A stretch of DNA of 33,931 bases from Candidatus Aenigmatarchaeota archaeon (GTDB taxonomy: Archaea > Aenigmatarchaeota > Aenigmatarchaeia > JACPZZ01): NCBI GenBank assembly GCA_016202815.1, contig JACQNZ010000008.1, positions 1 to 33,931 of the forward strand. The letters are read 5' to 3'. The notes beneath the pieces are model-generated. The model made no database searches. It was given only the letters and a program-made list of their open reading frames with translations, and was not told the DNA's origin. Below are positions 1-33,931 of this stretch, piece by piece (the first letter of the stretch is position 1; every line of letters starts with the position of its first letter). Made by a program: the position numbers and the translations under genes.

Positions 1-174
1 AACAGCAGGAAAGAAAAAGAATACCATTGCACGGGTTGTGGAATGGTTGAGAATGCCGATGCAAACGCCGGATTCAATATCGCAAGTTTGTATCGCCAAG
101 GCATATCTCAATTCAACAAAGAAAGAGGTTTGTTGAAAGGGGACACTGATATTCCTAAAGAGGCAATATTATGA
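1..174 (+). CDS. tnpB: TnpB (IS200/IS605 OrfB family) nuclease, C-terminal end, cut by window edge
   Basis: The open frame runs in from the left edge and stops at TGA 172-174. It encodes the last 57 residues of a TnpB-type RNA-guided nuclease. Visible are half of the zinc ribbon (Y-H-C-T-G-C-G) and the RuvC-III signature A-D-A-N-A-G-F-N-I-A, whose Asp is a catalytic residue in the family. The tail after it (SLYRQGISQFNKERG...) is ordinary for TnpB. Whether the gene is intact cannot be judged because its start lies outside the window. The sequence that follows the stop matches a second element end at 929-943, which supports assignment to the transposon family. Confidence 0.9.
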   Translation, partial: NSRKEKEYHCTGCGMVENADANAGFNIASLYRQGISQFNKERGLLKGDTDIPKEAIL

Positions 175-221
175 AACCAACAACCTTGAAACCCCGTCAA
201 TTTATTGGTGGGAGTATGTCA
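175..221 (+). mobile_element. Probable right end of the tnpB element (candidate 3' scaffold of its guide RNA)
   Basis: Downstream of the tnpB stop the sequence ends in GGTGGGAGTATGTCA (207-221). The same 15-mer with one change, GGTGGGAGCATGTCA, lies at 929-943 behind the second tnpB relic. In IS200/IS605 elements the right end overlaps the 3' part of the reRNA/omegaRNA and the bases just outside act as guide. By that rule the guide here would begin at 222, inside the 3' end of the neighbouring DUF5654 gene. The exact boundary is inferred from two copies only. Confidence 0.6.
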
Positions 222-569
222 GCGCTGCTCCACGGTTTTTGAAATTAACCACGTGGCAGACACGGCTATCATAGTTACTATCACAGCCGCGAGCATCAGG
301 TAAGGCCATCCGCCCTCCTTTGGTATGTACGATGTTATCATGGCCTTTATCGCGTCGTTCCAGAACAATGCGGCTGTCAGGGAAAACGCAGTAGTCATAA
401 AAGTCAGTATCTGCTTCTTGGCCTCGCTGACAGGCCCGCGTATGAGCCTGTCTATCGGGACATTTTTTATAGTGTTCAGAAAAGCCTTTTGCGGCGCCGA
501 GTCCATCAGCCGCCTCTGTATTTTGCCTGTCAGGCTGTCCTTGTACACAAAATAAGATTTCTTCGCCAT
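219..569 (-). CDS. DUF5654-like small membrane protein
   Basis: This 116-residue protein has a basic, soluble N-terminal half and two membrane segments (about residues 55-78 and 89-110). The segment T-A-F-S-L-T-A-A-L-F-W-N-D-A-I resembles the conserved core of the archaeal DUF5654 family (AA-WN-AI pattern). The function of the family is unknown. The stop codon (219-221) is made of the last three bases of the tnpB right-end motif, so insertion of the element may have supplied the present C-terminus. The start ATG at 567-569 is the only good one. The family assignment comes from recalled motif similarity. Confidence 0.7.
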   Translation of the reverse strand: MAKKSYFVYKDSLTGKIQRRLMDSAPQKAFLNTIKNVPIDRLIRGPVSEAKKQILTFMTTAFSLTAALFWNDAIKAMITSYIPKEGGWPYLMLAAVIVTMIAVSATWLISKTVEQR

Positions 570-706
570 CTCAACCGTTAAGAATTGTGGTGCGGTTAAT
601 TAATTAACTTTCGGTGAGCGGGAAAACCCACGGAACAATGCGAAAACGCAGAAAGTAACCAAGTGCAATCACAAAAAATACGCAGAAGAACAAAAGGGGA
701 TCTGGT

Positions 707-927
707 ATGAAAGCATGCAAGTTCAGGATATACCCGGCAAGAGAACAGGACAAGCAGATGTCGCTTCACCTGAATATATCAAAGGGTATATGGGATGATG
801 TTCTTGGATATACCATCAAAACGTATGAAGAAACAAAAAATCCCCGAAGAAGCGTGAACTGTACCGTAACGCTTGTGGAGATGGGGCGATAGTTCCGTCA
901 GGGAAGCAAGAAGCCCACATCTTTTAG
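707..927 (+). pseudogene. Internally deleted tnpB relic
   Basis: The first 45 or so codons read as a canonical TnpB N-terminus (M-K-A-C-K-F-R-I-Y-P, then a helix ending K-T-Y-E-E-T-K-N). At the A-rich run near 832-840 the reading frame changes. In the other frame 847-927 encodes a typical TnpB tail, R-N-A-C-G-D-G-A-I-V-P-S-G-K-Q-E-A-H-I-F, ending at TAG 925-927. The whole RuvC and zinc-finger body is missing. The result is a miniature element with both protein ends and, at 929-943, an intact element end. The apparent 61-codon frame 707-892 is therefore not a real protein. Confidence 0.85.
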
Positions 928-928
928 G

Positions 929-943
929 GGTGGGAGCATGTCA
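929..943 (+). mobile_element. Right-end motif of the miniature tnpB element
   Basis: GGTGGGAGCATGTCA matches 14 of 15 bases of the motif behind the first tnpB (207-221). Both lie a short distance after a TnpB tail. It marks the likely end of the element. The left end is probably in 590-706, a gene-free stretch in which I could not fix a boundary. Confidence 0.6.
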
Positions 944-968
944 CTAACTAAAACAGATGTTGTTCCGT

Positions 969-3900
969 CTATCTTACAGCAACGTCATCTTTTTTGGCCC
1001 CGGACACCTTTTCCGCAAGCTCTTTTAATTTTTCAATTATCTCGCGCACAAAATTCTCCACGAATTTGAACCTCATCTTCGCCTTGCCGGCCGGTCCCGT
1101 ATGCTCGGGTATTGTATAGCCTTTCGTCGGCGAATATCCGGGCTCCGGAAGCAGCGTGTAAATCAGCAGGCCTGCTAGTATGACGCCGGCCACGACGCCG
1201 CCGACTGTTAATATGTTTTCAAAGCGTTTGCCCCCCTGCCGCGCTTCCACGGTTTTTATCAGGGCCTCTGCCGCGTCAATGAGAACTTTCGATTGTACTG
1301 CAAGTTCGCTCGCTTTCACATAATCGCCCCTTTGCAGTGACTCGTTGGCCTGCGCGAGCAAGGCCGCGGCCAGGTTTACCTTGTCCGCTGCGACGCCCAG
1401 TTCAGTGCTGTTTCCTGATGTGAACGACGTGATATTGAGGCGCTCCATCAGCGAACGCAGGATGTCGGTGTAATTCAAAATGGTCGCGTTTATCTCGGCC
1501 TTGGTCTTCTCTGTCGGCATAACAACTAGATAGAAGTATCCGGATGCGATTTCGGAGTCTGCGATTATTGAATATTTCCCGGTGTAATTTCCAACAACCG
1601 CGTTCGCGGGTATGTTGAAATTCGCGTCGAATCCGGCTTCCGAACCCGCAGTTATCGACGCATTCGCAGGCGTCGCCTTCCACCACGAAGCGTCTATGTC
1701 CTTTATGGCTAATGACATCAAACTGTCGAACGAGCCGCTGTTTCTTACTGTGATTCTGGTCGTGTTGGAGCTTCCCTGCAAAACGTAAACGGATTTAGCA
1801 TACACCGTAATAGTCGCATTGTAGCCTGCTACGTCAAACGCCCTGGAAGCCGAAGCCGCGGTGTACGAGTCTTTTGTGGCAGACGCGGAAATTTTGAAAG
1901 TCCCTATTACGTTGGCGGGCAGCATGTAAGATCCTGAACACTTGCCCGCGGCTGTCGTGCACGACGAATCAGGCGTTTTAACGCCTTTAGGGTCTGTTAT
2001 GTTGAACTTCACAAGCGACCCGTCGATGTTGGATCCGCCGCTTGTAACGGTGAAATTGAAGTTGGCTGTGCCGGATTTGAAATATGTGGTTTTGTCAGTT
2101 GTTATCGCAAGCGCCAGGGCGTTCCCGCCGCCGCTTCCGCCGCCCGACGGTCCTCCTGTGCCGCCTGGCGATATCGTAGTCCCTTTGTATGCGTATATCA
2201 GAGTGTCGTTTAGGATCCAAACTCCAGGAGGTCCTGAGCCGACTATCGTTGCGGTGCATGTGGAATTCGCATTGATCGTCACCTTCCAGGTTGCCGACGC
2301 GTTCGTATACCTTCCGAAGCCTGTGAGGTTTCCTAGGTTGTGGGTGCTTGCGTATCCGCTGGCCATCGTGCACGAGCCTGACAAGCTGAGTTCAAGAGTT
2401 ACGTTGGACAGCGCGCCTCCTCCCACATTCGTTACGTTGACGAAAACGTCCCTGTTTCCCGTGTTGAAGAATTCGTCCGAGTCGTGCGTGCCGTTGTAAG
2501 CGTCTATGGCCAGCGCGCTGCTGTTGACGTAGAGATAATTGAATTTGGCAGTTCCGCCGTTGCGGAATGTCTGGCCGTCAACAACGGTTGCGTACACAGA
2601 ATAATTTCCGCCCGCGATCGTCGAAGGTATTGAGATGTTTATCGCGTAACTGCGCTCCGACGCGATCGCATTTAACACGCCCATAACAGTCACGTTGGTG
2701 AAGTTTAGTGTGTAGTTGGACCCTTCATACGGAAATTCTGTCTGCAGCCAAACCGTGAAATTGGTCGCGTTCAATCCGCTGACAAATGTCCCGTTCTGGT
2801 ATGTCACGTTGATGCTGACGTTCACGAAAACAGGGTCTGTGCTCGCAAGCTTTGTGTAATTTTCGGTCTTGTTTATCGGGTTTATCCACAGCCCCTTGTC
2901 AGTCTGGTTCGTCACGTTGTTTACAATTACGTTAAGCTTGTTCGTCAGGTTTAGTGTGACGTTTACAAGGAATTCCGTATACGGGTGCGCGTTCGACGCG
3001 TTCAGCTTTATCCAGCCGTAATAAACGGATTCGCCCGATGAGGTTGTTTGGGTTGTTATGTTTAATCTTATCCTCAGCAGAGTGGAGTTTAACGCCGCAA
3101 TAGGGGTCTCAAAGGAATAGTTGTAGCTCACCGTGTTCGTGCCGGAGTCGTTAAGCCATGTTGTGTTGGTATGGTTCAGCGTTAATGCGTAGGAGCCTGT
3201 ATTGTTTACAGTTAGCAGGTAATCAAGCGTCTTGTTCGCGCCAACGTTGTCCACCACATAGAGGAGTATGCCGGAAAACGTGTTGTTTACCATAAGCATC
3301 GGCGCCGTGACGTTAACGCCAAAAGGAACAACCATGTAATGGCCTGTGCCGGCGCGGAACGATATGGTCCCGTTGTATACGCCGTCCGCGGACAGCTGCG
3401 GAACGCTGACGTTGAAATCGACGGTTGCATTTTCCTGCGTCGAGTTTAACACGAATTGCCGCGTGTAATTGCCAAACGAACTGCCCAGCCAGCTGTTGTC
3501 CATGTTTATTTTTATTGTGAGGTTGTAGTAAACGAGAGGATCCCCCTTTACGGACACGAACCAGCTTTTGTTGAATTCGTTTACGTTCGCTGTCGACCGC
3601 GAAAATATTCTGTTGAAATCCAGCCCCGTAACATTGAACATGTCGTTTCTCTTGCTCTGGTTCGAAACCGATATCCCGGAGGAATTGTATACGGTAAGGT
3701 TGAAGTCGGCTGATATGTTGTTCCATTCAATAAGCGCGTCTATCGACGTATAGTACCCAGGCACGGGTATTGTTATGTTCGTCGAATTTTGCATGTTCAC
3801 ACGGAGCTCAAAGCGCGAAATCGTTTCCGTTTCCGTCACGGTTGTGTAGTTTACCCTGTTTGTGTTGTTGAGCGTGAACGTTATCCTCGTAGCCGTAGCC

Positions 3901-4733
3901 GCGTCAGGCGTGGCGTTGGCCGCGAAATGCAGGAACCTCAGGCTCGAATTCAGGTACGAAAATTCCACGATGCCGTTGTACGGTATGTATTGGGAAACGC
4001 TGGTTGTGTTGTAGAATATCCTGAGTTCGTAGACGGCATTGTTATATGACGCCTGGTGGAAGAGCGTCCTGTTGCTGGACGAATTGGTGTTGTTGAATGC
4101 CACAAGATTGGTCCCGTTGTCAAAGAGCAGCAGGTCAAGCCGGCTGTCGTTGACATTGACGTAGAAGCCGCTTGTGTTGGTGACATTTATGTAAAACACA
4201 TCCACGCTGTTCAGCGTGGTTATGTTCCCGAAAAAGCTTTTCGACCTTGACGCGGTCTCGTTCGGGGTTATCGGGACATCGAGCCTTACAGTAAGATTGT
4301 TTATTTTTGCACCGGCATTGGACGAGTTCGTCACTGTCAAATTGCCGGTATAACGTCCAGGATTCAGCAGCGAAACGTTGAACCTTATGGTTATATTCGC
4401 AGTGGCAAAGCTGCTTATGTTCAGCTGGTTCAGGTTCGCGGTGTTGTTGACTATTATTTCGGCGAATTCGCCGGCCGAGGTCCTTATCAGTGTGGTGTTG
4501 GTGATGTTCAAAACTATCCACGTGGCCGTGTTGCTCAGGTTGTTGCCTATGGTTATGTTAAACGCGTACGGGTCAACCCAGTCGCGCTGGGTCCAGTTGG
4601 CGAAAAACGCCCCTGAAGTGACGTTAAACTCAAGGATCGAGGAGCTCCACACGTACCCGCCGGCGTACAAACCCGTGCCGAAAACGGCCAAAACAAAAAC
4701 AGCGTAGGGCAGCAGCCTTTTAATAGCACTCAT
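969..4733 (-). CDS. Giant sequon-rich cell-surface protein, C-terminal membrane anchor
   Basis: This 1254-residue protein begins with a signal peptide or membrane anchor (M-S-A-I-K-R-L-L-P-Y-A-V-F-V-L-A-V-F). A very long beta-rich ectodomain follows, packed with N-x-S/T sequons and aromatic/Asn repeats. A glycine-rich linker (GGTGGPSGGGSGGG) precedes two further beta domains; the later one (V-L-Q-G-S-S-N-T-T-R-I-T-V-R-N-S-G) resembles the NEW3/CARDB type. A helical region, a transmembrane segment (V-G-G-V-V-A-G-V-I-L-A-G-L-L-I-Y) and a basic cytoplasmic tail end it. The longer open frame up to 4892 reads through the tRNA-Arg gene and is not coding; ATG 4731-4733 lies about 25 nt from a TATA box. 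A role as surface-layer or adhesin glycoprotein is inferred; no enzymatic motif is visible. Confidence 0.85.
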   Translation of the reverse strand: MSAIKRLLPYAVFVLAVFGTGLYAGGYVWSSSILEFNVTSGAFFANWTQRDWVDPYAFNITIGNNLSNTATWIVLNITNTTLIRTSAGEFAEIIVNNTANLNQLNISSFATANITIRFNVSLLNPGRYTGNLTVTNSSNAGAKINNLTVRLDVPITPNETASRSKSFFGNITTLNSVDVFYINVTNTSGFYVNVNDSRLDLLLFDNGTNLVAFNNTNSSSNRTLFHQASYNNAVYELRIFYNTTSVSQYIPYNGIVEFSYLNSSLRFLHFAANATPDAATATRITFTLNNTNRVNYTTVTETETISRFELRVNMQNSTNITIPVPGYYTSIDALIEWNNISADFNLTVYNSSGISVSNQSKRNDMFNVTGLDFNRIFSRSTANVNEFNKSWFVSVKGDPLVYYNLTIKINMDNSWLGSSFGNYTRQFVLNSTQENATVDFNVSVPQLSADGVYNGTISFRAGTGHYMVVPFGVNVTAPMLMVNNTFSGILLYVVDNVGANKTLDYLLTVNNTGSYALTLNHTNTTWLNDSGTNTVSYNYSFETPIAALNSTLLRIRLNITTQTTSSGESVYYGWIKLNASNAHPYTEFLVNVTLNLTNKLNVIVNNVTNQTDKGLWINPINKTENYTKLASTDPVFVNVSINVTYQNGTFVSGLNATNFTVWLQTEFPYEGSNYTLNFTNVTVMGVLNAIASERSYAINISIPSTIAGGNYSVYATVVDGQTFRNGGTAKFNYLYVNSSALAIDAYNGTHDSDEFFNTGNRDVFVNVTNVGGGALSNVTLELSLSGSCTMASGYASTHNLGNLTGFGRYTNASATWKVTINANSTCTATIVGSGPPGVWILNDTLIYAYKGTTISPGGTGGPSGGGSGGGNALALAITTDKTTYFKSGTANFNFTVTSGGSNIDGSLVKFNITDPKGVKTPDSSCTTAAGKCSGSYMLPANVIGTFKISASATKDSYTAASASRAFDVAGYNATITVYAKSVYVLQGSSNTTRITVRNSGSFDSLMSLAIKDIDASWWKATPANASITAGSEAGFDANFNIPANAVVGNYTGKYSIIADSEIASGYFYLVVMPTEKTKAEINATILNYTDILRSLMERLNITSFTSGNSTELGVAADKVNLAAALLAQANESLQRGDYVKASELAVQSKVLIDAAEALIKTVEARQGGKRFENILTVGGVVAGVILAGLLIYTLLPEPGYSPTKGYTIPEHTGPAGKAKMRFKFVENFVREIIEKLKELAEKVSGAKKDDVAVR

Positions 4734-4758
4734 TGGTTTAAGATTTGCCGTTTTTGCG

Positions 4759-4769
4759 ATATATAATAT
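4759..4769 (-). promoter_or_regulatory. TATA box of the surface-protein gene
   Basis: Minus-strand ATTATATAT lies about 26 nt before the ATG at 4733. This is the spacing expected for a leaderless archaeal transcript and it supports the chosen start. Confidence 0.55.
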
Positions 4770-4789
4770 GCTGTGGCTAGTTGCCGGTC

Positions 4790-4820
4790 GAAGCATACGC
4801 ATACAAACGGCGTATGCTTC
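4790..4820 (+). repeat. 31-nt hairpin element, copy A (11-bp stem, 9-nt loop)
   Basis: The left arm GAAGCATACGC (4790-4800) and right arm GCGTATGCTTC (4810-4820) are perfect reverse complements around the loop ATACAAACG. It lies 8 nt beyond the 3' end of tRNA-Arg. The same architecture (11+9+11, loop starting ATAC, arms starting GAA and carrying CA) recurs at 21921-21951 and, inverted, at 17772-17802. No T-run follows, so it does not look like a simple terminator. Confidence 0.75.
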
Positions 4821-4828
4821 TAACTGAG

Positions 4829-5005
4829 CGGATCCGGCGGGATTTGAACCCGCGACCTTCAACTTTCCCCTTTTGACATCTCTTTCGACCAAATCAAACT
4901 TTTATGAAACAACGAAAATCAACAGATTTTCGTGCACAGGAAATCCTTGATTTCCTGCGAGTTTGTTAGGAGGCTGCCGCTCTGTCCAGGCTGAGCTACG
5001 GACCC
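4829..5005 (-). tRNA. tRNA-Arg(CCT) with a 102-nt intron after position 37
   Basis: The acceptor strands GGGTCCG and CGGATCC pair with one G-U. The D arm is GCTC...GAGC and the T arm GCGGG-TTCAAAT-CCCGC. The anticodon loop starts CTCCTA, giving anticodon CCT. Exons are 4967-5005 and 4829-4864; the intron is 4865-4966. The splice sites fit a BHB: loop CTCC pairs with intron GGGG, then a 3-nt bulge AA/A precedes the stem strand GTTG. Base pair 27-43 is a G-A mismatch. The discriminator is G and no CCA is encoded. The intron contains two perfect hairpins (4912-4957) that recur elsewhere in the window. Confidence 0.93.
4912..4957 (+). repeat. 46-nt double-hairpin repeat inside the tRNA-Arg intron
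   Basis: Two perfect 9-bp hairpins are joined by GCA: ACGAAAATC / loop AACA / GATTTTCGT, then CAGGAAATC / loop CTT / GATTTCCTG. A second copy of identical length lies at 22020-22065. Of 46 positions 39 are identical; five differences are in loops and the other two form a compensated base pair (C-G versus T-A) in the first stem. Confidence 0.85.
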
Positions 5006-5037
5006 TGTTGTAACTAGAAACCGGTGCGTAATAGTTA

Positions 5038-5118
5038 GAAGCATACCGATATTGAGAAAATCTGTCGATTTTCTCAAATAGTTTGCTTTAGCAAACTATT
5101 CAGTATACGGTATGCTTC
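5038..5118 (+). repeat. Composite three-hairpin element upstream of tRNA-Arg
   Basis: The outer 11-bp stem GAAGCATACCG (5038-5048) / CGGTATGCTTC (5108-5118) encloses two further perfect hairpins. One has 11-nt arms around TGTC (5052-5077; core GAGAAAATC / GATTTTCTC). The other has 10-nt arms around TTTA (5077-5100; AATAGTTTGC / GCAAACTATT). The outer arms belong to the same family as copy A at 4790; the first inner hairpin has the GAAAATC...GATTTTC core of the double-hairpin repeat. It sits 33 nt before the tRNA-Arg 5' end. The remainder of 5006-5180 shows no gene. Confidence 0.75.
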
Positions 5119-5180
5119 AGTTTACGAATCACCTGTTTCAAGCCATAACCAATACTAAAAAGAGCGCCACAGATTAAATA

Positions 5181-5705
5181 CTAGCACGAAAACTCCCTGG
5201 TGCCAAGGATATCGTCCGGCTGGCTGGAGCAGAAGGTCTTGTTTTCGCGTATGTAATAGTACCGCAGGGTATCGTCTTCCAGCACATAGCGGCGCAGGCA
5301 GCAGATGGTGGCGGCCATGTTTTCTGAAAGGCCTTGCAGTGACTGCACTTCGCGTTGCAGCACGGTTACGCGGTCTGCGTATATTGTGATGTTCCTTTCA
5401 TAGGCCGAGCTTTCGTAGACCAGCCTGGAATTCTCAGCCTTCCCGGCCTCGAGTTCTGAACGGCATGTGCTGAACAGGTCAGAGGTGAAGTTCAGGTTTT
5501 TTACGCAGTTTCCCGCCTGCTTCTCAAGGGTTTCTATGGTTACCATTGCCTGCGTGGCGTTCGAAGCAGTTTCCTGGAGTTTTATCAGTGATGTCGTAAA
5601 ACCTGTCACGCCCCGGCCAACTATCACGACAAGCGCTACCAGGAAAATTATGATAATTATCCTCGAAACAGGCACGAATTGCTTTTTCCCAAGGTCCGCG
5701 AACAT
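5181..5705 (-). CDS. Membrane-anchored coiled-coil protein, unknown function
   Basis: This 174-residue protein has one N-terminal membrane segment (about residues 15-35, I-I-I-I-I-F-L-V-A-L-V-V-I-V), so most of it is probably extracytoplasmic. It continues with heptad-like helices, several sequons (NAT, NFT, NIT, NKT) and a Cys-bearing C-terminal region (C-C-L-R-R-Y and a terminal F-S-C). No enzyme motif is visible. It lies between the tRNA-Arg flank and the PIN-ATPase gene. I do not recognise a family. Confidence 0.75.
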   Translation of the reverse strand: MFADLGKKQFVPVSRIIIIIFLVALVVIVGRGVTGFTTSLIKLQETASNATQAMVTIETLEKQAGNCVKNLNFTSDLFSTCRSELEAGKAENSRLVYESSAYERNITIYADRVTVLQREVQSLQGLSENMAATICCLRRYVLEDDTLRYYYIRENKTFCSSQPDDILGTREFSC

Positions 5706-5738
5706 ACGATTATTTCGGCTGGAAGTTTAATAAAACTG

Positions 5739-7538
5739 TTACGCGTAGCATTTTATTTTTTTGCGGTTTATCACAGCGCGCATCAGCGCCGCGCCTATGT
5801 CCGATTCTTTGCTGACCTTTATGACATCCTTGGAGCCAACAGTGGCCGAGAACAAAAATTCGTCGTCGACGTGGACCGTAACGGATTTTCCGGACATTTT
5901 GGAGTCAAACCCGATATTCACATATGCGCCCGACTCTGAAATTGTGTGTGAAACCGGTTTTCCAAGGCTTTTCGCGAGCGGCTCTATGTCAATGGATATT
6001 CCGAGCCTTTTTTCCAGCTCCATTACCGTTTTCCCCTCTTTTCCTATCATATGGGGTATCATTTCATTGTCGACGCGCACAATTACCTTATTGTCGCTCA
6101 CGACCTCTGCGTCTGCGCCGGGATCGAATTTTCTTATCTCCTGCAGTATCCTTTCCTTGGCCAGTTTTTGGACAGGCTGTTCTTTGTTGGTATCGCTCAC
6201 AGGCAAAACGACGTTCTCCTCGCCGTACGTGTATATTTCATACTCGCATTTGCCCGTTTCGAAATCGCGCACTTCTATCAGCGGCCGCGACAAATCCGCT
6301 TCTGTCATGCCGGTCGGCACCCGCACGAGCATTTCAAGCTCGTAAACTTTCCGTACCTGGCCGTCTTTCAGGAATATTATAGTGTCCAAAACACTCGTTA
6401 CCATGCCCATCTCTATCCTTCCAATGAACCGTTGTATCGAATCTATGGCTTCGGAAGAGTGGACAACACCGACCATACCCACGCCGGCCATCCGCATGTC
6501 CGCAAACAATTCGAAATCTTTCGTCTTGCGCACCTCGTCGTAAACGGTGTAGTCCGGCCGTACCAAAAGCAGTATGTCCGCGGTCTTTTCCATGCTCCCA
6601 TCAAGCGGGCCGTACTGCGTTATCTCCGGAGGAACCTGGAGATCGCGCGGGTTTTCTATGGTTTTGACGATTTTTCCAAGCGACAGGTAGAACTCGGCAA
6701 CCGAAGCTGCAAAGGTCGATTTTCCCGAGCCCGGCGGCCCGCAGATTACAACGCCTTCCGCCTTCTGTTTTAACCTCTCCATGAGCTTGTCCGAGAGCTT
6801 GTAATCGGAAAGGACAAGCTTTGTCATCGGGCGGACTGCTGTCAACTCCAGCCCGTCGCTAAACGGCCTTCGTGCAATGGCAATCCGGTATTTGTCAAAC
6901 TGTATGACCATGGCACCAGCCGAGCCCATCTCAATAAACGCGTTTTTTTCATGCCTTACCCTGTCCAATATTTCCTTTATCAGCGCCTCGATCTCTTCCT
7001 CGGTGGTGGGCGTGTCGCGTATTTTCACAAGCGTCACTTCGCCCGGTTTTCCTTTTTTGGCCATCGGCAATACATCAGCCTTAAGGTGTACGGAAGAAGT
7101 CTGGTCGTCGAAAAAGTCTTCAAGTTTAATAGGATTTGTCGCTCTTACGTTTTGCATGTACATGACTGAAACGCCTTCAGCCTCTGCGACCAGCGCCTGC
7201 ACGTAATCCGCTGTTATCAGCGTGGCGCCGTTTTCTTTGGCAACATCGCGTATCATTGCGTCTAACCGTCCTTTTTTAGCCATCATTATTTCTTCCATTG
7301 TCGGCCTGCGCCCGGTATAAATAAGTTTTATTTTCTTACCGCTTTCTCCGAGAACGCGGACCCTTTTTAGCTCTTCCAGCCCCTGGAATCCGGTGTCCCG
7401 CCCCCTGGAGGCCTGCGCCTGCAGCTCGTCTATCACGGTAACGGGTATTATTATTTCCCCTTCAACCTTGTCCGTTTCGACAAGATTCGTTAACTTCCCG
7501 TTAATCAGAACCGATGTGTCCGGAACCCATTTCTTCAT
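5739..7538 (-). CDS. PIN-domain/PilT-like ATPase/KH-domain protein
   Basis: This 599-residue protein has the three-part layout of the archaeal PINc/VapC-family ATPase. The N-terminal PIN nuclease fold carries acidic residues at D7 (V-P-D-T-S-V-L-I), D38-E39 and D93. The central PilT/VirB11-like ATPase has Walker A G-P-P-G-S-G-K-S-T (267-275) and an acidic Y-D-E-V-R strand (333-337). A C-terminal KH domain has an I-G-K-E-G-K loop (around 505). The family is widespread in archaea and is presumed to act on RNA, but its substrate is not established. Start ATG at 7538 lies 29 nt from a TATA box. Confidence 0.9.
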   Translation of the reverse strand: MKKWVPDTSVLINGKLTNLVETDKVEGEIIIPVTVIDELQAQASRGRDTGFQGLEELKRVRVLGESGKKIKLIYTGRRPTMEEIMMAKKGRLDAMIRDVAKENGATLITADYVQALVAEAEGVSVMYMQNVRATNPIKLEDFFDDQTSSVHLKADVLPMAKKGKPGEVTLVKIRDTPTTEEEIEALIKEILDRVRHEKNAFIEMGSAGAMVIQFDKYRIAIARRPFSDGLELTAVRPMTKLVLSDYKLSDKLMERLKQKAEGVVICGPPGSGKSTFAASVAEFYLSLGKIVKTIENPRDLQVPPEITQYGPLDGSMEKTADILLLVRPDYTVYDEVRKTKDFELFADMRMAGVGMVGVVHSSEAIDSIQRFIGRIEMGMVTSVLDTIIFLKDGQVRKVYELEMLVRVPTGMTEADLSRPLIEVRDFETGKCEYEIYTYGEENVVLPVSDTNKEQPVQKLAKERILQEIRKFDPGADAEVVSDNKVIVRVDNEMIPHMIGKEGKTVMELEKRLGISIDIEPLAKSLGKPVSHTISESGAYVNIGFDSKMSGKSVTVHVDDEFLFSATVGSKDVIKVSKESDIGAALMRAVINRKKIKCYA

Positions 7539-7566
7539 AATACCAGAGAAGTCATGTTTTTCGCGA

Positions 7567-7575
7567 TATTTATAA
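7567..7575 (-). promoter_or_regulatory. TATA box of the PIN-ATPase gene
   Basis: Minus-strand TTATAAATA lies about 28 nt before the ATG at 7538, consistent with a leaderless or near-leaderless transcript. The rest of the 7539-7702 gap holds no gene and, unlike the tRNA flanks, no hairpin. Confidence 0.5.
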
Positions 7576-7702
7576 TTTGCGAGCCAATTATTTCCCGGTT
7601 TGGATGAGTTTTATTATCTGTTGAATCCGTTCCTCGGCAAACGTCCGCAGCCGATCGTAATTTAAGCACTGTCCGCATATTCTATTCGTTTGGTGACTTT
7701 GG

Positions 7703-10579
7703 ATGAAGAGGGGACCGTACAGGCCGCTGGAGCTGGAAAAGCGGGTAATGGAATCGTGGAAAGGCGCGGGAATATTCAAAAAATACATGCTTAACCGCAA
7801 AGGATCTAAAAAATATTATTTTCTTGACGGGCCGCCCTACGCAACAGGTTCCATACATCTCGGGACCGCGCTGAACAAGACGCTGAAAGATTTCTTTATA
7901 CGCTTTTTCAGTTCGTTGGGCTACGACGTGGCGATGCAGCCGGGCTACGACACGCACGGCCTGCCCATAGAAAACAAGATAGAAAAACAATTGGGATTTC
8001 GCACCAAGGATGACATAGAAAAATTCGGTATTGGAAAGTTCAACAGCGAATGCAGGAATTTCGCGACAAAATTCATAGGCGTAATGAATGACCAGTTCAA
8101 AAACCTGGGCGTTTGGATGGACTGGGAAAACCCGTACTTGACTCTGGATAAGTCTTACATAGAAGGCGCGTGGCATACATTCAAGAAAGGCTTCGAGAAC
8201 GGCTTGCTGTACAAAGGAAACTATCCGGTCCATGTCTGCCCAAGGTGTGAGACTTCCCTGGCATTTAACGAAATAGAGCATAAGGAAGTTAATGACAATT
8301 CAATTTACGTGAAATTCAAAATCAGGGACAGCAACGACAGCCTGCTTGTATGGACAACGACGCCGTGGACGCTTCCTTCAAACACGGGAATAATGGTTAA
8401 TCCTAACTATGAATATGTCCGTGTAAAATCTGGCAAAGACGTCTTTATTCTGGCAAAAGAACTTGCGGAAAAGGTTATGCTGATCGGCAAAGCTGAATAT
8501 TTCGAAATAATCGGAACAATAGTGGGCAGCCAGCTCGTCGGAATGGAATATGAAAACCCGTTAAAGGATCTGCCGCTGCAAAAAAACATTGCCGGCCGTG
8601 TCGTGCCGTCAGACCAGCACGTTACCCTGGACGAAGGGACAGGTTTAGTCCACCTAGCGCCGGGCCACGGAAAAGAAGATTTCATGGTCGGCCTAAAAAA
8701 CAACCTTCCCGTTTTATCGCCGTTGACAATGGGCGGCAAGTTTAAGGCCGAGGCCGGTTGGCTGGAAGGCAAATTCGCCAAGGCCGCGGACAGGGAAATT
8801 ATAGAAAAATTGCGGGAAAGGGACGCCTTGTTTGCGGTCGAGCCAACGACGCATGAATACCCGAAATGCTGGCGCTGCGACTCGGCGCTGTTGTTCATAG
8901 CAGTGCCGCAGTGGTTTTTCCGTGTAAGCGCGATACGCGAAAAACTGATAGAAGAAAACAAGAAAGTGAACTGGTTCCCGTCGTTTGCGTCGAACAATTT
9001 CGAAAGCTGGTTGTTGTCGCTTAGCGACTGGCCGATATCGCGCCAGCGGTACTGGGGAATACCTTTGCCCATATGGGAATGCGAAAAATGCGGCAGCGTG
9101 CGCGTTATCGGATCTTCGAAAGAGCTTGGCGCCGGAATAGAGGACCTTCATCGGCCGCACATCGATGAAGTTACGTTCAGATGTGATTGCGGGGGAACAA
9201 TGAAACGCATACCGGACGTTCTCGACGTGTGGTTTGATTCCGGCGTTGCGGCTTGGGCATCGACAGGGGCCTACAATGGAGAAAAATTTGAGGCCGCGGA
9301 CCTGAACATCGAAGGGCCTGACCAGTTCCGGGGGTGGTGGAACTCGCAAATAATAACCAGCGTGATAACGTTCGGCAAAGCCCCGTTCAGGAACGTCCTT
9401 CTTCACGGTAAAGTCCTCGATTTGAGGGGCGCAAAAATGTCAAAATCCCGCGGCAATGTGGTCACGCCCGAAGAGGTGATAGAGAAATACGGCCGCGACG
9501 CGCTGAGGTTGTATCTGCTCGGATTACCGGCAGGTGAGGATTTTGCGTTTAACATGGAATCCGTCAAAGAAACAACGAACATACTCAACACTCTGTGGAA
9601 CAGCTTTTCTTTCCTGGAATCGTACTGCAAGAACGTAGAAAAACCGCCTAAGCTTAACTTCGAGGACGAGTGGATAATGTACAGGATAAACAACGTAGTG
9701 GCTGCATGCAGGAAAAACAACGAATCGTACAATGCATCCGAGTCTGTCCGCATAATACGCGATTTTATCCTGAAAGATTTCAGCCGCTGGTATATACGTT
9801 TGATCCGGGACCGCACGTGGCCATCGTACGAAGGCGCGGACAAAAACGCCGCGTTTTACGCAATGTACTACGTTTTCGGCAAACTTGTCCGTTTGTTGGC
9901 CCCGGTTTGCCCGTTCATCTCGGAAGAAATTTACAAATTCGTGTCCGGAAAAAAAGAATCCGTGCATCTTGAGGACTGGCCGACAACGGAAATTGAATTC
10001 ATAGGCACACGGGTAAAAAACGATGATGAATTCACACGTTTGACAGGTATAGAATCCCAAATGATAATCGCGCGGTCGGTCGTGGAGGCTATAAACGCTT
10101 TAAGGCAGGAGAACGGCGTAAGATTGCGCTGGCCGTTGAGGAAAGTGGTTATACAGGAATCCGGAGGGATAGACAAGAACAGACTGTCCGAAGGCGCGAT
10201 AAATGTGATAAAAAATTCCGGGAACGTGAAAGAGGTTTCGTTCTCGCCTTATCCGCAAAAGGACATGGCTTCCAGGTCCGTTGGGGGAACGGAAATATTC
10301 CTCGACGTCCGGATGGATAACGAATTAATCGAGGAAAGCATGGTCTCAGAATTGGTTCGCAAGGTCCAGACAATGAGAAAAGACAAAAAACTCGACGTCA
10401 GGGAAACAATATCATTGTTCATCAGGTCCGACGCCAGGACAGAGCGCTCTGTCAGGAAATGGGAAGACGCGGTCAAAAAATCCGTCGGTGCGGCGAAAAT
10501 AGAGTATGCCGAGCACGGCAACGCAGATACGCTCGAATTCGAGGGCGTAAAGATTTTCGTCGGGTTCGATGTGATTTAG
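7703..10579 (+). CDS. ileS: Isoleucyl-tRNA synthetase
   Basis: The 958-residue class Ia synthetase charges tRNA-Ile in the cytoplasm. The HIGH-type motif is H-L-G-T (52-55) after D-G-P-P-Y-A-T-G, and the second signature is K-M-S-K-S (578-582). The Y-D-T-H-G-L-P-I-E segment, the CP1 editing insertion and Cys pairs (C-P-R-C, C-W-R-C, C-E-K-C) are as expected for the archaeal/eukaryotic-like type. The ATG follows GGTGA at 7692-7696, a reasonable ribosome binding site. It is the first gene of a plus-strand run extending to 12892. Length and motifs indicate an intact enzyme. Confidence 0.96.
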   Translation: MKRGPYRPLELEKRVMESWKGAGIFKKYMLNRKGSKKYYFLDGPPYATGSIHLGTALNKTLKDFFIRFFSSLGYDVAMQPGYDTHGLPIENKIEKQLGFRTKDDIEKFGIGKFNSECRNFATKFIGVMNDQFKNLGVWMDWENPYLTLDKSYIEGAWHTFKKGFENGLLYKGNYPVHVCPRCETSLAFNEIEHKEVNDNSIYVKFKIRDSNDSLLVWTTTPWTLPSNTGIMVNPNYEYVRVKSGKDVFILAKELAEKVMLIGKAEYFEIIGTIVGSQLVGMEYENPLKDLPLQKNIAGRVVPSDQHVTLDEGTGLVHLAPGHGKEDFMVGLKNNLPVLSPLTMGGKFKAEAGWLEGKFAKAADREIIEKLRERDALFAVEPTTHEYPKCWRCDSALLFIAVPQWFFRVSAIREKLIEENKKVNWFPSFASNNFESWLLSLSDWPISRQRYWGIPLPIWECEKCGSVRVIGSSKELGAGIEDLHRPHIDEVTFRCDCGGTMKRIPDVLDVWFDSGVAAWASTGAYNGEKFEAADLNIEGPDQFRGWWNSQIITSVITFGKAPFRNVLLHGKVLDLRGAKMSKSRGNVVTPEEVIEKYGRDALRLYLLGLPAGEDFAFNMESVKETTNILNTLWNSFSFLESYCKNVEKPPKLNFEDEWIMYRINNVVAACRKNNESYNASESVRIIRDFILKDFSRWYIRLIRDRTWPSYEGADKNAAFYAMYYVFGKLVRLLAPVCPFISEEIYKFVSGKKESVHLEDWPTTEIEFIGTRVKNDDEFTRLTGIESQMIIARSVVEAINALRQENGVRLRWPLRKVVIQESGGIDKNRLSEGAINVIKNSGNVKEVSFSPYPQKDMASRSVGGTEIFLDVRMDNELIEESMVSELVRKVQTMRKDKKLDVRETISLFIRSDARTERSVRKWEDAVKKSVGAAKIEYAEHGNADTLEFEGVKIFVGFDVI

Positions 10580-10589
10580 GGAGAGAAGC

Positions 10590-11018
10590 ATGAAAATTGT
10601 AATCTGCGGAAGTATTGATTTCACCAGGGAGATCAAAGAGGTCGCAGGCAGACTGGAGGCATCAGGCCACGAAGTGGAAATACCGCTTACCTCTAAGCGT
10701 ATTTTAAGCGGCGAAATGAGCCTTGAAGAGTTCAAAGAAGAAAGGGGATCCGGGAGGATTCTCAGGAAAATCAAAGACGACGTGATAAGAAGGTATTATA
10801 AAATAATAAAGAACGCAGACGCCATACTGGTCATGAATTTGGATAGGAAAGGCATCAGGAACTACATAGGCGGCAATACTTTTCTTGAGATGGGGTTCGC
10901 CCACGTTCTAAGCAAGAAAATATTCGTATGGAACGGCGTGCCATCCATGCCTTATACAGACGAGATAATGGCTACCCAGCCTTTGGTAATCGCAGGCGAT
11001 ATACGAAAGATAAAATGA
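10590..11018 (+). CDS. Nucleoside 2-deoxyribosyltransferase-like protein
   Basis: The 142-residue protein starts with a Rossmann-like strand (M-K-I-V-I-C-G-S-I-D-F) and ends with G-G-N-T-F-L-E-M-G-F-A-H-V-L-S (94-108). The glutamate of that segment (E100) sits where the family's catalytic Glu is expected. The family transfers deoxyribose between bases or hydrolyses nucleotide N-glycosidic bonds. The fold is clear; the exact substrate is not. It begins 11 nt after ileS with a GGGAGAG ribosome binding site, so it is probably cotranscribed. Confidence 0.8.
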   Translation: MKIVICGSIDFTREIKEVAGRLEASGHEVEIPLTSKRILSGEMSLEEFKEERGSGRILRKIKDDVIRRYYKIIKNADAILVMNLDRKGIRNYIGGNTFLEMGFAHVLSKKIFVWNGVPSMPYTDEIMATQPLVIAGDIRKIK

Positions 11019-11043
11019 AACAATATATGAATGGATTTTCCTA

Positions 11044-12183
11044 ATGGAATATGTGGAGACCATGAAAACGCTTGACAATCTTTATTCAGAAGCCGCGGAA
11101 TGGCTAAAGCAGATTAGGAAAAGCGGTTTAATCGCTGTCGTCTATCATCGTGATTCGGACGGCGTATGCTCTGCTGTAATGGCAGCGAAAATCCTGAAAC
11201 ATCTGGGCTGCGGCTCCGTTAAAATCGTGCCCTGCGACGTTTCCACGCCGGCTGTCACGCCGGCGCTCATGCGCTCGTTATCAGAGTTACAGCCAGATTA
11301 TCTTGTATTCGTCGACATGGCAGTCGACCAGGATCCAAACCCGTTAGTTCTGTTAAAGCAGAAATACGGCACAAAGATAATAGTCATTGACCACCACCCG
11401 ATGTCAATGGACCTGAACATGCTGGACATCAAACATATCAACACGCGTTCCGCTGACCCGAGGGGGTATTTTCCTGCGGCGTACATGATGTACAAAATCG
11501 CCGGAAAACTAAGCGGCGAACTGGCAAGGGACCATTCATGGGTCGCCCTGGTAGGAACCATAGGCGATCACGGGATAGATAATTGCCCCGATCTGGTAAA
11601 AGATTTTTCATCGGCCTACGGCAGGATCGCAACAACGCAAAAAGATTTTTCGCAGACCAAGTACGGGAAGGCGTCCGAATATATCATGTCAGCGAAGGCT
11701 TCGGACGACGACGGAATCGAGACCGCGCGCATCGTTTTAGATCGTGCAATCAACGCCGACGCGTTCCTGTCCGCGAAAACATTGAAGGAGTGGCACGCAA
11801 ACATGCAGGCCGTGATAAACCACATGGTGGACAATTTTGAAAAGGACGCCGAACTCAACCCGAACGCGAACATAGCTGTTTACACGATAAAGACCGATAG
11901 GCGGATAGAGTCCGTTGTTGCGTCTATACTATCAGATAAGTTCCCGCGCATGACAATTGTGGTGTGCCGCGAATCGCAGGAAAGGATCGGATGCAGCCTA
12001 AGGAACCAAAAATCCGCCGACGTCAGCAGCCTCGCCAGGGCCAGCATAGCGGGCCTTAAGGATGCGCGTGGAGGCGGCCACCCACAAGCCGCCGCAGCAT
12101 CTGTAAAGAAAAGCGACTGGGCGGCATTCAAGAACGCGCTCATAAACAACAGCACGAAATACCCGGCTCCTGCACGGAAGTGA
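11044..12183 (+). CDS. DHH/DHHA1 phosphoesterase (archaeal RecJ-like)
   Basis: This 379-residue protein has DHH-superfamily motifs in order: H-R-D-S-D-G (35-40), D91 in F-V-D-M-A, the signature D-H-H (116-118), and near the C-terminus the DHHA1 substrate loop G-G-G-H-P-Q-A-A-A. Relatives are archaeal RecJ/GAN-type exonucleases, nanoRNases and oligonucleotide phosphodiesterases; sequence alone does not separate them. Metal ligands appear complete. It stands between the deoxyribosyltransferase-like gene and the GT2 gene, with a 25-nt upstream gap. Confidence 0.88.
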   Translation: MEYVETMKTLDNLYSEAAEWLKQIRKSGLIAVVYHRDSDGVCSAVMAAKILKHLGCGSVKIVPCDVSTPAVTPALMRSLSELQPDYLVFVDMAVDQDPNPLVLLKQKYGTKIIVIDHHPMSMDLNMLDIKHINTRSADPRGYFPAAYMMYKIAGKLSGELARDHSWVALVGTIGDHGIDNCPDLVKDFSSAYGRIATTQKDFSQTKYGKASEYIMSAKASDDDGIETARIVLDRAINADAFLSAKTLKEWHANMQAVINHMVDNFEKDAELNPNANIAVYTIKTDRRIESVVASILSDKFPRMTIVVCRESQERIGCSLRNQKSADVSSLARASIAGLKDARGGGHPQAAAASVKKSDWAAFKNALINNSTKYPAPARK

Positions 12184-12187
12184 CGGC

Positions 12188-12892
12188 ATGGAAATCTCGA
12201 TCGTAATGCCGGCGCATAACGAGGCCGCGGCTATAAGGAAGACAGTAACGGATTTTCTGCGCGCTTTTCCAAAGGCCGAAATAATAGCCGTCGATGACGG
12301 CTCAAGCGACGGAACCCGCGCAATATTGAATTCAATAGGCAGCAGGCGCCTTCGAGTATTGCAATTACCGAAAAGGTCGGGAAAGGGTGCCGCAGTCATG
12401 AAAGGCGTTGGCCTGGCGACCAAAAATCTGGTAGCGTTTGTGGATGCGGACGGCGCGTTCGGCCCGTCGTCGCTGAAAAAACTGGTGCGCGATTTAGACG
12501 GATACGATTGCGTCATAGCCTCGAAATGGAAGGGAAAAAAATTCTCGGAGGTCGGGGGCAGCGCACCGAAAAAGGCGTTCGGCCGGATCTGGAACGCAGT
12601 GGCGCGCGGCTTGCTTGGCCTGGAATTCGAGGACACACAGGCCGGCCTTAAGCTGTTTCGATCGGCAGCGATAAGGCGGATCGGCACGGATCTTTTTTGC
12701 AGGGGATTCGAGTTTGACGCTGAAATACTTTACAGGCTGACGAAGAACGGATTTAGGATAAAAGAAATTTTCGTGGAACCCAAGGACGTAAAGAAGTCAA
12801 GATTCAGCTACCTAAACATGCCTGCCATGCTTTCCAGCATTTTTTTCATGGCCGTAGCGTTGAAACTTTTTTCTAAGCCCGGAAAACGATAG
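12188..12892 (+). CDS. Family 2 glycosyltransferase (dolichyl-phosphate sugar synthase type)
   Basis: This 234-residue GT-A enzyme has V-M-P-A-H-N-E at the N-terminus, D-D-G-S-S-D-G-T (36-43), the metal-binding D-A-D (86-88) and D-T-Q-A-G-L-K-L-F, the pattern of dolichyl-phosphate glucose/mannose synthases. It probably loads a sugar onto a polyprenyl phosphate for protein N-glycosylation; the sugar is unknown. It starts 4 nt after the DHH gene. Its last 81 nt overlap the convergent membrane-protein gene on the other strand. Confidence 0.88.
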   Translation: MEISIVMPAHNEAAAIRKTVTDFLRAFPKAEIIAVDDGSSDGTRAILNSIGSRRLRVLQLPKRSGKGAAVMKGVGLATKNLVAFVDADGAFGPSSLKKLVRDLDGYDCVIASKWKGKKFSEVGGSAPKKAFGRIWNAVARGLLGLEFEDTQAGLKLFRSAAIRRIGTDLFCRGFEFDAEILYRLTKNGFRIKEIFVEPKDVKKSRFSYLNMPAMLSSIFFMAVALKLFSKPGKR

Positions 12893-14908
12893 GTAAGAAG
12901 CCGCGAACACCAGGCCGGCAAATGTAATTGAGTTGCCTGCCCTGTTCGCGGTCGAGCCGTATGTTAGTTTCACTTCAGCCGCCTCCGGAAACACAAGCAT
13001 GAACCCGGGGGACGCAAGATAAATTTTGTCCGCGCCTTCCACGGACCAGTCGGGAAAATACGGCACCTTTACAAGCAGCGGTTTTCCGATGCAGTCCGTC
13101 TTTATGAAAAGGCTTTCATTTCTTATCGACTCGCTAACGCTGCAATCCGCATCCAGCGCAATTTTTCTTGCAGAATAGAAGTTGTCATCCCGTATTGTTT
13201 GCGAAAACCTCCTGTCCGGGGCATCAACGAAAACGAGCGGCACGCCGGTAAAGCTGGTGTCCTTGAACCATTTCATGGAAACGTTTCGCCAGTCCTTTGT
13301 TATGACAGCCACCGGCTCATAGTCAGGCATTACGGCGTATTTGTTATTGCCCGCGAGCTCGTACACGCTTATCCCGCCGGAAGCGTTCAGTTGTTTGTAG
13401 CTTGTCGAGTTGTCCAGCGCGCTTTTCAGCTTGTCAGAAGTCGCGACAACGTACCTGACGTTAAACAGGCTAAGATGCGCGGTCCCGTTGGCAGCGTCGA
13501 AATACGAACACCTAAGCTGCGGTATCGGGCACGTGGGTGATTCAGACAATTCCGATTGGAGGTAAAAAGTGAACGGTGCCATCAAACCTGATTCTATGGT
13601 CAGCCCTTCGATGACAGGCTTGCCCGTAAACATTGGAAATGATTCGAACGCGCGGGGCGTCCCGAACTTGGAATGTGACGGCGAGTATTCGTGGAATATT
13701 CTGCCATAGGGAAGCCCGCTCAAAAACGAGTTCAACGCGTCAAACTGGCCCCATGAATTTTTTGATTCGAACCCCGCGTAATTCCAGTCTATCCAGCCGT
13801 CTATGTAAGAAACGTTGTTATTGACCCACAGTATCGTTATCAGCCCTGTAAGCAGAACGATCATGCCGGGCGGTTTTAATTTTTTAATCAGCTCGCCCAA
13901 GCCGTACGCCGCCAGCAGCACGCCAGTGAATTGCATGAACGGCAAGAATCTTACATCAACGAGCCCCATAAGCTGCGAAGCCAGATAAAGCATCAAAGCC
14001 AGCAGCATCATGGATATGAGCAGCAGTACGCGGCCGTCTTTTTTTCCGGCCCCGATGTGCACGGCAACCAGCGAGAACAATGCGATGGGAAGGTATATTG
14101 CAGGAAATATCGAAGAAATGCCGTCTATCGTCCATCTGTAGCCGAAATCGGTTTTGTAGCCGATGTCAAAAAGCAACGGAACGGCCCAGAAAGACATCAA
14201 AGCTGCGGAAATTGCGTAAGTTTTGGACATTATCACAAGGCTGTCCCTGGTCTTGGACCTGTCGCCTGTCACCAGCATTAAGGCGGAAGTTGCGACAGCA
14301 AATATCGCGGTATATACATGCGTAAGGACGACCGCTGCGAAAACAACAGAGTTTCGCAGCTCGTAGCGTTTTTTTACAATAGACGAGTAAAGCGACGAAA
14401 CGAAAATAAACGCAAGCGAAAAACTAAGGCTGTACGAAAATTCCCCGGACAGCGTGCTCGGTATGTTTCCGCCCCAGACAGAGTTTGATTCGATGAAGAG
14501 GAAAACCAGCGAAAGGAACGCGGCAACCGCAGGAGCCGGGTTTTCGAATCGCAACGATCGCATGAAAAAATACGCGGTAACCGGAAGCAGGAATGTTCCT
14601 AGCAGGGTCACGACCTTGACGGCAACGTTTGGATGGATGAAATACGAGAGCGCCGCGCCGATCGCGTAAGGAAGCGGGAAATAAAACTGGAACGCCGGGA
14701 AGCCGAGATACCAGTCCGGGCTCCATCCGGTGAGTTTCATGTTCGGAACCAGATAATTACGCATGTAATCGAACAGGTAGTTATGCGACCCCGTATCGCC
14801 TCCGCTAACCGCTGTTTCCGAAAAAACCAGCGAAGGCTTGAAGTGGCTGAAGAGGAAGGAAAAAATTAACAGCAGTGAAACAAAATCAGTTGTGGAAATC
14901 CTGCTCAT
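12812..14908 (-). CDS. GT-C-like polytopic membrane protein (6-pyruvoyl-tetrahydropterin-synthase-related domain)
   Basis: The 698-residue protein has many membrane helices in its first 420 residues and a soluble C-terminal part. The acidic loop G-G-D-T-G-S-H (36-42) and the pattern W-S-P-D-W-Y-L-G-F-P-A-F-Q-F-Y-F-P match the archaeal membrane family called PTPS-related. This resembles GT-C glycosyltransferases that use lipid-linked sugars. The name is historical and no pterin function is implied. ATG 14906-14908 lies 5 nt after the upstream gene stop, so I prefer it to the earlier start at 14980. Its 3' end overlaps the GT2 gene by 81 nt. Confidence 0.8.
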   Translation of the reverse strand: MSRISTTDFVSLLLIFSFLFSHFKPSLVFSETAVSGGDTGSHNYLFDYMRNYLVPNMKLTGWSPDWYLGFPAFQFYFPLPYAIGAALSYFIHPNVAVKVVTLLGTFLLPVTAYFFMRSLRFENPAPAVAAFLSLVFLFIESNSVWGGNIPSTLSGEFSYSLSFSLAFIFVSSLYSSIVKKRYELRNSVVFAAVVLTHVYTAIFAVATSALMLVTGDRSKTRDSLVIMSKTYAISAALMSFWAVPLLFDIGYKTDFGYRWTIDGISSIFPAIYLPIALFSLVAVHIGAGKKDGRVLLLISMMLLALMLYLASQLMGLVDVRFLPFMQFTGVLLAAYGLGELIKKLKPPGMIVLLTGLITILWVNNNVSYIDGWIDWNYAGFESKNSWGQFDALNSFLSGLPYGRIFHEYSPSHSKFGTPRAFESFPMFTGKPVIEGLTIESGLMAPFTFYLQSELSESPTCPIPQLRCSYFDAANGTAHLSLFNVRYVVATSDKLKSALDNSTSYKQLNASGGISVYELAGNNKYAVMPDYEPVAVITKDWRNVSMKWFKDTSFTGVPLVFVDAPDRRFSQTIRDDNFYSARKIALDADCSVSESIRNESLFIKTDCIGKPLLVKVPYFPDWSVEGADKIYLASPGFMLVFPEAAEVKLTYGSTANRAGNSITFAGLVFAASYLSFSGLRKKFQRYGHEKNAGKHGRHV

Positions 14909-14912
14909 GGTT

Positions 14913-15704
14913 TTACCTTTTCCTCGCGCCAACATTGTAAGCGATCGTGGCAGCGGCCAGGATAGCAACGGCAAAGCCAAGTACCGAGTCGGAGAACACG
15001 CTTTCCTCCTTTGTTATGGCGGCAGACCCGCGAGAAACGGACGAATAATGTTCGGAATTATCGTACTCCATCGCGGCGAATATCGTGTACGTGCTGTTCT
15101 GCAGGGCGGAGAAGGACGAGATGTCCACGTCAACGTATTTCTGCTCCCCGGATTTTAACAGAAGCTTTTTGTCATAACCGCCGGCCAGCAGCTCCTTTGG
15201 CACGAATACGGTTATATCCACATTCCTGTCAGCCGCGCCGCTGTTTGCAATTTTTAATCTTGCTTTCGCCGAACCGCCTTTAGGAATTTTGATTTCTTCG
15301 AAAACGCCGTTCACATCCGAGGACGTCCTGCCCCTGTAAGTCAGAAAAGACATGGAAACCGCCGAGAACGGGTAATTGTTGGCGTCCGCGTACTCTGTGA
15401 CGACGAACATTGGGTAGCGGCCGGGCAAAATTTCCTTTGATATGTTGAAAACAAAAGACGTTTCACCGTTTCTGTCAGGCTCCAGCTTGTCCAGAAAAAG
15501 TGTCACAGGATCTGTGATATCGGACCTGAATGAAGTGCGGACCGAAAACGCGGTCTCGTCGCCGGAATTGGAGACCGCGAATTTCGCCTGCGCCGTATTG
15601 TTTTCTGTGAACGTCTCCGGCAACTGCGCGTTTATTGTTATGTACGCGGCAAATGCGCCGGGAACAATAAGAAGGGCTGCGACAACAAAAGGAATCGCCC
15701 GCAT
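14913..15704 (-). CDS. Secreted CARDB/NEW3-like surface protein with C-terminal anchor
   Basis: This 263-residue protein has a signal peptide (M-R-A-I-P-F-V-V-A-A-L-L-I-V-P-G-A-F-A-A), two beta-sandwich repeats of the type found in archaeal surface proteins (A-K-F-A-V-S-N-S-G-D-E-T-A-F and A-R-L-K-I-A-N-S-G-A-A), sequons, and a final transmembrane segment with a basic end. ATG 15702-15704 lies 5 nt after the fibrillarin stop; the extension to 15773 would overlap fibrillarin and lacks the signal peptide. It may be a substrate or partner of the GT-C protein encoded next. Confidence 0.8.
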   Translation of the reverse strand: MRAIPFVVAALLIVPGAFAAYITINAQLPETFTENNTAQAKFAVSNSGDETAFSVRTSFRSDITDPVTLFLDKLEPDRNGETSFVFNISKEILPGRYPMFVVTEYADANNYPFSAVSMSFLTYRGRTSSDVNGVFEEIKIPKGGSAKARLKIANSGAADRNVDITVFVPKELLAGGYDKKLLLKSGEQKYVDVDISSFSALQNSTYTIFAAMEYDNSEHYSSVSRGSAAITKEESVFSDSVLGFAVAILAAATIAYNVGARKR

Positions 15705-15708
15705 TTTA

Positions 15709-16365
15709 TCACATTGGCCTGCATACAATAAATGCGTGATCGACTTCGTAAGGGCCAAGGGTGACGTAATCAAGGACTTCCATCCTGGTTTTTATGGCGG
15801 CGAGCGACTCCTGGAAAATTTTCGCCGGGTCTTTGGTCACGTCAATGCTTCTGGCCTTTATACCTATCATGGCATAACCGCCTTTCTTCAGGAACGCTTC
15901 AACATTGCGAAGCAGTATGGCAACCTGCTCCGAATCAGCGACGTCTTCGTATATCACGTCCACTTTCTCCACCCACGAATAGTCTTCCGGCTTGCGCGCA
16001 TCAGCCTTTATCGGGACTATGTTGCCGCGCTGTTCGCAGGCGCGGACAAGGTCGCTCACGGCGCGGGATGAAAACTCGACGCCGTATATGATGCCGTCGT
16101 TCCCTATTATGTCGGAAAAATAGGAAGCTGTCTGTCCCTGGGCTATTCCGAGATACAGTATTTTGGAGCCTTTTTTTATCGGGAAGTTCTTGATGCCCCT
16201 GGTTATGGCGGCCGCGGCCTTTGATTTTTCAGGGTTCCATACCCTGTACTCCCTGCCGCCGTCGTTTATTATCTTTTCGGAGTAAGACCTGCCGCTTATC
16301 AAATTTTTCGTGGTTAACTGGCCGCCGATAAGGAAAACGCCTTCAAAAATTTCCTTCACTTTCAT
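15709..16365 (-). CDS. flpA: Fibrillarin, C/D-RNP 2'-O-methyltransferase
   Basis: The 218-residue protein is the SAM-dependent catalytic subunit of the box C/D RNP that methylates rRNA and tRNA. It shows the N-terminal V-W-N-P-E-K-S-K-A-A-A-A-I segment, the SAM-binding strand I-L-Y-L-G-I-A-Q-G-Q-T-A, V-E-F-S and the D-V-A region. The SAM loop reads L-G-I-A-Q-G-Q-T instead of the usual L-G-A-A-S-G-T-T; this is atypical but the rest is well conserved. It follows nop5 by 4 nt, the usual archaeal operon. Confidence 0.95.
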   Translation of the reverse strand: MKVKEIFEGVFLIGGQLTTKNLISGRSYSEKIINDGGREYRVWNPEKSKAAAAITRGIKNFPIKKGSKILYLGIAQGQTASYFSDIIGNDGIIYGVEFSSRAVSDLVRACEQRGNIVPIKADARKPEDYSWVEKVDVIYEDVADSEQVAILLRNVEAFLKKGGYAMIGIKARSIDVTKDPAKIFQESLAAIKTRMEVLDYVTLGPYEVDHAFIVCRPM

Positions 16366-16369
16366 CCGG

Positions 16370-17452
16370 TCACTTTTCCCTGAAATGTGACAACGAGCCC
16401 TTTACAAGTTTTTCCAGTTCTCCCTTCATGAGGACGCTTCTGTCGTTGCCAGAATAGAAATCCACCCTTGCCGCGAGAGTTATCTTGGACGCGACAATGC
16501 GCGCTATCTTTCCCCGTATCGGTATTGGCGCGGATATTACAGCCGGATGGTAGAATATTATCCCGTGCTTCGGCGCCTTGCCCTTCTTTTTCAAAAACCG
16601 AAAAAGCGCTTTCTCGGCCCCGAGAAGCTGTATTGTGGAGGACGGTAATTTGGCGAGTTTTTCCAGCCCGCCAGCCTGTGAAACAAGGCGGAACGCCAGC
16701 AGCGCACCCGCGACAGCCGACGTGTTCGGCATTATCCTCTTGCCGAGTATTTCCAGGTAATTTTCAAGGTTTCTCTTTTCGGCGTACATGCGCTTTAACA
16801 TCTCACCGGCCTTTTTGACGCCGTCTAAATCAGCCTCGTCAAACTCCATGCCTGCTGTTTCGATTTCAAGCTTTCGGCCGTCCCTTTCAAAATTTCCGCG
16901 CACGGTTTTGTCAGAAACGAATTCGGCAAACTTCTCGTTGTCTTTTATCAGGCCGTTTATTTCAGGAAAATAAAGTCCGTACCATTCGCGCATGTGCTCG
17001 GACAGCGTGTTTATGTCCTTGTTTAACTCGTCTATCATACCCACAACGCGCATGCCTATCCTGTCCTTGTCAACGCTTCTGAGTTCGGACTTGGAGCTTT
17101 CCGAGCCTACCGAAGACAGGACCTTATTAAGTTCGGATTGGGACCCAACCCACCGCTCCTTCAGTGCGATTTCGCGGAAAATAGATTTAGCCTTGTTCTC
17201 ACCAACGCCTTCAGCGTCCTTTTCCAGGGCAAACTCGCCTGATTTCGGGTATAAGCCGTAAAACTCGCTGAAACCTTTTTTCCTTAGCCTTTGCAGTACT
17301 TTGGTCTCCTCCTCCAAAAAATCACTTTTGGCGGCATCCAGTTTGGTGGAAATTTGTTTCGCATCCTTTTTGAACAGCTCTTTGTCTATCAATTTTCCTT
17401 CGGAATCGAACGCCAGCACGCCTATGACAGAATATCCCAAATACGCCTTCAC
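16370..17452 (-). CDS. nop5: Nop5/Nop56-family C/D-RNP scaffold protein
   Basis: The 360-residue protein bridges L7Ae/RNA and fibrillarin in the C/D RNP. It has the N-terminal domain, a long coiled coil (about 130-240) and the Nop domain near the C-terminus with L-G-A-E-K-A-L-F, G-I-I-F-Y-H-P and A-R-I-V-A-S-K-I-T-L-A-A-R-V-D. I chose GTG 17450-17452 because it gives M-K-A-Y-L-G-Y-S-V-I-G-V-L-A-F, the usual Nop5 beginning; a TTG at 17482 would add ten residues. The C-terminus lacks the long Lys-rich tail of eukaryotic forms. Upstream lies intron-rich tRNA-Leu. Confidence 0.93.
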   Translation of the reverse strand: MKAYLGYSVIGVLAFDSEGKLIDKELFKKDAKQISTKLDAAKSDFLEEETKVLQRLRKKGFSEFYGLYPKSGEFALEKDAEGVGENKAKSIFREIALKERWVGSQSELNKVLSSVGSESSKSELRSVDKDRIGMRVVGMIDELNKDINTLSEHMREWYGLYFPEINGLIKDNEKFAEFVSDKTVRGNFERDGRKLEIETAGMEFDEADLDGVKKAGEMLKRMYAEKRNLENYLEILGKRIMPNTSAVAGALLAFRLVSQAGGLEKLAKLPSSTIQLLGAEKALFRFLKKKGKAPKHGIIFYHPAVISAPIPIRGKIARIVASKITLAARVDFYSGNDRSVLMKGELEKLVKGSLSHFREK

Positions 17453-17534
17453 AGCAACACCAGATTTAATGAGTTCGCACAAGGCTTAAATAGCCGTTTT
17501 CCCCCTTGTCGGGGGAGTCTGATGAGAAAAATAA

Positions 17535-17758
17535 TGCGGGGGGTCGGAGACTCGACTGCCATACATCGGCTGACTGACTCATACATGGTATGAGTCTAAT
17601 TGCCGTGTGGCTAGTTTTCGAACCGACGAACTCGCTAGGAGATCAGATATCTCGTTTTGGTCAAGCTTTTCCTAAGCTTGTCTTGAGTCTGACGCCTTTA
17701 GTCATAGGCGATGCTTCGCCTCATCACTCAAGTGTTAACCGGGCTTGGCTACCCCCGC
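17535..17758 (-). tRNA. tRNA-Leu(CAA) interrupted in D loop, anticodon loop and T loop
   Basis: Four exons give an 86-nt class II tRNA: 17735-17758, 17682-17697, 17617-17648 and 17535-17548. Acceptor GCGGGGG/CCCCCGC is perfect; D arm GCC...GGC; anticodon arm TCAGA-CTCAAGA-TCTGA; variable arm CTC-CTAGC-GAG; T arm GTCGG-TTCGAAT-CCGAC. Insertions are 37 nt (17698-17734, D loop), 33 nt (17649-17681, after position 37) and 68 nt (17549-17616, after position 59). The T-loop intron has an exact BHB: TTCG pairs with CGAG, with bulges AA/A and TC/T, continued by an inner stem. The anticodon intron fits with CTC-GAG and bulge AT/A. The D-loop boundaries are the least certain (a weak GGTT/GACT central helix). 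Confidence 0.88.
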
Positions 17759-17771
17759 AGTTGCCTAATTA

Positions 17772-17802
17772 AAAACATATGCTTTTAGTATGCATATGTT
17801 TC
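17772..17802 (-). repeat. 31-nt hairpin element, copy C (inverted orientation)
   Basis: Read on the minus strand, arm GAAACATATGC, loop ATACTAAAA and arm GCATATGTTTT form an 11+9+11 hairpin with only the terminal pair imperfect (G-T). It lies 13 nt before the tRNA-Leu 5' end, where the promoter is expected. The 13 bases upstream (GCCGGTGC plus TAGAA context) resemble the flank of the composite element at 5014-5047. Confidence 0.72.
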
Positions 17803-17850
17803 TAGCACCGGCGTTTCAGTTTACGATGCGCCCGTTTCGGTCAGTCAACC

Positions 17851-17871
17851 ATTTCTGTTTACTTCAGAAAT
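17851..17871 (+). repeat. Short hairpin upstream of tRNA-Leu
   Basis: ATTTCTG and CAGAAAT pair around the loop TTTACTT. It lies between tRNA-Leu and the gene ending at 17883. The 7-bp stem is short and could be chance or part of a terminator. Confidence 0.35.
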
Positions 17872-17882
17872 ATTAATAAGGA

Positions 17883-18344
17883 TCAGGCAGAAATAGCCTT
17901 TACTTCGCCCTTTAACTTCTCCAACTGGGCCTTTAATTCGTTCAATGAAACCTTCATCTCCGCGCGCTTGGCCTCAATACCAATGTCTATATTCAATCCC
18001 TGCGGCCTGCCCATTTCCGCATCCATCGCCTCAAGTATCTTGTCGGTTTTCTCCAGGGTTGCTGTAAGCGCCTCGTTTGTTTCCTTAAACATCTCCTGCG
18101 CACTGTTTAAAACAGAACCAAGCTGCCTTAGCGTTTCCATGTTGTTTTTCAGCGCGCCGAAATAAGAAAGCATTTCCTTGTAACGGTCAACTTTTATGAA
18201 CAGCGGCGCTTCGCGGATAACCGGAACCTCGGGCACGTTTTCCACAGGCTCTGTCGCATGTTCAGGCCCAGGATAAAGGCTGAGGGCCTGTTCATTTTCC
18301 GCGGTTAAATCTCTTGCAAGCTTCTTCCTGACAAACCAGACCAT
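17883..18344 (-). CDS. Conserved-looking coiled-coil protein, unknown function
   Basis: This 153-residue cytoplasmic protein has a basic N-terminus (M-V-W-F-V-R-K-K-L), a Pro/Glu-rich spacer (residues 25-48) and two long amphipathic helices (about 52-107 and 122-151) typical of a coiled coil. No catalytic motif is visible. ATG at 18344 lies about 24 nt from a TATA box shared with the divergent tRNA-Gly gene, suggesting a leaderless mRNA. Confidence 0.7.
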   Translation of the reverse strand: MVWFVRKKLARDLTAENEQALSLYPGPEHATEPVENVPEVPVIREAPLFIKVDRYKEMLSYFGALKNNMETLRQLGSVLNSAQEMFKETNEALTATLEKTDKILEAMDAEMGRPQGLNIDIGIEAKRAEMKVSLNELKAQLEKLKGEVKAISA

Positions 18345-18366
18345 ATAATAACATTCAAATCCGGCT

Positions 18367-18377
18367 AATATAAATTT
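18367..18377. promoter_or_regulatory. Bidirectional TATA element between the coiled-coil gene and tRNA-Gly
   Basis: AATATAAATTT reads as a TATA box in both directions. It is 29 nt from the 5' end of tRNA-Gly on the plus strand and about 23 nt from the ATG at 18344 on the minus strand. Confidence 0.5.
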
Positions 18378-18405
18378 GCTTTCGGGACTATTCTAAACAG
18401 AACAA

Positions 18406-18510
18406 GCGGTTATGGTCTAATGGCAGGACAAAAGCTTCCCAACAGGCCTTCACCAAAGAAACTGGAAACGGAAATAGCTTTTAATCCGGGTTCAAATCCC
18501 GGTAACCGCA
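18406..18510 (+). tRNA. tRNA-Gly(CCC) with a 34-nt intron after position 37
   Basis: Acceptor GCGGTTA/TAACCGC, D arm GTCT...GGAC, anticodon stem AAAGC/GCTTT with loop TTCCCA-A, and T arm CCGGG-TTCAAAT-CCCGG are all intact. Exons are 18406-18441 and 18476-18510; the intron is 18442-18475. The BHB is exact: loop TTCC pairs with intron GGAA, then bulge AT/A precedes GCTTT. Discriminator A, no encoded CCA. The open frame that appears to begin at 18420 runs through this tRNA and is not coding there. Confidence 0.95.
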
Positions 18511-18533
18511 ATATTAAGCATTTGTGTGATTAC

Positions 18534-18950
18534 ATGGAACACCCCAAAATCAGCGTCGATATCCTAGTGGTAAGGGACGGAAAAATACTGCTCGGATTGT
18601 TGACGGACAGGTGGAAGTACAGAGGCAGACCGGCCTATGGCGTGCCCGGAAGGGATATCAGGTTCGGAGAAAAGATCGGGGATACCGTAAAACGAAACAT
18701 CCGGGAAGAATTCGACTGCGACGTAACAAACTACAGGATCATCTGCGTGAACGCCAACTACGCCCTGGGTAATCATTACGTGGGTATAGGAGTAGTAGCT
18801 GAGATATCCGGAGAGCCGAAAAATCTCCTCCCGGGAGACTGGGTGGAATGGAAATGGTTTCCGGCGGATGGTGTACCAGCTGACCTGTTTCCGGCAACAA
18901 AGAATTTAATGGACTGCTACTTTAGCAATAAAATAAACGTTTCAGAGTAG
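18534..18950 (+). CDS. Nudix hydrolase with an imperfect Nudix box
   Basis: The 138-residue protein has the Nudix fold outline (V-D-I-L-V-V-R-D-G-K-I-L-L-G-L-L at the N-terminus, later W-V-E-W-K-W-F). The box reads F-G-E-K-I-G-D-T-V-K-R-N-I-R-E-E-F-D, aligning with G-E...R-E-x-x-E-E-x-G. The EE pair is present but the E of R-E is N and the final G is D. It may hydrolyse a nucleotide-sugar or other diphosphate with altered activity. ATG 18534 is chosen because the earlier frame lies in tRNA-Gly. The 3' end overlaps the convergent SDR gene by 9 nt. Confidence 0.82.
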   Translation: MEHPKISVDILVVRDGKILLGLLTDRWKYRGRPAYGVPGRDIRFGEKIGDTVKRNIREEFDCDVTNYRIICVNANYALGNHYVGIGVVAEISGEPKNLLPGDWVEWKWFPADGVPADLFPATKNLMDCYFSNKINVSE

Positions 18951-19892
18951 TCGGCCTGACGACAAAAATCCAACAACTTCCCCTATTCCTTTTTCATACC
19001 CGACAGCCGGCCTGTAACCCAAAACTTCTTTTGCCCTGGAAATGTCGTAGTATCTGTCGCTCGATATGACCTTTATGTAACGGTCAAACGGCTGTGCTCC
19101 CTTTCCGCCCAGTTTCTTGGCAAGGTATGACAGCCTTGACGCCCACAACGCAATCCTTTTATCAATGTGTCCGGTCGGCGGATCCACACCCAGGCATCTG
19201 GCAACCAGCGCAAGCGCGTTTTCCTGCGTTATGATTTCCGGCCCGCCGATGTTGAACGCTGTGTTTAGCGGTTTTTTTGTCGTCGCGAGGTAAAATGCCT
19301 GCGCGCAATCCGAGGCGTGAACAAAGTGCAGCCTGTTCTGGCCGTCGCCCACCACTTTCATGCGCCCGGATTTTACCAGCGATATTATCTTGCCGAAGCC
19401 GGCTTCAAAACCCCTGCCGTAAATCACAGTAGGCCTTAGGGATGTGTAGCCTATGCCCGATTTTTCTATGGCGTCTTCGGATTTTATTTTGCTTAACCCA
19501 TACGCGTCCTTGGCCTTCCGGCCAAAGCTTTCCTTGACTGGCAACCGCGGATCAAATCCGTAAACAGCCACGGAGCTTGCATAAACAAATTTGGTTGCGC
19601 CGGCCGCAATCGCGGCTTCAAGAACGTTTTTCGTACCTTCGTAATTTATCCTCATGATCTCGCGGCCGGGCTTCCTGAAATCCAGAGTCGCTGCAAGATG
19701 CACAACAGTTTTTATGCCATCGCACGCTTTTGTCAGGGAGTCCGGATCCAATACATCGGCCAGGACAACCTCGGAATTCCGCAATTTTTGCATTCCTGCG
19801 CGGGACATCAGCCTTGTTTTCACGCCTTTTCCGGAAAACAGCTTCGAAACGTATGAGCCGAGGCTGCCGTCTGCTCCGGTGATCAGTATCAT
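18942..19892 (-). CDS. NAD(P)-dependent sugar epimerase/dehydratase-like (extended SDR)
   Basis: The 316-residue protein has the Rossmann glycine motif T-G-A-D-G-S-L-G (5-12), a D-V-L-D strand, and catalytic Y131-x3-K135 (Y-G-L-S-K) with S106/S107. The S-L-R-P-T-V-I-Y-G-R-G segment and later N-I-G-G-P-E match NDP-sugar epimerases and 3-beta-HSD-like reductases. The substrate cannot be called. With the glycosyltransferases nearby, a role in nucleotide-sugar supply is possible but inferred. Confidence 0.85.
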   Translation of the reverse strand: MILITGADGSLGSYVSKLFSGKGVKTRLMSRAGMQKLRNSEVVLADVLDPDSLTKACDGIKTVVHLAATLDFRKPGREIMRINYEGTKNVLEAAIAAGATKFVYASSVAVYGFDPRLPVKESFGRKAKDAYGLSKIKSEDAIEKSGIGYTSLRPTVIYGRGFEAGFGKIISLVKSGRMKVVGDGQNRLHFVHASDCAQAFYLATTKKPLNTAFNIGGPEIITQENALALVARCLGVDPPTGHIDKRIALWASRLSYLAKKLGGKGAQPFDRYIKVISSDRYYDISRAKEVLGYRPAVGYEKGIGEVVGFLSSGRLL

Positions 19893-19922
19893 GAATTAAA
19901 TACAGAAACACATCTTATATCC

Positions 19923-20492
19923 ATGAGCGAAACGGAACAGCTTGCAAAATTGATTTTCGAAACCGGCCAACTAAAACGATTGAAGCGCAGCGGCTGGTCT
20001 TTTGCGGGCGTGCAAAGCCCGGAAAGCGTCGCGGATCATTCTTGGCGCGCGGCGTTAATAGGGTTATTTATTGCGAAAATGGAAAAGGCAGACGAAAATA
20101 AAGTGGTTAAAATGTGCATCCTCCATGATTTGGCGGAGACAAGGACCGGCGATGTTAACAGGGTCAACGACCGTTACATAGAAGACAAGGGCGAGAAAAA
20201 AGCTTTCGAAGACATTTTATCCGGGGTATTCAAAAACGATTTGCTCGCAATCGTCGAAGAATACGATGAAAGAGAAACAAAGGAGTCGATAATAGCAAAA
20301 GACGCGGACCTTTTGGAACTTTTCGTTCAGGCAAAAGAGTACAAAGAGACCGGTTATAGTTCAGTCGCTGATTGGATGAAAAACGCCAAAGCTGCGTTAA
20401 AAACAAAAAGTGCAAAGGAGCTTGCGGACAAGCTTGAATCAATGGATCCCACGTCTTGGTGGCACGGGCTGAAAAAAATCCCAAACGATTAG
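19923..20492 (+). CDS. HD-domain 5'-nucleotidase (YfbR/HDDC2-like)
   Basis: This 189-residue HD-superfamily phosphohydrolase keeps the metal ligands H39 (V-A-D-H-S-W-R), H68-D69 (I-L-H-D-L-A-E) and a later D in A-K-D-A-D-L-L-E-L. The motif E-S-V-A-D-H-S-W-R is characteristic of YfbR/HDDC2 deoxynucleoside-5'-monophosphatases. The 3' end overlaps the convergent M24 gene by 4 nt. Confidence 0.88.
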   Translation: MSETEQLAKLIFETGQLKRLKRSGWSFAGVQSPESVADHSWRAALIGLFIAKMEKADENKVVKMCILHDLAETRTGDVNRVNDRYIEDKGEKKAFEDILSGVFKNDLLAIVEEYDERETKESIIAKDADLLELFVQAKEYKETGYSSVADWMKNAKAALKTKSAKELADKLESMDPTSWWHGLKKIPND

Positions 20493-21496
20493 AGCTCTTT
20501 GACACCGTTCTTAGTAACCAGGAAATCATTTTCAAACCTGACCCCGCCGCGTTTCACATCGTAGAAGCCCGGTTCGATGGTAAAAACCATGCCCGGTACG
20601 AAAGGCGTTTTGAAATTACTCAAAGAGCTTTCATGCACGTCGCGTCCGAGGAAATGTCCTATCGAATGGATGAATCCTTTGCCCAGCGTCGATTGTGCGG
20701 CCTTCTGCATCTCAAAGCCCGTTCCGCCGTTCTCTGCGATGGAAACGCATTTATCATAAGCTTTCATGACCTTGCTTTCCGTTTTCGCAAACCAGTCTGG
20801 TCTTTTTTTGAATACGCAGCGTGTAATGTCCGCGCAATAACCTTTGAAGCGTGCGCCGAAATCAACAAGCACCATTTTGTTTATCTTGCTGGACCCGGTG
20901 GCGTAATGAGGCAGCGCCGAGTTTTTGTCTGCCGCGCATATTGTTGGAAACGCCAGGCCGCAGCCTCGCGACCTCATCGAGCCTTCAATCTTCGCAGCCA
21001 GCGCATTCTCGTTGGTGAGATTTGAAGTTGAATCGCGAAGCGCTTTTTTGCTCACGTTAACCGCGGTTTTGATGAGCCTCACTTCGTTCTTGTCCTTTAT
21101 CATCCTGCACTCCTCGAATGAGGAAGACACGTCGATTAATTTTAATCCCATCGATTCCAGCCTCTTCCCGGAAGAATACGGAAGCTTGTCAGCAACAACC
21201 CCGATTTTTCCGGAACCGGAATAACCTTTGATGATCCCAATTTTTTCAGAGCGCTTTGTTACAAGTTTCAGTTTTTTAACGCCCTGTTTTTTGGCGCTTT
21301 CGTAATCCAGTTCGGAAACGGCGACTTCGGCGCCGTTCTTGCCGAGCATCGCGAAACACCCTTCAAACGGGCCGTCCAGCCCGGTCATGTAATAAAAATT
21401 TTCGTCCGGCGCGTTCGGCAGAAAAATTGAGTCGATCTTGATATTTTTGTCGTTGATTATACCCCACAGCCTTTTCAAACGCCTCAAAAAAATCAC
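20489..21496 (-). CDS. M24-family metallopeptidase (Xaa-Pro aminopeptidase/dipeptidase type)
   Basis: The 335-residue protein has a creatinase-like N-terminal domain and a pita-bread catalytic domain. All five dimetal ligands are visible: D212 (V-D-F-G-A), D223 (C-A-D-I-T-R), H281 (S-I-G-H-F-L-G), E308 (I-E-P-G-F-Y) and E322 (R-F-E-N-D). Such enzymes cleave X-Pro peptides. Start GTG at 21494-21496 overlaps the previous gene's TGA as GTGA, indicating translational coupling. Confidence 0.9.
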   Translation of the reverse strand: MIFLRRLKRLWGIINDKNIKIDSIFLPNAPDENFYYMTGLDGPFEGCFAMLGKNGAEVAVSELDYESAKKQGVKKLKLVTKRSEKIGIIKGYSGSGKIGVVADKLPYSSGKRLESMGLKLIDVSSSFEECRMIKDKNEVRLIKTAVNVSKKALRDSTSNLTNENALAAKIEGSMRSRGCGLAFPTICAADKNSALPHYATGSSKINKMVLVDFGARFKGYCADITRCVFKKRPDWFAKTESKVMKAYDKCVSIAENGGTGFEMQKAAQSTLGKGFIHSIGHFLGRDVHESSLSNFKTPFVPGMVFTIEPGFYDVKRGGVRFENDFLVTKNGVKEL

Positions 21497-21789
21497 TCGA
21501 AAATGCTTCCGAAGCCCTGCGCGACAGCGTCTTCTTCATCAGCTATCTGTTTCAGTATTTTTTCCCGCTCCGCGCCTTTGATCAGCTTGCCCTTCTTCCC
21601 TATAAGCTCCCTGGCCTTTTCCAGGGCATCTTCAGATCCGGATATCTTGACGCACACCGCGTCTTCCTTGGAGCCGAAGTTGGCGGCATTGCGGAATGTA
21701 AGCGACTGACGGGATACAACGTCGTCCTTTAACAAAGCCTGTTCAACATCGGCAAAGTCCTGCCTTGGTATGAAATAAACCGCGTCCAT
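21493..21789 (-). CDS. Small conserved-looking protein, unknown function
   Basis: The 98-residue protein is predicted alpha/beta, with a Lys-rich helix pair (E-K-A-R-E-L-I-G-K-K-G-K) and an acidic helix ending A-Q-G-F-G-S-I-F-E. No family recognised. I chose ATG 21787-21789 (M-D-A-V-Y-F-I-P-R-Q-D-F); a GTG at 21798 would add three residues. It is coupled to the M24 peptidase by the 4-nt overlap. Confidence 0.65.
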   Translation of the reverse strand: MDAVYFIPRQDFADVEQALLKDDVVSRQSLTFRNAANFGSKEDAVCVKISGSEDALEKARELIGKKGKLIKGAEREKILKQIADEEDAVAQGFGSIFE

Positions 21790-21837
21790 AACGATCACTG
21801 AATAATAGATCGGATAACGTTTAAATAAACAGGTTGT

Positions 21838-21909
21838 AGCCCCCGGTGAGGATTGAACTCACGACCTACAGTTTACAAAACTGTCGCTCTACCACTGAGC
21901 TACGGAGGC
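21838..21909 (-). tRNA. tRNA-Thr(TGT), uninterrupted
   Basis: Acceptor GCCTCCG/CGGGGGC (one T-G), D arm GCTC...GAGC, anticodon arm ACAGT-TTTGTAA-ACTGT, T arm GTGAG-TTCAATC-CTCAC. Discriminator U, no encoded CCA. It is the only tRNA of the six here without an intron. Confidence 0.96.
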
Positions 21910-21920
21910 AGTTGCAGACT

Positions 21921-21951
21921 GAAACAGATCCATACCAACTGGATCTGTTTC
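21921..21951 (+). repeat. 31-nt hairpin element, copy B
   Basis: Arms GAAACAGATCC and GGATCTGTTTC are perfect complements around the loop ATACCAACT. The element has the same 11+9+11 geometry as copies A and C, with different arm bases that still pair. It lies 11 nt before the 5' end of tRNA-Thr, over the expected promoter region. Confidence 0.78.
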
Positions 21952-21984
21952 TACTTACCTGACATTCTTTCCCTGAGGATTTTA

Positions 21985-22020
21985 TTTGATCAAACCTTTG
22001 TCTTAAAGTTTGAAAGACAA
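21985..22020 (+). repeat. TTGATCAAAC-type palindrome, diverged copy
   Basis: TTTGATCAAAC is followed by CTTTGTCTT and AAAGTTTG, allowing a bulged hairpin (CAAAC-TTT / AAA-GTTTG) or the alternative TTGTCTT / AAGACAA with a 9-nt loop. It resembles the TTGATCAAACTTC...GAAGTTTG repeats at 25791 and 31751. It abuts the double hairpin at 22020. Confidence 0.45.
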
Positions 22021-22065
22021 TGAAAATCTGATGATTTTCATGCACAGGAAATCCATGATTTCCTG
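22020..22065 (+). repeat. 46-nt double-hairpin repeat, intergenic copy
   Basis: ATGAAAATC / loop TGAT / GATTTTCAT, then GCA, then CAGGAAATC / loop CAT / GATTTCCTG. It has the same length and layout as 4912-4957 in the tRNA-Arg intron. A TATA-like ATTAATAT follows at about 22075 and probably drives the gene at 22108. Confidence 0.85.
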
Positions 22066-22107
22066 TGAAGGCTTATTAATATCTCTCCGCAGGCCTATTT
22101 TATTGTT

Positions 22108-22614
22108 ATGTTAAGGAAAAAGCGCAAAAGCAGAACGGCCATGTTTGTGGCAGTCTTGTTCATCCTGTCATTCGTGGTGCTTGGAAGGGCGTATGCGGCA
22201 AACAAAGTGCTGCTGGGCTTCACGGAAAACACGACAGAACTTGATGTAATAGACCTGAAATACGAGCCGGACCCGGTACTATATCTTGCGTCAGGCTGCG
22301 ACGGGATAAGGATGGGAATCACAAACGACCAGGCCTTCTCTATACGGGAAGCGCTCACGAAAAACATGTTTTCGAGGCCATTGACCCACGACCTCACATT
22401 CGAGGTGATGGACTCCTACAAAATAAAACTCCTTTACGCAAAGATAGATTCGATGGAAAACGGGATATACACAGCAAAGCTGCTTTTCTCGGACGGCGCC
22501 AACCTGAACGAGGCCGACGCAAGGCCGAGCGACATGGCAGCCTTCACCTTGCGATACGGGAACAGGTTCGCAATAAGCGACGGCCTGCTGTCAAACATGA
22601 CCTACGTTTGCTAG
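22108..22614 (+). CDS. Exported or membrane-anchored bifunctional-nuclease-domain (DUF151) protein
   Basis: The 168-residue protein has a basic N-terminus and one hydrophobic segment (M-F-V-A-V-L-F-I-L-S-F-V-V-L, residues 12-25) ending A-Y-A-A, a plausible signal peptide. The rest is a BFN/DUF151 domain: S-I-R-E-A-L-T-K...R-P-L-T-H-D-L, then D-A-R-P-S-D-M-A-A-F-T-L-R-Y-G, the most conserved part of the family. Known members are usually cytoplasmic or fused to UVR domains, so an exported form is unusual. The 3' end overlaps the convergent kinase gene by 24 nt. Confidence 0.82.
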   Translation: MLRKKRKSRTAMFVAVLFILSFVVLGRAYAANKVLLGFTENTTELDVIDLKYEPDPVLYLASGCDGIRMGITNDQAFSIREALTKNMFSRPLTHDLTFEVMDSYKIKLLYAKIDSMENGIYTAKLLFSDGANLNEADARPSDMAAFTLRYGNRFAISDGLLSNMTYVC

Positions 22615-23133
22615 AACCTTGGAAACCTTTAGCCTGAACTCTTCGAGTGTGCCGTCGTTTATTACCCTGTAATCGGCCATATCAAACACCTTTTCAATCC
22701 CGATCTCATCCTGCCTTTTTTCCTTCAATTCGAAATCTCCAATATTTTTCGGATCCCTGTCTTCGCCGCGTTTTTTTAGCCTCACAAATCTGGCACTTTT
22801 AGGCGCGTCTATTAAAATAACAGACACATCCCCGACCGTCCTCAGGGTTTCAATTTCCTCCTCATTTCTTACGCCGTCGACACAGACAATTTCAGAATTC
22901 ATTTTTTTGATGGCTTCGGCGGTTTTTTTTGCCACTACGTCCCTGCCAAACTTTTTCCTCAAATCAATGCCGACTATTTCAAGAGCCGTGTTGTTCACTT
23001 CCAGCCCGCGCCTTCTCACTTCATCCCGCACCACAGAACTCATGGTGAATACCGGCACACCGTGCCCCGCTATTACCCTGCTTGCTTCCCCTTTCCCGGC
23101 GCCGGGCATGCCGGCCAGGCAGATTATCTTCAT
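22591..23133 (-). CDS. UPF0200-type P-loop nucleotide kinase (dephospho-CoA-kinase-like)
   Basis: The 180-residue protein has a P-loop G-M-P-G-A-G-K-G (8-15), the V-R-D-E-V-R-R-R-G-L-E helix typical of archaeal UPF0200, and a lid-like R-x-x-R region (K-S-A-R-F-V-R-L-K-K-R-G-E-D-R-D). The physiological substrate is not established. I prefer ATG 23131-23133, which forms an ATGA overlap with the upstream Nudix gene and matches the family start M-K-I-I. An ATG two codons earlier exists. Confidence 0.82.
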   Translation of the reverse strand: MKIICLAGMPGAGKGEASRVIAGHGVPVFTMSSVVRDEVRRRGLEVNNTALEIVGIDLRKKFGRDVVAKKTAEAIKKMNSEIVCVDGVRNEEEIETLRTVGDVSVILIDAPKSARFVRLKKRGEDRDPKNIGDFELKEKRQDEIGIEKVFDMADYRVINDGTLEEFRLKVSKVLANVGHV

Positions 23134-23570
23134 TCCCATCCGTCCTCGCTAAAAAACCCAATATCGGAATTTTCTATGACCCTTTTTACATAATCTATTG
23201 TATTGGGCGGCAAACCGTTCACCGGAAACCATCTTACGTCATCGCATTTGTTCGGCTCCATATTTTTTATTTCGCCGCTGTATTTGCATGTTTTTATGAA
23301 AACAGAAAACCTCTCGTAATCTGGGCTTTCACACCCCCTGTGCATTACGTGGATAACTTCCAGGTCTTTAGGTTCAACGGTTATACCAATTTCCTCTTTC
23401 GCCTCTCTTGCCATCGCTGAGAACAGCGATTCTCCGCCATCGATATGTCCCGCTACCAAACCGTAATTTCCGTCCATGAAACCTGTGTTAAATCGGCGCA
23501 GCATCAGAACTTTCCCGTTTCTTCTCAATATCAGATATACTGCGCACACAAGTTTGAAATGTTTGCTCAT
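23130..23570 (-). CDS. Nudix hydrolase, canonical Nudix box
   Basis: The 146-residue protein has a complete Nudix box, G-H-I-D-G-G-E-S-L-F-S-A-M-A-R-E-A-K-E-E followed by I-G-I, so metal-dependent hydrolysis of a nucleoside diphosphate derivative is likely. The N-terminal C-A-V-Y-L-I-L-R-R-N-G-K-V-L-M-L-R-R and G-N-Y-G-L-V-A-G-H are typical of MutT-like enzymes. ATG 23568-23570 overlaps the previous TAA by one base (TAATG), so it is preferred over an ATG four codons upstream. Confidence 0.9.
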   Translation of the reverse strand: MSKHFKLVCAVYLILRRNGKVLMLRRFNTGFMDGNYGLVAGHIDGGESLFSAMAREAKEEIGITVEPKDLEVIHVMHRGCESPDYERFSVFIKTCKYSGEIKNMEPNKCDDVRWFPVNGLPPNTIDYVKRVIENSDIGFFSEDGWE

Positions 23571-24199
23571 TATCCGTTCCACTCCTCAAAAAATTCTTTT
23601 AAAAACAGCCCCATGAATTCGTGCCTCTTGACAGCCATCTTTCTCGCCGTTTCCGTGTTCATCCTGTCCTTTAGCAGCAAAAGCTTTTCATAAAAGTGGT
23701 TTATGGATGTGGATTTTTTTATTTTCTCCTGCGGCGCATTAAGTTCCGGCTTTATCGAGGGGTCGTGATAAGTAATTTGGTTCGACACGCCGTACTGTGC
23801 GCTTCTGATTATGCCCATCGCACCAATCGCATCCAGCCTGTCGGCGTCCTGCACAACCTTCCCTTCTATGGTACCCATTTTATCGTCGTGGTTAACGCCT
23901 TTGAAAGATATTTTTGAAATTATGGCATTTACTTTATCTTTTGTAACACTGTCCAGACCCGTTTCGTCCATCCATTTTTCAACAACGCCGCTTTTATAAT
24001 TTTCCGTTTTCCAGTCCTCTACATCGTGCAACAAAGCGGACAATTCTATTACAAAGGGATCCCCGCCTTCCATTTTCGCTATCTTAATCGCATTTCTCCG
24101 CACGCGGTCGATGTGGGAAAAATCATGGCCCGTGGAATCTTTCTCACAGTGTTCTTTGACGCGTTTTTCCACACTATCCAACATTTGTTTTTTGTCCAC
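23570..24199 (-). CDS. HD-domain metal-dependent phosphohydrolase (YpgQ/YedJ-like)
   Basis: This 209-residue protein shows H25-x3-H29 (G-H-D-F-S-H-I-D-R-V), H58-D59 (L-L-H-D-V-E-D-W-K) and D-A-D-R-L-D-A-I-G-A-M-G-I, the full signature of the YpgQ/YedJ group, of which YpgQ is a nucleotide pyrophosphohydrolase. Start GTG at 24197-24199, 4 nt after the upstream stop. It sits in a tight minus-strand operon. Confidence 0.88.
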   Translation of the reverse strand: MDKKQMLDSVEKRVKEHCEKDSTGHDFSHIDRVRRNAIKIAKMEGGDPFVIELSALLHDVEDWKTENYKSGVVEKWMDETGLDSVTKDKVNAIISKISFKGVNHDDKMGTIEGKVVQDADRLDAIGAMGIIRSAQYGVSNQITYHDPSIKPELNAPQEKIKKSTSINHFYEKLLLLKDRMNTETARKMAVKRHEFMGLFLKEFFEEWNG

Positions 24200-24203
24200 A
24201 TAA

Positions 24204-24479
24204 TCACCTGGGGCGTTTTTTGTAGGATCTGTTGAGCCACCACTTCTTCAAGACGGGCATTGTTAGCGTTGATAATAGGTAACCTATGGTTGGCACAAGG
24301 GCGACAACAAACGGGCCAGGCGTATTGATGTAAAGCAGGAACAGGGTTATTGTGGCGTAAGTCGCAGCGGCTATGATAACGCGCCTGGTTCCACTGGTCT
24401 CCCACGCTTTATCGGCTTCAACGCGCGCGTTTCTTTTCTTTATTTTTTCCATTTCCCCGGAAATTTTATTCGTGTCCAC
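24204..24479 (-). CDS. Small two-helix membrane protein
   Basis: The 91-residue protein has a charged N-terminal helix (G-E-M-E-K-I-K-K-R-N-A-R-V), then D-K-A-W-E-T-S-G-T-R-R before two membrane helices (about 40-57 and 61-77) and a basic tail. The W-E-T-S-x-x-R-R pattern ahead of paired helices occurs in small prokaryotic membrane proteins of unknown function. The start is uncertain: GTG 24479 is used; a TTG at 24488 or ATG at 24452 are alternatives. Confidence 0.7.
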   Translation of the reverse strand: MDTNKISGEMEKIKKRNARVEADKAWETSGTRRVIIAAATYATITLFLLYINTPGPFVVALVPTIGYLLSTLTMPVLKKWWLNRSYKKRPR

Positions 24480-24489
24480 TAAAACCAAC

Positions 24490-25617
24490 TCAAAGATTAT
24501 TGCTTATTATATCAACGGCCCTGTCTATTTCACTCTTACTTACATCCAACGCGGGAAATAAGACGGCCCGGAAAAGGAACGCGTCTAGAAGGAGCCCTTC
24601 ATCGCGGCATTTCTTTTTGAGGTTTATGTTCTTTACCCAGAACCCGGCGCACAGGCCTTTGCCAGACGGATTTGAAAATTCCGAAAGCCTTTCCATCAGG
24701 TAGTAACCGCTTCTTTTTGACCGTTCGACGAGTTTGTTTTTTTCCATATAATGTATGTTCGCTATCGAAGTCTCGACAGCCAGCGGCTGCCATCCGAAAG
24801 TTGAATAATTGCTGAAATCAAAACGCATGGACTCGGCGATCTTGTTGTCCGCAACAGCCGCCCCTATGGGAGCGTAACCGGAACTGAAGCCTTTGGCCAC
24901 CGTTATTATGTCCGGTTTAATTTCGTAATTTTGGAATCCGAACCATTCACCGGTGCGCCCGAAACCGGTTGCTACCTCGTCAATGATCATGACGGTATCC
25001 GTTTTGTCGCACGCCTCGCGGACAGACTGGAAAAAGGATTCCGGCGGCACGACAACGCCCAGGTTGCATATTACGGGCTCGGATATGAACGCGCACACGT
25101 TTTTCTTTTTTATATTGTTAACAACGGACTCGGTCAATTTGTCCCAATTGGACATAGAGAGAGGATTTATCCTGAGATAATTGTCCGGATAAGGCCCGAA
25201 TTTATTTTCATGCAATCCTACGAGAGCCATGCACGCGAAAGATTGGCCGTGGTAGGCGTTCTTAAAGGCGATGAAATTTTTTCTCCTGTTGTAAGCTTTG
25301 GATATTTTTAATGCAAGTTCAACGGCCTCGGTCCCGCCGGTCGCGCGGAAACAGGTTGCGTCCAGGCCGGTTACGGATGCAAGTTTCTCACCGAGTTTCT
25401 CCCACCCGTCGTAGTTGTACGTGGGGCTCACATAGGTCGGGCCGCTGAATTTCCTGATAGAATCCGTGATAACTTTTTTGTTCCAGCCCGCGTTCCCGAC
25501 GCACCAGCCCGCGAGGAAGTCCAGATACCTCTTTCCGCTCTTGGATATTACGTAGCTGTTTTTAGAATTGGCGACATCCAAATACGGGGCAGCGTACCTG
25601 AAAACGTATTCTGGCAT
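24490..25617 (-). CDS. Class III PLP-dependent aminotransferase
   Basis: This 375-residue fold-type I enzyme has the cofactor-phosphate loop G-G-T-E-A-V-E (94-100), D213-E214 of I-I-D-E-V-A-T-G-F-G-R-T-G, and the Schiff-base lysine K242 in V-A-K-G-F-S-S-G-Y-A-P-I-G-A. It is slightly shorter than typical omega-amino acid or acetylornithine aminotransferases (about 390-430). The substrate cannot be inferred. It heads the operon of membrane protein, HD, Nudix and kinase genes. Confidence 0.92.
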   Translation of the reverse strand: MPEYVFRYAAPYLDVANSKNSYVISKSGKRYLDFLAGWCVGNAGWNKKVITDSIRKFSGPTYVSPTYNYDGWEKLGEKLASVTGLDATCFRATGGTEAVELALKISKAYNRRKNFIAFKNAYHGQSFACMALVGLHENKFGPYPDNYLRINPLSMSNWDKLTESVVNNIKKKNVCAFISEPVICNLGVVVPPESFFQSVREACDKTDTVMIIDEVATGFGRTGEWFGFQNYEIKPDIITVAKGFSSGYAPIGAAVADNKIAESMRFDFSNYSTFGWQPLAVETSIANIHYMEKNKLVERSKRSGYYLMERLSEFSNPSGKGLCAGFWVKNINLKKKCRDEGLLLDAFLFRAVLFPALDVSKSEIDRAVDIISNNL

Positions 25618-25661
25618 AAAAACACTTGGGTTTGATTTTTATTAAACTAGGTTTGTTTGAT

Positions 25662-25773
25662 TGCCTGGGGCGAGAATTGAACTCACGACCTCCCGAGACC
25701 ACTTCATAGCCAAACGGCTCATCACTCATAATGAACTTATGAGTCGGGCGCTCTACCGCTGAGCCACCCAGGC
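25662..25773 (-). tRNA. tRNA-Met(CAT) with a ~40-nt intron in the anticodon loop
   Basis: Acceptor GCCTGGG/CCCAGGC, D arm GCTC...GAGC, anticodon stem CCCGA/TCGGG, T arm GTGAG-TTCAATT-CTCGC. The loop begins CTCATA(A), anticodon CAT; overall form matches elongator Met, though a lysidine-type Ile2 (agmatidine in archaea) cannot be excluded. The intron is 25698-25737 if cut after position 37, or one base shifted (25697-25736), which would restore the standard loop CTCATAA. No clean BHB is seen for either. The intron shares TGAGTGATGAG and CTATGA with the tRNA-Leu D-loop insertion. Confidence 0.9.
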
Positions 25774-25790
25774 ATCTTACTTTTTGATCG

Positions 25791-25821
25791 TTCTTGATCA
25801 AACTTCTTATAAAGAAGTTTG
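25791..25821 (+). repeat. 31-nt palindromic repeat upstream of tRNA-Met
   Basis: TTCTTGATCAAACTTCTTAT plus the following AAAGAAGTTTG matches 31751-31781 at 30 of 31 bases. CAAACTTCTT and AAGAAGTTTG form a perfect 10-bp hairpin around ATA. In this copy the centre reads TATAAA and lies 36-41 nt before tRNA-Met, so it may also serve as the TATA box. Confidence 0.8.
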
Positions 25822-25822
25822 T

Positions 25823-26491
25823 TTAAATTTGTTTCTTTAGGAGCGCACACACGTTCTTTGAAAAAGTCTTGACAGGCAGTTTGTAAGACTCTTCCGGGAA
25901 CAGTTTTAACACCCTGAAACCCGCCCTTTTTGCCAGGTATCCCATCTCGCCGTACGCGAACATGTGATAGTACCTCTGGTAGGCCGTCCCTTTATGGTTC
26001 CAGGCAACGTACCGGTCTGCTTTGCGAAAAATAAATCGCGGCTGCGTCTTGTTCCACGCCGTTACTAACGCAATTCCGTTGGGTTTCAGCACGCGAAAAA
26101 CCTCTCCGAAGGCCTTTAACCGTTTATCTTCCGAGTCCAGGTGATGGAAAACCGCCACGGACAGCGCATAATCAAAGGTGTTGTCTTTGAACGGTAAATC
26201 GAGGCAATTGGCCCTTATCAGTGGAAAGCTGACTTTGTTTTTGTCGGTATTCTTTTTAGCCCAGCGCAACATCTGTCCGCTCGCGTCCACACCGACGCAT
26301 CTGAACCCGTGCTTCGCGAAAACTATTGAATACGCCCCGTTGCCGCAACCGACGTCAAGAAGTTTTCCCTCAGGCCACGATTTGGCGTATTTTTCGGGGT
26401 TGAATATTACAAAAGGATTCTGCCTAAGATGGTACCAGCCTTCAGCTATCGAATCGTAAACATTTTCAATGTTCGCATCTGTTAACGGCAT
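25823..26491 (-). CDS. Trm9/ABH8-like class I SAM methyltransferase
   Basis: This 222-residue protein has N-E-N-V-Y-D-S-I-A-E-G-W-Y-H-L-R near the start, SAM motif L-L-D-V-G-C-G-N-G (44-52), G-V-D-A-S and the motif A-L-S-V-A-V-F-H-H-L, all as in Trm9-type tRNA methyltransferases. Those enzymes esterify the cm5U wobble base made by the Elp3 pathway. The divergent neighbour is Elp3, 34 nt away, which strengthens the call. ATG 26489-26491 gives a normal start; the frame extends to 26578 without homology and would overlap elp3. Confidence 0.82.
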   Translation of the reverse strand: MPLTDANIENVYDSIAEGWYHLRQNPFVIFNPEKYAKSWPEGKLLDVGCGNGAYSIVFAKHGFRCVGVDASGQMLRWAKKNTDKNKVSFPLIRANCLDLPFKDNTFDYALSVAVFHHLDSEDKRLKAFGEVFRVLKPNGIALVTAWNKTQPRFIFRKADRYVAWNHKGTAYQRYYHMFAYGEMGYLAKRAGFRVLKLFPEESYKLPVKTFSKNVCALLKKQI

Positions 26492-26525
26492 ACGCTTATC
26501 TTGCTTTGGGAACGTATTTAATCGC

Positions 26526-27932
26526 ATGGAACTTGCAGCAGTGAAAAAGAAAGTCCGCACAATATCGGGTGTGAGCATCGTTGCCGTAATGACAAAGCCG
26601 TTGCCATGCCCCGGAAAATGCGTTTATTGCCCGGGCGGCGTGGATAAAGAGATTCCGACCCCGAAAAGTTATCTGCCTAAGTCTCCTGTCGTAATGCGCG
26701 CCGCACGCGACGCTTACGACCCGTACAAACAGGTGGAATCGCGCCTAAGGGCGTTGAAGGCGATGGGTCACATCACGGACAAGGTGGAAATTATAGTTAT
26801 GGGCGGAACGTTCATGGCAGCGCCTGTCCAATACAGGCACGATTTCATAAAAGGCTGTTACGACGGCCTGAATGGATTTGTTTCTGCGTCGCTGGAGGAC
26901 GCCAAAAATTACAACGAAACGGCAGAAAACAGGTGCGTCGCAATGTGCATTGAGACGCGGCCGGACTGGGCGCTGGAATACCAGATCAACCAGATGCTCA
27001 GCTTCGGCGCGACACGGGTTGAGTTGGGCGTGCAGATTCCAGACGATGAAAATTACAAATTAACAAAGCGCGGCCATACAGTGGAGGACGTGATAGAATC
27101 AACACGCCTGCTCAGGGATTCCGGTTTCAAAGTCTATTATCATTACATGTGCAACCTGCCCGGATCCGAACTAAAAAAGGATTTTGAAATGTTCAAAACG
27201 TTATTCGAAAACCCGGACTTCCGGCCCGACGGCGTGAAAATTTATCCGTGCTTGGTTTTGGAAAACACCGAATTGCAGCAATGGTTCGACGAGGGAAAGC
27301 ATTACGCCTACACTAACAGTGAATTAATAGAACTGCTGGGCAGAATAAAATCGCTGGTTCCGCGTTACGCAAGAATATCGCGCGTCATGCGCGACATACC
27401 GGCAGAGTATGTGGTAGGCGGCACGAAATACTCCCACCTGCGCGACGCCGTGAAAGCGCACATGGCCCAAAAAGGCGTGAAGTGCGCCTGCACAAGGTGC
27501 CGCGAAGTCGGCTACAGCTTGTTACAGGGAAAGCGCGTGGACGAAACCGCAATAAAACTTTCCAGGATAGACTACGAAGCGTCTGGCGGTCATGAAATTT
27601 TCCTCGGTTTTGAAGACGCAAAGAACGATATTTTACTTGGGCTGCTGCGATTGCGTTTCCCGTCCCGTTCGTTCCGTCCTGAGATAACGCCGGACACGGC
27701 ATTGGTCAGGGAAATACACGTGTTCGGAAAGGAAACAGGGATAGGTTCGTCATCGTCTACGGAACAATTTCAACACAGGGGATACGGCCGCAGGCTTTTG
27801 GAAGAGGCGGAAAAAATATCCAAAGAAAATGGAATGGCAAAGATTGCGGTTATCTCGGGCGTGGGCGCCCGCGCGTATTACCGTAAACTCGGTTACATTC
27901 TCGAAGGCGCGTATATGGTGAAAAAACTATGA
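26526..27932 (+). CDS. elp3: Elp3, tRNA wobble-uridine carboxymethylase (radical SAM/GNAT)
   Basis: The 468-residue protein has the radical SAM cysteines C28-x3-C32-x2-C35 (C-P-G-K-C-V-Y-C-P-G-G), the SAM-domain segments G-G-T-F-M-A and E-T-R-P-D, the Elp3 hallmark V-E-L-G-V-Q, and a C-terminal GNAT domain with H-R-G-Y-G-R-R-L-L and a final A-Y-Y-R-K-L-G-Y. Archaeal Elp3 alone forms cm5U34 in tRNA from acetyl-CoA. ATG 26526 is used; 19 extra residues upstream look non-homologous. Confidence 0.96.
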   Translation: MELAAVKKKVRTISGVSIVAVMTKPLPCPGKCVYCPGGVDKEIPTPKSYLPKSPVVMRAARDAYDPYKQVESRLRALKAMGHITDKVEIIVMGGTFMAAPVQYRHDFIKGCYDGLNGFVSASLEDAKNYNETAENRCVAMCIETRPDWALEYQINQMLSFGATRVELGVQIPDDENYKLTKRGHTVEDVIESTRLLRDSGFKVYYHYMCNLPGSELKKDFEMFKTLFENPDFRPDGVKIYPCLVLENTELQQWFDEGKHYAYTNSELIELLGRIKSLVPRYARISRVMRDIPAEYVVGGTKYSHLRDAVKAHMAQKGVKCACTRCREVGYSLLQGKRVDETAIKLSRIDYEASGGHEIFLGFEDAKNDILLGLLRLRFPSRSFRPEITPDTALVREIHVFGKETGIGSSSSTEQFQHRGYGRRLLEEAEKISKENGMAKIAVISGVGARAYYRKLGYILEGAYMVKKL

Positions 27933-28687
27933 CAGAGGAAAAAGTGTATTTCAAAACTCCGAAAGGAAACGCATTGTGCGGCGTATTGTCGCGCCCGGAC
28001 AAGAAGCACGATTCTGTTGTTGTAATTTGTCACGGTTTCAGGTCCAGCAAAGACGGAAAATCCTCTCCACAGCTGCAGAAGATATTAAATGGAAGGAACA
28101 TCGCCACGTTCAGGTTTGATTTTTTTGGCCATGGAGAAAGCGACGGGAAGTTTGAGGACATAACAATCTCCGAAGCCGTCGAAGACGTATTGGGCGCTAT
28201 ACGTTTTGTCAAGGCTGCCGGATATTTGAAAATCGGGCTTATTGGCACGAGCTTCGGCGGCATAAGCAGCATTATGGCAGCGTCCAAATCAGAAGATCTC
28301 GGTGTCCTTGTTTTGCGCGCTCCCGTTTCCAATTACGAAGAAAAGGAGCTTTCCAAGAGGGGTGCAGGCGGCATTAAGGAATGGAAAGAAAAGGGATACG
28401 TTGAATACGACGATGAAGGAAGGAAATTCAAATTAAAGTACGCATTTTTCGAGGATTTCGGGAATAACAACGGTTACGAGGCCGGTAAAAACATAAAAAT
28501 CCCGACGCTGATCATCCACGGCGATAATGACGACGTCGTCCCTTTAGAACAAAGCATCAAGCTTTCCAAAATCATCAGTAATTGCAAATTGGAAATAATC
28601 AAAGGTGCGGGTCATGATTTTAGCGATGAAAACGATTTTATCAGAACACTCGAATCGGCAGCCAATTTCATCACAACCAAACTATAA
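27929..28687 (+). CDS. Alpha/beta hydrolase
   Basis: The 252-residue protein has the oxyanion-hole H-G (35-36), nucleophile elbow G-T-S-F-G-G with S108, a D in H-G-D-N-D-D-V-V-P and H in G-A-G-H-D-F-S. It resembles the serine aminopeptidase S33/acylhydrolase group. The start overlaps the elp3 stop as ATGA, so it is translationally coupled, but a role in tRNA modification is not implied. The 3' end overlaps the convergent gene by 6 nt. Confidence 0.88.
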   Translation: MTEEKVYFKTPKGNALCGVLSRPDKKHDSVVVICHGFRSSKDGKSSPQLQKILNGRNIATFRFDFFGHGESDGKFEDITISEAVEDVLGAIRFVKAAGYLKIGLIGTSFGGISSIMAASKSEDLGVLVLRAPVSNYEEKELSKRGAGGIKEWKEKGYVEYDDEGRKFKLKYAFFEDFGNNNGYEAGKNIKIPTLIIHGDNDDVVPLEQSIKLSKIISNCKLEIIKGAGHDFSDENDFIRTLESAANFITTKL

Positions 28688-29545
28688 TGCAGCCTTTATC
28701 GCCTTCGGTATGTAATCTATCATCTTGTAGGCGGTCAACCCCTCGCCCCAGTATTTTGCGCACAAATCGCCCGCGAGCCCGTTGATGTAAGCTGCTGCGC
28801 CTGCGGCGGAAAACGAATCAGCGCCGCGCGCCAGCAAAGAACCGCATACGCCCGCCAGCGTATCACCCGTGCCGCCTTTTGTCATGTAAGGATTTCCCGT
28901 CTTGTTAATCGCAACCCGCCCGTTGGACGCAATTACGTCCACATTCCCTTTGAGTACAATTGTTATCCCCAGTGACCCGGATAATTCTTTTGCAACAGCG
29001 ACCCTGCTTTGCAGCTCTGTCCCGACATCCCTGCATGAAAACATCTGCATCTCGTACGAATGCGGCGTTAAAACAGCGTTTTTGCCCCTCAAAACTTTGT
29101 GATTTTCAGGTATCAGCGCCTTAATCGCGTCCGCATCCACGACAATTGGTTTGGAAGCCCTGGAAATTATTTCCAACACGGCTTTGGTGGTATCCTTGTC
29201 GCGGCCCAACCCGTTGCCGATGACAATCGCATCGGCCCGCTCTGACAGCGTTAATATGTATTTGACGTGCGCCTTTTCCAGATAATCGCCTTTTAGCGGA
29301 TGCGTCATGATGTCCGGAGAGAACGACGCCATTGCATCCGCAGCCCGCTCGGGCGCAACGTTCCAGACCAGGTCGCAGCCCGACGCATACGCCGCCAGTG
29401 AAACAAGCGCCGGCGACCCTGTGTAAATGTGCGAGCCTCCGACAACGAGAAGTTTTCCGTAATCGCCTTTCTTCGCGGTTTTGTTCCGGGTTTTATAGAA
29501 ATCTTTCACAAGTTTAGCAGAGGTTTCCACCAAATGGTTTTTCAT
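28682..29545 (-). CDS. nnrD: ADP/ATP-dependent NAD(P)H-hydrate dehydratase
   Basis: This 287-residue ribokinase-like protein repairs NAD(P)HX. Landmarks are K-G-D-Y-G-K-L-L-V-V-G-G-S, G-N-G-L-G-R-D, V-V-D-A-D-A-I, L-T-P-H and the catalytic loop G-G-T-G-D-T-L-A-G. It corresponds to the dehydratase half only; the epimerase (NnrE) domain often fused in other organisms is absent. Confidence 0.93.
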   Translation of the reverse strand: MKNHLVETSAKLVKDFYKTRNKTAKKGDYGKLLVVGGSHIYTGSPALVSLAAYASGCDLVWNVAPERAADAMASFSPDIMTHPLKGDYLEKAHVKYILTLSERADAIVIGNGLGRDKDTTKAVLEIISRASKPIVVDADAIKALIPENHKVLRGKNAVLTPHSYEMQMFSCRDVGTELQSRVAVAKELSGSLGITIVLKGNVDVIASNGRVAINKTGNPYMTKGGTGDTLAGVCGSLLARGADSFSAAGAAAYINGLAGDLCAKYWGEGLTAYKMIDYIPKAIKAAL

Positions 29546-29557
29546 AATTGTATTATC

Positions 29558-30421
29558 TCACATCGCCATAATAATAATCCCTGTTATTACGGACGCGACG
29601 CCAGCATATTGGGATTTGGTCAGCCGTTCTTTCAATAGAATAAAGGAAAGTACGACAGTGACAAACACGGACGCCGACGCTATCGGCGAAACTACGGAAA
29701 GGTATTCGCTGCTTATTCCCAGGTTGTATGACAGTCCGCCGAACCAATTGAGCAGCCCCGCGGCCACGGCAATAAGCAAATAGTTCCTTGATATTTCCGG
29801 TTTCCCGCTGTTTCTGGAAAAGAAAAGCGCGGCCAGCATGAAAGTCTGCCAGACGCTGAAAAGGAAGCTGGCAGAAAGCCATCCGACCTCGTCGATTACG
29901 ATTTTGTTGAACGCGAGAGCCAACCCATAAAAAAGCATTGACAGCAGGGCTTCAGGAACGCCTTTCACGCTGTGCTTTTTTATCGCCGACCTGATGTCCT
30001 GAAATCTTGCCGCAACCAGGAATATGCCCGACATTATGAGCAACGCGCCGGCAACATGGTTCGCGGAAGGTGCCTGCTGGAAAAACAGAAAGCCTATGAA
30101 TATAGCGACCAGAGACCAGCTCGAAACGATCGGCGTGACAATCGAAACCTTACCCACCTGTATGCCTTTGTACATGGCTAAAAAACCGAGTATGATCAAT
30201 GCGGAAGGCGGGAACGACAGGAAGACGGCACGGTTGGTGAAATGTATGTTTCCGGGAAACGCAGCAACATACACCAGCATGGCCGCAAATATAGCGGCCT
30301 GCCCTATGGCAAGCGTCCTTATGTTTCCGATTTTCCTTACAGGGCCTACGGCAATGAAATCCGCAACGCCCCAGCTAATCATTGAAACCAAAGCCAGCAA
30401 CAACCCTTCGGTGAGCGCCAC
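29558..30421 (-). CDS. EamA/DMT-family transporter
   Basis: The 287-residue protein has ten predicted membrane helices arranged as two EamA repeats. The first starts W-G-V-A-D-F; the second ends with K-E-R-L-T-K-S-Q-Y-A-G-V-A-S-V-I-T-G-I, the usual DMT close. Start is GTG at 30419-30421. It lies 12 nt before nnrD on the same strand. Substrate unknown. Confidence 0.9.
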   Translation of the reverse strand: MALTEGLLLALVSMISWGVADFIAVGPVRKIGNIRTLAIGQAAIFAAMLVYVAAFPGNIHFTNRAVFLSFPPSALIILGFLAMYKGIQVGKVSIVTPIVSSWSLVAIFIGFLFFQQAPSANHVAGALLIMSGIFLVAARFQDIRSAIKKHSVKGVPEALLSMLFYGLALAFNKIVIDEVGWLSASFLFSVWQTFMLAALFFSRNSGKPEISRNYLLIAVAAGLLNWFGGLSYNLGISSEYLSVVSPIASASVFVTVVLSFILLKERLTKSQYAGVASVITGIIIMAM

Positions 30422-30487
30422 CGTATTAATTGGGAACGGAAAAAGAAATACGCGGGATGGGAAATTGAAATACGCGTCCGGCAGCCA

Positions 30488-30769
30488 TTACGCCGTGCCG
30501 TTTATCCTTTTTACGAACCTGTACAGCCCAGGATCCGTTCTCAATTGCTCATGCGGCACGTAAGCCGCCGCCACACCATGACACTCTGCACCCAAATTAA
30601 CAAGCGAAACCCTTTCCGGTTCGCCATCGCCCAACTCAGGGCCCCGTCTAAGGACCCACGTGCGTCCGCTGCCGTCTGTATAGCCTGCCAGAAACTCTAA
30701 AGATGTGGTGTGCAGATCCAAAACAGGCACAGGGTCTTTGACAAGCCTTTTGTTCTCATATCCTGACAT
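30488..30769 (-). CDS. Small hypothetical protein
   Basis: The 93-residue protein (M-S-G-Y-E-N-K-R-L-V...) has no membrane segment or recognised motif; it contains short beta-prone stretches (R-T-W-V-L-R-R, V-S-L-V-N-L-G). ATG 30767-30769 is used. A TTG at 30809-30811 would add 14 residues and overlap the upstream stop as TTGA. It could be read with the EF-Tu-like gene. Confidence 0.55.
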   Translation of the reverse strand: MSGYENKRLVKDPVPVLDLHTTSLEFLAGYTDGSGRTWVLRRGPELGDGEPERVSLVNLGAECHGVAAAYVPHEQLRTDPGLYRFVKRINGTA

Positions 30770-30807
30770 GGGCTTATTTTGCAAAAACGGAGATTTAAAA
30801 CGTGCGG

Positions 30808-31728
30808 TCAATTGATTATCCTGCCGCTCCCGGCAATCCGTACGCCCTGCGATTCGGGCCTTAGTACGACCGCAACGTCGCCCAGTTCAAAGGCAACGGG
30901 CTTCATGAACTGGAGCTTCATAGGATTTAACGAAACTATCTTTGCGGTTTTCATCTGCATTTCGACGTTGACGACGAAAGTCTGCCCTTCTTTCACATCC
31001 TCCTTAAAATACCTGTTCTGTTTGTAATCCAAAACAATTTCCTGCGAAACTTTAACGTTTCCAGAATTGCACAACACATCGCCGCGCTGCACGTCGTCGG
31101 CGTTTACGCCTTTGACCGCTAAACCGACGCGCGCCGGCGCAGCGGCTTCTTTCACATCATCGTCATGCATCTGGATGGATTTTATCATGACATCTTTTCC
31201 GGACGGGAGGAGTTTGACATTGTCGTATGTTTTAATCCTGCCGCACTCAACCTTGCCCAGTAAGACAACGCCGACCCCCTTTACCTCGAATGCGTGGTCA
31301 ATGACAACCTTCGCATCGCCGTCCTTTGAAACTGCCGGTAGGGACTCCATTTCTTTTTTCAGGTCGCCGGCTTCAACCAGCTTGTATTTTTCAACAATAG
31401 TGCCTTTGATCATTGTTGACAATTGCGAACGGTCAACGTCGTAAGAATGACACAGCAGGCCTTTGTCCTTGCCCAGCACGTCAAGCGCGATTATCTGTTC
31501 GCCTGTGAACTTGTCGAGCTTTGTCACATAAAAAATTACGTACTCGCCCAATTGTATCGCCTGGAAAAGTGGTTGTATTTTATCCGGAAACCCGGTGGGC
31601 AGCGTCCACGTCCTGACCACATCCGACTCCTTCTTGTCGTAGATCGTTATGTCCGATGAAGTTCCTTTCTTGCCCCACTCCCTGACAACCGCTTCGCCGC
31701 CGAGGAATGTGTAGTTTATGGAGACCAT
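30808..31728 (-). CDS. EF-Tu/SelB-like protein lacking a functional G domain
   Basis: The 306-residue protein has the two beta-barrels of elongation factor Tu domains 2 and 3 (G-V-G-V-V-L-L-G-K-V-E-C-G-R-I-K-T-Y-D, then V-K-G-V-N-A-D-D-V-Q-R-G-D-V-L-C). Its first 120 residues are in the place of the G domain but show no G-x4-GKS/T, DxxG or NKxD. It belongs with archaeal EF1A/SelB-like proteins that have lost GTPase motifs; binding partner unknown. Start ATG 31726-31728 is preceded by tRNA-Lys on the same strand. Confidence 0.82.
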   Translation of the reverse strand: MVSINYTFLGGEAVVREWGKKGTSSDITIYDKKESDVVRTWTLPTGFPDKIQPLFQAIQLGEYVIFYVTKLDKFTGEQIIALDVLGKDKGLLCHSYDVDRSQLSTMIKGTIVEKYKLVEAGDLKKEMESLPAVSKDGDAKVVIDHAFEVKGVGVVLLGKVECGRIKTYDNVKLLPSGKDVMIKSIQMHDDDVKEAAAPARVGLAVKGVNADDVQRGDVLCNSGNVKVSQEIVLDYKQNRYFKEDVKEGQTFVVNVEMQMKTAKIVSLNPMKLQFMKPVAFELGDVAVVLRPESQGVRIAGSGRIIN

Positions 31729-31750
31729 TTTATTTCATCACCGTATCATA

Positions 31751-31781
31751 TTCTTGATCAAACTTCTTAGAAAGAAGTTTG
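31751..31781 (+). repeat. 31-nt palindromic repeat at the 3' end of tRNA-Lys
   Basis: Second copy of the 25791-25821 repeat, 30 of 31 bases identical. The hairpin CAAACTTCTT / AGA / AAGAAGTTTG includes the last two bases of tRNA-Lys (31780-31781). The TATAAA centre of the other copy is TAGAAA here. Read in the tRNA direction it is not followed by a T-run. Confidence 0.8.
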
Positions 31782-31879
31782 GGCCCAGCGAGATTTGAAC
31801 TCGCGACCTGTCGATATCCCAATGAACTAAGAAAGCTCAAATAAGAGTCGAACGCTCTACCAGGCTGAGCTATGGGCCC
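31780..31879 (-). tRNA. tRNA-Lys(CTT) with a 26-nt intron after position 37
   Basis: Acceptor GGGCCCA/TGGGCCC, D arm GCTC...GAGC, anticodon loop CTCTTA giving CTT, T arm GCGAG-TTCAAAT-CTCGC. Exons 31842-31879 and 31780-31815; intron 31816-31841. BHB: CTC pairs with GGG (with G-U), then bulge AT/A before TCGAC. Pair 27-43 is a T-C mismatch, paralleling the G-A mismatch in tRNA-Arg. Discriminator A, no CCA. A 7-bp hairpin with a 9-nt loop (31876-31898) spans its 5' end. Confidence 0.92.
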
Positions 31880-31968
31880 TATCTACCATCTATAGGGCGT
31901 TAGGTTAAAAATCTATCGGAACACCGTTACCGAAATTGGTAGTATGTCCGAATACGTATTAATTGAAA

Positions 31969-32727
31969 ATGAGGATTAAAAGAAGTTACAAGACGGAGTT
32001 CGTAGATGCTGTTTGTGATCAGTACATAACAGGAACTTCTCTAAGATATTTGGCAAGACACCATCAAATGCCGATAGCCACGTTGCATAATTGGTTCTCC
32101 AAAAGAGGTATACTAAGAAGACTGAAGTTGATCAAAGGCGTTAAAACCAAAGACCCTTATAAAATAGGACTTTTTATTGGAATGTGGGCTGGGGACGGGA
32201 GCAAGATCGTGGGCAAAAACAGTCTTTATGTGGTGAGATTCCATTTTCACTCCGAAGATGTATACAGCCAAAACTTAGCGTTTGATTTAATAACACGTCT
32301 ATTCGGCTCCAAAATCAATGTTGTGATTGGGCCAGGTAAAAAATATGAAATCAAAACATACTCGAAATTTATTTACAACTTCCTATCTGATTATCTACAT
32401 TGCACCAGCGACAAGTGCGGTACTGTTAAACTAAGGCATAGGTTTAGAAAGTATCCGGGTAGATTCGTTAAAGGATTTATCAAGGGTCTAGCAATAACAG
32501 ACGGTCATTTTGGCAGACATTTCGTTTTTTGCACAGTATCGACTGAGTTGGCTAAACAGTTCAAGTACATATTAAAATACTACGGTTTCAACCCTAAAAC
32601 CTATCTCCAGAAAAGAGAAAACCCAAAACACAGGCCTCTTTGGAGTGTACGGCTTAATTCTGATGAGACAAAAGTATTTTCTAAATATTTGGGCCTGAGC
32701 AAAAGATATGCGATACCAAAAATCTAA
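31969..32727 (+). CDS. Free-standing LAGLIDADG homing endonuclease with N-terminal HTH
   Basis: The 252-residue protein carries two LAGLIDADG motifs, [13 protein letters not shown] (66-78, acidic D76) and [14 protein letters not shown] (166-179, D178), so a monomeric two-domain nuclease is expected. Residues 7-46 form a helix-turn-helix ([20 protein letters not shown]). Base composition is visibly more AT-rich than its neighbours, suggesting acquisition. It is not inside a host gene: it lies between tRNA-Lys and the L37e gene, overlapping the L37e stop by 4 nt. ATG 31969 is used; a TTG two codons earlier exists. Confidence 0.88.
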
Positions 32728-32909
32728 AGTTTTCTCTTTCTTTGGACGGTTTTTCGTCTCCAGGAGTAATCGCGCATTTTTGGCGAGCGCCCGAAACCGC
32801 AGGCTGCGCATTTGCTCTTCTGCAAATGGTACGTATATCTGCCGCAGCGACGGCATCGCATATGCGTTTTTTTGTTATGTTTGCCGAAAGAGGATGTTCC
32901 TTTTGTCAA
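32724..32909 (-). CDS. rpl37e: Ribosomal protein L37e
   Basis: The 61-residue protein is full length for L37e. It starts [16 protein letters not shown] (TTG start) and has the zinc motif C-R-R-C...C-A-A-C-G-F-G. It is downstream of the Sm-like gene, the conserved archaeal arrangement. Confidence 0.96.
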
Positions 32910-32934
32910 TTAGCGCACCTTTAGAAATTTAATC

Positions 32935-33183
32935 TCATTTGGAAGGCGATATCAGTATGATGTTGTCGCCGCGCACCAGGACGTCGCCCAGCTTCCTGTT
33001 GACCTGGGCCGAGTTTTCGTCGGCGTCCTCAAGCCATATGTTAAGGTGCTGGTCAAACGATTTCAGAATGCCGTTGATCTCTTCGCCGCCTTTCAGCTTA
33101 ATTATGACCCGTCTTCCCTTGGCCTGGTCCAGTTCTGTGAACGGCCTGCTGGATGCGTCATTGTCGCCCAAATAATTCCCCAT
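32935..33183 (-). CDS. Sm-like archaeal RNA-binding protein (SmAP)
   Basis: The 82-residue LSm protein has Sm1 (G-R-R-V-I-I-K-L-K-G-G-E-E-I-N-G-I-L-K-S) with D-Q-H-L-N-I, and Sm2 (V-L-V-R-G-D-N-I-I-L-I). It forms ring oligomers that bind U-rich RNA. Cotranscribed with L37e. Confidence 0.95.
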   Translation of the reverse strand: MGNYLGDNDASSRPFTELDQAKGRRVIIKLKGGEEINGILKSFDQHLNIWLEDADENSAQVNRKLGDVLVRGDNIILISPSK

Positions 33184-33203
33184 GTAATATAAAGTAGTGA
33201 TGC

Positions 33204-33212
33204 TTATAAATT
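33204..33212 (-). promoter_or_regulatory. TATA box of the SmAP-L37e operon
   Basis: Minus-strand AATTTATAA is centred about 25 nt before the SmAP ATG at 33183, implying a leaderless mRNA. Confidence 0.5.
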
Positions 33213-33268
33213 CGTTCGGTCACCGCGTATTTTAATATGCGCAGTTCAAATTATGGTGGAGATCCGAA

Positions 33269-33658
33269 ATGTCGAAATGGAACTTAAGGGCCAGCCGCAA
33301 ACCAACAGGCGGCAAGCTCAACAGGCTAAGCAAGAAGAAAAAGAGCAGCAGAAGGCCGGAACCGCTGTTCACAAAGCTTGGCGAAGTTTCTAGAAAAGTG
33401 AAAAGGTCTGTCGGCGGGCATTTAAGTTATGTTACCATCTCATCGAACATCGCGAACGTCACAGACCTGTCCACAGGAAAGACCAGGAAGGTAAAAATTT
33501 TGTCAGTCGTGGAAAGCCCTGCAAACCCGCATTTCATTCGAAGGAACGTGATAACGAAAGGCGCGACCATAGATACGGAGGCTGGAAAAGCCAAAGTTAC
33601 GTCGCGACCCAGCCGCGACGGCGTAGTGAACGCGGTTTTGGTTGAGGCAAAGAAATAA
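33269..33658 (+). CDS. rps8e: Ribosomal protein S8e
   Basis: The 129-residue small-subunit protein matches archaeal S8e in length and motifs: S-R-K-P-T-G-G-K near the start, the central S-N-P/N-P-H-F-I-R-R-N-V-I-T-K-G equivalent (N-P-H-F-I-R-R-N-V-I-T-K-G-A), and R-P-S-R-D-G-V-V-N near the end. GGTGGA at 33255-33260, 8 nt before the ATG, is a ribosome binding site, and TTTTAATATG at 33230-33239 is a possible TATA box, so this mRNA has a leader. Confidence 0.96.
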   Translation: MSKWNLRASRKPTGGKLNRLSKKKKSSRRPEPLFTKLGEVSRKVKRSVGGHLSYVTISSNIANVTDLSTGKTRKVKILSVVESPANPHFIRRNVITKGATIDTEAGKAKVTSRPSRDGVVNAVLVEAKK

Positions 33659-33659
33659 G

Positions 33660-33931
33660 CTATTTTCCGCGCGCCTTGGTTTTTGGCATTTTTTTCCGGT
33701 GTTCGCCTTTCGAACTTTGCGGTATTTTTCCGGAGCCTTGCGCCCGCAGGTAGAAAGCAGCGGCCAAAACAGCGGTTAGCGCCGCCAAAACAGAAGCCAG
33801 CGAAGGCGTTCGTGCGTTCGTTACGACTTTCCCGGTTATCAGGTTGCTGGAGTTTTGCGTGTAATTGGCAATACTCTTCAAAGACTCATTGACATTTCCA
33901 GTTTTCTCAACAGGCACGATTGCAACCGTGG
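33660..33931 (-). CDS. C-terminal part of a membrane-anchored surface protein, cut by window edge
   Basis: The frame stays open to the right edge (T-V-A-I-V-P-V-E-K-T...). The visible 90 residues hold sequons (N-E-S, N-Y-T, N-S-S), one membrane helix (L-A-S-V-L-A-A-L-T-A-V-L-A-A-A-F-Y-L) and a basic cytoplasmic tail. This is the same C-terminal layout as the surface protein at 969-4733. The GTG at 33917 is probably internal. Confidence 0.65.
   Translation of the reverse strand, partial: TVAIVPVEKTGNVNESLKSIANYTQNSSNLITGKVVTNARTPSLASVLAALTAVLAAAFYLRAQGSGKIPQSSKGEHRKKMPKTKARGK

Follow-up and report, generated by a model that had tools for sequence, protein, structure and literature searches.

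Nesting hairpin modules in tRNA leaders, RNA genes and intergenic DNA of one genus of Candidatus Aenigmatarchaeota

The window, that is, the whole stretch of 33,931 nucleotides analysed here (bases 1-33931 of contig C7), comes from a Candidatus Aenigmatarchaeota genome of 946,720 bases in nine contigs, which is 91% complete. It carries three hairpins with an 11-bp stem and a 9-nt loop, which an earlier note had placed at three tRNA genes. Their geometry stands: Copy A (4790-4820, plus strand; GAAGCATACGC-ATACAAACG-GCGTATGCTTC; fold z -5.0) and Copy B (21921-21951, plus strand) are perfectly paired, and Copy C (17772-17802, minus strand; loop ATACTAAAA) has 10 Watson-Crick pairs and one terminal mismatch-type pair (G.T on one strand). 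All three do adjoin tRNA genes, each on the minus strand, but the side has to be corrected. Copy A lies 8 nt from the 3' end of tRNA-Arg(CCT) (4829-5005, with an intron of ~102 nt), while Copy B ends 11 nt upstream of tRNA-Thr(TGT) (21838-21909), with its loop antisense to the gene, and Copy C lies 13 nt upstream of a tRNA-Leu (about 17536-17758, ends set by eye), with its loop in the tRNA sense. In the congener with which most comparisons were made (G087), a hairpin different from Copy B occupies the tRNA-Thr site. The tRNA-Leu has insertions in its D-loop and T-loop, the latter holding a short-loop hairpin, GACTCATAC...GTATGAGTC (17576-17596), and being absent from G087. This gene, like several other tRNAs of the genus, escapes ARAGORN and Rfam because inserts interrupt it.

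The tRNA-Arg leader of the window holds a nested structure. What had been described as a composite at 5014 is real, and proves to be a three-level nested hairpin (5017-5139, minus strand) whose last base lies 11 nt upstream of the tRNA, whose outer arms (5017-5027 and 5129-5139) form 9 of 11 pairs and whose predicted fold reaches -56.8 kcal/mol (z -10.7). Within it, an 81-nt composite (5038-5118) consists of a 10-nt-loop unit with its loop filled by a double hairpin (5052-5077 and 5077-5100). The window also contains hairpins of other families. A second family (CATAGGAAAC...GTTTCCTATG, together with double forms) is found in tRNA introns, promoters and a 23S rRNA expansion (C1:1152-1200); its double-hairpin repeat sits within the tRNA-Arg intron (4909-4960), is missing from the tRNA-Arg orthologue of G087 and has a second copy at 22017-22068 (85% identity), and the 23S gene of G087 has extra hairpins. 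A third family (CAAACTTCTT...AAGAAGTTTG) adjoins tRNA-Met and tRNA-Pro, as a 31-nt repeat at 25791-25821 and 31751-31781 (97% identity): the hairpin CAAACTTCTT-ATA-AAGAAGTTTG (25799-25821) is upstream of tRNA-Met and its relative (31758-31782) is at the 3' end of tRNA-Pro(GGG). Relatives of the third family with CAAACTTTTT arms occur across the genome.

Further copies of the 11-bp hairpin, on whose existence genome-wide the earlier note had let its case depend, are plentiful: 77 single units were counted in the window's own genome (surveyed in stretches, all but ~26 kb of contig C6) and 55 in G087, against 2 and 1, respectively, in reversed controls. The pattern GAARCA-N5-ATACNAA-N7-TGYTT, with at most two mismatches, occurs at 23 places genome-wide and at none in a backward control, and chance palindromes are ruled out by the reversed-sequence controls. 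At ~40 nt overall, the unit comprises an 11-bp stem, a loop of 9 or 10 nt and short flanking motifs, RRCTR on the 5' side and YAGYY on the 3' side. It has two main forms, one with a 9-nt loop of the ATACCAAAA type (stem end GC) and one with a 10-nt loop of the ATACAGTATA type (stem end CG). Since these 10-nt-loop forms and short-loop forms exist as well, the 9-nt-loop family first described is genuine but only part of the whole. The claim of a conserved loop with covarying arms was borne out by a test in which the outer arms and the loop were fixed and five inner stem positions were left free. The genus yielded 18 distinct 9-nt-loop and 28 distinct 10-nt-loop sequences (controls, 0), and 226 of the 230 inner stem pairs, although free in the search, are Watson-Crick or G.U. 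Among the 18 9-nt-loop copies, pair cells are formed in 99.0% of cases (89.4% in shuffles), cells changed on both sides number 20 (4.8 in shuffles) and the covariation score is 0.353 (0.151 in shuffles), a value reached by 0 of 500 shuffles; a plain count of pairs with two-sided change gives 5, which 36 of 500 shuffles attain. The pairing, the two-sided changes and the score make the integrity of the stems firm, the relatedness of the copies being a caveat.

Units also stack within one another. Cases in which a second arm pair encloses a unit in its loop number 10 in the window's own genome and 8 in G087, where reversed controls give 0 and 0 and random placement in ~250-270 kb of non-coding DNA would give ~0.2; at C7:143950-144100 the nesting is several levels deep. 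The loci C5:43723 and C7:143976 share an identical two-level unit of 73 nt but differ in the outer layers around it, which suggests that inner layers are younger than outer ones. Paired arms could in principle be a product of mutation, with template switching during replication perfecting or lengthening near-palindromes, in which case covariation would say nothing about function. Stems that are often perfect for no evident function are what such a process would leave, as are outer nested arms that are less perfectly paired than inner ones. It would nevertheless leave unexplained the dispersal of the units, their conserved loop and outer-arm sequence, their restriction to one genus and the identical composites found at unrelated loci, and as the whole account it is highly improbable.

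The placement of the units is far from even. None of 76 curated copies lies within a called protein gene, although called genes make up 72% of the bases (the calls were simple ones made for this analysis, and the genomes are metagenome-assembled genomes (MAGs), in which palindromes assemble poorly). Fully 25 of the 76 are in tRNA zones, which comprise 2.6% of non-coding positions; simulated placement gave a mean of 2.0 and a maximum of 8 in 1000 runs, so that copies are not equally frequent at random intergenic sites, an outcome that the earlier note had set against its own case. The tRNA association is thus a strong enrichment, with about two thirds of the copies lying away from tRNAs. It is also a matter of exact position, 16 of 35 tRNAs having a unit that ends 10-15 nt upstream of the mature 5' end (19 units lie within 40 nt, among them two nested forms farther from the gene and one, at tRNA-Ile, that actually belongs to the D-loop), joined to the tRNA by a linker YAGYYNNAAC. 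The loop is in the tRNA sense in 16 of 18 leader units, the window tRNA-Thr copy being an exception; the two orientations that had been noted at tRNAs therefore exist, but orientation in leaders is not free. A hairpin occupies the same position in ~14 of 21 tRNA leaders of G087 (by eye), and a leader unit lies at that distance from 6 of 8 tRNAs in three further congeners (loci L212-L251), whereas in other genera one of 32 tRNAs has a hairpin at that distance, of unrelated sequence (same loci). Several leaders bear one or two extra 5' arms with a ATCGTAAACT spacer and no 3' partner (upstream of the tRNAs at C7:151774, C9:6494, C2:94439 and, in G087, R5:15847), as if the tRNA had replaced the 3' half. 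A tRNA enclosed by outer arms was considered and rejected, these 5' arms having no convincing partner downstream of the tRNA.

Comparison between species reveals turnover. G087 and the window's own genome share 73% nucleotide identity in alignable DNA. Where a syntenic interval allows comparison, G087 has no unit for 29 of 49 own copies and the own genome none for 30 of 47 G087 copies, a presence turnover of ~60%. At the cleanest site (C7:54887; clean sites are few) a 40-nt insertion has no visible target duplication, and at C8:2401 an outer hairpin with compensated arms is common to both species while an inner one is in one only. The tRNA-Tyr leader has a nested hairpin in one species and a single hairpin in the other, and tRNA-Val(TAC), among others, has no leader unit in one of them. 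The 81-nt composite of the window recurs with 100% identity in G087 beside the 23S rRNA gene, a place where the own genome is without it, and in copies of 85-95% identity at four places in G089 loci; for a composite to be identical at unrelated loci, it must have moved or been transferred. On these sequence grounds mobility of the units is well supported, an empty site in either of two species meaning gain or loss alike. The note had proposed a mobile or invertible element, or a protein-binding hairpin: the mobile element gains from the empty sites and from the identical copies at unrelated loci, and nothing was found in support of an invertible switch or a specific binding protein. At tRNAs, the constancy of spacing and orientation suggests function rather than selfish spread, which counts against a mobile element, and the hairpins might instead be mainly a leader or spacer structure of tRNAs, vertically inherited and selected for pre-tRNA folding or processing, the dispersed copies being secondary. 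Such a role would fit a distance to the tRNA 5' end of 10-13 nt that is fixed in five species, the common sense of the leader loops, the persistence of the hairpin in orthologous leaders though its arms change on both sides, and the TATA-like boxes seen (by eye) upstream of the hairpin in several leaders. The copies away from tRNAs, the leaders without a hairpin in one species, the extent of turnover and the sister genera that do without it, while the RNase P RNA of the genus is as in the rest of the class, all argue against it, and we regard it as distinctly unlikely as the main account. A function in the leader of a subset of copies is plausible. That leader hairpins make up for a loss of RNase P is ruled out, because its RNA is present.

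Units are found inside RNA genes as well. The RNase P RNA match is 416 nt long, against a model of 288 positions, and has a unit inside it (C1:16985-17016). Other units occupy the D-loops of tRNA-Thr(CGT), tRNA-Ile (an insert of ~79 nt, where G087 has an empty site) and a tRNA-Leu, the anticodon intron of tRNA-Trp, a tRNA intron at C1:108063 (probably Gln), and both the intron (a 38-nt insert) and the T-loop of tRNA-Tyr. A check for the bulge-helix-bulge (BHB) motif scored helix pairs in the order central, intron and exon: the T-loop insert of tRNA-Tyr forms 3/4, 6/6 and 4/4 of them and the D-loop insert of tRNA-Ile, in a relaxed form, 3/4, 3.5/6 and 0.5/4, where canonical introns such as those of Gly, Lys and Asp reach 4/4 central and 4/4 exon pairs. 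Intron gain at an archaeal tRNA gene has been described, linked in Caldiarchaeum to a 1.8-kb recombinase element (PMC3293823). The inserts here resemble archaeal BHB introns in taking canonical and non-canonical tRNA positions and in varying between relatives; unlike them, they are or contain a repeat that occurs outside tRNA genes too, and BHB introns fail as a whole explanation, most units being intergenic rather than confined to genes for spliced RNAs. One could also imagine that the modules take a route through RNA, in which leaders cut off by RNase P or introns excised by the splicing endonuclease are reinserted and reverse-transcribed. The linker to the tRNA, which ends exactly at tRNA 5' ends, returns as the 3' flank of nested copies, the unit flank AACTAG opens the tRNA-Ile D-loop insert, the tRNA-Tyr T-loop insert forms a good BHB, and G000 and G089 each have a reverse transcriptase. 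On present sequences, such an enzyme appears in just two of the five genomes, and copies lie in both orientations relative to neighbouring genes, which leaves movement through RNA very unlikely.

Three further loci of the same genome deserve mention. A reverse transcriptase gene (C3:767-1997; L052, L175) is preceded by an RT-16 RNA match (74.8 bits), and an insert in the 23S rRNA gene (C1:130-870; L024), absent from G087, has a frame resembling a LAGLIDADG-type homing endonuclease (by eye). At C5:95270-95760 (L171) an IS200-type Y1 transposase gene is broken by a 48-nt double hairpin with an in-frame stop, of the same family as the double hairpin in the loop of the window composite; its homologue in G088 (L170) is intact.

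A single-strand HUH transposase of the IS200/IS605 type, with the modules as its REP- or MITE-like passengers, would account for hairpin recognition, insertion in exposed loops and absence of target duplication. G000 and G088 carry Y1 transposase genes, the cleanest insertion is indeed without duplication, and a related double hairpin has inserted in the Y1 gene itself (C5:95320-95368). Against this, none of the three other genomes has a Y1 match, the ends of the IS200 copy (C5:95150-95800) are unlike the units (by eye), and no transposase gene with flanking units was seen; we therefore find this origin unlikely. A MITE derived from IS200/IS605 was rejected on the same difference in ends. Bacterial REP/BIME sequences are short intergenic palindromes that go with RAYT (TnpA-REP) transposases. 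The units resemble them in being short intergenic palindromes, in some genomes alongside an HUH-type transposase, but differ in having no resident transposase flanked by units and in entering tRNA and RNase P RNA genes, and with Y1 in two of five genomes and no unit seen at the ends of a Y1 copy, REP/BIME with RAYT was set aside.

Other repeat systems fare variously. Rickettsia palindromic elements are repeats of a small genome located inside protein genes; the likeness of palindromic repeats invading a small genome ends there, since none of the 76 copies here lies inside a called protein gene. CRISPR repeats do not apply, the units having variable arms and being dispersed across at least eight contigs, rather than near-identical at regular spacing, and no cassette-like layout of the kind found with integron attC sites was noticed among them. 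Mitochondria offer closer parallels. Allomyces has mitochondrial double-hairpin elements. Repetitive hairpin-forming elements are known in sponge mitochondria (PMC2800124). Like the units, these mitochondrial elements are dispersed hairpins that enter intergenic and RNA-gene regions, but of mitochondrial lineages and unrelated sequence. In behaviour the family comes nearest to the GC clusters of yeast mitochondria (for example GC42), an analogy that claims no membership. These are palindromes of ~42 nt, polymorphic, merging and exchanged between species (PMC4478555); shared traits are the ~40-nt non-coding palindrome, polymorphic presence, structure-constrained stems, composites formed by merger (units here merge and nest) and exchange between species. 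GC clusters are, however, mitochondrial and of other sequence, whereas the units, in the collections searched, belong to a single archaeal genus; a target-site AG duplication is reported for GC clusters, where none was seen at C7:54887; and that source describes for them neither a constant distance to tRNA genes nor stacks in tRNA introns. The hairpin family is a member of no known family tested.

The taxonomic range is narrow. Units occur in 5 of 156 genomes of the class, all of one genus, and a pattern scan of GTDB species genomes recovered these hairpins from four groundwater MAGs of Candidatus Aenigmatarchaeota, which are the four congeners of the window genome (match coordinates agree). 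Even with the loop left free, the Aenigmatarchaeota matches still give the ATACAGTATA-type loop. Bacterial matches (13 stretches) have unrelated loops and were taken as chance, and a viral origin was rejected because three viral contigs match the arms only and have one unrelated loop in common. An Rfam 15 cmscan covering the window and the other surveyed parts of the genome gave no family for the units, its matches being to tRNA, rRNA, SRP RNA and RT-16 RNA only, and no published description of the elements was found in the open-access literature. The family of nesting, mobile hairpin modules is thus real, genus-specific and undescribed in the open-access literature searched.

We consider it probable that these are genus-specific, ~40-nt, non-coding, palindromic mobile modules that nest in one another and have in part become fixed as tRNA leader hairpins. 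They would insert into non-coding DNA without visible target duplication, preferably (i) in loops of earlier modules, which would build nested rods, (ii) at the site 10-13 nt upstream of tRNA genes and (iii) in loops and introns of tRNA and RNase P RNA. In RNA, a module would fold into a self-contained rod, and may be tolerated because this rod is lost together with the leader or intron of a tRNA, or lengthens a peripheral helix. The arms would be kept paired by selection or by palindrome-correcting replication, and leader copies would be retained as part of tRNA precursors. No enzyme could be tied to the family, which weighs against mobility (Y1 transposase and reverse transcriptase are each in two of five genomes). 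More tentatively, and with the odds somewhat against it, the modules might be archaeal mobile elements of a new class, ~40-nt hairpins whose ordinary way of spreading creates tRNA leaders and introns. Such an element would target RNA-gene loops and the site upstream of tRNAs and build nested rods, and its mover would act on folded single strands or RNA processing intermediates.

The surprising parts are the fixed spacing to tRNAs and the hairpins inside tRNA introns. How archaeal tRNA introns and the expansion helices of structural RNAs originated has mostly been inferred from old, unrelated inserts. Here, within one genus and between species that can be aligned, full and empty sites and single and nested states are seen at RNA genes – in tRNA D-loops, T-loops, anticodon introns and leaders, in RNase P RNA and in rRNA flanks – which makes insertion site, order of events and splicing directly testable. 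This groundwater genus is therefore a natural system for studying how tRNA introns and RNA extensions arise, and its hairpin family a prokaryotic counterpart of the palindromic elements of mitochondria.
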